NCBI GenBank assembly: GCA_010356995.1
Contig: ML996707.1
Span: forward strand, 434,001 to 498,000
Direction: 5' to 3'
Length of the DNA stretch: 64,000 nucleotides
Origin: Trichodelitschia bisporula
Taxonomy: Eukaryota; Ascomycota; Dothideomycetes; Phaeotrichales; Phaeotrichaceae
This document shows, in pieces, positions 1 through 64,000 of this stretch. A model generated the notes under the pieces. It was not told the origin of the DNA and made no database searches. It was given only the letters and a program-made list of their open reading frames with translations. Both the position numbers and the translations under genes were made by a program. The number at the start of each line of letters is the position of its first letter. The stretch's first letter is position 1.

Positions 1-2935
1 GCCGTGGCCGCAGGCCAGCTCGGACCCGGGCCCGGTGCTATATTTAACTCTGGCTCGGAGCTTGGCGAGTACAAGACCATCGCAAATACCGGGTGTCTGA
101 TGGGGTTGTATTTTGCAGCATCTTTGTACGGGAGAGAAGATGTCAGAGGGCAACATTCCGTCGCGGTTGTGCGGCAGCGCAATCGGTCCTTTCGGCCGGG
201 TACCGGTGCATCTTATTATTCGGAGATCCCGAACCCCACGTCCCTACAGACGCTCCACTTTTGTCATTTGTTGCTAGGACTGATCGGTAACAGCACTGCC
301 CGAAAATAAATGGAAGAGGCGTCGACTCTAAATCATCGCTCGGGCTGGCGCTTTCATCTCACCTACACTATGGGATTCTGCCCCACATCGCGGCAGACGG
401 CCTGACGGTTGAAGGCTGCCAGAGAGGTGAACAGTGACACTCCCGGGCTTGTTGTATTGGGAACTGGTAAGAGGACGCACATCGCATTCCTACACCTCAT
501 TAGCTTTGACAAAAGACCTTTGGACTGCTACCAGGATTGCTATGGGGACCTCCTAGGTTCCTGGCAGGTCAACGGCGTGAATAATGTGTAGGTTGAAGCA
601 GTGGATCACAGCACGGGGAAGGTCGCTTGACTGGCGAAGGGTGCGAGCATACACTCGTACTTTACATCTGCTATTGGCGGTTACAGTCTGCATCGCATGA
701 TAGAGAGATCCTCCAGTTTGCGTAGGGGGAAATAGATGCTTGTACATAATACATATCTAATGGAGGAGCATCACCGCCGCCTTTTCGGAGCAAAGCGAGG
801 GTGACAATTAACAAGGGACTTTCAATTCGGCGCACGTAGATGGTACATAGAGGCGCGGCGGTGACAGTAAGCGGTAGATACGATGCATGTATCAGCGACA
901 TCTATGAGGACGACGACATCGTCATCGTCATCGTCATCGTCATAATTCCAGATCAGAAGAACACCCGGATAGTAACGGGCGAGTCGGTGGCTGTGGTGGA
1001 TGGTAGTGGTGAATAATATTGATGGACGGTGGTCAAGCCCCCTCTCCCCTGGCAGCGGAGGCGGAGCGGGAAGGAAGGCGCTGTACGGTCTGAACCCCCG
1101 GCCCGGTCCCTCCTACCTTTCGCGTGGGCTGTGGGTCCAGTTGTGCTTTTCCTACTGCGAGGGGTTGGCATATCTGTCAAGCATAACCGGTGACCAGAGG
1201 GAAAGCGCGACTTGAGCGTCAGGTACAGTACAGTACTTGTGCATGTCGTCATTTCGAGTTCTTTACGGATGTACGTACAGAGGCGAAGGTGGAGGACACT
1301 GAGGATTTGATACATCATGGAACAAACTCAGAATATCATGACTTGAAGGAAGTTACATGAAACGACTTCCCTTACCTCGCTATACCATTCAACACAAGGC
1401 GAGCATGTCGCCCTGGCCGTGCTTGATTTCCCCATGCCTCGCGGAGGAGAAGGAACAAAAGTCCTATACCCCTCCCCATGCATTCACCCCTCCTTCCCTA
1501 CCCTAGCGCGCCAAACTGGCAACGCTCTGAGCCTCTATCGAAATCTCCGTTCAGTTCGCCCATCCGTTCAAACAAACACTCTCCCTACAACCCCACCGCC
1601 TTCGCTTGTCTCCGACAGCGCTGAGGTTTTAACTCGGGTCTAATAATCTTCGTTCCCCCACCTTCTCTCTGGCGGTAAACGCAGGCGCGTGGCGGTTCTT
1701 TTCTCGTCTTTTCCCCTTTCTCTTGGGCATGCTGCCCGAATGGCATTTCGATGTCGGTCAGCGGCTTGCTGGACCAGAAGTTACACGCCCGTGGGGCTAT
1801 GCATACGAGAGCTGGCCGGGACACTGGACCACTGAGGCGACTCGAAGTTTGAAGCTTCATGCACGCCAATGTCGTCGAAGCTCTTCAAACCTTCCACCCC
1901 GTCTTCCTAGTCCCCAATGGGCTAAAGTGGCTTTTTTTTCTATTTTCAGGCATCTTCACTTGTTGTTACAACCATGCAATCCCTGACCCTTTACACTCAC
2001 CACACATACTCACCACCCACCCTTCCACACACCCCCCCAGATCCACCACTGCACTTCATTCCTCCCCTCCTTCTCACCCCAGTCAACCGCCCTAGTAACG
2101 CCTGCATGGGTGAATGTGGTAGCCAAAAGCGCCTCTCCCTAGGCTAGTATGCCCAGGACGGGGAAAGGACGCAAAGGGTTTGAGGGCTGGTGGTCATGCA
2201 TACCATGAAAAAAACAAGCCCCATGGAGCGAGAAAACAGACACGCACGCATCGCGTGTTGTGCTGCCCACCCTCTCTAGTCTCTACCACTCTATCGACTC
2301 CGCAGGATAACGCCTCAGATGGGTGGAACTAAAATCAATATGACCTCACACACACACGCACATACACGCGCGCCCGCCCTAGGAGACCGAGAGGGACGAG
2401 CGGGGGGGTTCACAGCCTCGTTTTCACTATTGCATACCTCTACCAAATCCCCTTGCCAGGTCCACGCTGGGCTGCAAACTCTCGCCCACACGCTTCAACC
2501 ACTCTGATTCCCTCCACCCCCCGTTAAAGGTCACACCCTCATTCTCTCATTAACCGCAGCCGTGGGCCGCCGAGATCCCCATTCAGCCGTAGATCTGAAG
2601 CGTTGGCCGTTGTCATAGTACTTAATCATCCACTGTTGTCGGCGTCTCGCGCGGGGACTGGCCAGATCCGAACGGTTGCCTACTCTCTAACCATAATTAA
2701 CCCCCCATCCTCTCCTGGTGTAAAAGCCACAAAAACATTAACCTACAAAGCCTGGCCACAGCCTTGAGCCTGCGGTTCTGTTTTGGTCCTTGGACATCAA
2801 CACCAACCGTCGACACCCACACACATACCCACACACATATCCCACGCAACCTTGTCGAGTTTATTGTCTCTTCATTGTTCAGCCTTTCTGTAAACGCCAA
2901 CAAAGAACTCCGCATATCCTCACATCTAGTGCTAA
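1..2935. other. Gene-free stretch, including probable long leader of the Zn2Cys6 gene
   Basis: No open frame here resembles a protein I recognise, and the few frames of 60-120 codons overlap on both strands without splice logic. Visible structure: an ATC/GTC trinucleotide tract around 909-943, C/T-rich and CA-rich low complexity from about 1985-2095 and 2345-2375, and a pyrimidine-rich region running up to 2935. The last kilobase is probably promoter and 5' untranslated sequence of the regulator that starts at 2936. Confidence 0.5.
909..943. repeat. ATC/GTC trinucleotide microsatellite
   Basis: GAC repeats pass into about six copies of ATCGTC-type units. It lies in non-coding sequence. Confidence 0.85.
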
Positions 2936-4964
2936 ATGGCAGGACCAGGTGGTGGGCCATCGCGCAGAAGGTATCGCGTCCTCCGTTCGCCGTCTGCGCT
3001 AGCTTCTTACCAAACCTCAGTCATACCAAGTCCCGAAAGGGCTGCAAGACCTGCAAGAGAAGGCATATCCGCTGCGATGAGACATTCCCGCAATGGTAAG
3101 TGAAGAGTTCGGTCAGAACTCTACCATCAACTAACCTCGGTAAAGTCGGAATTGCACGAAGCATCAGGTCAGATGCGACTATATGGACGGACCAGCGCCC
3201 GTAGATGACGCCATGAGAGTGTCCGCTCAACCCAACCTCCTCTGGACTACCGAGATCGAGCGTACCGTTGACGCCTGGCGCCAAAGTGGGGTTTTTCCCT
3301 TCTCGGAACTGCAAGTCTTCCCGCAACCGCAATGGCAAAGCATGTCGAAAACGGATCTGCGCCTGATTTACCACGTCGCGAATGTGACCAGCGAACTGCA
3401 AAGTTCGCGGACGTCCAACCTCTCTCTTTGGACTGATCTGATGCCAAAGTCAGTGGGGTTCTATACCGCTGCTTCTCCAAACTAACCCCCAACTAGGTTC
3501 CTGAGCATAGCAGCATCGCACTCTTTTGTCATGCACGCTGTCCTCGCCTTTTCTGCAAACCATCTTGCGTGGATCTCCCAGTCTCCTGAGACCCGTCAAA
3601 TAGCCTTCCACCACGGTGGAATTGCCATGAAGGGTTTGCATCAAGCTCTCGGGGGTTTCTCCAAAGCAAATGCCGATGCCGTTCTAGCAGCTTCGCTGCT
3701 CCTGAGCTGGCAATCGATGGACTGGTGAGCCTCACCTGCAGCCTTGCTGACAGAGCAACCAAAGCTGACATTTTCAGGCGGGGCTGGGCATCTCTGATGA
3801 CGGGCACAAAGAACGTAAGGCCTTCGATCGGCACCACCTAACCACAGAATGTTACTAACAGTCCCCTAGGTGCTGATGGCCATGCATGCATGGAGGGACG
3901 AGTCTATCTTCGCAGATTTCATCAGCCAGCAGGGAATCTCTCCCGCCCAGCACTTTACCAACGAGGCCCACTTCGTGAGTCCAGAAGTTCGCCAGGAGCA
4001 TCTTTCCATTCTGCAGCGCGTGCAGGTGGCGCTGCAGCGTGTCCAACCATACCTCGGTGAACCGGAGGCACGGTGGATCGACCAACTGAATGTCTACGTG
4101 CAGCGACTGCGAACAACAAACCCCCCTCAAACTCCAGAAGAGCAGTTTTCGCAACTATATACCTTAAGGAAGTGGCTATTCTGGGTCCCGATTACGCTTC
4201 TGTCATCAAGAAAGCGTGATATTTACACCCTGCTGGTGCTTGCTCACTTCTATGCTGTGGCTCTAGCGCTAGTACCCATCTTCCCGGATACCGCCCCTCC
4301 TTTCCTGGCCAACATGGTGCTGTTTCCTCTCGAGGAGATAGTGAAGATCATCAATACGTACCAGACGAGCCCAACTTATTCATCAATGGCGCAGACTGCG
4401 ATCATGATGATGGACTTTCCGCGCGAGGCTCTCAACAACTACCGCGTGCAGCGTGAGTGGACCCAACAGCAATTAGACACTCAGCATGGAATCCCAAACC
4501 AAAGTCCGTATGCGCTGGAGACGCTGAATCTCGATCTCGGAAACCATATCGCAGAGTATGGATACAGCCAGTCTCTGAGCCCCGCCTTCGCACCTTCTCC
4601 GTTGCACCTTAGTCCCCCGACGATGCCGACAGGCAATGCTCCGCGGTCCCCATACCTGGAAGTGCCGAGGTCGGGAGTGGACTACGCATATAGCAGCGCA
4701 GGAAGCGGTTACTCAACGCCAATGGGGTCCCCCGGTGCGCCTTCGCCATCGATTCCCTCGTCGGTAACGCTTTCATCGGCTGGAGTGGTTCTCCCAGCGC
4801 CTTCAGTGGCGACAGCCGGACCGTCGATGGTTCTGCCGTCATACAAGCAGGAGGAAGATGCCTTCAGCTTCAGTATGGCTTACGGAGGCAACACAGGAAT
4901 GGGAATGGGTGGTTACTCGGGAATTCCTGGCGGGTTCGTGGCTCCCGCGACTGTCTGGACCTAA
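2936..4964 (+). CDS. Zn2Cys6 fungal transcription factor
   Basis: Exons 2936-2970, 3021-3095, 3146-3448, 3497-3724, 3778-3814 and 3870-4964 give about 590 residues. The introns are 48-55 nt with clear donors and acceptors, several with CTAAC branch sites. A perfect zinc binuclear cluster occupies residues 20-47: C-x2-C-x6-C-x6-C-x2-C-x6-C, with basic KRRHIR between the second and third cysteines. Intron 2 splits the codon of the fourth cysteine, so the cluster exists only in the spliced message. The middle region (WQSMDWRGW, SLMTGTKN, AMHAW) matches the C-terminal regulatory region of Pezizomycotina regulators related to the sterol-uptake factor Upc2. The tail is Ser/Pro/Gly-rich and may be an activation region. 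Expected role: nuclear DNA-binding regulator; target genes cannot be deduced. Its placement beside unrelated genes gives no pathway clue. Confidence 0.9.
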
Positions 4965-6162
4965 GTTGAAAAGAAAGGGGCTGAATTGTTTTTCTTGTGT
5001 CCAGGACGCCGCAATTACCATCTCAACCCTATGTCGAGGATTCAGGCGCCGACAGCAAGGGCAAGGGGAAAGCTCGCCAGGAGAATGGCGGATGAGACGG
5101 TAGTGGGCCAACATTGACGGTCATTTCTCTCACAACACACGGCTCTGCGCCACGGCTGTTCGGTCATCTCGACATAAACCGAAGTTTTGGGCGTTGACGG
5201 CATCTCCCCTCTCGCCCCGGGTGGGACTGGGCTTCGATGGACCGCACTCCTCTCTTGGCTACGCTGCCGCCGACATTTACGACTTTACGACTAACGCCAA
5301 AATTGATGCAACGAAAATCTAGACTCTCGCCAGCCGATCAACTGCCATTGTTTCCCCTCGACATCTGCCCAATGCCACCGCATTCGCTGCATCATAAACT
5401 TCGACCACCAGGACGTGCTGCCTTTGCGCCTAACTGCCTGTACATATGTTTTGCTGGGGGTTGCCTCCACATGTATATTGGTACTTTCCACCCACCCTCG
5501 CTTGACGCGTTTGGGGACTGTTCAGAGGGATCATGGTGAGCGTTGCATTGTTTCCTGTTTCACCGGATGTGTTTTAGCGTTTTCCACGGTTGCTTTTCAG
5601 CGCTTTCTCATCCGAGGCGCTTTCATTATATGGATATATCTTTTGCGTTGGATAATGAGACCGGTCCGTTACAAGAGCGCGGGATGGGGCAGGATGGAGG
5701 CGTATGCAAAGCCTGGATTGTACAGGATCATCCACGATGGGATTTTCATGCTTTGGGACTGTAACTATTGGCATCTTCTGTGTTCAAAAAAAACTCAAAT
5801 AGACTGGATTGTTGGGCTCAAATCATCTTCGATGTTCCAAATCCCGCACGGGCACAATGGTACCGTAGGTCAACGGCTTGATAATACCCCGATCCCGGTG
5901 AAGTCCAGGCAGCAGGCGACAAGGCATTTGCCAAGGAACAAGGGTGTAAAGTGGACTTGCGGAACCCAATGCAGCCGCGTTCCATCGCAGCGACGACCTT
6001 GATACACTTCCACAAGGCCTTGGGGATCACCACTGCAACCACACATCACCCCGGCCACCACAAAAGTCCATATCACAACTTCCCCCTAGTCGCTCACCCA
6101 TTTTCCGGTGAGAGCTGTTGCACAGCCATTGGGCCCGGGCCTTGTTATTTGATCCTGCAGTC
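4965..6162. other. Intergenic: regulator 3' end and UCH37 promoter
   Basis: An open frame of 195 codons at 5415-6002 has no recognisable similarity and no splice partners. I see only presumed 3' untranslated sequence and promoter. Confidence 0.5.
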
Positions 6163-7355
6163 ATGTCGGGAGGGTGGAACACTGTCGAATCGGACGCGGT
6201 TTGTGCGCTTCCCTCTTGATCTCGTAGTGCTAGTGTCGAGGCTATGCCCCAGTGTGGCTGTACCCTGTGGGGCCGGTACTAAGTAAGCACTGGCACAGGA
6301 TACAGACTGACGGAACCTGTTAGGGTGTGTTCACGTATCTGCTCGAAGGTCTCGGTGCCAAGGGTGTGCAGTTCGAAGAGCTGTTTGCACTGGATGAGGA
6401 TGATTTGTATAGACTGAGGTTTGTGCTTTGCTGACACCCTTTTTGCTTGGAGCTAATAGCCGCTGTAGCCCGGTCTACGGTGTCATCTTCCTCTTCAAGT
6501 ACCTCTCCGGTGACGACAAGGCCGGGAAGAACAGCAAGCAGCCAGAAGATGGAGAGTACGACTTTGAAGCAGTCGAGAATATGTTCTTCGCCGCCCAGAC
6601 GATCCAAAACGCCTGTGGCACTCAAGCGCTGCTTTCTGTGCTGCTCAACCAAAGCGACAAGCTCGCACTCGGCCCGCACCTGACCGAATTCAAGGACTTC
6701 ACGTCGGGCCTACCGAGCGATGTACGTATCCGCCCGGCTCCGCTTATTTGCTGTCACGTCTGCAGCTCCACAGAGCCTAAATTGACGTCACCAGATCCGC
6801 GGCGAGTGCCTGTCTAACTCGGAGCTCATTCGCACCACACACAACTCGTTTGCGCGCGCTTCCCCATTTGTGGATGAAACGCAGCGCACTGCCACAGGCG
6901 ATGATGACGTTTATCATTTCATCGCGTACACCCCCGTCAACGGCACCCTCTACGAACTCGACGGACTGGCCCCTGCGCCCATCTCCCATGGTCCCTGCAC
7001 CCTAGAGACGTTCCCGTCCGCAGTTCTCCCGGTGCTCCAGCGCCGTATCGCCCGCTATCCTACTACGGAGATCCGCTTCAATCTCATTGCCATGGTACAG
7101 GATCCGCGGATCAATGCACGAGCCATTGGCGATATGGACACCTTGCAGGCTGAAGCGCGCAAGCGCGACGCGTGGCGGTGGGAGAACGCGCTGCGCCGAC
7201 ACAATTTCGTTGGCTTCGTGGGGGAGCTGGCGAAGGAAGTCACGCGTGCGAAGTTGACCGCGGGGGAAAGCGAGTACGAGTCGTGGATTGAGGGTGCGAA
7301 GGCTCGTACGAAGAGCCAGCGCGAGACGAATCGCAAGCGTGGGATTGAGGAATAA
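6163..7355 (+). CDS. UCH37: Ubiquitin C-terminal hydrolase, UCH37/UCHL5 type
   Basis: Exons 6163-6198, 6324-6418, 6469-6721 and 6795-7355 encode 314 residues, the usual length. It is a peptidase C12 cysteine protease that trims ubiquitin from substrates. The active site is complete: the Gln in FAAQTIQNACG, nucleophile Cys93, His169 in VYHF and Asp184 in YELDG. Spacings of 76 and 15 residues equal those of human UCH37 (88/164/179). The N-terminus reads WNTVESDAGVFTYLLE, matching the family across intron 1, which fixes that 125-nt intron. The C-terminal third (RWENALRRHNFVGFVGELAKEV, given here as its general match) resembles the UCH37-like domain that docks on proteasome subunit Rpn13. Likely site: nucleus/cytosol at the 26S proteasome. 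No sign of damage. Confidence 0.95.
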
Positions 7356-8543
7356 CTCTGTCCGACCGGTGTCAGGTACTGCGGCATCTTGTCGGCATAG
7401 GAAGTGCATTGTCGGGCTGGTTGTACCGAGGTTGTGATCGATGCCTGTACTCCATAGGGCGTGCAGAACGTCGACGCGCGGCTTCGGCGATGCCGTTGCA
7501 GGAATCTAGAGACCACAGGGGTGGATATGTTGTCAAGTAGAAGTTATGCAGTTACGGCTTCTAAAAGGGGAGTGAGCGGGTAAAAAACCGTATTCGTGCC
7601 CTACATTTTCTCTCTACTCTGCATGTGCGGTGTTGTACTTTGGGAATGGGGATGCTGACTGGGTGTTCGGAGGCAAACGGACCTGCATGCTGATGTACGG
7701 TAGGTAGGGCTGAGCGGGGGTGGGGGGGTAAGCGGGGATGGGGCGCCTTCTAGAAACTCCACGGTGATGTGATTTCTTTTTTTGGGCCTGTGAGTGGGCG
7801 AGTGGGATGACGGCATTGCGTCAGAGATGCGGAATTAGGGGCCTCAGAGCTGAACCGCATGCATCGTTTGGAGTAAGGGGTGCGCGCGAGGCGTGAGGCG
7901 GGGCCGGTATGGCCGGACGGCTGGGTCCGGGAGTGGGGGGGGAGGCTGCTGCGGCCGCGTGTCACTGGCGATTTGGATGTTAAATGCGGGAATATCGGTT
8001 GCTAATGACTATCTACTTGGGTTCACATCGGGGTACCGTTACAATAGGAGAACATTCAAGGCCGTATCGCTAGAAGAAAAAAGAGCATATCGTCGTAGAC
8101 GCACCCCGCGCGCTTCAAACACAAGCCGTATCAACGCTGCCCCGCCTAGATGCCATTCGCGTAAAAAGCAAACAAGTAAAACAACCCCCACCATCGGCCC
8201 TCCATGCAAAAAATAGCACCTCCGCGGCCGCCGCGCCTCGCTCCCTTCGATAAGTAAGCGGGCAAACGGCGTGCAGCCCGAGCGAACCGGCGCCACCGAA
8301 CGCAGCCTTCCTCCGCCGGGTACACTCCCGAACAGGCAGGTCCAGACGCCCGCCGGCGGGCCGCAGGACGTGCATGCGCACTGCGCAGAATGCAAGAACT
8401 CCACCTCCGCCTTTTGCACTCCAAATTAAAATGCCCGCGTTCAGCCGCAGATGCGGTTGTGCAGACCGACATTATGTAAGGTGGACTTGGCGCGGGGCTT
8501 GTCTGATGCTTGGCAAGCCACGACGCACAGACCGCAAAACCGG
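7356..8543. other. Convergent intergenic region
   Basis: This lies between two genes pointing towards each other. It is G-rich on the plus strand from about 7700 to 7960. Overlapping frames on both strands show no recognisable product. Confidence 0.5.
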
Positions 8544-11495
8544 TCACTGGGGACCCTGGTCTGATGGAGTCAGGTGTGCGCGCGCGTTGGGCGCGTGTGC
8601 GTCATTCTCATGTGGGAGGAGCGCGACGGGAGCCGAGGTTGGGCATGTGTTGAGGAAGGGGTTGGGGGATGACGATGTTGGAGGATGGGGGAGGGATTGG
8701 AGGGTGTCCTGGTGGATTGCTAGGGAGGTGAGGAGGATGAGGGGTGCATTGCTTGGGATGCAGAACTGGCTTGGGTTGGGGGAGGTGGTCGTGAAGGGGG
8801 TGGGCGAGACGGGGATGCGATCCTCGGCCGGGGAGCAGACGGGGAGCGGATTCAGGATGTCGAGTGGAGGTTGAATGGCCGAGGTTAGGGACGACGGCCT
8901 GGGAGAGGTAGAAACTGCGATTGAGGGACGTAGGCTGTCAAGCGCAGTCGACTGCAGGAGCTTGGAGAACGACGTTTCCACCAAGCAGGTCTGCTCGAGT
9001 CGAGGGCCTTCAGCGTCCACCTCATGGGTTTGAGCGTTGACGTCGTCAATCGCCTTGGCCGGAGTTTCGTCCGAAGCGTCCTCGACTGGCGCCGTTTTCG
9101 ATATCGGTTCGGTCGAAGTTGATTCCGAGGTCAATTCGAAAGCGACGTCTTCGTCGAGAGCCTCGTTGAGGGAGATCGAATCTGATGTAGTTTCTTGGGC
9201 TTGTGATACCCCTACCGTGTCGATGGACTCTCCAGCAGGAATCTCTTCTACTGCGGTCGCTTCAATTGCAGCATCTTGGACCAAAAAAGGTGCTTGGAGT
9301 GCGAAGCTCACCACTGGCGGAAGGGCAAGGATAGTCGAAAAGACGACATCCCTTACTGTGTCCGTCATCTGCTCCGTGATGCGGCTGGTAACGGTCTCTG
9401 TTGCCGTCGACACTGCGGTTGAAGTCAGGGTTTGGATTTCCGTGCTAAGGACTGTAGCCGTAGAAATAACGGCGACCATCGAGAACTCCACTGCCGTAGT
9501 CGTCACCACCCTCAAGACCTGAGGTTGAACCAGAACGTCGCCGTCATTCGAAGAGTTCAGGAGTAATCGGTTCGTCGAAAGGACTGACGGCTCGATTGTT
9601 GGCAAACCGGAGCGTAGAGTCATAAACATGACTAGAAGAGCCAGGCAGCAAATAGTGATGTTCCTACGGCTCGTGGCCAGAAGGTAAAGGTAGTTCTTCA
9701 GAAGAGTTGAGAGCGGGACTGTGGAGGCCTTCGATGATTCGGCCTTTGGGAAGTCCTTCGTCGTAGGTTGCGATGGAGTCTTTCGCATTTCGCTCGGGTC
9801 CGAATCTTGGGATTTGGAAGTGTCAGACGGACCAACACCAGTGAGTTTCTCCTCCACAAGCATGACCACCGCATGGGCGGCTCCCACGCTGTTGACCTCG
9901 AGGGCGAGTTCCTCCTCCAGGTCTTGGATCTTCCGCGTATCGTCTCCCGCCGTGTCGCGTTCAAACTGGACCTGTCTGGCCCTCTCCTCACAGATCTCCG
10001 CCTTCGTTTCAGCCTCTTGAACTCTCCCATCAGCCTCCACCCTAGCCATTTCCACGTCAAGGCGCGCCTGTGCCACGATGTTTTCCATGCTCAATCTCTC
10101 CTCCCTCATCTTGTCCTTCTCTTCCGCAACCTTCCGATCCAGCTCCCGTCGCAAGTCCAGCGGGATCCATGGCTCAATCTCTACATCGACGCGTTCCATA
10201 TCATGCCAACAAGCCCCCCATGCCCCGGCCCGAACCAGTCCATTGGAAGCGTAGAAGCGCACATCCCACCGCCGCGTCCCGCTGCCAGTACCGCGGCCAG
10301 GGAGCCGCAGTGGAGCCGCACACTCGCTGCAGCAGATGTCCGAGCCCTCAGAGGATGCACCGCTCATACGAATCAATGCTGCTGACTGTCGCATGTCTCC
10401 GTTGAGGCTGCTGCGCTTGCTACCACCAGCGGAGGATCCAACGCCACTGTCTGTATCGGCCGGTGAGTCGGATGAGAAGTCGCCGGGAACACCATGGACC
10501 AGGAAGTGTCCATCTGAGAGCACACGAGGCGTGCAGAGCTCGAGAGCTTCCAGGAGACGTTCCTCTAGCAGATCATACTCGTCTCCTGGGTGAGAGATCA
10601 GGACACCGCGTGTCATGATGGTAGGGTTTAACTGTTCCCAAAGGAGAGACCAGTTGTCTAGGACGTGGGGCGGAACGACATCGCGGAAGGTGTGTTGCAG
10701 CCAGATAGGTTCCCTGGCCGGGAGAATGGTGACGTGAAGCAGAATGAGAGGTCCCGACTTCGGCTTCGAGTCGTACTGTGACACAGGAAGGTCTGACAAA
10801 ACTGGGGATGGGGGGCCGGGGTCAATAGATCCCATGCGCTGATGACCCTGCATGAGCATTTCCAGCTTCTGTAAGTCGCGGCGTATCTGGACGTTGAGGT
10901 CCTCTTCGTCCCTGTCATCTGAACCGTCGAATGTCGCCATCCTGCGTGTTGTAACCCGGTCGTCGCCAAACTGGGACTCTGTGTTCTCGATGGTCTCTGC
11001 ACGATGGCGAGAGAGTATGATGTCAGATGGATGAGATGGGATTAACTCGTCACCGGCGTGCGCGGGCCACTTTCTGCTGGTGGATGCTTTGGGGGAACCG
11101 ACAACGGAAGGGCTGGCCATCCGTAAAGCTTGCACCTCGCTCGGAGTACGGAAAGGTGGACGGGGTGTTTTGCGTGGCTGATGTGCGGTAAAGTTTGTAG
11201 AGGGTGCGATTGAGGGTGGAATGGAAGAGATGGAAGTGTAAGCGGCAGAAACGTTGCGTGTCTGCGACACGGACGGCAGGTCCGCCGAATTGCCACGCGA
11301 GTGCGTTGGGTAGCGACGTAAGGTCATTGAGTTGCGCTGAGAGATACTTTTGGGGGAAGGAAGCTCGGAGAAGCTAGGTGGGGAGCTGCTTCGGTCGCGC
11401 ATTGCTGCGATGGTGCCAGGCAGTGTCGCTAGGTGGTGTGTGGAAGTGGCCAAAGAAATATCGTGTTGTTGACTGGATTCGACTGCGAAAGGCAT
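8544..11495 (-). CDS. Conserved fungal coiled-coil membrane protein ("pathway-specific nitrogen regulator" family)
   Basis: A single uninterrupted frame of 983 codons on the minus strand. The first ATG gives MPFAVESS; a second (MRDRSSS) lies 31 residues later and could be the true start. Residues 1-200 are Ser/Pro-rich and basic. About residues 245-335 (from GPLILLHVTILPAR, through DEYDLLEERLLE, to the VLSDGHF segment) form the conserved core that I associate with ascomycete proteins labelled pathway-specific nitrogen regulator, a name without good functional support. A CxxC pair (CCSECAAP) and a WDVRFYASNG segment follow. About 445-555 is a charged coiled coil (RRELDRKVAEEKDKMREE). A hydrophobic stretch near 608-628 (NITICCLALLVMFMTL) is a probable single membrane helix. 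The remainder is Thr/Ser/Glu-rich. Function is unknown; the layout suggests a membrane-anchored scaffold. The last hundred residues are low complexity and may hide an unrecognised intron. Confidence 0.8.
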   Translation of the reverse strand: MPFAVESSQQHDISLATSTHHLATLPGTIAAMRDRSSSPPSFSELPSPKSISQRNSMTLRRYPTHSRGNSADLPSVSQTRNVSAAYTSISSIPPSIAPSTNFTAHQPRKTPRPPFRTPSEVQALRMASPSVVGSPKASTSRKWPAHAGDELIPSHPSDIILSRHRAETIENTESQFGDDRVTTRRMATFDGSDDRDEEDLNVQIRRDLQKLEMLMQGHQRMGSIDPGPPSPVLSDLPVSQYDSKPKSGPLILLHVTILPAREPIWLQHTFRDVVPPHVLDNWSLLWEQLNPTIMTRGVLISHPGDEYDLLEERLLEALELCTPRVLSDGHFLVHGVPGDFSSDSPADTDSGVGSSAGGSKRSSLNGDMRQSAALIRMSGASSEGSDICCSECAAPLRLPGRGTGSGTRRWDVRFYASNGLVRAGAWGACWHDMERVDVEIEPWIPLDLRRELDRKVAEEKDKMREERLSMENIVAQARLDVEMARVEADGRVQEAETKAEICEERARQVQFERDTAGDDTRKIQDLEEELALEVNSVGAAHAVVMLVEEKLTGVGPSDTSKSQDSDPSEMRKTPSQPTTKDFPKAESSKASTVPLSTLLKNYLYLLATSRRNITICCLALLVMFMTLRSGLPTIEPSVLSTNRLLLNSSNDGDVLVQPQVLRVVTTTAVEFSMVAVISTATVLSTEIQTLTSTAVSTATETVTSRITEQMTDTVRDVVFSTILALPPVVSFALQAPFLVQDAAIEATAVEEIPAGESIDTVGVSQAQETTSDSISLNEALDEDVAFELTSESTSTEPISKTAPVEDASDETPAKAIDDVNAQTHEVDAEGPRLEQTCLVETSFSKLLQSTALDSLRPSIAVSTSPRPSSLTSAIQPPLDILNPLPVCSPAEDRIPVSPTPFTTTSPNPSQFCIPSNAPLILLTSLAIHQDTLQSLPHPPTSSSPNPFLNTCPTSAPVALLPHENDAHAPNARAHLTPSDQGPQ

Positions 11496-12613
11496 TCCGT
11501 AGACTGGTTACTGAGACACGGTCGTGACAAACATCTAGTAGTAATTGAGACAAGAACAGCAAAATCCTCGAGTAATCGGAACTTGGGACGTCATGGGCCG
11601 TTGAAGCCCATCGTGACATCGCATCTCTGGGCGGGTAAACGCTGATGGTTGGCCCAGCAACGGCCACCACACCACATCCCGATGCCGGGATCGACACACC
11701 GATGCTGCATCATCTTCAACCCGAAACACTTTGAACACTGAGACAGGCCCTGCGATCCGAACCAATTGAGTTTAGTCGAATGCGATCCTGTTGCCGTTGC
11801 TATGTGCGGTTATCTGATGAATTCGTCAAAGCACGTTTGTGGCGCCATCAGCCACGATGTGGATCCGGGTAATGCGGGGCATGCGGGGTGCCTTCCCTTC
11901 AGTTCCGGGGATATTTCAAGGTCGTATGTATTTCCCATCTGCCATTAAACCACCAAGTTACGGTATCTCAGCACTTTCGCCTTTGGTCTGCCTCCTTAAG
12001 CCTGCCTATCTGGTCGGCGACGAGCCATCAGGCTACGGATAAGGTTATCGAAGCGCCGCGCCAGGAGCTCAGCCCCAGCGTATCAGGTCGTGGTATCGTC
12101 AGATATAGCCGCCTTTTTCTACTTTGGTAGGCCCACATCCATGGCGGCTTGGGCTGCCTGCTTGGCTAGTGAGTTAGCCAGGTGACCGAGGCCTCGGTGG
12201 GCTCCTTCAAGATGATATTGCCTTCCAAGCCTACTGTACGGAGCACGGTAGTCGACAACAGTGCCACGATTGGGCTTTCGCGATGAACCAACGTACGGCC
12301 ACGGCATTCTACTTCCATTTTAGCATTTGCAGGGCGGCTTCGGGCCTCCATAATGAAGCTTTCTCCTCGAGGCACCGCCGCTATGTCAGCCTTATTTTCT
12401 AATAAGCGCCCGCAAAGTGCGGCTGAAATTGTCCAAAAGCAGCATGGGGCATGCGCGCCACGATGCGTCTTCGCGGGGCTGGCTTTGACCCCTGGTCGGG
12501 GAACGCCAGACTGACACAAAACTGATCATCACGGCCTCCGTCTACAAGTGGGCATTCGATCCCCAGTTCATGATCTTTATCACAATGCTTTCCGAAAGAT
12601 TGAAGTAAACAGC
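11496..12613. other. Divergent intergenic region
   Basis: This lies between the minus-strand membrane protein and the plus-strand ATPase-HET gene and probably holds both promoters. Minus-strand frames at about 12119-12519 contain a short ankyrin-like stretch (see findings) but no intact gene. Confidence 0.45.
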
Positions 12614-15600
12614 ATGGTTTTTCACAGGCCCAAGTGGCTGAAGGGCTCGAAACTAGAGGAGGCGCATGCCCCACCAATTTACAGCCTACCTCCGGTGCAA
12701 CAACGACCCTACAAAGCTTCCGTGCAACCAGTTCGGGTCCAGGAAACAGAAGAGCAGCCTTCTACAACCAATCTCCGACCAGTCGGCGCTCAAGAAGCCA
12801 ACTTTGGCCTTTCGGTTCCGAGACACGGACATCAAAGATGCAATTCAGCATCATCTGACCTGGACGCCATCCCACAGGCGGAGGCCGAAGCTCGCAAGCA
12901 TATCGCAAAGATTCGAGCCGAAAAAGGTCTTGATGGGACCGACAGCAATACTGCCGACTTGCAGGCCGCCCTCGTTGTGTAAGATATGTGCCAGACCGAC
13001 CTCTTCTAGGAACTAACGTGTTCAGTCTTTCTGAGCAGTTGTACCAGAAGTCAACCCACTTTCTCTTGGAGTTGGTGCAAAATGCGGATGACAACGCCTA
13101 CAATGTGCCCAAGCCTACATTAAATATCACATACGAGAAGCGCACCCTTCGTATTGACTGCAATGAAGTCGGCTTTGCTAAGAAGAATGTCGAAGCCATC
13201 TGCCGAATCGGCCGGAGTTCGAAGGCCGGCTTGGATAATTCGAGGCGGTATATCGGCGAAAAGGGCATTGGCTTCAAGTCCGTATTCAGGGTGTCTGATG
13301 TGGTCTCCATCTTCTCCAACCACTACTCATTCAAGTTCGATAAGAGCCAGCGCCTCGGCATGATTGCTCCCATCTGGGAAAAGTTCCCAGCCAAAACTCT
13401 GCCTGGCTACACATCCATTTTGCTACAACTTTCTCAGGATTGCGACGTTGAGGAGCTCATCCAAGAGATCAAGTCATTGGATCCCAGGCTTTTGATATTC
13501 CTGCAGAAGTTGAGACAAATCAACATCTTGATCAAGAGGGATGATGACCTCCCATGGCGCTCAGCGCTCGAGCGCCTTGATGAGCCCACCATTAATAAGA
13601 AGCACCAGCTCATTACCCTGCATCACCGTTCAAAAGTCCTCCCGTACCTTATCTTTCGGCTGCAGGTAGGAAACCTTCCAAAAGATCCGAAGCGCGAAGG
13701 CATATCGCAGTCCGAACTCCTGCTGGCCTTTCCTCTGGACGGTTCAGGCCAGCCTAGAATCGAACCGCAGAACGTCTACGCGTTTCTCCCAGTCCGAGAC
13801 TATGGCTTTAAGGTCTGAGGCTCCTCCAAAAAACCGCCAAAGTACTAACGCCTTTCAGTTCTTACTCCAGGCCGATTTTCTTCTCATTGCTAGCCGCGAG
13901 GACATTAACTCGTCTGCAGACTGGAACCAAGCCTTGCTCCAAATGGTGCCGCTTGCGCTGCACGATGCTATCAAGGAGTTTAATTCGGGGAATATGCGAT
14001 ACTCATGGCTCCCTTATCTACCACTACGCCCGTACGTCGGTGATTTTTTCAAGGGACTCGAAGACCACACGCTTGATGTGCTTCAGACGTCAGCCATCCT
14101 TGAGTCCTTTGACAACAGGCTCATGATCCCAGGGTCACTCATATATGTACCCGCAAAGTTTGCTGATACTGACGGAAAGCCGCTCATTCTCACTAAAAGG
14201 ACGATGGCCAAGTATCTCTCTCACAAATACTCGGCCAATGACTGGTACCGACTTTCCCATCTGGGAGTGCGGAGCCTTACGATTGATGGCTTCATTGACG
14301 ACCTCAGCAGTTACATTTTGGACGATCCAGCTAGCTTTCAAAAGCAGCCTGATGCGTGGCATTCTCGTCTTGCGCAAGTCTTAGTCTCTCAAATCTTCAG
14401 CAACAAAGCGTACCAGGCTGCAATTGCTACCCTCCAGATCGTTCCGCTTCGGGACGGCGGATGGGCGGCTCCAGCTGAAGTAAACCTTTTGTTTCCGTCC
14501 CGTTCAAAGGCTCTCGTTCTGCCGAAAGGACTTGACATTGTCGAAATCCACCCTCGTGCTGAGACGGACAACCCGCGTCGACAGCTCTTCATGGCGCTGG
14601 GAGCCAAAGAATTCCAGAAAGAGCAAATTTGCGATATCATTACTCGGTCCCACGAAAAGCGTGAATTCCAGCCAGAAAAGCTTACGACTGAGGAGCTGGT
14701 GTCCCAGATTGTTTTCCTCTATCAGTCAGGTTGGCGGAATGCCGACAGACGTGATGTGTGGTTCGCCACGGAGAGCGGGAAACGCTGCCACGGCTCGCAG
14801 GCGTACATGGACTCGGATGTTGAGTATGCAGCGAACTCTGTGTTTTCAGAGAGCAGAGGTCAACTGTCGTTCCTCCATGGAGACTACTACAAGGCTTTCC
14901 AGGTTACAGTCACTTCGGACAAGGTGGATGCTACCTCAAAGTCAGAGGATTGGGAGAAGTGGCTCGCTGCCCATATGAACGTGGCTCAGATACCTCGTCT
15001 AGCTACACCGTCCATCGGAGCACCCTTTTCTCTGTCTAAGGAGTTTGAGCAGCTCCTCAACACGCTTTCGTCAACGGAACTGCTGCTTCTGGTCCGGCAT
15101 CATTGGAAATACTACTCACGATGGATTGCGTACGAAGACTCCCGTGTCAAAAAGTCCGTCTGGGAGATTTCACAAGGGAAACTAAAAAAGAAGCTGTCCT
15201 CCATCCAAGTCATGTGTCGCGACGGTACGATGGCTCCGTTGAACAAGACCTTCTTGCCTCTGAGCAGCATGCAACTCGAAAGTTTTGTCTCCGTTCCATT
15301 CCTAGACGTTCCTGAACCTGACGATGACCGATGGGACTTCCTGCGTCACTTCGGCGTGATTGTCGAATTGGATGCCGCTTTCTTCATTGAATGTGTCCGA
15401 AGGTTGAAGGATGGGCAAACCACGCAGAAGCAGGTCTCACAGCTGTACGAGCAGATAAGCTTGTGGGCCACGCGAGACAACGCCGATTCCATCAGACGTA
15501 CCTTCGACTCCCAAAAGCTCATACTCATTCCTGACGATAGCAATGAAAGTGGAGGCGAGTGGGTCAGCATCGAGGAATGTATCTGGAGTGGACCAAAGTG

Positions 15601-18600
15601 TCTCAAGTCGACACACTGCCTGGAAAGGCACTATCCTGAGCACCAGGCCTTACTCAGAGACATGCTGAGAGTTGGAGACGCAAACATCAATACCCTGGTA
15701 TCCGAAGCGCGCTGCATCGTTGCGTCCGACAGCTTGGAGTATATATCGCAGGTTTTTATCGCCCTCAGCAAATACCTGGAGCTGGCAAATTCGGACTCAG
15801 CAGTCAGACCACTTGTTGCATGCCCGATCTTCCCTGTGACGACCGGAAAGTCTAACTCCGAGTATGATTCACTTGCTACTGCGGCACCGGACGACATGTG
15901 GTTTGTGGCTGACCGCTCGCACTTGCGAGATAGTTTCGAACTTCTGGTTCCATTGCTGGCGTTCGGCATTGATGTTGTCGAAAAGATCGGCCCACTCATC
16001 GACTCGCTGGATATGGAGCGTCGTATGCTATCCAAAGTCGCCAAGGGCGTGTCAAAGGCGCATGGAAGAGTTGAGATTGATCCAAAGTACACAAAGTCTC
16101 TTCGACAGAAGGCCAGATTCATTGCTCGGTAAGGTCTTCGGCATCAGCGTTTCGCTCACATGACGTAATTCAGATGCTAATGTCGATCAGACTGGTTCCA
16201 AAGGAAAGCGCGAACCGGGCCGGGATCCTTCGACTGCTTCCCAAGATCGAAGTGTACCAGTCCGAAAAGGTGCTGGTCGAATGGGTCGTCACTCTGTCTG
16301 GAAATACCTTTTACGGTAGGGCCGACGCCGGGAGGGTGACTTCTTCTCCTGGAAAGCTGGGTCTGAAAATCTTCTTGACTGAGGAGGATATCCATGCGGC
16401 GTTGCCACCCCTCGAGCTCCAAGAGGAATTGGCCAACTTTAGCGAGATCCGCGACCCGAAGCATTTCACCATTTTGCTCTACATCCTTATGCAAAATGAT
16501 TTTTCAGCCATTGGAGACACTTTTGAGCGCCGCGGGATATCCGGTGAGGTCCCAGAGTTTGACGCTGCGAGCGGCGGTGCCGACGACGGAGCCGAGCCGC
16601 TGATTCGACCCTCCAAGCCTCAAGAAGCCCAGAGGAACAGGCGACTCCTATTCAAAGGCCGACGCCGGCCCGTTAAAGATCACGACTCTGAAGATGCACT
16701 GTCTTCCTTCATCAAAAAGGTCGAGAGGGTTGTCAATCTCAAGAAGTCGAGTGCAGAGCCATGGGGAAGCACTGATATGGCTGGTCTCTTGTCGAAGATA
16801 TGCAAGGTAGAAAACCGCGATGCTGACATACTTCTACCGCGCCCGCGCTTGGAGCTTGGTGATATGGGCGATCCAGTCGAGTCGATGTTTGATGCGAGAA
16901 CCGGGCAGTGGAAAGAGATGGTCATTCATCCTGACGACCCGACAGCGGCAAGTAAAGATGGGCAGGGGCCTGCGACGGATTATCGAAGAGTTCCCGATGT
17001 GGACGAGGAAACCCGGTACATCGGAGAGCTTTCGGTGTCTAAACTTTTCGAGTCTTACCTGGGCGGCACATACGATCCGAATGTCCACTGGACAAGCCCA
17101 CTACGCGGCAAAGCTGGCCACATGCCTTACGAGAACTGTGGTGCAGGTGCCTCGACATTTACCATATCATCGCAGGGGGAAATGTTCACGAAGTTTTTGG
17201 CGAAGCGTGGATTCCTCCGGGCAGCCTCGTGGACGACGGCGCCAGCCTACCATATTCATGTCGTCTCAACCTACAAGGGACTTCAGTCCACCTTTCTGCT
17301 CGACCCGACACAGGTCGAAAAGGCAAGTTATGGAACGACGTTCTGCAAATCCTAAGGTTTCTAATATGTGGATAGGCTCAAAAGTCCTCGATGCTGCGTG
17401 ACAGCGGCACGTCTCCCAAGGCGGTATTCATTTTAGTCTCTGTCTTCAAGATAACATCAGATCCTGGTATTGCGCTATTCGTCGATCCATGGCAACTTCA
17501 TGTCAACGGATCTCTGTCTCTGCTTTCACGCACGCCTTACTATGCCGCTTTCCAGGACGCGTCGTCTGCCATCTTGTTGCAGGGGACAGTTGATGCTCCT
17601 GAACCACAGCCGTCCGCTGAAGGCGTTCGTAAAGTCTCAAAAACCATGCAGCATGGTGGAAAAGCCGCAGCAGAAACGCAGCGTAGAGCCATGTCAAAGG
17701 ACGGGTATTACACCTATCGGCCGCTGCGCAACCACCGTGAGATCCGCCTTCTCGAGCTTTACCCCGGAAAGGACGACCAGCCCCTAGAAGGGGCGATCCG
17801 CCACGTCTCTGTTGACAAGCCCGGCGTCTACTGGGCTCTATCCTATTGCTGGGGTGCTGCCCTACAGCCTTTTACCTTCGTTACACCTGACGGCAAAATC
17901 CCGCTCACCGCTTCGTTACAAAGTGCCCTGACCGGCATCCGCGATGCTGATGTCTCAACGCTTCTCTGGGCCGACGCAATCTGCATCGACCAGGATACCG
18001 CGCTGGAGAAATGCACACAAATCCGCCTCATGTATACCATCTTTCAGTCGGCCGAAGGCGTCATCGCCTGGTTGGGAGATGAGCGTGACGGCAGCGACCG
18101 CGTCATCGAAACTCTGCTGCAAATCCGCACGCTAGCTATCAAACCTGATATCTGGCCGGAATACCTTCCCGCCGTACCCGTCTCCTGGGATGGAGGTAAC
18201 ATGCCGCCCGCCACCGACACGGTTTGGCGTGACATCGACCGCCTCTTGAACCGCGCGTGGTTCCGCCGCGCCTGGATTGTGCAGGAACTCATCCTTGCCT
18301 CAGCGGTATCTCTGTTCTGCGGCCGCTGGGCCATAAACTGGGATGACTTCTTCGAGGCCCTGAAGCTCTGCCGCGCCGCCGCACACGATCCCGGCCACCC
18401 GCTCCTTCCCCATTCGGACGCCGCCTATGCCCTCGGCCAAGCCCGCCACATGCACGCCCTCACGCCACGGCCACTGCTGACCCTGCTCGACCTCTTCGCC
18501 TACACCAACGCAACGCGCTCGCGGGACAAGCTCTTCGCGCTCCTGGCCCTCGCACCCGACGCCGCTTCCTCGTCTTTTGATCCGGACTACACCTCACCCC

Positions 18601-19454
18601 TCGAAGCCGTGCTCAGGCGCTACGCTGCCACCTTTGTAGTACAGGGTCATGCTCTCTCTCTTCTCCAGCGCGCCGGCACGGGCAAGTCTTACCCCTTCGC
18701 CAGCTGGATCCCGGCTTGGACAGTTGCGGCCGCGCTGCCGACGCTGGCGACGTGGCGCGGAATGGGCGGGACTTTTTGCGCGGGTGGAAGCGGAGTCCAG
18801 CGCGGGGAGGTGCGAGACGTGGCGTTGGTTGTGCGAGGCGTGGTTCTCGATGAGGTCGCGAGCGTGGTGAGTCCCCGGTCTGCGGATGTGGATGTCATTT
18901 CTTGGATCAACGGCCTGCGCAAAGCGGTCCTGGATCTGCGTTCCTACCCCTCGGGCGAGAGCCGCGCGGATGTGGCGCGTGCATTGCCGATTGGCGCGGC
19001 GGCGGGGCCGGTGGTTGAGCCTCCGGCTGGGAAGGTGCCGGGCATTCTTACGGGGACAGCATCGGCAGGATGGGCATCGTGGCCGAAAGACTACACGAAA
19101 TTGGTGGAGCGGGCGGGTGTTGGAAGTGTTGGGGATATGGTTTCGTTCCTCAAGCGGCCACCGGCGGAGCGTGAGGTCGTGTGGAATTATTGGCAGACTG
19201 CCGGGGCGTTTGAGGGAAGGTTTGGGAGCGCTGGGGCAGTGGGTGCTGTACTGGGGAAAGGATGGGTGGGAGTTCTCAATGCGGGAGTTGAGAAGGGAGA
19301 TCAAGTTGTATTGCTTGAGGGAGCGGCGTGTCCGCTTGTACTGCGGGGGGAGGGGGAGAGCTGGAGAGTGGTTGGGGAGGGGTACGTGCATGGAATTATG
19401 TATGGGGAGCGATGGGAGAAAGAGAAGGGTGGGAGGGAGTTTGTGCTTGTTTGA
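12614..19454 (+). CDS. GHKL ATPase (NO VEIN/sacsin-like) - DUF3883-like - HET domain fusion
   Basis: Exons 12614-12978, 13026-13812, 13859-16128, 16191-17322 and 17376-19454 give about 2210 residues. The start is uncertain; 12614 is the first in-frame ATG of exon 1. Domains in order: (1) GHKL ATP-binding module, about 120-330, with N-box ELVQNADDN (from residue 137), NEVGF, and GEKGIGFKSVF (near 200). (2) A long sacsin/NOV-like middle without a named domain. (3) A DUF3883-like fold, about 1450-1577, whose usual ExK motif reads IHVVST. (4) A C-terminal HET domain, about 1665-1815, with WALSYCWG, LLWADAICIDQ and RRAWIVQELIL. The last intron uses a GC donor (GCAAGT). The final exon encodes the end of DUF3883 and all of HET without a stop, so they are one protein. 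HET domains are TIR-related cell-death effectors in heterokaryon incompatibility. Inference: an ATP-driven sensor coupled to a HET effector. Function is untested. Confidence 0.85.
17323..17375 (+). other. GC-AG intron in the ATPase-HET gene
   Basis: The donor reads AAG|GCAAGT instead of GT; a CTAAT branch-like site and ATAG acceptor follow. No GT in this stretch restores frame into the DUF3883 continuation, whereas the GC donor does so exactly. Confidence 0.8.
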
Positions 19455-21445
19455 TGCTATGGGTTAGGTGCAGTGTCCTGGATAGCGGTTGGGCTGGGGA
19501 GGGTGTCGGCGTTGCAGAACTCGGCGTTGCCGAAGGCGCATTGCAGAACTTGGGCTTGGAAGGCTGAAGTTGGGTATGCAGGCATATTGGGATCGGAACA
19601 TGGGGCGTGACGGCATCGCGGAGTTTGGCCGATGCTACGGTATTGGATACCTGGACATCTTGGGTTCTACCCCGCTTCTCCGGCCCAGCAAGTGCGGGAT
19701 GCGCAACCAGCATTATATCCCGCCAAGGGATGAGGTTGGAGCGAGCGTGCCTGCGTGCATCTGCAGGATCCTGCATTGCAAAGTGTTGGGCGAGGGCTGA
19801 ATCGGGCGAGGCTGAAGAAGGCGGAAAGAAGACGGTGGTTGGACGAGGGGTGCATTGGCGGCACGGTCACGGCATGAACTAGTAGCTAGTTCTACGGTAG
19901 TTCTAGGAGCCTGAGCCGCGGCTTCTCGGGCCTTGGGACTTGGCTAGGCTCGGACACGGGGGTACCGGTACTCGTTCCATCAGCCCTGGGATGTGGTGTT
20001 TTCTCCGGCTTCACGGAGAGATGAGGAGAGGGGAGGAGGGAAGTGGATGCGATTTAGGTGGGCTCAGCCGGAGGTCACGAGTAGATGTTGGACAAGCGCA
20101 TCAGATACTGTACTCTGCACGAGGCGAAACGAGGGTACAGCGGGCTCGAGCGCGATAGCATGTGTGATAAGAGCCCTTTCCGTGGCGGGAGTGTCGGGTA
20201 ATTTCACGGCCACTTTCACGAGACGCCGATGGACGTATGCCGAGCCCCACTCACCTCTTCCCACCTGCCGATGCCGGTGGAGACGTGGACACTGGCGTCG
20301 GGATTCGGGAAAGAGGAGGAACGGGAACAAACTACGGGTCATTTTTTGACTGGAGAGTTGGAATTTCGGTGGGGCCGTGGGGCCGTGGATCGAGGGATCG
20401 GAGTGTCGCGTGCGGTTCTACCTAGGGTGGTTCCCCAGATTTAAATGCGAACGGCTCAAGGCCGTTGGCATGTGAAAGTACATACCGGGAGAAGGCTGAG
20501 AGGGACAAAGGGCCAAAAAAGTCATGGCCGCTCTGCCTAGGTGTCTTTGCGGACGGAGCGGCTGCGACTTCGGATGGCCCCAAGACCCCGAGGCTTGCTG
20601 CAGGTTGGGTGTTCATCCTCTGATAATGACGACCCCGCATGGCCGAGAAGTGCCGACTGGCGGGTCGACGAGCAGAAGATTGGAGATTTTGAGATGAGAT
20701 GAGACAAGATGATATGCCAGATGGCTGGCCGCCGATGTGCATCTCGTATGGATGTATGGATCCAATTGATGCTCTGAAGATCCTGCTGGATACCGCGTAC
20801 CGGTACAGTAACCCATCCGGGGAAATGGGCGATTCTCTCGTGGACACATGTCGAAAGGCCTAGGCTCAAGCTTCGGCGAACAGCAAGGCAAAAGGCGTGA
20901 CGACGATAAATGGGCGTAGATTGTCTACGGTTCTGCTAATGGAGCGCTGGAAGCGGGAAGGGGTCGGGGTCAGTGGTTAGCGTTCTTCTTTGATGCTCTG
21001 CCGAGCTAGGATTCCCCAGTGTGCGCACCGACCCTTCCCAACAGTTTTTTTTTCTTTGGCCAGCAGAAAATCAACCGAAGACGCGCTGAAAAGCTGTTGA
21101 ACCGAGACAAGAGATCACTATATGTGCCGGACGGATGGAGAGGTCGTGCGGATAGCGAAGAGAAAGAAAAGGGCTAGTTGGTCTGCAGCGGAAAGGCTAC
21201 GTGTAGTGTCCACTTTACCTTCTCGTGTATATACAAGTGACGACCACATCGAGGCACGCGAGAGACTTTTGTTGTACGTTGAACAGGAAGTGACGAGAAG
21301 AGCCTCTCCCTCGTTCTACAGATCTCGTGACCTGGCGCTTGGTGAAGAGTTTGCCAAGAAGCGCTGCACGTCATAGCTACGCCCCCAGTTGGTAAGGTAC
21401 CTTTTCAACAACCTTTTCCCACCAACATCCTCACATCCTCACTCA

Positions 21446-21484
<39 letters not shown>

Positions 21485-21733
21485 TGTTTCCGATTTGCGT
21501 CCTGCCTGTTGGCCCGCTTGTACGGCTGATACCAGAGTCTTCGGTGCGCCTCTGCGTCCAATCCCTTCGAGAAGGCGGCAAGAAAAGCTCCGTGTCAAAG
21601 CTTAGCCCGTGGTAGCTTTCTTCCAACGACCTACAAAAAAAAAGCAAACACCCCGCTCGCGCAATAAAACCTCCCGCTTTCGAAGTCTACAGCTTCTTCG
21701 TCTGCTCTCACAACTCCCTACAACACCACGGCT
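19455..21733. other. Gene-free stretch and elongase leader
   Basis: About 2.3 kb without a supportable gene. Short frames at 19489-20440 and 20422-20891 are mutually overlapping and unlike known families. The last 300 bp include a CT-dinucleotide tract and a pyrimidine-rich leader for the elongase. Confidence 0.5.
21447..21482. repeat. (CT)n microsatellite upstream of the elongase
   Basis: Roughly seventeen uninterrupted CT units, about 250 bp before the elongase ATG. Pyrimidine tracts near transcription starts are common in filamentous fungi. Confidence 0.9.
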
Positions 21734-24536
21734 ATGTCCGGGCCCAGCCTGACGCTGCGGCTGCCGCCCAGGTGGCTGTTCGCCTTCCCTCCCGACCCCG
21801 TTCCCCTCGCACTGCCGCCGCCGACCGACGCTCGCACCTTCGCCAGCCCGTTCCCCATCGATGCGAAGCTCTTCAACGATGCGCTTGATTGGAAGGTGCC
21901 TGTCACCATTGGCGCTGTCTATGCGACCACCGCCATCTTCATGAACCGGATCAACCGCGAGCGTGGCAACAAGCCCTGGGGCTTCTCCAAGACGGCCGCC
22001 TTCCACTACTTCGTCCTCGCGCACAACATCTTCCTCGCCGTCTTCTCCGCTCTCACCTTCGTTGGCATGATCCGCGCCCTCGCACACTCGTGGCCTGGCA
22101 ACCGCGAGCTGTACATCATCGGCAAGTGGTGGCCGGGCCTGCGCACGCAGAACGGTCTGGCGGGTGCGGCTGATGCGCTCTGCAAGATGCATGGTCCGCG
22201 CGGTATTGGCGATGCGACCTACTACGACCCGCACACTCATACCTGGCTGAACAAGAACCCGAATGTGTTGCTCGCGGCCAACGGTGCTCCTGAGAACAGC
22301 GATGTTGGGCGTCTTTGGAACGAGGGTCTTGCATTCTGGGGCTGGTGGTTCTACCTCTCCAAGTTCTACGAAGTCCTCGATACCTTCATCATCTTGGCCA
22401 AGGGCAAGCGCAGCTCCACTCTGCAGACATACCACCACACGGGTGCCATGGCGTGCATGTGGGCGGGCATTCGCTACATGAGCCCTCCTATCTGGATGTT
22501 CTGCTTCTTGAACTCGGGTATTCATGCTATGATGGTAAGTGCAGCGCTCTGCTGTTGTCGCTTCCGGACGCTAATGGCCCCAGTACACCTACTATACACT
22601 CTCGGCGCTTCGCATCAAGGTTCCCCAGCGCATCAAGCGCACGCTGACGACCATGCAAATTTCCCAGTTTCTCATCGGCATGACCTTTGCGGGCCTGCAT
22701 CTCTTCGTCCACTACACCGTTCCCGTTTCGGTGCCGATCACCGTCACCGAGACCATCAGCTCCGCTATCTCGAGCGCTTCGGCTGCTGTCGCTAGTGTCG
22801 CATCTGAGGCCTCGTCGGCTGTTGCTGCGGGCGCCACGGCTGGGCTCATGGACGGTCTTAAGAAGGCGCTTTTCCGCGCTGCTGGTGAGGAGGGGCTTGC
22901 GGAGAACGTTGGGCGTCGCACTCGCGAGCCTGCGTTGAGCCGTCCTTCGAGCATTCCGGGCCACCAGATCCGCAAGCAGACCCATATGCACACCGCGTAC
23001 CAGGAGATTCCGTGCATCGACACGCAGGGACAGGCCTTTGCCGTCTGGCTCAACCTGATCTATCTTGCGCCCTTGACGTAAGTGTTCCACTGAATTGTTA
23101 GAAGACTCACCTAATCGTGTTTAAGCCTGCTCTTCGTCCGCTTCTTCATCCGCTCCTACACGCGTCGTGGCTCTCCCTCTACCAAGCACCAGACGGACCG
23201 CCGCCGCGGACAAAAGGCCATTGCTGATGCCGTGCACGGTGTTGATCGTGAGCTCAAGACTCTCGGCTCTGACGGCGCCGCTCCCGACTCTGCCCCGAAT
23301 GGCAAGAAGCACACCAACGGGTCCGCTCAACCGAACGGTCGTCACCACTCGGCGGGAAACGACCAGGCCGCGCATGATGAGGACGCTCCGCTTTCTCCTA
23401 CTCTGCACACTCCCCGTCAACCGGAACGCAACGAGGCTCTCGAGGCCCCTCGGAGCAGCTCTTCCTGCAGCGACAAGCGCCGCGTCAGCTCCACCATCGA
23501 GCGCATCGCGCAGACCTTCGCAAAGGGATCCGATGAGGCTGTCCAGGAGGAGCGTCGCGGCAGCGGTTCGGTTCGCGTTCTGAGGCAGAAGGCGAGCGAG
23601 GGCCACGAGAATCTGCGTCGGCGGTTCGAGGAGGGCGCGAAGGCGGTGCAGCCTCGCTCTGAGGACACTATCCGTCGCCAGGCGAGCTCGAGCTCCATGC
23701 GTGGCGCCTCGGCCAAGGATGACGATTCAAAGTTCTCCATGAGCTCGGATGTTATCGATCGTCTGGCGGACCAGGCTGAGGAGATGGTCAAGCGTGTGAA
23801 GCGTGCAGTCGAGACGGAAGTGTCGGTGGACCATGTGGATGATGAGGAGTCCGACGGGGCGGAGCATGAGGCTAGCTCGGAGTCCGGTGTCCTGGTTAAC
23901 GGACCGGGGTTCTCGCCTGAGGAGCTTGTGCCTCGCTCGTCCAGCCCGCGCAAATCGCGCATCCCTCTGGCTAAGACGCGCAGCGCTAGCCCGATGAAGA
24001 AGGGCGCGAAGGAGAGTGCGCCGGGTAAGAACGCGGAGGAGCGGACCCAGGATGGAACTACGGACCAGCTGATGACTAACGGTAAATCTACCCAGGAGAC
24101 GAGTCCCGCGTCCCCACGCCCGCGTGCGGCAGCGCGCGGCGCTAGCTCGCGTTCTCTGAACGACGGCGCCAGCAGCGATGAATCCCGCGTGGCTGACGAC
24201 GAGGGTGTGGGCAAGGCGGGGCTGGGGAGTGCGGAGGACAAGAGGGCTGATGATAACGAGCAGGCTTCTTCGACGACGGACGGGGACGAGCAGGGTGCGC
24301 GGGGGAGGTCGCCGAGCCGTGGGGCTTCAGCGCCGGCGTCGGAGCGGCGGGATGGGTCTGCTGAGGGGGAGGGGTTGAGTACGGATGATCCGCGCGAGGT
24401 GGGGGTTAGTTATGCGGATATGTTGCACAAGGGAGATGCTGAGAAGGAGGAGAAGGGGGAGAAGGAGGGATTGAGTGCGGATGATCCACGCGACGTGGGC
24501 GTTAGCTACGCCAACATGGTGCAGGCGGGAGCTTGA
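21734..24536 (+). CDS. Fatty-acid elongase (ELO/Gns1 family) with long C-terminal tail
   Basis: Exons 21734-22534, 22584-23077 and 23126-24536 encode about 901 residues. The first ~460 are the ELO condensing enzyme (3-ketoacyl-CoA synthase) of the endoplasmic reticulum, which extends long-chain fatty acids with malonyl-CoA. Motifs: KFYEVLDT, the histidine box read as QTYHH at residues 231-235 (most relatives have HxxHH), HAMMYTYY created across intron 1, and TTMQISQ. Several hydrophobic helices surround them, and FVRFFIRSY ends the last one. The remaining ~430 residues are hydrophilic, Ser/Glu/Arg-rich and low in hydrophobics, far beyond the 300-350 residues of a standard ELO protein. The tail ends with two copies of a GLS-DDPR-VGVSYA unit. 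The single long third exon makes the tail part of the protein, not a second gene. Substrate length cannot be deduced. Confidence 0.9.
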
Positions 24537-25789
24537 GCGCGTTCGGTGCGGCTGATGGCTGTGCGGCTGGGGCTTGTGCGGGGTTGGTTCTGGTGTGGCG
24601 CGGAAACCTGTATCTGTATGGCTTTGTGTCTTGTGGTGCATTGGGCATTGGCGAGGGATTGGTACTCGTAGCCTTGCACAGCCCGCGTGAGGCAGACTGG
24701 AAGGGTGCAAACTTGAGAATGATGAAATGCCTTGCCTATCTTCTTTTGCTGCGATCGTGAGTTTACGCGGGTATCGATCAGGGCTGGGCGGTCGCGTGTC
24801 TGCCTACCTGCCTGTGCCGTGTCGCACCTTCCAGAAGCGCGGGGCGAACCGTGGTTGCACCCAGGGTCGCGGGGGGTGGTTCCCGCAATGGAAGGCGCGT
24901 GGCGCTGTGCATATTTCTCGCTACCGAGCGGCCTCGCGCCCGCAGCCGATGTTCGGCCTCGTGCTGGGGATGCGAATCGTGCGGCTCCCTTCGCGGGAAT
25001 CTTCGCGGGAATCCTCAAACGGTGCAACGCTTCCCGTACAGCTGCGCCAGCCGACGGCTGCGGCGCAGTGCCACATTCGCTTATAGCTGGGGATGGGAGC
25101 GATAAACTTGCGCGCGGGGGGATACCGAAATGGTACAAGGCTGAGGCCGGGGGAGCGGGCGGGCACCCAGTTGGTCGCAGATGAGGCGAGGCGGAGACGG
25201 GAATGCTGTTCTGCGTGGGCCTTTTAGACAATGTCCGAAAGGGCAAAAATGATAGCCGAGCGTGGCTGAGGCTGCCGGTTGCTTCGATTACGTATCGTAA
25301 ACCCGCAAGATAGGGCGATCAATGGGTATCTCACAAACCGCCCATCTCGGCCAGCATATGTCCCGTAAATTAATGCCGTTCTTCCCTTTTCCGTCCCATC
25401 CCAGTCCATATCTACCATCTACACGTAGCGACCGCGGATGCCATGACCAAAGGAAATGCGATCCAGTCTTATGTCATGTCTACCGTCTACCCATAAGCGA
25501 CCGCGGATGCGAAGACCAAAAAGTAATATACAAAGTGACGGCGCTTAAACCAAACGCCTCCAAAGAAAAGGAAGCGGATGCGGTGACCAAAGATTTAAAC
25601 GGGAAAAGCGACCGTTATTCGCTCCAAAGATTCCAAAGACTCCGAAGACTCTGAAGAAAAAGAGGCGCCACGCTAAAACATTCGTATCGACGGGCCGTGC
25701 CGAGAGCCTGTCTACCCTTGCTGGCTCTCAGCCGATGGGACATCATCTTTCCCGAAGTCCCCTCCTCCCGCACAATCCTGCTCGGTGAC
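24537..25789. other. Intergenic region with short direct repeats
   Basis: No gene recognised. The region from about 25411 to 25591 holds related direct repeats, listed separately. A stretch at 25620-25660 reads as Asp/Ser/Glu codons but has no supporting start or splice sites. Confidence 0.5.
25411..25591. repeat. Short direct repeats with a core GCGGATG-n-GACCAAA
   Basis: A 41-42 bp unit at 25411-25451 (TCTACCATCTACACGTAGCG onwards) recurs at 25479-25520 with a few changes. A shorter third piece (GCGGATGCGGTGACCAAAG) lies at 25574-25591. Spacing of the first two is 68 bp. Confidence 0.75.
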
Positions 25790-26974
25790 CTATCCGTCAC
25801 CCTCCCCATGCTCTTCATTCCCGGCCGAGTACTCCGGGAAACCAGGTCTCATTTCCTTGCTGCGCAAGTCCGCGGCTCCCGTATCTCCATTGCCTGCCTG
25901 CACAGGCGCTACCTCCCGACTGTTCCACGGTGGAGGGGAACGTCGCCCAGCGGGCGTACCCACATTGGCGCTCATCATCGATGGCAGGCGCCTGTTGCCC
26001 GCACTGTCCATCGCCAAGTTCTCAGACGAAGTAATAGAAGGGGGAAGGGAGGTGAATTGCTCGCCAATGCCCTCGAAGATGCTGGCGTCCGGGGAAGAGG
26101 CGTGGGGTTGTTCGGAGGGGGGTTCGAGGAAGGTAAAGTGGTTGGTTGAGGGCGGGTGATCTGTTGCGTCGTAATGGTTCGATCCGTTCGGGTTCGATTG
26201 GGAGGGGGAAGTCTGGCCTCGGGACGCGGAGTGTGGGTCGTCGTCGCTGTTCCGGAGGCTGTTTGACGGCTCGGCGCGCGTGGACCGCGAGCTGAAGCGG
26301 CGCAGGAAGTTGCCTGACGGTGCCAGGCCCGTGGGACTTGAGGACGCGGAGTCGCTGTCCTCGCTGGAGGATAGCCGGGAGGCGTGATTGTGTTGCTCTG
26401 GCCGTTGGGCCTGGCACGGGCAGTCCTGAGTGCAGGGGCAGCAGGGGCAGCCATTGGCGGGAGCGTTGCCGGTACGGGCCGGGCAGACACGCGGTGCTGG
26501 GCCATTGTCATCGAGTTGACTGGGTGCGGAATCCTCGGACTCGCGATGGGTGTTTGGGTTGGCCTGAAAGGGCGTTCCTGGGGTTACAGGTGGGGTGTTT
26601 TCTGGTTCTGCTGCTGGAGGTGCGGGTCGACGGTGGAATCCTTTTGCGCCTTTGAAGAATCTTGCGATGGTCTTAAGGTGGAGCACTTTGAGGAAGAGCT
26701 CTTTTGGTCGCGACATTTTTTGGACGATCTTGAAGATTGTCGCTTCGCAGTACTGGCAGCGGGCGAAGCAGATGAGGGGACCGACTATGGGACTAATGAA
26801 GGAGCTCTGGTAGCGGAAGTGGAAGGTATCCTGTGTGTTGCTGGTATGGCAGGCGGGACACTCCGGTTTGCAAAGAGTCCAGAGGGTGAAGGGAGCGGGT
26901 GCGGAAGCGGTGCTTGGTGGGCCATGATGAGTGAGGGGTTCGGAGCGGCGCTCTTGGCTAAATCGGCCAGACAT
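25790..26974 (-). CDS. Orphan protein with paired CxxC motifs and Ser/Pro-rich tail
   Basis: One frame of 394 codons on the minus strand, starting at an ATG preceded by a typical fungal leader (CATTCCTCACCGAACTATG). Residues 30-90 hold CPAC and, about 36 residues later, CQYC, around hydrophobic stretches (FISPIVGPLICFA); this could be a zinc-ribbon-like fold or a membrane-proximal motif. A second cysteine cluster (CPCCPCTQDCPC) lies near residue 180. The rest is Ser/Pro/Asn-rich and probably disordered. I do not recognise a family. A competing plus-strand frame (26384-27058) overlaps it; I prefer the minus strand for its length and leader. It may be lineage-specific. Confidence 0.55.
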   Translation of the reverse strand: MSGRFSQERRSEPLTHHGPPSTASAPAPFTLWTLCKPECPACHTSNTQDTFHFRYQSSFISPIVGPLICFARCQYCEATIFKIVQKMSRPKELFLKVLHLKTIARFFKGAKGFHRRPAPPAAEPENTPPVTPGTPFQANPNTHRESEDSAPSQLDDNGPAPRVCPARTGNAPANGCPCCPCTQDCPCQAQRPEQHNHASRLSSSEDSDSASSSPTGLAPSGNFLRRFSSRSTRAEPSNSLRNSDDDPHSASRGQTSPSQSNPNGSNHYDATDHPPSTNHFTFLEPPSEQPHASSPDASIFEGIGEQFTSLPPSITSSENLAMDSAGNRRLPSMMSANVGTPAGRRSPPPWNSREVAPVQAGNGDTGAADLRSKEMRPGFPEYSAGNEEHGEGDG

Positions 26975-29900
26975 AGTTCGGTGAGGAATGTGGATGTGGG
27001 CGGTGATTCGAGAAGAATTCTAATTGTGGGGATGAGGCGCTTGGAATGGAGGCAATGAGGCGCCAAAATTTGATATGGAGGCGGCAAGGTTGTTGCGTCT
27101 CCTTAATGTCTAGCAGGCTGGTAGTTAGGACGGCGACCCCAAAAGGGCCCCTCAACAGAGAGATCCTAGATGGACGTCCAGGGAAGGCGATTCAAAAGCT
27201 TTCCTCGTGGAGGATGAAGTTCGGTGAGGTATGCAAATATGCCTGTGGATCTCGCGATGCCGAAGTATAGAGGAGGACCACTGAGCTGGAGAGAGCGTAA
27301 GCCAATTTATGTCCAGGCAGTCGGATAGGAAAAACTTTGAGGCTAACATACAAGACCGAGGGTGGGGCTTATCTTTGTACTGAACAACCGCTTTCCGCAG
27401 CAGCTAAGCGGTGAGAAGTACATCCGGCAGCCTGGGAACTTGTGCGTGCACAGCCCTTCTTCAGCCTGACGCTATAGCCAATTTCGATGCCACCATTAAT
27501 TTGCAGCAGATGGAAGGACTGAACATCCCCAAGACATAACGACCAGAAGACCGTGATGATGCCAGCAGGTTGTTGTGTGATGCCAGCTTCAGCGAGCCAT
27601 CTCCTCATGACAGACTGGAACTTAGCAAGGCTGCATCTTCAAGCATACCCCTTGTTTATGATCGATTGAGTCGTTGTCTGGTTTTCCCGCAGCTGTTATC
27701 AAATGCTGTTGGAGTCATGTAGGAATAAATGGGATGTTGGAGACCATGACAAAGGCAAGGAATCGAGATCGATGATGGGCATTTGAAGCGGGAAAACACA
27801 CTGTCGGTGGACTCCCTCGATCGAGTTCAAAACCCAGCGAACTCAGCCCTGGAATGAACGAGGCTCACAATGAGGCTATGCTAAGAGTAACGACTTTGAG
27901 GCTTTACGAAGCCACAAACCAGTCATGCGCTAGGAGGGCGGTGGACAGGCCAACCGAAATCTGTTTAATGGAACAGCGAAGCCTGGCTCTCACAGCTACA
28001 GAAGTCAGAAACACGATCGTCAAGTAGCATCTTTGAGATGCTGTGAAGGACTACCAAGGTAGAGAAGTTGAGGTACAGGAGTGATGTCAGTCAAGCGCTG
28101 AGAAACCTCTTTCCAGATATGGCTTAGCGGTTCAGGCATACTTCATTGATTCTGCAAACCTGAATATTTCGAATCGTCCTCGGCCGCTCTTGCGCCCACC
28201 TTCCAAGGCTGCGGCCTCATGCGAGAATAGCGCTTCACTTTGTCGCTGTGAAAGAAGGCTACCTGTATACCGTAGATTGCTGCTAAGAGCGTCCCTAATT
28301 GGCCGCCGAAGAAAATGCCAGCCGGATGGGTATCGGAAATCAATCCTTAATGGTACCGGTCGGAACGTCTTGATATGGAGCGGCGAACAGCCGGAGCTCG
28401 CCGCCAACCGCTCAGGGATGCCGACCATGTTCAAATAATCCCGAAGCCGTTTTGACGCCCGACGCTGAAGCGGAAATGTCGCCGCTCTCCTTTCGGGCAC
28501 CGTGTGGCTTAAAGTGCCCCATGAATTTACCCGCATACCCGGGCTCTATTTGCATATCAGCTGAGATAAAATGACTTGGCTGAGCCTTACTGTAGTACAA
28601 GACACTGAGCAGTGACCGCTTGTTCCCATACTCCAGCCCTTTTGTACCTCAGATGTGTGCTATTCCAACTGAACTTCCGTAAGAGCGAAAGACGGAGTCG
28701 ACCGTGTTCGTTCACCGACTCATGGCACCATAGAATGCCATCCCATATTGTAACATCGCTGACTTGCCATAGATTGCGATGACAAAGCTTTGTAAAAGGG
28801 CGTGGTTGATGTCCAACATCATGACACGCCCTCGCCGTCCGTCTTGAGACGGTCAGAAAAAGTGTGAAGGTCCTGAGAGCAACCGAAGAAGCATCCCGGC
28901 GGAGATCCTTTTAAATCATGGACCATTCCGTCGGTCACACTCCGTGATGTCAGCATATCCATGGAGTTGTTAACCATGACCGAGAATAGATGAAAGGTGG
29001 GTGTGGAGAGACAGCTCATGAAGAAAACTTGTCCGATCAGTTCAGGATCTAAGCATTTTCGTGGGCAGACTTACCATGGTGCACCTGCAATATCGAGCTC
29101 CAGCGTCCTCGGCATACGATGTGGGATCAAGCTTCTGTCAGGATCCCTTGCCTGCAGGACCAGACGCAGACGGCAGCGCTCGCTTTAACGGTGGTCGCTC
29201 CACCGGCGAAGCAAACGCACATCGCAGAGTCCGCATGGCGATTTGCGTAATCAAGTAACCGAAGGCAGCCGCAGTGCTCGTACTCTTTGCCGCATTACAA
29301 GTTCTGCCAGACATGGGACAAGTGTGTCTCTGTGGTAACAAGTAGTGTCAAGAAGTTATTTCGAGGGATACATCGGTGACGGGGCAAGTTCGCGGACGTT
29401 GGACTTTGAGCTGGAGGCAATGAAACGTTTTAGTGGCAACCTCCAAATGCTACGAGTATCGGAGGTAACGGTTCTCGAGAGGCAAAGACGTCAAGTTAGC
29501 GTCCTTCGTATTCGAAGTCTCCGTGGATGGTACTGTGACATTTCGGAGGGTATATCATCGGCTGCCTAAGAATAGGCTCATCTTTAATCACGAGTACGCA
29601 ACTACTCGCCCAGCAGCCATGTTCCCTCCCGCAAATCTCGACCAACGACCAACCAGAAGCGCCGATTCCTTTCCACGCCCCAAACATGTCAGCTCAACTG
29701 GCGATCAATATTGATTTTTTGCGTATTGGTCCACGAGAGCAGCTGGTCGTGGCAAGCGACGTCGAATGACATTCGGTGATGACAAACCGTAGACTGCGGT
29801 CAAGATCGTGGTTCGTGGCAAGTCGATTGTTCAGCTTTCAGCTTTCAGCTTGCTGGAAACCGGAACTCAGCCTTGGAAGGGTACGGTACTATGGAGTATA

Positions 29901-29993
29901 TTAAGTCAGGTCACAGGCGCCTTTTCGAAGCTGAAATCAGCCTCCGCTTCGACATTCAAAAGATTCAGAAAGGATAAACCTCAATCCACAAAC
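26975..29993. other. Gene-poor stretch, about 3 kb
   Basis: Frames here are short (at most 134 codons), overlap on both strands and match nothing I know. I could not find splice-supported genes. It may contain decayed genes, for example near 28140-28540 on the minus strand, but nothing definite. The last 150 bp act as the leader of the small secreted protein. Confidence 0.45.
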
Positions 29994-30586
29994 ATGCCAA
30001 CCAACTTCGATATGGCAGGAATCAAGATCGCCGCTCTGCTGCTGCCGTTTCTTCTCGCGCCAACTCTGGCCTCGCCCACTGGAAGCCCTCGGCATGCAAC
30101 CTTCACGCTGAGCAACATCAATTACAACTCTTCCATGATATACTCTACGCCGGCCCACCTTGCCGTCTCAGAAGGATACATCGACTTTGATCTGGAAAAC
30201 AGCGCCGTCCCCTACACCGCGCATTGCAGCGCATACAGCTCCCGGGGATTCGGCTTCTTTTTTGGCGACCAAGTCTATCAATGCACCGTCCCGGCAGGTA
30301 GTGCTAGCTTCACCTTCTCCCAGCCGGACGGCGTATTTAATGTGAACGAGACTTGGACACAGGAACACGGGCACCGGAGGTACGTAGTGCAGTTTCCGAG
30401 GCTTAGGCGCCACTCACACTTCGCAGTCAAGATTACCTGGGCACGGGGTCGGGCAGCATCACCCTCGATTGCTCGACGGTTGTGTACACAAACCCCAACT
30501 GGACTATTGGTGACATCTACAGCACCACGACGGAGACGTGCCAACCCGGCGAGTTGACCATCAAGCCGACTGTTGTTCGCGTGTAA
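29994..30586 (+). CDS. Small secreted four-cysteine protein (AA1-like; candidate effector)
   Basis: Exons 29994-30379 and 30427-30586 give 181 residues. The ATG follows CCACAAAC, a good fungal start context; a second in-frame ATG at 30012 would also leave a full signal peptide. The N-terminus (GIKIAALLLPFLLAPTLASP) is a clear secretion signal. The mature part is beta-rich with four cysteines (AHCSAY, YQCTV, LDCST, ETCQP), consistent with two disulfides, and potential N-glycosylation sites such as NYNSS and NVNET. The pattern resembles Alternaria AA1-like secreted proteins, but that is a weak, shape-based match. The intron is supported because only splicing carries the frame into the LDCST and ETCQP segment. 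Small secreted proteins in gene-poor surroundings are often host-interaction factors; that is inference. Confidence 0.75.
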
Positions 30587-31880
30587 TGCAGTGGAAACAA
30601 GAGTCCGGGGTGATGGCGGTTGTGTCTGATGCTCCAGGATGGTGATCTGTGAAAATATTCTGTTAATGTAATTGGGATCGTAACGGGATGGGACACATAG
30701 CTGCATAATGCTATAAAAGACTCAACCTTCATCGTGAAGGGCTTGGTGAAGAGGATGCCCTTCGAAGGCCCGCAAGTTGCGAGCACGATGCTAGGCCCCA
30801 CTCAGAGCCCATACAAGAAAGCAGACCCCAAACCTCAAACATCAAAGGAAGCGCCGAAGCGCCGAAACGCCCGAACGCCCGAACACCAGATCGCCGAACG
30901 CCGAACTCCGAAGGATAAGAGCACACGCTCCCTTTGAATCACTTTCTTCGCCGAAGTGAAGTCTGTGAGAGCCTCTTGCTCAATGGCTCCTTGGGAGCCG
31001 GTGGTCGATAGTCGTCCCAAGGAGGAGGAGATCTTGAACTTCGTTTGGGAACATGAACCTCATGCTTGCGTCGAGGAGCACCCTTCCAGATGGGCATTTC
31101 GGCGATCTTCTTTGCAGGATCACCTTTTGGAAGGATCCCAGGTGGACGGTATGCCGACACAACGCAGCCCATCTTGACGAAGAAGAAGAAAGGTGAACGA
31201 GTGGAAGAAGAGGAAAGGATGCTCCCTGAATCCCGGGGAGGAGAACCTTGAAGATTAGGAAAAGATGTGCTGAATAGCTGAAGCTCTGCGCCTACTCGAG
31301 GTTCCTGGAGTAGAGGGAAAAGAAGTCCATGCTGATATCTATGGGAAGAGCCACCGGCACGACAACTTCGGACAAGTTGTGGCAGGCTCTGGGAGGTCTT
31401 TAAGGGACTTGCATTAGTTCTGGTCGGTGGGTCAGGACGCGCAAAGAAGACGCGCTCCAGCCTTACGAATTCACTCTCTAGAACACACATTAACTCTCAG
31501 CAAGAGAATATTGTTCATCGGGCTTTCATGGTTGAGGTTTTGATGTCCTTGACATTGCCGTGGTATCGCGAGGCTGGAAGGTCCGACCAATAGGTTAGGG
31601 CCGCGAACTACAGAGCGGGGCCAGGAAGTGCTTGCCGAACCCCACAGCACGAAATGCGGGGAGGAGGCTGCAACGACAACCTGTTGCATGCACTTGAAAG
31701 TTCGGTTGTGGTTGCGTCAGGCTGCCAAGTACCAGGTTCCTACCCCACACCCGCCGATAACGGCGGAAATGGGGCTGTCCGATGATCGGCGGCGATGGTT
31801 GGCAGTCCCGCATTGATATTTCCGTTTGCCATCAGCATTGAGACCCCTCCGCATCGCACTTCCTCTCACTCTATCCCACA
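30587..31880. other. Intergenic region with one possible mini-gene
   Basis: Apart from the possible minus-strand gene at 30939-31172, I see no coding signal. A GC-rich run of CGCCGAA/CGCCCGAA units lies at about 30850-30915. Confidence 0.45.
30939..31172 (-). CDS. Possible 77-residue N-myristoylated protein
   Basis: The frame is open upstream too, but the ATG at 31172 follows a TTCTTCTTCTTCGTCAAG leader and starts MGCVVSAY. Gly2, Cys3 and Ser6 fit the N-myristoylation/palmitoylation consensus MGxxxS. The rest is basic and Pro-rich (RPPGILPKGD, RRKHEVHVPKR, KRLSQTSLRRRK). No family recognised. It could be a small membrane-tethered peptide or a chance frame; the evidence is the start context and acylation motif only. 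Confidence 0.35.
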   Translation of the reverse strand: MGCVVSAYRPPGILPKGDPAKKIAEMPIWKGAPRRKHEVHVPKRSSRSPPPWDDYRPPAPKEPLSKRLSQTSLRRRK

Positions 31881-33288
31881 ATGCCTGAATTCAATATCGT
31901 TGTCTTTGCTGGTAAGTTGCACTCCGCAATCGCCTCTCCCGAGCGCTCCTGCTGACTCTCTCACCTCCAGGCGACCATTGCGGTCCGGAAGTATGCTCCG
32001 CATCCCCCGCTTGAAACCATTGCTTACCAGCTCGTCAAGGTCGTTTCCGAGGCCATAAAGGTGTATACTTCCTACCGCACTGGCTATCGATGGCTAACAT
32101 GTACTCCAGATTCTCAAGGTCATTGAGAAGGAGAAATCAGACGTAAAATTCAACTTCAATGAGCAGCTACTCGGTGGGGTGAGTGGCCCCGTCGTCCGCC
32201 GGATGAAGAACCCGAGCTCATACCCCACAGTGCTCAATCGATAAGCACGGCGAGCCCCTCACGGCCGAAGCGCTCAACGCTGCTAAAAGCGCCGATGCCA
32301 TCCTCCTCGGCGCCATCGGCGGTCCCGTAAACACACCCACTCCGCTCTACCAACACTGCTTACCATGCCTAGGAATGGGGAACTGGGGCCGTCCGCCCGG
32401 AGCAGGGTCTCTTGAAACTCCGCAAGGAGCTGCAGCTCTACGGCAACCTGCGGCCGTGCTTCTTCGCCGCGCCATCCCTCGTGGCCAGTTCCCCACTCAA
32501 GGAGTCCGTCTGCCGGGACGTCAACTTCACCGTTGTGCGCGAACTGACGGGCGGGCTGTACTTCGGCGAGCGCAAGGAGGACACGGGCGACGGCTACGCC
32601 TACGACGTTGAGCCATACAGTAGGGCCGAGATCGAGCGGGTGACGCGTCTGGCGGCAAACCTGGCTCTGGCGGAGAACCCACCTGCGCCGGTGTGGAGCT
32701 TGGATAAGGCGAATGTGCTGGCCACATCGCGGCTGTGGCGCAAGACGTTCGAGGCGACGATGAAGAATGAGTTCCCGCAGCTCAAGTTCGGAAACCATCT
32801 CATCGACTCTGCGGCTATGCTCATGATCAAGAACCCGCGTGCGCTGAATGGCATCATTGTCACGAGCAATCTGTTCGGCGATATCATCAGCGACGAGGCT
32901 AGTGTGATCCCGGGCAGCTTGGGACTTCTGCCCAGCGCCAGCTTGGGCGCGATCCCCGATGGCAAGAACAGGGTGAACGGGTTGTATGAGCCAATTCACG
33001 GTACGGGCCCTAGAGTTTGTATGCTTTGCTTTTCGTCTGACATGATCAGGATCCGCGCCCGACATTTCCGGAAAGGGCCTCGTCAACCCTATTGCGATGA
33101 TATTGTCAGTGAGCATGATGCTCAAGTACTCGCTCTGCCAGCCGGAGCTCGCCAAGGCCATCGACAAGGCTGTGGAAACAGTGATCGAGAGTGGCAAGCG
33201 GACTGCCGACATTGGTGGTACTCTGTCGACCAAGGAAGTAGGTGATGCTGTTGCGGAGGAGCTGACACGGGTGCTCAAGGCAGTGTAA
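31881..33288 (+). CDS. LEU2: 3-isopropylmalate dehydrogenase
   Basis: Exons 31881-31911, 31971-31990, 32040-32060, 32110-32178, 32231-32326, 32373-33000 and 33050-33288 encode 367 residues, the usual length. It oxidises and decarboxylates 3-isopropylmalate with NAD+ in the third dedicated step of leucine synthesis. Family marks: NIVVFAGDHCGPE at the start, [20 protein letters not shown] for the nucleotide and substrate site, [14 protein letters not shown], the signature [19 protein letters not shown] and EPIHGSAPDI. The first third is cut into very small exons (20-96 nt). The acceptor of intron 2 is ambiguous (32030 or 32039); 32039 gives GPEVVSEAIK, which fits relatives better. No sign of decay. 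It lies tail-to-tail with APC10, only about 140 bp apart. Confidence 0.96.
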
Positions 33289-33430
33289 TAAAAAGTAATC
33301 GTTTTTGGGTAGAAACCTGTATGATGCATGCCGTTATGGAGATTGACGGATATGCCTACACCGAACGCCATATGCTTATTTCCCCGCCACCGAACTCCGC
33401 TCCTAGATGCCAAAGCACAAAGGTACATCC

Positions 33431-34683
33431 CTAACGCAGAACCGGAAGTGAGTCCCACTCCTTGTCCTCCGACAGCATCTGGGAGAAGTGGATGCGCGGC
33501 TTGGCCTTTTTGAGCTTGGGCATGATGGGGAGGCCCATCTTCTCCATGTCCATGGCCTTTGAGCTCTCCGGGGCGTCCTTGGCGAAGAGCTGAACGGCAC
33601 GGAGATGGGTATCCTTGCCGTTCTGATGGTTCTCGCACACACGCACCTGGACCAGCATGCAACGCAGAAAGGGGTCCTCGTCTTCGTCCGTTTCCGAATC
33701 TTCATCCGCGTCAGTCATCGCGACATCGTCCTTCACGACCTTGGGGGCCATGACACCGGCGAAGTCAACGTTAAGCCAGCCGCGCGGCATGGAGAGAGTC
33801 ATCACGCTGAACTCCTGGAGGTCGTTGTAGCCGGTTCCAGCGAAGAACTTGATGACAGTCGGCGTGTAGGACTCGTCGAGCTCGAAGTCGAGGTAGATGC
33901 GGATGCTGACTAGCTCGACCATCTTGAAGAAGTGGATGTTTAGGTGATGGGGCTGCGGGCCGTCGGATTGCCAGTAGGAGGAGGTGGTGGGCTGGCGTAA
34001 CTCGGCTACGCCGCAGCCCGGCTTGTTGCTGGAGACGGTCCAGGAGGCCAGTGATGAGACTTCCTTGAGACCGTCGGGCGGTGGAGGGTAGGTGGTTGGG
34101 ACAGCTGTTTGCTGAGGTTAGCGTACGTACGTAAGGCGAGTCTTTACAATGAAACGATATGCTTTGCATATGCTTCGAAGGTCTGCTCGCCCTTCGAAGC
34201 GAGACGACGAATATAGGGGAATGATGCTGGACGATCTGAATATCACAGCACCTACGTGTCCCAGCGGCACTGTGCATCTGGGGACGATAGCATGCTTGCC
34301 ATGAGGCCCAAGCCTGCATGCATAAGCCCAAAATGGAGGGTTAGATCCTTGCAAGGGACTTCGCATGAAGGGGTCACTGCGATGCCACCTGGGGACAGGG
34401 AGCAATATCAGGGAGCAATATCAGGCCGAAGGCCAGGATATGCAACCAAAGTCGGGCGGTTTGAAAGCAAAGCAAAAGGAAATAGCATACCCATTGGATC
34501 CTCTTCAACTTCTTCTTCTTCCTCTTCAGAGTTTTCCTGACCTGAGTGCGGGGAATCGTGTTCTGCGTGGTCTTCGTTTTCGCTCAGTTCCTCATCGTCT
34601 TCTTCAGAGAGCTCAGGGCCGGGGTGAGTGAGTGGGGAGGGCGGATCGAAGATCTCGGGGATTCGGTTCGCATGATTGGCCAT
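33431..34683 (-). CDS. DOC1: Anaphase-promoting complex subunit 10 (DOC domain)
   Basis: Exons 34683-34491 and 34104-33431 on the minus strand give 288 residues. APC10 helps the APC/C ubiquitin ligase bind degron-bearing substrates. Exon 1 is an acidic, probably disordered N-terminus (ELSEEDDEELSENEDH). Exon 2 holds the DOC fold: LKEVSSLASWTVSSNKPG, YWQSDGPQPHHLNIHF, FKMVELVSIRIYLDF and SYTPTVIKFFAGTG. An acidic insert (DADEDSETDEDED) interrupts the later part. The protein ends in Leu-Arg, like the C-terminal Ile-Arg tail that binds TPR subunits of the APC/C. The 386-nt intron is by far the longest in this window; frame and family match across it are exact. Confidence 0.92.
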
Positions 34684-36475
34684 TCTGCGGTGACTGGAGT
34701 GCTAAATGTGCCAAGAGTCGATGTTCAAGTGACTATCTACGAAAAGGTCGGTTGATGTTGTCTGTTGTTTGTGGACGGTTGATATGTCAACTTTGCCTGG
34801 ATGCGACGAGAGACTGATAGGGACAGAAAGAATTGCCAATCAGCGGAGAGCAAACTTGACTTGGCATATTTGGGCCAGGGTTTGTTCACGCTATTTACCA
34901 TCTCCTTCGGACTTCAACTTTCTGGCAGATCCAGACTGTCTCCGTGTAGCCATCCGCTACTGGACTTTGCGTTCCAGTACCCTCTACTTGTCTACTCCCG
35001 CCCTCAAACGTCATTGTCAGTTCCAGAAGCCAATGTGGACATCTGATACGGTGAAACAAGATGTCGCGGGCCGGTGCCACCACGGGGCTGCAGCCGTCAA
35101 CGCGTCGAAGGCCCGTAGAAGGTCTTTGGAAGCCGTCTCAACTCCCTCTCTGACATCCCCCCCTCTCCTTCTTTCATGCACGCATAGGTCTGCAAGACGG
35201 ATAGCGCACCTTGCGCCATAAGCCGTCTCGAAGCCCGTTAATGCAGTAGCCTCAGCCACACTGCTGCAACAAGCGTTTTGCCCTGTCGCAAGCCAACCTC
35301 ACCTCGACTCAGCGGTGCCATCTCTCCTCGCTTGAGCACCGCTCGCTACTCGGTGAAGCGATCAATCACGCTCTCCCTTCCATAGCGGGTCTGGGCCGCT
35401 GATGATTGACATCAGCAGGAAAGGTCGGTGGAATGAGTACCGAACTTCGTGGGTTAGCAACCCTCGACGATATTGCGGCCATCAGCACTACGCCACACGT
35501 CCCACGTTCATGACGCGTCTGTTGTCTATTCCAGGTGCCGCAGCGGTGCAAAGCTGCCTTTACCATCTAAGGCGACTTGCTCCGATGATGCTTGCTCCGG
35601 ATTACCAATGACAGATCGTGGGGTTGGGGTTTGCGCAGGTTCCAGCTACACTCGGCCGGCACGTCGGGTTTACCGCATGGGTGCTGAAACGCCTTTGCAG
35701 CGTATACCCGGCCACCTTTAATCTATGGACTTCTTTACTATAGCCATGGACATTCTTATTTGCCAGCGTTGATTACATCTCGCTTGCACAATTCAGCGCT
35801 TGCGGCGCTCTTCCTGGCAAGAAAGCACGAGCGGAGTTCGAAGTCGATCTTTGCTCGTCATGGTCCCCGCAACCCGCGGCAACAAGGACGCTTGACTCCC
35901 GACTCTGAGGCTCCGGACCGTGTGGTCCAACTCCAATTACAATGCATCACCAAGCCTTTCCCCTCCCTATCCTGAGTCCAGTGAAAGCCCTCATACAGGC
36001 CCGTGAGCGTTTAGCTTGCGTCTTGTGTTTTTCCCCATGCCACAATCTGCACGTCACAGCCCTTGCAGTCCGCACGCGCCCTAGTTTCCGCATCCACCCC
36101 ATCAGCGTCGACTTGAGGCCATATCGTTCAATCTATTCCGTCTTATCAGGATGAATCGGAATGCCTCTTTGCACTATCATCCCTGACACGGGCGTTTGAT
36201 GGAGACCCTGGTTCCCCGTTCGCCACCGTCACAAGATCGCTCCATACGCCTCACAGATCTTCTTATTGCCAGATTCTCCCGGCCTTCCATCGGTGTCTTA
36301 ATTAAGCTCTTCCAGTGACGAACTTTATCTCCCGGATAGCTTGATGGCCGTCGTCATAGCGCCTGCGGAGATGCCACGGAGTAGGATCTTCCTCTTGTAG
36401 CCCTCGTTAGTCTTTATACCAAAAGGTGAGCGCCGCGCCCTGATTCCCGCCGTTTGCTGGCTTGTCTTGCTTACC
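34684..36475. other. Divergent intergenic region, about 1.8 kb
   Basis: This lies between APC10 and the rhodopsin-domain gene. Frames of at most 150 codons at 34769-35221 and 35402-35721 look like chance. I see only promoter and leader sequence. Confidence 0.5.
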
Positions 36476-38076
36476 ATGGAGTCCTTAGATACTTGGCCGG
36501 CAGATATGGCTGGCGATACTCCATCAAAGGCTCCGGCCCAGATCGCTGTGGTTGCGGTCCTGGTGGTCCTGACCATGAGCGCTGTCGGTCTGCGGCTCTG
36601 GGTGCGGATCCGCATGATCCGGTCGCTGGGCTGGGATGATATCTTTATGGTTGTAGCATTGGTAAGTTGCGCTGATCACGATGCTTGGGACCAAGGCTGA
36701 CCGGGCTGCAGTTTAACTTCCTTATGTACGACTCTTCATTGATGACCATTGTGCATTACGGCGGCGGCACACACATTACCGATCAATCAGATCTTAGAGC
36801 GGCCACCAGCGTACGTTGAGCTTCACGGGCACTCTACCGTCAAATAACCCCTCGCAGTGGATCCTGGTGGCAGAAACCTTCTACCTCACGACCATTCTCT
36901 TCCTCAAGCTCTCTCTCGGCTTCTTCTTCCTACGCGTCGCCATCAAGAAGTGGCAGCGACGAACCATCATCACCACCATGACAGTATCAACCATCATCCA
37001 TTTCTACCACATCTTCTTCGTCATTTTCATGTGCGGCGACCCGCGCAACTACCTGCAGAACCGCCTCAACCACAAGTGCGTAGGCCGCAATGTCGAAGTC
37101 GCGCTCGCCTACGAGCAAGCAGCCGTCACAACCGCCACAGACTGGATCTTCGCCCTCCTCCCCATCCCCATGCTCTGGAACACAAGCATGGACCTGCGCT
37201 CCAAACTCTCCGTCGGCTTCGTTCTCAGCCTCGGCGCTCTGTAAGTCATCCCACACACCACCTCTTGGTAACGTTTCGCTGACAGGTCTCAGTGGGAGCA
37301 TCTGCTCCATGATCCGTTTCAAGTACATCGAGGGCTTAGGCTCGCATGACGATTTCTTCTGTAAGCCCCATAATAACCCCTCTTAATACCCCACACCCCG
37401 CTAATGGCGCTCAGGGTCCGCGGCCAACGTCTCCACCTGGTCCATCCTCGAAATGGGCACGGGCATCATCGCCGGCTGCCTCGCCACCATGCGCCCCCTC
37501 TTCAAGCGCTTCATGTACCGCGCCGCGCAACTCACCTCCCGCACCAACGGGACCTCGTCACGCTCCTGGCTGCGCTCGCACCGCAAACATCCCTCCCGCA
37601 CGAACGGGTCCGGCTGGGCCTACTCCACGAATTCGACCTTTACGACGACGTGCGTCGGCGGCAAGGACGTCGAACTCGGGTCCCCCGGCGACGAGTTGCA
37701 CAGCGTATTTAGGGAAGAGAAGGATCGCCGGAGGTTTCCGGCTGAGGTGTGGAGCGCAGACCCCGAGCGCGCGGTTATTTGGCCCTACTCCAACCACGCC
37801 GGTCCGCGCAGTGTGTCGCCGGCTGTCGAGGGCGCGATTAGTATCTCCAAGGTTGTGGATGTGGAGGTCAGTGTGGTTGGGCCGGACGATTTGTGGCCCG
37901 TGGTGCGGGGAATTCAGAGGCCAGAGAGGGCGAAGAGTCCGCCCCAGATGAGTGGGGATGTGCCCGAGTGGGAGCGGATGCCGGATTTGGTGACGCCGGA
38001 GGAGAGGGGGCATGGGAGGAAGGGGAGTGGAGGGAGCAGTAAGAGTCGTGGGGGGAGTCCGGTCAGGATCAACTAG
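36476..38076 (+). CDS. Seven-transmembrane fungal rhodopsin-domain (PTH11-related) protein
   Basis: Exons 36476-36661, 36712-36810, 36858-37240, 37293-37360 and 37415-38076 encode 465 residues. Seven hydrophobic helices can be followed: AVVAVLVVLTMSAVGL; one spanning intron 1 (MVVAL-FNFLMY); YLTTILFLKLSLGFFFLRVA; STIIHFYHIFFVIFMC; DWIFALLPIPMLW; VGFVLSLGALGSICSM; and TGIIAGCLATMRPLF. Motifs GWDDIF after helix 1 and DWIFALLPIPMLWN are typical of the fungal rhodopsin-domain family (PTH11 relatives). No CFEM domain precedes it. A hydrophilic tail of about 160 residues, Ser/Pro-rich with WPYSNHAGPRS, follows helix 7. Such proteins are thought to act as G-protein-coupled or surface-sensing receptors; the ligand is unknown. 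Acceptor choice for intron 3 (37292) rests on the LGSICS frame. Confidence 0.88.
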
Positions 38077-38654
38077 TTCTAGGTGCTTTGGGGGGTTTGG
38101 AAATGCTTTAGCGGGCGTTTTGGGGAAGGTTTAGGGAAGTTGGCTACGATTTAGATGGCGTGTTTTTCGGTGTTTTGAGGGCGTCGATGCGCGCTTGCAT
38201 GGAGCATGGAGGTGGGGAGTCGGGTTTGAGCTGGCGCGTTGAGGTTCGGATACCCCAGGCCATGGTTACGGTTATGAAGATACGTAGAACGGACGGCGGC
38301 AGTAGTCGTGCGCTCCAGTCTAATGAGCACGCGATGCTTCATCTCACACATCACCACTGCTCTGCTCTAATGGCGCATAGACTTGACACGTCTAATGGCT
38401 ACAGTGTAAAGTGAAAAGTTTGATAAAAGGCAAAGAGAAGATGAGAGTCAAGAGACGCTCGAGACTCGCGTAAATACACGATGCAGCAAATGTCTCTCTA
38501 TGGTCCTTCCTCCCATCATGCGCGCATTACATCATGTTCGACCTGTTCCTTCCAGACACAACAATGCTCCTGCCTCACGTCTACCTCACGCTCCCACGTG
38601 GAGCTCCCCTCTTCCTCACCCTTCCGGCCCAGCCGAAAGACGTGACGAAAAAAG
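38077..38654. other. Intergenic region downstream of the rhodopsin-domain gene and U2
   Basis: No gene seen. This is presumed 3' untranslated sequence of the plus-strand gene and sequence downstream of the minus-strand U2 gene. Confidence 0.5.
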
Positions 38655-38846
38655 AATTCGCGTCCGACCCAGGTAGTGTAATAGGATCGACACGGTGCTG
38701 CGGGACATGCGCTCGCGCAGCGGTTCCCGCAGCGGGGTTCAAAAATAGATAACGGTTGAAAGACGTCCGAGTTGAACGCCGCTTCAGCGGTTAAACTGAG
38801 CAGAACAGATACTACACTTGATCTAAGCCATGAGGCAAAGAGAGCT
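38655..38846 (-). ncRNA. U2: U2 spliceosomal RNA
   Basis: The minus strand reads TTTGCCTCATGGCTTAGATC followed by AAGTGTAGTATCTGTTCTG, the highly conserved 5' part of U2 snRNA; it includes the GUAGUA that pairs with intron branch sites. Next come CAGTTTAACCGCTGAAGCGG, which can fold as stem IIa, and an Sm-protein site ATTTTTGA at about 38740-38750. Two GC-rich hairpins follow, the last pairing GTCGATCC with GGGTCGGAC around 38660-38690. By alignment to the fission-yeast U2 5' end, transcription starts near 38846. The 3' end near 38655 is estimated, giving about 190 nt, a normal U2 length. Role: branch-point recognition during splicing in the nucleus. Confidence 0.95.
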
Positions 38847-38877
38847 GGGGAATGAAAGAAATGGGGGAGGTGGGCGG

Positions 38878-38887
38878 GTTTATATAG
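38878..38887 (-). promoter_or_regulatory. TATA box of the U2 gene
   Basis: The minus strand reads CTATATAAAC, 32-41 nt before the inferred U2 5' end. U2 is made by RNA polymerase II, so a TATA element at this distance is plausible. Confidence 0.6.
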
Positions 38888-39177
38888 GGTGGGGGTGGGG
38901 GCTGCCTGGTAGGCTGTAGTGACTCAGCGAATCCTTCGGTTCGGTGGGAGGATTTGTGGTATGGAAGTATGATCCCTCCAGAAACCTGTGGGAGTTTAGG
39001 TCATGGATGGAATTGTGGCCTAGTAGGATTCGGAGGGGTTTATATGCCGTGTGGCTCAGTCACCATCCCATGGCGCTGCCAGCTGTAGAGCTAGAACATG
39101 TTACCGGCTTCACCAGCCTTATCATTTTCCCAAGTAGTTCCAAATAGCGTATATCATCCGAGTCCAGTCATCAGTCA

Positions 39178-41207
39178 TTATTCCAGTTTTCCCACAGGCC
39201 TCGTACCAGTGACCTCCCCTTCACCAACTCCCTCCCCAGCCTCAGCAACAATCCCCCTCGCCGCCATCTCTGTCCCCTTCCCCAACGGCTGCGCGCCATA
39301 CCACGCAATAGCCGCCATCCCCAGGAAGGCACTGATGATGCTAAACACCAGTGCCACAATCCCACGCGCCGTGAACCCCGCTGGCAGCGGCTTGGGACTC
39401 ACGTTCGCGCCCTTAAGGTCGAGGAAGTCCTTCTCATTGCCAGCGGCGTTGCCCTTGAAGGGCTGCTTCGCCGCGCGGCAGGCTGCGTAGTGGTCCTCGG
39501 GGATCGTAAGCGAGGATTGTAGCTCGAGGGGCGATTCGATCATCGTTGCGATTAGGCCGGAGGCGGTGTGCCTAAGGTGATGGGTTAGTTAAGCCGAGCA
39601 AAGGCCCGTGGGGACATACCATTCAATGTGGCAGTGGAACAGCCAGATCCCAGGATTATCTGCGCGGAAGCGCAAGACGAAGTTCCCATTCGGCCGCACG
39701 AGGATGGTGTCACGGCGCATGGGGACGGAGGGAAAAGCCGCCTCAATCGAGGCGTTGGCGACGAAGGGGCCGGCTTCGTCGGCCGAGCGGGATACGACTT
39801 GGAAGTTGTGCCCGTGGAGATGGAAGGGGTGTTTGCCGGGGTCGTTGTTGTTGACAACGATGTCGACGATGTCGTCCTTTTTCAGGATGAAGGCGTTGGT
39901 GTTGACGCCGTAGACGGCGGGGTTGGTGGCTAGGTCGCCGGTGGTGAGGGCGGTGTAGATGGTTGGCACTTTGGGGACTACATAGGTGATGTCGTTGAAG
40001 AAGGCGCTGGGGGGTTAGTGAGGCTTGAGGTGGGATGCTTGACGTACTAGTTGGCACCGTCGCCCAGGTTGTCCATTTTCAGGTCCAGGGTCACGGTGTA
40101 GTCGGCTTTGTCGAGCAGTTTCTCGCCGTCCTGCGGTACGAGTCCGAAGTCGTCGAATGGCTCAAAGGCGTCCAGAGGCTGCGCCTTCGGGAGCTCCTTC
40201 GCGCCATCGTACACTAGCCACCCGGTCACGTTCGGGTTCAAGCCGTCCGGAACAGCATCGAAAAGATCCTGGTCCATACTGCCCTGGATGGCAAAGTTGG
40301 CACCAGTTTCGTTCTTCGCCGTCACCAAGACGCTGTAACGCTGCGCTGCTGTTAGATACAGCATGCTTGCTTCCGCTGGTTCAGTATATACGCCGTCAAC
40401 TTCGACGACGCGCATGGTATGGCCCTCAATCCAGAAATACTGAGCGGCGAAGGCGGCCATGTTGATGATGCGGAACATATACGTCTTTCCCGGCTGAACG
40501 TGGATCTGCAGGTTCTGCGTGTCGTTCATCAAGGCTGCGTCCGGGACTGGCTCGGCACCTGTGGGGTTCGCGAAGCTGATGAAGCGGCTCATGAGCGTCG
40601 TTGACACCATCTGATGGTACCAATCACTGAGAGGTAGCACGATTTCTTCATCGTACTGGTCCTTGAAGGGCATGTCCGGGTCGTGGACGATGAACGGCCC
40701 GCGCAGGCCTTCTGGGTACTGCGCCTTGACATGGCTGTGGTACCTACGAGGGTTAGGTGCGGACCTCCAGCATTCATGGCTCTTACCAGTAGGTGCCTGG
40801 TTGATCAACCTAGCAGAATCAGTACCGGTGCGCTATACAAGACAAGCCGTGGAGCTTACAGTGAAGTTATAAGTGAAGGAACTTCCGGGCGGGATCGAGC
40901 ACTGCGTCACGCCGGCCGCACCGTCCATCTCCGTTTGACCGCGGAGGAAGATACCATGAAAATGCAAAGCGGTCGAAACGTTTCCCAGTCCATTAAAGAC
41001 ATTGATGACGACGCGGTCGCCCTTGTTTACCTCGATTTTTGGGATGGGCCATTGGTTGTTTATGCCAATAACCGATCGGTTGAAAGCGCCATCTGGGTTA
41101 CCATAGGCCCAGGTGATATTGAAATCCTTAGTGACCGTTGCCGCTTCGATAAATGGGAACAGGTGCAAGCCTGCTATTATGAGGAAGTTGAACAAAGACA
41201 AAGCCAT
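39178..41207 (-). CDS. FET3: Multicopper ferroxidase (Fet3 type), membrane-anchored
   Basis: Minus-strand exons 41207-40860, 40809-40787, 40743-40048, 40006-39620 and 39571-39178 encode 615 residues. The enzyme oxidises Fe(II) to Fe(III) at the cell surface and hands it to the permease Ftr1. A signal peptide ([19 protein letters not shown]) leads into three cupredoxin domains. All four copper-ligand motifs are present: HFHG, YWYHSH (formed across intron 2), KHPFHLHGH and FHCHIEWH (formed across intron 4). A single helix near the C-terminus ([20 protein letters not shown]) anchors it in the plasma membrane with a short cytosolic tail. Five exons with 41-50-nt introns all hold frame. It is divergent from FTR1, with a 1.28-kb shared promoter full of iron-regulator sites. 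Upstream frame before 41207 is open but lacks a secretion signal. Confidence 0.95.
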
Positions 41208-41270
41208 TTTTGCTGGATGTCTTTTGCTCCTTGCGAGAACAAAAGCCTGACGGGTCCGCGCCGTAAGTAA

Positions 41271-41279
41271 ATCAGATAA
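41271..41279 (+). promoter_or_regulatory. SreA-type GATA site 1
   Basis: ATCAGATAA, 64 bp before the FET3 ATG. Confidence 0.8.
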
Positions 41280-41374
41280 ACCGCCAAGGGAGCCGTAGAA
41301 GCGCCAGAACAAGCAGCAAGGCTTTAGTCTCGCAGATTGATAAGATGGGGAGCCCTGCAGATGCACCCTCGAGG

Positions 41375-41383
41375 ATCAGATAA
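41375..41383 (+). promoter_or_regulatory. SreA-type GATA site 2
   Basis: ATCAGATAA, 168 bp upstream of FET3. Confidence 0.8.
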
Positions 41384-41455
41384 GTCAGGCGACCGGAGCC
41401 ACAATAATCGTAGCGCAGGATGCCGATTCCGGACCGCGTTCACGGCCTGCAGAAG

Positions 41456-41464
41456 ATCAGATAA
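41456..41464 (+). promoter_or_regulatory. SreA-type GATA site 3
   Basis: ATCAGATAA, 249 bp upstream of FET3. Confidence 0.8.
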
Positions 41465-41761
41465 TCGACGAATAGCCGGGGGGTACAGCGTTAGCGTCAC
41501 GGCCGTGCGATGCGGCCGGCCAATGGAGCCGGAAATGGCGCGGCGGGCTATGGGTAAGTGGCGGGCTCGACGACTTGCAGCTTTGGGCGTCAGACCGGTT
41601 GTCTTGGAAAGTTCAGTGAAAAGCTTAAGGGAAAGAAGCCCAGCGCGAGTGTTGATCCAAGAATGCTTCTGTAGACTGCAGGCCGTGGCAGCTGATGAGC
41701 GCCAGTTCTGTTGTGTCCTCTTTGTAATTCTCTTCGGTCGGGTTATTTTGATATTGGCGGG

Positions 41762-41770
41762 ATCAGATAA
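41762..41770 (+). promoter_or_regulatory. SreA-type GATA site 4
   Basis: ATCAGATAA near the middle of the shared promoter. Confidence 0.75.
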
Positions 41771-42377
41771 GGCCTTCGAGGAATTTTCGCATCGGCTAAA
41801 GTTCCTCCAATGGAAAGATTGGTGTGGGTGAATTTGGTAGTCAATGGCGTGAGATGTTCTTGCCTCAGCCGCAGGGTTTTGATGCTGTCCGTCAGCCGGG
41901 GGCGGGATATGTGGTGGGAAGAAGGCGCAAAATCCCGAATACCCGGAGTGGAACGACACTTCCGAATGTCGAGAGACGAGCAAATGCATCAGCGACCAAT
42001 GGAGACTTATGCAAAGTCTGAGAAGCGAGGAAGGCGGCAAGCAAAAACAAAGGCGGGGTCGAGATACAGGCGCTTCCATGACTGAAGATATTACCCAAGC
42101 TTCTTGGACCAGAATATGAGCCGAAGCGCTCAAAGCGATTTGCAGGACGGCCAGTCGTCGATCCAAAGCTTCGCCTGATAGGACGTAGGGTGAAGACTGC
42201 CGGCACTCATCTCGGGTGCAAAGCCGTGGAAGTGTGCCAGTCAAGCCTCACCTCGGCCGAGTCGGAATGGTGCGCAAGGAAGGACCAGGACGCGCCTTAT
42301 TGCACCTGGTCCAAGTCGGGTTGAAGTGTCATGCAGGTCGATCCTCGCCATTCGCAGCGTTTGACGTGGGTTTAAGG

Positions 42378-42386
42378 TTATCTGAT
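42378..42386 (-). promoter_or_regulatory. SreA-type GATA site 5
   Basis: TTATCTGAT on the plus strand, about 100 bp before the FTR1 ATG. Confidence 0.8.
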
Positions 42387-42408
42387 TCCCACCTCGTTCG
42401 CCCTCGCT

Positions 42409-42417
42409 TTATCTGAT
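42409..42417 (-). promoter_or_regulatory. SreA-type GATA site 6
   Basis: TTATCTGAT on the plus strand, 31 bp after site 5 and about 68 bp before the FTR1 ATG. Confidence 0.8.
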
Positions 42418-42484
42418 TTCCTCACCATCGCCCACCCCTCCGCTTCCTACAACAAGGCGCCCTACTGGCGTATCCACAGCAATT

Positions 42485-43809
42485 ATGGTAAACGTTTTTG
42501 CTGTTCCAGGTAGTCAAAATACTTGCTGTTTTCCAGCCATGAACTGATCACATCAGTGTTTTTCATCTGTTTTCGAGAGTGCCTTGAAACAAGCATCATC
42601 GTGTCCGTGCTGCTCTCGTTCTTGAAGCAGACCCTAGGACCCCAGCACGATGAGAAGGTCTACAAGAAACTCGTCAGACAGGTAAAATTCCCACCGAACC
42701 TACAGTCGTCCTGTGTTTGACGAACAATTTCGCGCAGGTCTGGTTAGGCGTTGGTCTGGGCCTGGTGATATGCTTGATCGTTGGCGCGGGCATGATCGGG
42801 GCCTTCTACGGCATCGGCAAGAACTACTTCGCCCTGACCGAGGACCTATGGGAGGGCATTTTCGCCCTCTTCGCCTCGCTCATCATTACGCTGATGGGCG
42901 CTGCCCTCCTGCGCGTGTCCAAGCTACAGGATAAATGGCGCGTCAAGATCGCCAAAGCCATCGAGGCCAAGGATACAGCAACGGGAGTGAAGCTGAGCCA
43001 TCGTATCAGGCGGTGGACCGAAAAGTACGCCATGTTCGTGCTGCCCTTCATCACGGTGTTACGTGAAGGCCTCGAGGCTATTGTCTTCATCGGCGGCGTC
43101 GGCTTGGGTATGCCTGCCAGTGCGTTTCCGCTCGCCGTTATCTGCGGGCTGCTTGCCGGGGTGGTCGCCGGCTACCTCATCTACAGGTATGGCCTTTGGG
43201 TTCTGCTGCAGGTCATTATGACTGACGATGGTTAGGGGAGGGAATCATGCATCGCTGCAGATCTTTCTCATCATTTCGACCTGCTTCCTCTACCTCGTTG
43301 CCGCCGGGCTCTTTTCCAAGTCCATCTGGTACTTGCAGAACAGAGAAGTGGGTTATCAGTTTGCATAACGAGTCTCTTGCTGACTCCAAGAAGTGGAACA
43401 AGATTGTCGGCGGTGATGCTGCTGAGGTCGGCACCGGACCTGGCTCGTACGACATCCGGAGAAGCGTGTGGCACGTCAATGTAAGTTTTCTCCCGGCCTT
43501 CAGCGACTCTGCTGACTCTTAAAGTGCTGCGGTCCTGAAATCGGCGGCGGAGGCGGATGGGGCGTATTCAACTCGCTCTTTGGCTGGCAAAATTCGGCGA
43601 CGTATGGATCCGTCATCTCGTACAATGTGTACTGGCTTGCCGTGATCGTGGGCTTCCTCGCTCTCGGGTTCAACGAGAAGTATGGACACTGGCCATTCTT
43701 GAAGGCCAAGGCAGGCACGGCGGACGACAGCAGCTCGGATACCACTCCTCCAATCCACTATTCGGACAAGGGCGAGGCTACTGAGGGTACTGTGAGAGAG
43801 GTGCGATGA
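42485..43809 (+). CDS. FTR1: High-affinity iron permease
   Basis: Exons 42485-42509, 42557-42681, 42738-43186, 43236-43347, 43391-43480 and 43525-43809 encode 361 residues. The first exon is only 25 nt (MVNVFAVP) and was placed by frame and similarity. Ftr1 carries Fe(III) across the plasma membrane after Fet3 oxidises it. Both REXLE iron-binding motifs are present: RECLE at residues 15-19 and REGLE at 159-163. About seven hydrophobic helices are seen ([38 protein letters not shown] and others). The loop [17 protein letters not shown] with VWHVNCC is characteristic of the fungal family. A short Ser/Asp-rich cytosolic tail ends the protein. The acceptor of intron 4 may be 43390 or 43393, adding or dropping one Lys. 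It is divergently paired with FET3. Confidence 0.95.
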
Positions 43810-44373
43810 TGAGGAGCATCGATGTCAGGAGGGCGTTTCCAAATGGCCTGAAATGGCATGAAGTTTCAGCCTGATTGCTCAGCCTTGTTGTCTTCTGATA
43901 TCCACACTTACCATCGCTCGTGCCGCTCAGGGAAGCGGCATCTACCTTGAATCAGCCTCTTTATTTCGCGATTAAGCGCGTGTCAATTGCTTTCTCTCAG
44001 CATCACATATTGAGAGTGTGCCTTGGGATGAATATTCATCCAGGCGATCCGTACACATGTATCATCTTTGGTGGTAAGAGGTCATGGCTGCACGCCATTA
44101 ATTTTGAAGTGGGGCTGTGTTGGGCCTGATGGGGGTTACAATTTTCGTTGCCACTTCCTCTACCAACTTTTGGTGTGGTTTTGGGGCAACTACTTTTGTC
44201 ATCTACCCCATGTGCCGGGCACAGCCACCTACGACGCCACAAGTGAGATCACCGCCCGAGACATCGCCCGAACTTCTCACCTTACTCGCACACACATCTC
44301 TCTCCTCCAACATACCTTCGTCCATCACACCGACCCGTAAGCCATCAGCCTCCGCACAACACCCTCTATCATA
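43810..44373. other. Intergenic region between FTR1 and the BTB-like gene
   Basis: No gene. It ends in a C/A/T-rich leader typical of fungal promoters. Confidence 0.5.
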
Positions 44374-45888
44374 ATGTCGCCCACAGACATCATCATGTCG
44401 ACCACTGAGCGCTCCCCCTCTCCCCCCTCCGCGAGCTTCATCACCCCCATCGCCCTAGCAGGCAACCTCCTCCTGACCATCAGCACCACCCGTCCTCAGC
44501 TCTTCTCACGCACTTATCGCGTCTCCACCACCGCCCTAACATCTGCCTCGCCCTTCTTTGCCGCACTCCTCCACCCCTCCAAATTCGCCGAAGGCCGCAC
44601 CGTCGCCGAGATTCTAGCCAATCTCCCTTCTTCTCTCGGCGACATGGACTTGGCCCAGCTTCCGCGCGTGCACGTTGAGGACGTGGGCCGGATATCGGCC
44701 GTGAACGATGTGGGTGCGTTGATCGGAGACTTTCTGCGTATCATGCACGGCGAGGAGCTTGACAAGCCGACGATGCCGGTGGCCAATCTCGCGAATCTGG
44801 TTGCCGTGGCAGATCGGTTTGAGGCGCTGGACGCGCTGCGCGAGTGGGCAGAGCGGCGGAAGGTGGTGGAATCGATGGAGCGGCGACAGGTGGTGAAAGC
44901 GGCGCATACGAAGTCGGCAAGGGGGAAGGCGGGACCGGAGACGCTGAGTGAGGAGCGGCTGCGGCAGAGGGTTTTGGCTGGCCTGACGCTGGGGTACTCG
45001 CCGTGGGTGGGCACATACAGCAAACAGTTGATATTGGGGCCTATGACGCGGAGAGAGCGCGAGGCCGAGAATGAGGAGGCGGCGTTGTGGTGGGATTTGC
45101 CGAGTGGAATAGAAGGTCGGTTATTCACTTGTCAGGGCTGAGAGAGGGAGGTGTAGAAGCGGGCAAGGCGCTGTGCTGTTGGACAGCTGGATTTCCTACT
45201 ACTCATATGGCGCAAAGCGAGCCTCTAACACGGGCCAGACGAAATACACGTCCGCCGCACCTACATTCTCGACACTCTCGCATCGATTCAATCCTACTTC
45301 CTCAAACGTTACATGTCGGGCGAGCGTCAGTGCCGACTAGGCTACGACACCTCGGCGGCCTGCGACTCCTTCCAGCTCGGAGAAATGGTGCGCTTCTTCG
45401 GCCGCACAGGGCTGCTCCGAATGTCAAGTACATTGCTGAGCGCCTCGGATGCCGACTCGGATGCGGGAGGCACGGAATATACGGGCAGTATATCCGCCAT
45501 CATCGAACAGCTCAAACAGTGCCCGGGCTATCAAATAGATCCGAACCACAAATATTGCGGGCTGCGCTCGAAGCTGTCGCCCTTGCTCTCGACTTTTGCT
45601 TCGATGTTTAAGCCTAACTATCGCGCTGGCAACGTGGGTATCTGTGGTGACTGTTGGGAGAAGTACCGCCAGCGGTATGCGTGGGGTAGGGCCAAGCGGC
45701 CGGTTACATGGGCCATGGAGACGGCAAACGACGGGGAACGGAAGGGTTATGGCTATGATTACGGTGAAACGTCATGTCTGAATGGTCACTTGCCGGCGCG
45801 GGATATGTTCATGGCGGCGATACGGGATTGGACTGATGTTGAGCTCGCACAAACAGGGTGGAGTACGACACCGTTTCTTAGGGTGTGA
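44374..45888 (+). CDS. BTB/POZ-like domain protein
   Basis: Exons 44374-45115 and 45239-45888 give 463 residues; both exons use the same frame and the 123-nt intron removes the stop at 45139. Residues 30-190 look like a degenerate BTB/POZ fold: LLLTISTTRPQLFSRTYRVS, LTSASPFFAALL, then NLANLVAVADRFEALDAL, where BTB proteins typically read VADKYDC. After the intron a well-conserved C-terminal region (RRTYILDTLASIQSYF, CDSFQLGEMVRFF, YCGLRSKLSPLL) is familiar from uncharacterised Pezizomycotina BTB proteins. Cysteines in QCRLGYDTSAAC and GICGDCW could bind a metal. Probable role: protein-protein adaptor; partners unknown. The start could also be the ATG at 44395. Confidence 0.75.
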
Positions 45889-46747
45889 TGGGAGATGCTT
45901 GGGATGTTAGAGCTGTCTGGAGCTGCTACTCCTTGCTTTACTTTCTCTCAGTGAGTTATACCCTTGGGTTCGGTTAGGCGCGGTTAGAGCAGGGGGCTCC
46001 TGCGAGGCATACAGGCGTTCAGGCATTGTTGAGGCAGTGAGGCACTTCAGAATCCGCTGAAACGACGCGATAGAGGAATTCAGGAGCAATAAAGCCATAC
46101 GCGCCTGATCTAACTCAGAGGATGCCATCATGAGGTGATCGTTGTGGTGCAAAATGATGCCCATAAGGCTGTGCAGGAGGCGCAGTTTGTAGAGAATGAC
46201 TGCGAACAGGCTGAGTCGGATATTTCGATTGGCTTTGATTGGCTGGTTGCAGCTCAGCCACCTTGTGCAGAGTTTAAAGATGCCTGACTTTGCTTAATGT
46301 TGCCTGACCTTGTTGGTGGCTCCGCGTTCAAGCAATCTGGTTCAATGCCACACCCGCTGCATGAGTATACCGGAGACTTCTCCGCACGCACATACCGATG
46401 CAAGGCGGCTGGAGTATCAGCCGGAGGCAATTTGAGGCCCTTTACCTTAACCACCTGGCGTAGATCGTGAGCTCACCTGAATGCGCCGCTGGGGGCGAAA
46501 TGAACGGCGAGGCAGACTGATGGGCAACTTCGCCTTCATCAGGAGTCATGATGGAAGCTGAATGCTGAAACTGTAATATCTAGTTGTGTATAAGAACAAC
46601 GCGTCCTCCACGAGGGAGTGGAATGCTAAACACTAGCTCACCAGTGAACAAAGGACACTTCATACCGATCCGCGTCACCAGCCTTGGTCACCGAACGACA
46701 GAAGCTGCTACCCAACCACTTGGCCTCCCCAACCACCAACTAATAAC
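45889..46747. other. Intergenic region
   Basis: Nothing coding is supported. The final 150 bp form a C-rich leader. Confidence 0.5.
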
Positions 46748-47827
46748 ATGGCTTCCTTCTCACTCATCACTCCCTCTCCCACCATCTGCTTTACCTCCCC
46801 CTCATCAACCCGACCATCCGCCCCCAGACAGAACACCATGTTGCGCTCCCTAAAGGATAGTTTCACCCGCCGCAACTCATCAAAGGGCGACTCTTTCCTG
46901 CGAAAGAATTCAGACACTCCAAACCCCGCCACCAAGCCGACACGCCGGCCAGGTACGTCCAACGCAGCGAGCTCGCACTCAAACACAGCTAACCCACCAG
47001 ACCGCCCAAACATGAACGCCTTCACAACCCCCACCAATGAACCCCCGCCCGCCTACACCCCGGCGGCAGCTCCCTTCCCCGGCAGCATCGCCCCCGCAAT
47101 GAACCCCGCCCCCGGCGCCTTGGCATCAAACCCCGCATCCACCACCGAAGACGATCGCTACGCCTTCCTCTCCACCTTCGACACCGTCTTCCTAATCGAC
47201 GACTCGGGGTCCATGGCCGGGCGCAGCTGGCGCGAAACCGCGCGCGCGCTCGAAATGATCACACCGGTGTGCGTCGAGCACGACGCCGACGGCATCGATT
47301 TGTACTTCCTGAATGCGCCGGACACGCCCTGGTACCGCAATGTGTCCGCGGCGTCTACGATACGGGAGATTTTCAGCTCCGTGCGGCCGCGCGGGGGGAC
47401 GCCGACGGGACAGCGCCTGAATGCGATTCTGCGCCCGTATTTGGCGCGGTATGCGGCGGATCCCGAGCGCACGAAGCCGTTGAACATTATTGTCATCACC
47501 GATGGCGAGCCGAGTGACGACGTTGAGAGCCCGCTGATTGCGGCGGCGAAGAAACTGGACCGTCTCGAGGCGCCGGCGTGGCAGGTTGGTGTGCAGTTTT
47601 TCCAGGTTGGGAATGAGCCTGGGGCGCGCGAGCATTTGAGGCAGTTGGATGATGATCTTGGGGAGCTTGCGGGCGATGACGATCTGAGGGATATGGTGGA
47701 TACGGTGCCGTATGCTGAGGGGATGGAGCTCAATGCGGAGCATATACTTAAGGTGCTCCTGGGGTCGGTGGTTAGGCGGTGGGATCGCAAGCGCTCGGCG
47801 GAGTTTCAGCGGACGCGGAGATCGTGA
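46748..47827 (+). CDS. von Willebrand factor A-domain protein
   Basis: An intronless frame of 359 codons. The ATG at 46748 has a strong context (AACATGG); an alternative at 46838 (MLRSLKDSF) would remove 30 Ser/Pro-rich residues. Residues 1-130 are disordered and basic to Pro-rich. From about 140 a vWA fold is evident: FDTVFLIDDSGSMAG has the DxSxS metal-binding motif, GGTPTG supplies the conserved Thr, and IIVITDGEPSDD the distal Asp, so the metal-dependent adhesion site is complete. The end is basic (RRWDRKRSAEFQRTRRS). No signal peptide is present, so it is probably cytosolic. Intracellular fungal vWA proteins of this kind lack a defined function. Confidence 0.85.
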   Translation: MASFSLITPSPTICFTSPSSTRPSAPRQNTMLRSLKDSFTRRNSSKGDSFLRKNSDTPNPATKPTRRPGTSNAASSHSNTANPPDRPNMNAFTTPTNEPPPAYTPAAAPFPGSIAPAMNPAPGALASNPASTTEDDRYAFLSTFDTVFLIDDSGSMAGRSWRETARALEMITPVCVEHDADGIDLYFLNAPDTPWYRNVSAASTIREIFSSVRPRGGTPTGQRLNAILRPYLARYAADPERTKPLNIIVITDGEPSDDVESPLIAAAKKLDRLEAPAWQVGVQFFQVGNEPGAREHLRQLDDDLGELAGDDDLRDMVDTVPYAEGMELNAEHILKVLLGSVVRRWDRKRSAEFQRTRRS

Positions 47828-48617
47828 GTGGTTTCCGCAGATTGAGGTGTCCCCTAGTCTTTTTTATTCGGCGTTGTGGGACGGTTGAGAGGCGTAACGG
47901 ACAGGTCGCTATTGGCACGGTAGAGGTTTCCTCCTCCCTGGAGGACATCACTTGCGGTTCCTATACGGTTATCATTCTTTTCCTTGTCGAGCTTTCTCGT
48001 TGGCCCGAAACCCTAAAACAGCCCGATAGATAGAGCATCACAGCTATTCGATGCTTAGGCAGTTAAATTTCCATTCCTTGACGAGCATTCTCTCTGATCC
48101 GAAAGCTTAGACGAAAACACGATAGACTGAACAGTGCAAGCATCCGATGCTCAAGCAGTTCAAATTTCATTCTTCAAATTTCATTCTTCAACGAGCTTTC
48201 TGTCTGACCCGAATGCTTGGACTAAAGCACGATAGACGGAACGCACAAGCATTCGATATTTGGACATTTGAATATCATGCCTCGACAAGGCACGCAACCC
48301 AGCCCACCAGCTCACCCTCGTTGGGTCCTAACCGCAAAACACTCGAAAAGTCATGCCCTTCCTGCTTGTGTGCTTTGAGGGCGAGGCAGGCCACAACCTT
48401 CTCGAGCGACCACTGGACAGGACCCAACCCTGCTGGCCCAATCCCACTCGGTAATGATAGACACCTAACCCGCCCGGGTATATTCTAACCAATGACAGTA
48501 ATGACAGACACGCTAGCCCGCTGGCTATTTACATCTCAGGAAGGACGGTTTCTGATAACCACCAACCCACCAACCCATCATTGCTTCCAATACTGCCCAA
48601 TCCGCTTATTCAACGCC
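47828..48617. other. Intergenic region with diverged tandem repeats
   Basis: No gene seen. The interval from 48023 to about 48290 is a diverged tandem repeat, listed separately. Confidence 0.5.
48023..48290. repeat. Diverged tandem repeat, unit about 100 bp, two and a half copies
   Basis: The junction motif ACGATAGACtGAACxxxxCAAGCATtCGAT occurs near 48023-48055 (degenerate), 48120-48150 and 48230-48258. Between junctions both units carry AAATTTC-CATTCTT, ACGAGC-TTCT-TCTGA-CCGAA and GCTTAGAC/GCTTGGAC. The second unit contains an internal near-duplication of TTTCATTCTTCAAA. Confidence 0.8.
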
Positions 48618-49145
48618 TCAGAGCGAAAAGAAAATCCTATAAAGCCAAAGAGCCGCGTTCACCGCGGCCAGCATCACGCTCATGAAGGCGCCGGTCGTAT
48701 CGATCTCGAGGAAAGCATCCGGCCCGGGAACCGCCTCCGGCTCGGGGGTATCCGAGTGCGGCTGCTCGCGCTGCTCGTCCTCGGAAAAGCCTTCGATAAG
48801 GCCGCGTTGGTGCCGCAGCATCGCCGCGGTCGGCGTAGTGCGCGAGGGCCCGCAACGCCGGTAGGCGCGGGGCGGACCTTGAGGAGTGGCGGACCGGTAA
48901 ACAGACACCGGGGGGACGAAGTCCGGGGGGGAAGGAGCGCGCGAGCGGACCGAGCGCGCGGACTGCGGAGGCGAGTCCCCGACCAGGGTGGAGGAGTCGG
49001 AGGAGTCGGAGGAGTCGGAGGTTGGCGGGGATGGGTAGGGAGAGCTAGGCCGAGGCGCTGGAGCTTGAGATTCAATAGTCTCCTGCTCCTCCTCGAGGAC
49101 TAGCCATTCAAAGACGCGCTGGTTGAAAGGAGTGTTCCGAGCCAT
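48618..49145 (-). CDS. Small Ser/Pro-rich, probably tail-anchored protein
   Basis: The frame is open upstream but the only good ATG is at 49145, giving 175 residues. It begins MARNTPFNQRVFEWLVLEEEQE, continues through a Ser/Pro/Asp-rich segment with DSSDSSDSS, and ends in a hydrophobic helix (AFMSVMLAAVNAALWLYRIF) two or three residues from the stop, the pattern of a tail-anchored membrane protein. I do not recognise a family. High GC and third-position bias support coding, but overlapping minus-strand frames keep confidence moderate. Confidence 0.55.
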   Translation of the reverse strand: MARNTPFNQRVFEWLVLEEEQETIESQAPAPRPSSPYPSPPTSDSSDSSDSSTLVGDSPPQSARSVRSRAPSPPDFVPPVSVYRSATPQGPPRAYRRCGPSRTTPTAAMLRHQRGLIEGFSEDEQREQPHSDTPEPEAVPGPDAFLEIDTTGAFMSVMLAAVNAALWLYRIFFSL

Positions 49146-49370
49146 ATTGGCGAATGGCTTGAGAACGAAGAGCGAGTTAAAAAGGCCCAAGGCCAATTTA
49201 TGCTCCTGCTTGAAGGGCCCCCGAGAGATGAAAAGAGGACACTTTTCGAAAGCAGAGGGGAGAGGTCAAGGTATTTTCAAGAGCCACTTCAAGATCTAAC
49301 CTGGTCGCCGATATCTCGTTACGGCTCTCCGCTCTCTAGGACGCGTAGGCACAGTCGCAGTGCTTGCGTC

Positions 49371-49808
49371 GTCGCAGGGACGGCCAGCATGGTAAGTTGA
49401 CGATGCGGACGCCATCCGGCCCGTTCGAGTCCCGATCTCCGAGATGCATATGCCAGGGAAAGTCGCAGAATCGTAGTGACTCACTGGTTGCAGGGACGCC
49501 AGCATGACACTGTGAATACGTAAGTTGACGATTTGGGGGAGCCGCTATGCCAGTTACAGCGCGTCTACGTACTCTGCCCACCGTGGATTAGGGACAGCAG
49601 GATGAGAAATCAACGACTTTGACTTTCGCCGCTGATATCAGGGTTTGGGAGGATGCAAATACTTGCTACATTATCATGCCATGGCTACGCAGCTTATCAC
49701 GCTTGTGACTACGAAGCTGCCATCATCGTCATCGCAGGGAACGGGGTACCGACCCGGCAGGCCGAGAGTTCAATGTGCGGTACGTTAAGTCGGCGATTTT
49801 GACTGCGA
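49371..49808. repeat. Three dispersed copies of a degenerate motif
   Basis: GCAGGGACGGCCAGCATGGT then AAGTTGACGAT at about 49373-49403; GCAGGGACGCCAGCATG followed after a gap by GTAAGTTGACGATTT at 49490-49534; and GCAGGGAAC followed after a gap by ACGTTAAGTCGGCGATTTT at 49733-49800. Confidence 0.6.
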
Positions 49809-52573
49809 CTTCGATGTTGAACCCCCGGATGCTTACGACGCGCGCGCGTTTAAGCTACAGGCCAAGAGCTAGAGTACCATGGAACGCTCTCTGTCTAAAG
49901 CTTGGCTCAACGGCTGTTAGCGCTTGCACCACAGACTGAATATAAATGGAGTTGATACCTCGGAGTTTGTGTAAAAGAATATCAGTCGACGGTGTAGCTG
50001 CAACTTGGGCGTCGAGCCCAGATTCCGCCGAGGCGCGGATATACTAGAACTAGCGACGGGTCCAAAGCTATGGAACCACGGTGCGTACTCTGTCCGGAGT
50101 GATGATGGGCCCGCTGACAGCGCCAATGTTGCAAAAGATGAGATTTCCAAACGGGCGAGAAATCGGAAGTCACAGTGCATGCGTCTTATGCGCGACCACA
50201 CGGGTATTCTCGGTGATTAAAACAGCGTCCTCGGCGTGTGATCTAGAACTTCAGGTACGAGTCATCCCGCTTAAGGTTAGGCAGTATCGTACGTCCATTG
50301 GCTAATTGTCCCCTCCCTCATGTGAATTTCAGCCTTCGTGAGGCTGAGAGTGGTCGTAGTGGGGATGGAGTAGTGGTCTAGAAACAATCCACGCCAGCCA
50401 GAACGCTATTCCAGCTTTGCACAGCTCACTACAACCAAAGTCAGAGAAGGGCAAAGTGCGCGTCAAGTCCTCACTGGCATCACTATACACTCCAGGCGGT
50501 AAGTCTCGGCGATATCACAGCCGGAGACACGTCGGCTCACCCCAGTGGGTCTGCTTTCCCGGAACCGGTGCATTGTCGTTCCTGTTGCGAGTGCGGCCTA
50601 GAACGAAGATGGTGATCGTACCCGCGGGGAGGTGACGCCTCAATCCTAACTTCGGGACCCGGTCAGCTTGGTCGAGAGTTTAAGGGACGATGTCGACCGT
50701 GAAGGTAAGCAAGTGACGTTGTCGCCCTGGTCTTTGAGGCTCAGTCGGCTAAGGCGCGGCTGGGGGCACTTGGCGGTACCATAGGCCGGTCGGGCCGGCC
50801 CATAGATGCGGAGCCGCAGCACACGAAGACAAAACGAAGGAAGCTTCGCCACTCACGCGACCGGATCCTCTCCCAAAATACCACCCCGCACCAACGCTAC
50901 GACATTCCGCATCCACTGCCCCGCACACCTAACCCGCCCCACGCGGACGACGACGAGGGCGACCGCACCCCGGGAAGCGCTCGCCTGTTATATACTGGTA
51001 AGCGCTATGCTCGTATCCCCTTTATTGAGTTGCCAAATATGGTACCCATGCTCCAAGCGCACCGGCCAATGGCACCGCTGTACGGGAACGGCGATGCCTG
51101 TCACGCGAGGGCGAGTACGGTACGGTAGAGACGCACGATCGGCCGTCGCCAGATGTCATGCTGCGCAGCTCGAGGTCGCTGCTGGGGTTTGTACGGTATG
51201 CACCGGAGCAGGATCCGGTGGGGCAGCTTGGGTGCGCGAGCGTAGGACTCGCCGTTCGTGTGCGCGATGAAGCGAGGAAGGTGGCAGTGCTGTGGTTGCA
51301 GCGGGCAAGAGATACTACTCGTATGCGTGCCGAGTGTGTTTGGCGGGGATGTTTGGTTAGGTGGTGCGATATTGGTGAGGATATGGGTGAGTTTGGTGTT
51401 GGCAAGTCGTTCAACACCCCTCCTCTGCGCGTCGTCTGCTCCTTTCTCCTCGCCGCACCGACACCGGCAGCTGTTTGGCCCAGGAGGCAAGCGCGCACCG
51501 ACCAGGAGTTGAGAACATTTTGATCACCCGAAAGCTTCATCTTCGGCCTCCTCCCACGCCGCAGAACAAAAACGCACACCGACCGCCCTTCGGCACCCAC
51601 CACCGGAACAAGCTTCGCAGCGGAACGCCGATGCAGCAAGAAAAAAAGAAGAAGGCCGGAAACTCGCTTGCCCCGCGCCATTGTGTCAGAGCAGCGGAAG
51701 CGCGCAGGCCCAAGCGGGAGAGTTGGTATCGGTGCAGGCTTGCAAAACCTGAGCCGCGCAGGGTAGGGGAGGTTGCTCGGGCTGCACGGCGTGTTTGGGG
51801 TGGAAACGGAACGGGTGGTGGTGGCGGCGGGCGTCAGTCTCTTGTCTCCTTTGTGGAACTCCGCACTCCGCTCCGCGATTCTCTTACCGTGCAAAGTTTG
51901 TACCGACCGGTACGGTGTGCGACCTCCTGCGTCGTGACAGCTGCAGCCAGCAGTATCACCGAGGGGGGAGGGTACCGGTGATATGTAGGAGAAGGGGAGG
52001 GAATGACATGTTGACGTCGGGTGTGTCTCTTGTCAACTTGTCTGACGGGGCCGAGCATTCGGTCTCTGGTTACGTATGGGCGACTCTCTCGTCTGGTTTT
52101 TGCCGCTCTTAATCCTCCACCGTCGCCGCGGACATCACGACGCCGCACCCCGCGAGGCTGCACGCCCTCTCCAGCCGCGGGCGCTGGGGCTACCGCCAGG
52201 GGCTGGGGGGGCCTGGAAGTGCTTGACTCTTGGTCTGCAGGAGGGCACGAGGTGAGTATGGGGCAACAATCGAAGAGGTCGGGGGAGAAGAGCCGTATCG
52301 AGCAGGTCTTGTTCTCTTCGCCGCGCTAGCAAGCTACTCCGTAGATGTCGTATTCCGGGGATGATGACCGACAACAACGACTACCTGGTAGATTGTCCAC
52401 AGCCTGATAGGCGGCGATCGTCAGGTCTCATTTCCTCTGTTCTCCTCTCTTCTAACCCCCGCATCACTCGTAGATTGTACGGTAGGGAAAGACAGAGAAC
52501 TGTCAGATCCATCTCTTCGTCTCTCCATAGGCATCATCATCCTTGGACGGCAGCGAACAGTTTCTAGCATCTT

Positions 52574-52599
52574 TCCCTCTCTCTCTCTCTCTCTCTCTG
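52574..52599. repeat. (CT)n microsatellite
   Basis: About a dozen CT units in non-coding sequence. Confidence 0.85.
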
Positions 52600-53751
52600 T
52601 ATCTCCATCCTCTCTCCAAGGAGCACGCCTCGTTTCGCCAACCGCCCGATGCCAATTTTTTGGCCCCCGCCAATGCCGTCCACTAGCGACGCCCCCGAAT
52701 CAGCCCGCGTCTACGGTAGTCCTTCACCCCCAGCATTACCACTTACAGTCCCCCGTGGCGCACCCCAAGCCCCATGAAAACTCCTTCTGAATGGCCAGTC
52801 CCCAAGCCCCAGGCTTCAGACTTCCCCAGGAACAAAAAGCTCCCCTGACTTCACCACACCTCCTCAGCCTAGCCTGGTCCTTAAGCAACCACCACACCAG
52901 CAACATACCCCCCCTTCGCCCCCCGTTCCCCCCCCCGCGAGCTCGCCTCTTTCTCCATCACCAACCGTAAATCCTGTGGCTTGGCCCCGTCCAAATTTCA
53001 ACTGCGTCGTGAATTGCTCGTGCGCCTAACTGTTACAGGCTGCTCCTGACCCTCTTCCCTGCCCGCACGATGCTCTCGCCTGCCCGCCTCAGCCAAACCT
53101 CGTACTCTGCCCTCCGTTTATCCCCTCATCCCCAGCGAACATCATTTAGCCTGGGCATCATGGCTCGTTTCGACCGTTCCCCAAGAAACTGCGAGAAGTG
53201 ATCCCATGCTCAACAGCCTCTCCTCCCATCAAAGTTTCGAATACTTGAACCCACCGCCTTGCCGCCTTCACGGCATACTCCCGCCCCCTCCCCCCACTGC
53301 CCGCCTTGTCCGCATTAGACTCCGCAAAACCCACACGGCTGAAGACGCCACAGCACCCTTAGCGACGCCTATCTGCCAACCTAATTTCCCCCCTCTCGCC
53401 GAATATAGCCTGCGCCAACGCCTTCTTATACCGGACTTCCAGCCTCGCAGCAGCGCCAAAGCACAGCACAGATCCTCCACCATCAGCCCACCGCGCACGC
53501 TACGCACGCCTCTCGCTTCTAGTGTCACTCGTTCAACCGCCGCCCAACGCCAGCGACCTGTACCACAGACCACCACGGCTCCCACCGCATCTACTGCACA
53601 AGACTCAATAAAACCACACTCACTCCCCGTCCCCCTGCTCGACCGCCAACCTTCTCGCAACTACATTCTTTCACCTCCCAAACGACACTAATTTTCGTCG
53701 CCGACCTTCGCTATCACCGCGTCCCTCGTTTCCACGCAACCTACAGCAACG

Positions 53752-54511
53752 ATGAAGTTCACAACCCTCCTCCTCCCGGTCTTCGCTGGCCTCGCCCTCG
53801 CTGCGACCTCCGCCCCCGCCCCCTCCCCGAGCGATTCCTGCGCCGCGGGCAAGATCCTCGGCATCAACGCCATGTGCGGCAACTCGCCCGTCGACTGCGG
53901 AAGCGGACGCTGCTGCCTCAAGGGGCAGAAGTGCGTATCCGGGTCGAAGGGCGTGCCTGCCTGCACGGATCCAGATCTCAAGGATGACAGCGGGTGAGCA
54001 GTCCCAACGACGTTGCACAAGCAACGTCATAATACATGAAGCAGGAAGTGCTAACCCAGCCTCCAGGAAGGGCCTCACCGTCAGCGCCGCCTGCTACGGC
54101 TCACCTTCGACGTCCAGCAGCAAGCCCACGGGCACCGGGTCCTCCACGGCCAAGCCGACCGACAGCAAGTCAGGTACATTTACGCACACCGGTTCCGGCC
54201 CCTCTCACCCGACCGGCGGGCCAGGCGGACCCCCGTCAGGCCCGTCGCACCCGGGCGATGGGACTCCAACGCCTTCCTTCCCCGGCGGCGCGTCCCCGAG
54301 CCACAGTGGCCCTCCCGGCCATGGGTTCCCCCCTTATTCCTTTACTAACTCGAGTGATACAGGCTCTGGTGCGTCTGGTACGACCGGTGGTGACAAGGGG
54401 AGCAAGACGGGCGGCGTGGTGCAGCAGACCACCAACGCGGCGCCGCGCAGCGTGCAGATGCAGGCGGCGGCGTTGTTGGCGGGTGTTGGTGCAGTTGCTT
54501 TCTGGCTTTAA
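53752..54511 (+). CDS. GPI-anchored cysteine-rich secreted protein
   Basis: Exons 53752-53993 and 54067-54511 give 228 residues. A signal peptide (MKFTTLLLPVFAGLALAATS) is followed by a compact domain with eight cysteines: SCAAG, AMCGN, DCGSGRCCLKGQKC, PACTD and, after the intron, AACYG. Residues 95-200 are Ser/Thr/Gly/Pro-rich, probably O-glycosylated, with repeats of GPSHPTG/GPSHPGD type. The C-terminus (NAAPRSVQMQAAALLAGVGA then VAFWL) is a small-residue site plus hydrophobic tail typical of GPI attachment. Expected place: outer plasma membrane or cell wall. The cysteine pattern is reminiscent of small fungal surface proteins but I cannot name the family. A 161-codon frame just upstream (53206-53691) is probably leader sequence. 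Confidence 0.85.
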
Positions 54512-55323
54512 GCGCAGTCTTTGAGGGTTACCTTGCGGTTTGACAACGAAAATTCGGCGCGTATTTGTCGGTCTTCGGAACAAAATCGCTGCTGTCTTTT
54601 GCGCGTTCGCATTTCGATGATATCATACTGGCGTCCTGTCCTTTGCGTTGGTGTTGTTTATATTCCCCCCTGGCTCTGTTCGGGCGGTAGCTGGTGAGGA
54701 GCGGAGTGCATGGTACCTTAATGTGTATATAATCGGGGGTCAATGTATATGACTGGTTGGACGATGGAGGAGAGATACTTTGGTCATATTCTGGAAATAT
54801 GTTGGCCTGCTGTCTTCAGCGGTTCCCAGCTGTTGCACTCCCGTTTTTCTGTCGTTCGTGTGTCTGGTGTCTTCTGATCGCTGCTCGCCTGCATGGATTG
54901 TCGTCGACCTTCCTATCGCGGTTATGCAGGTCCGTGGTACGCAATATTATGTGCAGGGCTGGGATCAGAGATTCCGAGTCTGGACCCCTCCCGCCAGCGA
55001 ATCTATGACTCCGATTCCGAAAATCGCCTGCAAAAATCCACAAACCAACGCTTTTATGAATTAGAATTAGTTAAGTGAAGAGTGACGTACCGCTCCGTCG
55101 ATGCTCCCTGTCGATAAACTTTCAAGACTGACGACAAGGCTGAGCCACGCCTATCGGTCGCAAAAGCGGCCCCACCGCTCGGGCACCCGCAGGCGCACCC
55201 AACCTCAACCCAATCCCCCCGCCTCCGGACCTCACCCCGGAACCCCAACCACAACCACATCCACATCCTTATCTACAGTGCATCATCATCTTTTTCAATT
55301 CACCAGCCACTATCGAAGTCCAC
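54512..55323. other. Intergenic region
   Basis: 3' end of the GPI-protein gene and promoter of the EBP-like gene. No gene seen. Confidence 0.5.
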
Positions 55324-56170
55324 ATGGCCACGGCGGCCCCCTCCTCCCCTGTCCCACACCCCTACTATCCGCCTTCAACGCTTCTGCCCAACTACGTGCC
55401 CAACAGCTGGCACTTTCTGACGCTGCTGGGCACGTTCGCAGCAGGATGCACGGCCGTGCTGGGCGTCGCGGGGCTGGGCGCGCGGAGCTTGAGGCCAGAC
55501 CTGCGAGGGTCGGAGTTGGCGACGGTGCTGTGGTTCGTGTTGTGTGAGTAGCTTGTTGGGTGCTAGTTCTAGTACAGCTGAGCTGATGCGAATAGCGGGG
55601 TGCATACATGTATTATTCGAAGGATACTATGTGTACAACTTTGACCGCATTGCTGGGGCTCAGGACCTGTTCGGTCAGCTGTGGAAGGAGTATGCGTATT
55701 CTGATAGCCGGTATTTGACGACCAATGTCGGGGTGTTATGCATGGAGGTTATCACCGTGGTACGTCCCGCAGCAAGGCCTAGGTTTGTGCAGACTGACGA
55801 TGAGATTTAGCTGCTCTGGGGTCCGCTGTGCTTCACTGTCGCGGCGATGATCGTCACTGATCACCCGCTTCGGTACCCACTGCAGGGCCTGGTGAGTCTG
55901 GGGCAGTTGTATGGCGATGTGCTGTACTATGTGACTAGCTTGACGGATCTTTACCTGCTGGGCGTGTCGTATTCAAGGCCAGAGCGGTTCTTCTTCTGGG
56001 TGTATTTTGTGGGATTGAATAGCTTTTGGCTCTTCATTCCGGCCCGGTTGATTTGGAAGAGTGTGAGGGAGACGGGGGAGTCGTTCGCGGTTAGACGAAA
56101 GATGGAGAGGACATTGAAGCGGGGAAGAGAGAGGTTGGAGTGGGAGAGGGAGGGGAAGAAGGTGCTTTAG
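55324..56170 (+). CDS. EBP: Emopamil-binding (EBP) family sterol delta8-delta7 isomerase-like protein
   Basis: Exons 55324-55543, 55596-55759 and 55811-56170 encode 247 residues, close to human EBP. The family shifts a sterol double bond from C8 to C7 in the endoplasmic reticulum. Key residues are in place: His78 and Glu82 in CIHVLFEGYY (human His76/Glu80), the Glu and Asp of LWKEYAYSDSRY (from residue 103), SLGQLYGDVLYYVT and Asn198 in FVGLNSFW (human Asn193). Four to five hydrophobic helices fit the EXPERA fold. The charged tail (RKMERTLKRGRERLEWEREG) is longer and more basic than in animals. Fungal ergosterol synthesis normally uses the unrelated ERG2 isomerase, so this protein may do something else; catalytic residues suggest it is active. 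Confidence 0.9.
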
Positions 56171-57235
56171 AATGGGCCGGTGATGGTGAGGCGTGCCCAT
56201 ATGGGTTGAATGCCGAAAAGTCAGCTCATACGTTCGTAAGGTGTCGGTGGCGACATCTTGCAAACGTTCCATGACGTGCTTTATGACCTCATGAACTGCT
56301 CTGTCTCTGATATTGAAGGCAAGCGCCTTCGACACTGTAGAACTACAGTCTTGAACTCTGATCTTAAGGCACCCGAACAAAGTGCTGGCAGCCGTGGTCC
56401 GCTAAAACGTCCGGGCAGGGCGGCCATGATTTTCAATTCGTCTCTCGACGTTGAGACACCAGATCAAATTTGCCTCGAATAACGGTTCTTATATCGAACA
56501 CCCCAACTAGAAGCTTACATATCGACTGAGATAGGCTGTTACCAGCAGGATATCGTCAATCTGATATATCTTCTATGACTATTTGCCAGAGATGTCCTGC
56601 CAATGTATGGCTGTAAATAGATAGGCTAGCGCCACAGTGTGCGGGTAGCCATGGTGACGATCGCAAGGCACAAGCAGGGGTGGCGAGCCTCAAACATCCC
56701 GGAAGGGAAAAAACAATGCTGACTCGCCATGATGCAGCACATCAATTCTCCATCTCATACTCTTTCCAGATGCGAAATAAATAATTGTTTGTGCGTATCT
56801 AATCGACGACCACAAACAACACGTCTATCTTCCAGCGGCCTCACAGACTCTGCGCTGTGAAGGCAAGTAAGCCCAGCAAAGGCAACTGCACCTCGCCGTC
56901 GTGGACCAACCGCATCGCTCGGCCCTGTGTACCTTTTCCTAGCGCTGCAGCGAAACCTCAACCTCACAATCTCCATCCATCCCCCACTCCAACTTCCGGA
57001 GAAACGACTTTCGAAGACCACATCCTTCTCTCTCCCGTGTTTGATGGGCCCATTCTTCCCGGGCACATCATAGCTATAATCTACGACCATTTCCACCCCG
57101 CCAACCCGCGAAACCCCACCCAAAACTACATGTAGCAAGGCAGTGAGGTGGGTAAACAAACGCTCCTTCCGGCTTTCTCTTCACCCCACCACAATTCCGT
57201 TCGCGATTCTGACCGTGCAATCATTTGTAGATTCC
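56171..57235. other. Intergenic region
   Basis: No gene supported. The frame leading into the next gene is open from 57143 but has no ATG before 57236. Confidence 0.5.
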
Positions 57236-60200
57236 ATGCCTGCGCCCCTTGCATCGCAGACACGAGCGTCTGCGCCTGCAAAGGCCGCGGACCCCGCGAA
57301 ACCCGCCCCAAAGCTCACGACGCGCAACCTCGTTGGCGGCAAACCGATTGACGTCCACAGCAACGCTACAGTGCGCGACAAAGTGCGAAAATGGCATCTT
57401 AAAGGCGGAGGCGTAATCACGCAGGATGACGTTTTGGCGGACTCTGATGCGGAGGTGCCTGCGAAAGAACCCGTGAAGGAGGCAAAGGAGTCAAGGGAGC
57501 CGTCCGTGGTCGAAAACAGCAAGGAGCTGGTGCTTGTCAAGCCTGATGGCGTCAAGTCAGACGTCTCCTCCAGGTCCAAGGGCAAGGGGGAATCGGTGCT
57601 TGTCGCGCCGGATGGCGTCAAGTCAGACGTCTCCTCCAGGTCAAAGGGCAAGAGCAGAGCGGGCTCCGAGACACCTGTTGTCGTTGTCGAGTATGACACC
57701 GCCGATGCGCCAGCAACCCCACAGCGTAGCCACGTTTCAATCCGCGAAGCCGTAACCGAACCTGCACGTCCGCGCATCATCGAACATCGACCAAAGGCAG
57801 ACAGCGCGGAGGGTCGAATTGTCGATCCTCCCTCCACCCCTCACCAAAGCGACTTATCGCTCCGCGAACCACCTGCTACCGATCCGCTCAAGCCGCGCAT
57901 CGTCGAACGCAAGCCCCGTCCGAACACGCTTGATGAGGAAATCCACGAGGCTACGGCGCCAAAGAAACGCGTTGTCAGCGACAGTCGTTGGCGGCGACAG
58001 CACTCTCCCACCAAGCCCACCCAGCCGAAAGAACCGGCGCCGCCTCCTGCATCAAACCTTTCTAAGAAGGACGTCAAGCTTGCGTGGGTCCGGCCACCGC
58101 TCCTTCCACGCCAGAGCGGCGGGACGGAAGAACCACCGAAACCGAAACCAAAGCCTCCTGCGAAGCCGATCGGTGTGTATTCTGGCAAGGTACAGCAGCC
58201 TCGTCGTCCGCTCGCTGCCACCGTACTCAGCCCTCTCCTTAATAAACTGGAGGGCTCGTTCCTCGACACGCCTCCACAGCAAATCCAGCCTCTCAGCCCG
58301 CCTCGTACGAGATCCACTCTTCGCAAAAAGCCTCCTCAACCGCGTGCTACGTCACCAGATTGGGTCAGCAGTGACGACGACGACATCCATCCTAGTCGCA
58401 ATAACGCTCGTCGACGCCGCAGCAGCGCACAGCCTGAACCATTCATTGACCGACGCACCTCGAAGAACCGGCGAAAGAGCCGCGAGACCCTCTCTGAACC
58501 CTCTCTCTCATCCTCCGAAGAATCCCCAGAGCGACGTCCTAGCGATCGTCGGCGAAACAAGAGTGCCGGGCCTGGAGGTCAAGACTATCGTGGCTATGTT
58601 AGTGACCGCAGACCGAGCAGCGATCGGCGAGCCAGCATGACAAAGAAGCCATCAATGGACGCGCACGATATTCCACATGGCATGCGGCGTGAGAATCACA
58701 TGCGATCGAAAACCGAAGGCAGTTATATGGAGGATAGAGGCTACAAGCAGTCCCCTCGACCGCGGCAAGATCATGATTATGGCCGAACAGCGGCCGATTA
58801 TCGTAGCGAGTACGAAAAGTTTGCGCCTCGGCGTGATCCGTACGACACAGAGCGGAGTGGCACCGTGCGGAGAAAGCAGCCTCCTGCTTACGAGGCAGCT
58901 GAAGATGAGCCCCCTCCACTCCAGCCAGTCTCTGGCAACCGCGTCGAGGCATGGCTTTCCGGGACTCCAGATCCCTTCACAACTCCTAAAAAGAAGCCTG
59001 ATCGCAGAGTGTTCTCATTTGAGCAAACGAGCAAGCTTGAGCTTTCGCCTTCAGATGTCACCTCAGAGAGCCACAGTCCGGATGTGCGGTCTAGCAAGCG
59101 AAAGTCTTCATCGAAGAAAAGCAAGGATCTTAGGGTGGAGACTGAATTGCGGCGACATGTACGCGCGCACTCTGAGCCACTTAACCACGACTTGGAGTCA
59201 GAGACGGGCTACTCATCCACCACATCTGCATCGACATTGAAGCGCAGCGGCGCGCACCGCGGTCACGCACGTACCCCGACGCGCGACTTGAAGTCTCCTC
59301 GATACGATGACACAAACACGGATGTCTCAACGGCGACTTCCTTGACTGAGAGTTCTCGCCTCACCGAGACAACCGTCACTGACAGCTCTCATCTCACCGG
59401 ATCTGTCATCACCGAATCTGTCATCACAGAGTCGACCATCACTGATTCAACCCTCACCGAGTCAACTCTCACTGAGAGTGATTTGACTTCGAGCGCGCTC
59501 TCATCGTCAGTTGATCCGCGGCAATTTGAGCTTCCCGAGCTCCGCCCGCGGCCTGGCATGCCGGGGTACGTTGCACGACGGATGTTCCCCTCCACAGGCA
59601 AACGCCTCTCGACCATTGCATCAGTCGAAACATTCAACACGAAAGCACAACAGGCGCCTCCATCGGAGATTTCAGAAGGCGGCTCGGAAGTCAGCCAAGC
59701 CACCGAGCGGCCAGCCAGCGACATCGTCACGGACCTCCCGAACATGGCTGGTGACAACACCGTGGGAGCATCCAAGAGCCGTGCTAGCCTGAAGAGACGC
59801 CTTACGAAGCACTCCGATCTGATGACCGTTCTCTCGATGCCGGGTGCGACGAGGAGCAAGAGCATCATCTCTGCTCGCAGCATCCGCACGCACCGCAGTC
59901 GTCTCGAGACGGCCACCGTGCAGGATCTCATGCGAGAGCTCGCATCCGATGAGTCCAAATACATGCGCGAGCTGCGCACCCTCGCTGACAGCGTTATTCC
60001 CGTGTTGCTAAAATGCCTGCTCTCCAAGTCCGAGGCCTCGGTGGCCGTTGGGCTTTTCAACAAGGCGCTCACGACGGAGAAGGAGGCCATTGCGGCGACG
60101 ACGAAGACGATAACCGACATGAGTATCGCAGTCAAGAAACTCAAAACACTCCATAAGCGGATTCCCAAGGAGAGCCATACCTCGTTTCTGATCTGGGCGC

Positions 60201-63200
60201 AAAGTGCACACAAACACTACTCAGAGTACGTCGGCACATGGCGGCTCGGGTTTCAGGACGTAGTTGTCAATCTGGTTGCGGAAGAAGGTGCCTCGACGGT
60301 CGTTGGAACGCAACTGACAACGGGGATTGAGGACGGCATGCAGCGGAACGACGAGGGATACATCGTCACCGGTGATGGAGAGCGTGTTGACGTCGAGTAC
60401 CTCCTGCGGCGACCGCTCGTGCGCCTCAAGTACCTGACCAAAACGGTCAAGGGCATCAACTACAAGCAACCCTCAGAGGCGACGTCCGCTCTATTCACCA
60501 AGTTCCAGAACTTACTCGATACCTGCAGGAAGAAGATCAACGACGAGCGGGCCCGGATCGAAGATGAAGTTGCGGCGATGATCGATGCCACTCGCGCTCG
60601 GGATCCCAGGACCCTGGCACCGTTGGCTGGTGTCAAAATCGATCCGACACGTCGCGTGCGCGCACGCGACTTCTTCGACCTTAGTTTCTCACACTCAAGC
60701 GGGCAGCAATTCGACTCTCGAATCGAAATGCTGATGCGCGACGATGCTCCCGGCAAAGGCAACGGTGGCGATGTCTTGATTTGCGACGTCGACGTCACTG
60801 GCCGGTGGTTGTTCCTTCCTCCTGTACAACTCAACCGCATCTCCACCCGCGCTGGAGATGAATTTGGCGAAATTGTCGTCATGATCCGTGGGGGTGTGTC
60901 TACGAATAAGGAGTGGCGCGAGATGTTCACACTCCGGACAGATGATGAGGAAGTTCGATTCGAGTGGATCTCGATGCTGGGTCTTACCCCTGAACCGCCT
61001 AAAATGGTCCGCACGCGAACTTTTAGGGAAGCTTGCCCTACAAGCAGCCACGGCTCATCACTCGTTTCTACATCGACCCGTACCGACTCCACTTACACAT
61101 ATACCAGCGGCTCATCGGGTGCTCAGGAGAGCCTCGTTCCAATTGGTGCTCGGCCTGGTGCCAATGCAAAGAAGTGGAGTGCGGATACCCCAGAGCGGCG
61201 TTCACCAGAGGTGGGCTCGCCGGTATCGCCGCCGAGCAGTGACAGCACTAGCCACCATTCGAAGCTGGACGACGTCGATACCATCTCAACTTTCTCATGG
61301 GGCACAAGCTACATCCCCGCACATCGGCGAAAGACACCAGAACCAATTGAAGGAGCTTCAAGCACATCCTCAATCCTGCCTCAGGAACAGGTTCCGGACC
61401 GTTCCGCGAGCATGCCTCGAGACTTGAACGAAGCCATGGCACTTGCCGGCCGGGCCGAGCCTTCCACTCCGACATTGAAGCGCACCACCGCCAAGCGCTA
61501 CCACCACCGCAAGACTCCTTCTTTGCCAACGACGCCTGAGGAACGGTGCTCTCCTCCACTGGCGGCGCCCACGAAGTCCCCAGTGCAGCCGTCTTCCGAG
61601 CCCACTCGCCGTTCCTCTGGTACGAAGCAAACATCGTCACGCCAACCAAGCAAGCGCCAAGCCAAGAAGCCCGAGTCCAAAGGATTCAGCGTCTGGTTAC
61701 CGACATCAGATGCAGAGCTGAGCGACGATTCTGACAAGTCCGGCGAGGAGACGTCGCCAATTGCTAGGTCTAAGCATAATCGCTCATCTTCAGTGCCGAT
61801 TCTCGACCTTCCGAATATCCCGAAGTTGAGGAAACCGGAGGTGAACTCGGGAGATCGTCAGGTAAGAGAAAATCGCAACACGAGCGGTCCTAGCAGGACG
61901 CAAACAAAGTCTCGTCCACCTTCTGGAAAACCTTCACCCAGCCCCCCCGAGCCCGAGACCCCGCCTCCCCCTCCACCGCACCGCTCGCCGAGTTCATCTC
62001 AGGGGAAGCTTGGAACAATACCTACTTTCACACCCACTCCTACCCAACAGAAGCGCAGATCTTCCTCGCCCCTGAAGCACGAATACCAGCCGTCCTCCCC
62101 GAGTTTGACCTCAAGCTCGTCCGAGGAGTACACTGATGACGATATCTCGCAGTCTTCATCGAGTGATTCGGAAGACGATAGCATCGACAACATAGAAGAC
62201 GACGATATCATCAGTCAGTTATCCTCAGCCATGGTCGCACCATCTCGTATCGCAGCTCAGGAGAGAATGTACTCGATTCCAAACGCCCCGGCCACGGTGA
62301 CGCCTTCTCAGTCAGCTTCGCAGGCGCCATACAGGAAAGTCGTGAAGCAGTCCAGCGATATCATGTTCAAGACTTACGCCACCGTCTTCGCTTGGCTTGA
62401 CGACCGTGGCCGCCATGATAATCTTCATACATCTGAATGCCTGATCGTTGTCTCTCCCGGTCTCATCGAAGCCTTCGATGATGGGTCTGCGGACGGTCCG
62501 CCGCTCATCGCACTGGAGCTGACTCCGATTGTGAGCATCCATCGTGGGACCGTGATTGACGTCAGCATCCAGTCGCCTGTGACCGAGGGCTCCAAGCTGA
62601 AGCCGAAGTCGCGGCAGTTCATGTTCCGTGTGCGCGACTCTTTGGAGGCCGAGGCTTTCTATGGTCAAGTGAACAAGGCGCGGAACAACAATCCAACATA
62701 CAAGCTACTGCAAGACGCACGCCCGGCGCCGCCAGCTGACCCAGCTTGGGCATCTGGTCTGGATCGCGCAAACAGCTTCCGTGCGCAGGGTGCCGGGCCT
62801 GCGCCTAGTTTCTGGAACATTGGCACTCGTCGCTCTCGTAGTTACCGCGCGTCTACTCGTGCTCCGTCTACCGCCGCAAACACCGAGAGCTCAGTCCGGA
62901 CCATTCAATCTGTTCTTTCTGCGATGAAGCGTCTCGGTGCTAGCCGCTTGTTCAGCAACACCCGGGCCAATTCAAGCAACAATGAGGGTTCGTTCGAGAA
63001 CGACGGATCCGGAGGCGAGACTCCCCCGACCGAGCTTATTGGCGGTGCGCAGGGATTGATCGCCAGCGCAAAGGTCCGGCTCTACACTCGGCCCCACAGC
63101 ACCTCGCGGAATTTTCGTGACATTGGCTCAGGACGTCTCTTCATCAAGCGCCCGGAGCCGGACAATACGCCCAACGCGCCTGCCCGCTTGCACACGGGGT

Positions 63201-63499
63201 CGGAGAAGCGTGTCATGGTGGTCAACGAGAAGCGCGGCAATGTCATGCTTGATGTTACTCTAGGCTCGATGTGCTTTGAGCCTCTGGCTCGTGTCGGCAT
63301 TGCCGTCAGTGTGTGGGAGAATGTGGCCGAGGAAGGTGGCGTTGCTCATCAGGGCGGCGTTAGTGAGCGGCGTGTGCGCCTCTATGTTCTTCAGGTAAGT
63401 CTCTATGCTCTGGGATACAATTCAGATACTAACGTCTTGCAGTTGAAGGACGTCCAGAACACGGCGTACATTCTCTCGTTGCTGAGGGGTCGGAACTAG
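57236..63499 (+). CDS. Large DH/PH-like (RhoGEF-related) repeat-rich protein
   Basis: Exons 57236-63394 and 63443-63499 give about 2071 residues. Residues 1-700 are disordered, rich in Ser/Pro/Arg, with two internal duplications. At about 702-752 is a run of TES/TDS pentapeptides. About 890-1060 is helical and resembles a Dbl-homology domain: VQDLMRELASDESKYMRELR, VIPVLLKCLLS, WAQSAHKHYSEYV and RPLVRLKYLTKTVKGI. About 1135-1250 resembles a PH domain ending in EEVRFEWISMLGL. More disordered Ser/Pro sequence follows, then a second PH-like region near 1700-1820 (FAWLDDRGRHDNLHTSECLI) and a conserved C-terminal module (GSGRLFIKRPE, NVMLDVTLGSMCFEPLARVG). Ascomycete relatives are often labelled SRm160/300-like, which the domains do not support. 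Probable role: cortical or Rho-GTPase-linked scaffold; activity unproven. Confidence 0.85.
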   Translation: MPAPLASQTRASAPAKAADPAKPAPKLTTRNLVGGKPIDVHSNATVRDKVRKWHLKGGGVITQDDVLADSDAEVPAKEPVKEAKESREPSVVENSKELVLVKPDGVKSDVSSRSKGKGESVLVAPDGVKSDVSSRSKGKSRAGSETPVVVVEYDTADAPATPQRSHVSIREAVTEPARPRIIEHRPKADSAEGRIVDPPSTPHQSDLSLREPPATDPLKPRIVERKPRPNTLDEEIHEATAPKKRVVSDSRWRRQHSPTKPTQPKEPAPPPASNLSKKDVKLAWVRPPLLPRQSGGTEEPPKPKPKPPAKPIGVYSGKVQQPRRPLAATVLSPLLNKLEGSFLDTPPQQIQPLSPPRTRSTLRKKPPQPRATSPDWVSSDDDDIHPSRNNARRRRSSAQPEPFIDRRTSKNRRKSRETLSEPSLSSSEESPERRPSDRRRNKSAGPGGQDYRGYVSDRRPSSDRRASMTKKPSMDAHDIPHGMRRENHMRSKTEGSYMEDRGYKQSPRPRQDHDYGRTAADYRSEYEKFAPRRDPYDTERSGTVRRKQPPAYEAAEDEPPPLQPVSGNRVEAWLSGTPDPFTTPKKKPDRRVFSFEQTSKLELSPSDVTSESHSPDVRSSKRKSSSKKSKDLRVETELRRHVRAHSEPLNHDLESETGYSSTTSASTLKRSGAHRGHARTPTRDLKSPRYDDTNTDVSTATSLTESSRLTETTVTDSSHLTGSVITESVITESTITDSTLTESTLTESDLTSSALSSSVDPRQFELPELRPRPGMPGYVARRMFPSTGKRLSTIASVETFNTKAQQAPPSEISEGGSEVSQATERPASDIVTDLPNMAGDNTVGASKSRASLKRRLTKHSDLMTVLSMPGATRSKSIISARSIRTHRSRLETATVQDLMRELASDESKYMRELRTLADSVIPVLLKCLLSKSEASVAVGLFNKALTTEKEAIAATTKTITDMSIAVKKLKTLHKRIPKESHTSFLIWAQSAHKHYSEYVGTWRLGFQDVVVNLVAEEGASTVVGTQLTTGIEDGMQRNDEGYIVTGDGERVDVEYLLRRPLVRLKYLTKTVKGINYKQPSEATSALFTKFQNLLDTCRKKINDERARIEDEVAAMIDATRARDPRTLAPLAGVKIDPTRRVRARDFFDLSFSHSSGQQFDSRIEMLMRDDAPGKGNGGDVLICDVDVTGRWLFLPPVQLNRISTRAGDEFGEIVVMIRGGVSTNKEWREMFTLRTDDEEVRFEWISMLGLTPEPPKMVRTRTFREACPTSSHGSSLVSTSTRTDSTYTYTSGSSGAQESLVPIGARPGANAKKWSADTPERRSPEVGSPVSPPSSDSTSHHSKLDDVDTISTFSWGTSYIPAHRRKTPEPIEGASSTSSILPQEQVPDRSASMPRDLNEAMALAGRAEPSTPTLKRTTAKRYHHRKTPSLPTTPEERCSPPLAAPTKSPVQPSSEPTRRSSGTKQTSSRQPSKRQAKKPESKGFSVWLPTSDAELSDDSDKSGEETSPIARSKHNRSSSVPILDLPNIPKLRKPEVNSGDRQVRENRNTSGPSRTQTKSRPPSGKPSPSPPEPETPPPPPPHRSPSSSQGKLGTIPTFTPTPTQQKRRSSSPLKHEYQPSSPSLTSSSSEEYTDDDISQSSSSDSEDDSIDNIEDDDIISQLSSAMVAPSRIAAQERMYSIPNAPATVTPSQSASQAPYRKVVKQSSDIMFKTYATVFAWLDDRGRHDNLHTSECLIVVSPGLIEAFDDGSADGPPLIALELTPIVSIHRGTVIDVSIQSPVTEGSKLKPKSRQFMFRVRDSLEAEAFYGQVNKARNNNPTYKLLQDARPAPPADPAWASGLDRANSFRAQGAGPAPSFWNIGTRRSRSYRASTRAPSTAANTESSVRTIQSVLSAMKRLGASRLFSNTRANSSNNEGSFENDGSGGETPPTELIGGAQGLIASAKVRLYTRPHSTSRNFRDIGSGRLFIKRPEPDNTPNAPARLHTGSEKRVMVVNEKRGNVMLDVTLGSMCFEPLARVGIAVSVWENVAEEGGVAHQGGVSERRVRLYVLQVSLYALGYNSDTNVLQLKDVQNTAYILSLLRGRN
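63395..63442 (+). other. 48-nt in-frame, stop-free intron
   Basis: Donor CAG|GTAAGT, branch ACTAAC and acceptor TTGCAG are near perfect, yet the length is a multiple of three and contains no stop. Splicing gives YVLQ-LKDVQNTAYILSLL; retention would add 16 residues. Confidence 0.8.
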
Positions 63500-64000
63500 G
63501 CGGCGCCGCTATCTATACACCATTGCTAGTCTTGCTATCCCACATTCTTCGTGTGATCTTTGTATCTTTGTAATTTTTTTTCTCTTATTAGCGTGGTGTT
63601 CTGGCGCTGATTTTGCGTGACACGGCAACGCGAATGGGGGATTATGGGGCACGGAGGCTACGGGATAGAGAGGGTCGGCGGACTGTTGTTCAATGTTTTT
63701 CGTTGTATGTTAGGCTGCGTCCGTCTTGGACGTGAGCAGAGTGAGAGCAGCGCCAGTAGTAATGCACGAATAGCAACGATACTACATTATCATACATCTA
63801 TTTGGCTTGTACCCGTGGTTTTCCTCGGCCCGAACACGGCATCCCGACGTTCGCATTGCGCCAAGGTAAGGACTGCGGCAGCACCGGTTGCTCCGGCGCA
63901 ACAAGGGACCGGCGGGCGTAGCGATATGCAGACTCGCTTAAGTTGCACCGGCGGTCTGGCCCTGGGCTCGCCGGCACTGTGGCGCCTGTAGTGGGCGGAG
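63500..64000. other. Downstream sequence to window end
   Basis: Presumed 3' untranslated region of the DH/PH-like gene, then sequence without a recognisable gene up to the window edge. Confidence 0.45.

Follow-up and report, generated by a model that had tools for sequence, protein, structure and literature searches.

A Tiamat/NO VEIN-like GHKL ATPase joined to a C-terminal HET domain in ascomycete fungi, with probable decay of its nuclease-type site

Can a single fungal protein carry both a GHKL ATPase and a HET domain, and if so, what might it do? The question is raised by a plus-strand locus in the dothideomycete Trichodelitschia bisporula, at positions 12614-19454 of the window (the whole 64,000-nucleotide stretch of contig ML996707.1 analysed here). 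Its five exons splice in frame into one 2210-amino-acid protein, identical to EJ06DRAFT_240603 at NCBI (100% identity, 100% coverage), as expected from the original prediction that the introns preserve the frame. Exon 1 (12614..12978, +) encodes an N-terminal leader (residues 1-121 plus 2 nt), exon 2 (13026..13812, +) the core of a GHKL (Bergerat-fold) ATPase, and exon 3 (13859..16128, +) a long middle region, the first part of which still lies inside a match to the anti-phage protein TmtA. Exon 4 (16191..17322, +) continues the middle region and adds a linker and the first half of a NOV_C-like domain (from about residue 1425, window position 17041). Exon 5 (17376..19454, +) is a single open frame, stop codon included, and contains the rest of NOV_C (to about 17621), a linker, HET and a C-terminal module. 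The four introns are 47, 46, 62 and 53 nt long, in order, and each has a CTAAC/CTAAT-like branch site; intron 4 (17323..17375, +) is of the GC-AG type, reading GCAAGT...CTAAT...TAG. The motifs on which the fusion was first recognized are all in frame, with the GHKL N-box ELVQNADDN (13069..13095, +; residues 137-145) and G2 box GEKGIGFKSVF (13255..13287, +; residues 199-209) in exon 2, and WALSYCWG, ADAICIDQ and RRAWIVQEL in exon 5.

The surroundings of the gene include an ordinary ELO-family fatty-acid elongase gene that adjoins it (window 21668-22795, +; PF01151, 6.1e-35), a 983-residue ORF lacking any Pfam match at E 0.01 (window 8544-11495, -) and a 2118-residue ORF (window 57143-63499, +).

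An obvious concern is that two neighboring genes have been merged or mis-spliced by annotation. The GC-AG intron does sit at the junction, and the Xylogone protein P0006 stops exactly there, with its HET domain in a separate model (P0192). However, a single open frame in exon 5 runs through the second half of NOV_C (DUF3883-like) and the entire HET module, as had been claimed, and a search with the HET module by itself found 59 proteins, 22 of which have the NOV_C end ahead of HET within a single predicted protein. The same architecture is present in 107 members of the family. The shared frame and the 22 shared proteins practically exclude a simple merging error, in agreement with the original prediction, and leave that explanation only a minimal probability. 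The 22 proteins all come from jgi, ena or lgn sources; judging from their lengths and starts, they appear to be single uninterrupted frames, and many seem to begin near the start of exon 5, as an intron-blind caller would have it. In Xylogone sp. PMI_703, where the ATPase model stops at the site of intron 4, P0006 and P0192, whose contigs are equal in length, are probably one gene split by annotation. Separately, retention of intron 4 would bring in a stop codon at 17353-17355 and yield a HET-less protein of about 1528 residues. Such retention is a possible splice switch, and the models of two relatives, P0006 and P0110, stop close to this position.

The full-length search gave 182 relatives, of which 120 are listed, and a second search, from a HET-less relative, gave 87; about 8,000 candidates were scored in each, as also in the search with the HET module, and the counts hold for the listed proteins rather than for the whole family. 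Among the 149 listed fungal or fungal-like members (T. bisporula protein included), 107 carry HET. The domain is C-terminal in every case, starting at 0.61-0.86 of the protein length in all 107. These calls are precomputed Pfam assignments, with which a purpose-built HET model agreed for 183 of 183 proteins. HET-bearing homologues with the same domain order are thus found in other ascomycetes, as the original prediction supposed, and homologues do not uniformly lack HET. The members come from at least five classes, namely Dothideomycetes, Leotiomycetes, Sordariomycetes, Eurotiomycetes and Orbiliomycetes (one member checked per class). Some HET-less relatives have other additions: in Verticillium albo-atrum, P0123 and P0129 contain a NUDIX domain (after NOV_C in P0123), and in Cudoniella, P0149 has HSP70 ahead of the ATPase. 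These may be other partner domains or merged models.

By profile similarity, the GHKL half is placed in the NO VEIN/Tiamat family. Residues 94-754 match the PADLOC profile PDLC03972 (anti-phage TmtA, Tiamat) with an E value of 5.9e-83, a match that spans only about half of the profile (4-668 of 1302), and Pfam detects SACS at residues 168-227 (8.8e-12; 45.8 bits against a cut-off of 32.8). The N-box asparagine of the ATP site, Asn141, is preserved in 103 of the 103 HET-bearing rows that have a letter there (105 rows aligned). Cyanobacterial relatives match the TmtA profile over the whole of their own length, and plant and fish relatives match it at 3e-126 and 8.7e-143, respectively. Relatives of the part made up of GHKL, the middle region and NOV_C occur in bacteria, one plant, one fish and Cryptosporidium; this combination is the older part of the protein, to the end of which HET was added. 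According to excerpts of an environmental survey (PMC12409356), Tiamat matches in plant samples sat on plant contigs. A search of the T. bisporula genome for a second copy of the ATPase half found none, the six matches outside the gene covering the HET region only, at 28-39% identity. In six scanned bacterial-type relatives without NOV_C, the search for other C-terminal effectors gave only SACS and a sub-threshold HNH.

The original prediction also held that the GHKL ATPase stands in for the nucleotide-switch module of an immune receptor. A Pfam scan at E<=1 found HET and SACS only, with no NACHT, NB-ARC or repeats, and the protein is therefore not classed with the NLR/STAND proteins. The replacement of a NACHT or NB-ARC domain was rejected, as the same scan contained no trace of a NOD. 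The remainder of that proposal has fared better: there is one protein, its architecture is conserved and HET is C-terminal. The immune-type reading is itself supported, since the front half is TmtA-like and HET is known to act as a death effector in fungi (PMC10197012, in excerpt).

What the original prediction missed is that the NOV_C domain between GHKL and HET appears, in HET-bearing proteins, to be a decayed nuclease. PF13020 does not match the T. bisporula protein at E<=1, and NOV_C was assigned by chained pairwise profile comparisons, with probabilities of 100 between HET-bearing and HET-less proteins, 94.8 between HET-less and bacterial proteins, and 84.8 between HET-bearing and bacterial proteins. 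The C-terminal NOV_C of bacterial TmtA models as a PD-(D/E)XK nuclease in which D, E and K are invariant. A Foldseek search with NOV_C had no match at E<=0.001, the best being SPARDA at 0.013; the nuclease reading derives instead from the VIA second look, the invariant triad and PMC3710099, excerpts of which term DUF3883 a novel REase domain. On these grounds, the fungal NOV_C is considered to be of PD-(D/E)XK nuclease descent, with a broken (D/E)xK site. In T. bisporula this degenerate site (17257..17265, +) has H1497-V1498-V1499 in place of D/E-x-K and reads Y-H-I-H-V-V-S, containing neither D/E nor K. The D...(D/E)xK arrangement of the cyanobacterial TmtA type, a feature taken from alignment with cyanobacterial TmtA rather than from a published definition, is accordingly absent, and for this reason the protein is called Tiamat-like and not Tiamat. 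The fusion would nonetheless be a variant of the Tiamat/NO VEIN kind, as far as its sequence indicates.

The state of this site tracks the presence of HET. Of the 102 HET-bearing proteins scored, 101 have a broken site, against an intact one in 36 of the 40 HET-less proteins scored, with either K or R counted as intact (R in five of the 36) and proteins missing the region left unscored (HET-bearing P0082, P0087, P0095, P0108 and P0147; HET-less P0143 and P0148). The one HET-bearing protein counted as intact, P0079, appears to have been mis-modelled at the junction; the closely related P0110 has IEVC there. The four broken HET-less sequences are P0006 and P0110, which are probably truncated models that stop near the (D/E)xK point, and the sisters P0119 and P0127. 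That the site was dropped almost only beside another killer domain suggests that the C-terminal nuclease is the Tiamat output. Among the 101 broken sites, the acid is kept and K lost in 64, both are lost in 31, and in six (around P0031) K is kept with the acid replaced by L or F. These several routes of loss point to decay after fusion and not to one founding mutation; an independent-pairs test of the loss had 1-2 contrasts only and therefore no power. Among 40 HET-less proteins, three have D as the first acid of the triad; among 101 HET-bearing ones, none does. The disappearance of this D from 37 of 40 HET-less proteins suggests that fungi lost part of the site before HET arrived, or independently of it. 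P0134 (Aplosporella), P0145 (a eukprot transcriptome) and P0149 (Cudoniella) are the sole HET-less proteins with the first D and E-V-K, like the bacterial domain, and P0134 and P0145 branch together.

The HET domain itself (PF06985) occupies residues 1670-1822 (17829..18287, +) and is detected by Pfam at 3.9e-26 (92.6 bits; cut-off 22.5). At its end, the W, Q and E of WIVQEL are invariant among the 102 HET-bearing proteins that have a letter at these positions (107 aligned), and the position of the glutamate, E1822 (18285..18287, +), resembles that of the catalytic Glu of TIR domains. The C-terminal part of the HET module (18288..19451, +) is assigned to PF26639, the 'Het-6 barrel', in the precomputed annotation of EJ06DRAFT_240603 and of most HET-bearing relatives; PF27504 is precomputed for most relatives. 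No PDB structure matched the exon 5 model at E<=0.001 in a Foldseek search.

With both halves described, one alternative function can be weighed. The Pfam name of the ATPase, 'Sacsin domain', and the description of sacsin as a chaperone (PMC3710099, in excerpt) would fit a sacsin-like GHKL chaperone or stress machine for protein quality control, in which HET is an interaction domain and not a killer. This is quite improbable, given that the family is that of Tiamat and NO VEIN, that the Pfam scan at E<=1 contains a single SACS stretch instead of the several of sacsin, with no DnaJ and no HEPN, and that HET is described, in excerpts of PMC10197012 and PMC12881547, as sufficient for fungal cell death.

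The history of the fusion was approached through trees of both parts. ATPase trees were built from 154 rows (FastTree, with the fragments P0087, P0121, P0143, P0146 and P0148 left out) and 58 rows (IQ-TREE, including 37 of the 107 HET-bearing proteins). The two disagree on how the clades join, and in both the HET-less proteins adjoin clade C. The 154-row tree requires four changes in the presence of HET, two of them due to the probably truncated P0006 and P0110. HET-bearing proteins form three clades in the 58-row tree (SH-aLRT 93, 95 and 99); forcing them into one costs 1.06 log units and is not rejected (p-AU 0.474), so the ATPase tree does not separate one gain of HET from two. Sequence relationships in this half are compatible with one fusion and later HET losses, and likewise with two gains. 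In a 43-row HET tree, which leaves out P0212 and P0213, the fused HET domains of 25 of the 107 HET-bearing proteins form one clade against 18 others, two of them from the T. bisporula genome (SH-aLRT 94). In a 98-row tree with 63 fused domains, P0212 and P0213 nest among the fused HETs, with a support of 65 on the joining branch. P0212, with its broken NOV_C tail, is probably an incomplete fused gene; P0213 has no such tail. In P0069 and P0070 (Fonsecaea and Clonostachys), the ATPase part groups with clade B and HET with clade A relatives, a shift that suggests later exchange of the HET module between paralogues. Most likely, HET was attached once to a (D/E)xK-bearing protein, the site of which then decayed by several routes.

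The best explanation, which we consider probable, is that the protein is a Tiamat/NO VEIN-type GHKL ATPase with a fungal cell-death output, and that its nuclease output decayed after the addition of HET. The GHKL and middle regions would sense a non-self or damage cue, upon which the GHKL part might move or dimerize with ATP, and the dead nuclease domain may have been retained as a scaffold or nucleic-acid-binding part. The resulting shape change could bring HET domains together and cause cell death by the TIR-like mechanism that has been proposed for HET, possibly through loss of NAD+. The (D/E)xK site would have decayed because HET had taken over the output. A broader claim, held more tentatively, is that these proteins are an undescribed, widespread class of fungal immune receptors from the Tiamat lineage, in which HET was welded on once and the remaining nuclease site then lost, so that the domain became a sensor or scaffold and a nuclease defence became suicide.

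As to the cue, homology to Tiamat favours, by analogy, a signal related to viruses or mobile elements, and HET taken alone would fit allorecognition too. One form of the former is an antiviral or anti-transposon sensor that responds with cell death and retains the trigger of Tiamat, which might be nucleic acid bound by the dead nuclease domain. The kinship with an anti-phage protein and the retention of a nuclease-type domain without its catalytic site are consistent with this possibility, but it is somewhat unlikely, as the trigger of Tiamat is unknown, its mechanism being listed as such in excerpts of PMC10482375, and nothing links the fungal protein to viruses. More doubtful is a role as an allorecognition (het) gene, where alleles of the protein or of a partner differ by strain and set off incompatibility when hyphae fuse. 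HET is found in several of the cloned het genes (PMC10890737 and PMC10197012, in excerpt), some genomes have multiple copies (such as P0033, P0038 and P0056 in Cercophora sp. LCS_1), and the conflict between NOV and HET trees for P0069 and P0070 suggests shuffling. However, few HET genes are het genes (four of 132 in P. anserina, according to the same excerpts of PMC10890737), and the search of the T. bisporula genome gave a single copy of the ATPase half. Furthermore, no hypervariable domain stood out in 11 chosen close pairs, of which three bear one species name; the most divergent part was the linker at 1141-1420 in eight and NOV_C in three. The strong allelic polymorphism originally predicted was not seen in these pairs, and an NLR-like repeat sensor is not supported by them. 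The probable reading remains that of a Tiamat/NO VEIN-type ATPase with a cell-death output.

HET ranks among the commonest domains of filamentous fungi, and most HET proteins have no assigned role; a conserved HET partner homologous to a bacterial defence ATPase is a concrete candidate sensor. If correct, the proposed history would extend the set of immune parts common to bacteria and fungi, and would offer a case in which the replacement of one effector by another can be traced on a tree. The parts are already known and the architecture is present in protein databases as annotated HET proteins, and no description of a GHKL-NOV_C-HET architecture was found in the open-licence papers searched.

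Among known systems, the non-NLR proteins of the HET-6/HET-B type resemble the fusion in that a C-terminal module comes after HET. According to excerpts of PMC10890737, HET is combined in Podospora BH with HAD and a lectin fold; they mention neither GHKL nor NOV_C in this protein. The HET-NACHT-WD40 fungal NLRs (HET-E/D/R) likewise place a HET death effector within a large nucleotide-binding protein, but their HET is N-terminal and their switch is NACHT (PMC10197012 and PMC4986451, both in excerpt), whereas the T. bisporula protein has a C-terminal HET and a GHKL ATPase. Sacsin belongs to the same GHKL superfamily, and sponge sacsin-like proteins fused to DEATH domains, reported in excerpts of PMC3710099, are the nearest GHKL-death precedent found; according to those excerpts, sacsin has three Hsp90-like modules, DnaJ and HEPN, and the sponge partner is DEATH and not HET. 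The NO VEIN (NOV) proteins of plants and their animal relatives (P0167 and P0169) share GHKL and the C-terminal NOV_C, but these two proteins retain E-V-K in NOV_C and lack HET. Finally, Tiamat (TmtA) shares the GHKL ATPase and middle region, with a NOV_C-type domain next in both; the fungal protein differs in its broken NOV_C (D/E)xK site and in about 600 extra C-terminal residues, including HET.
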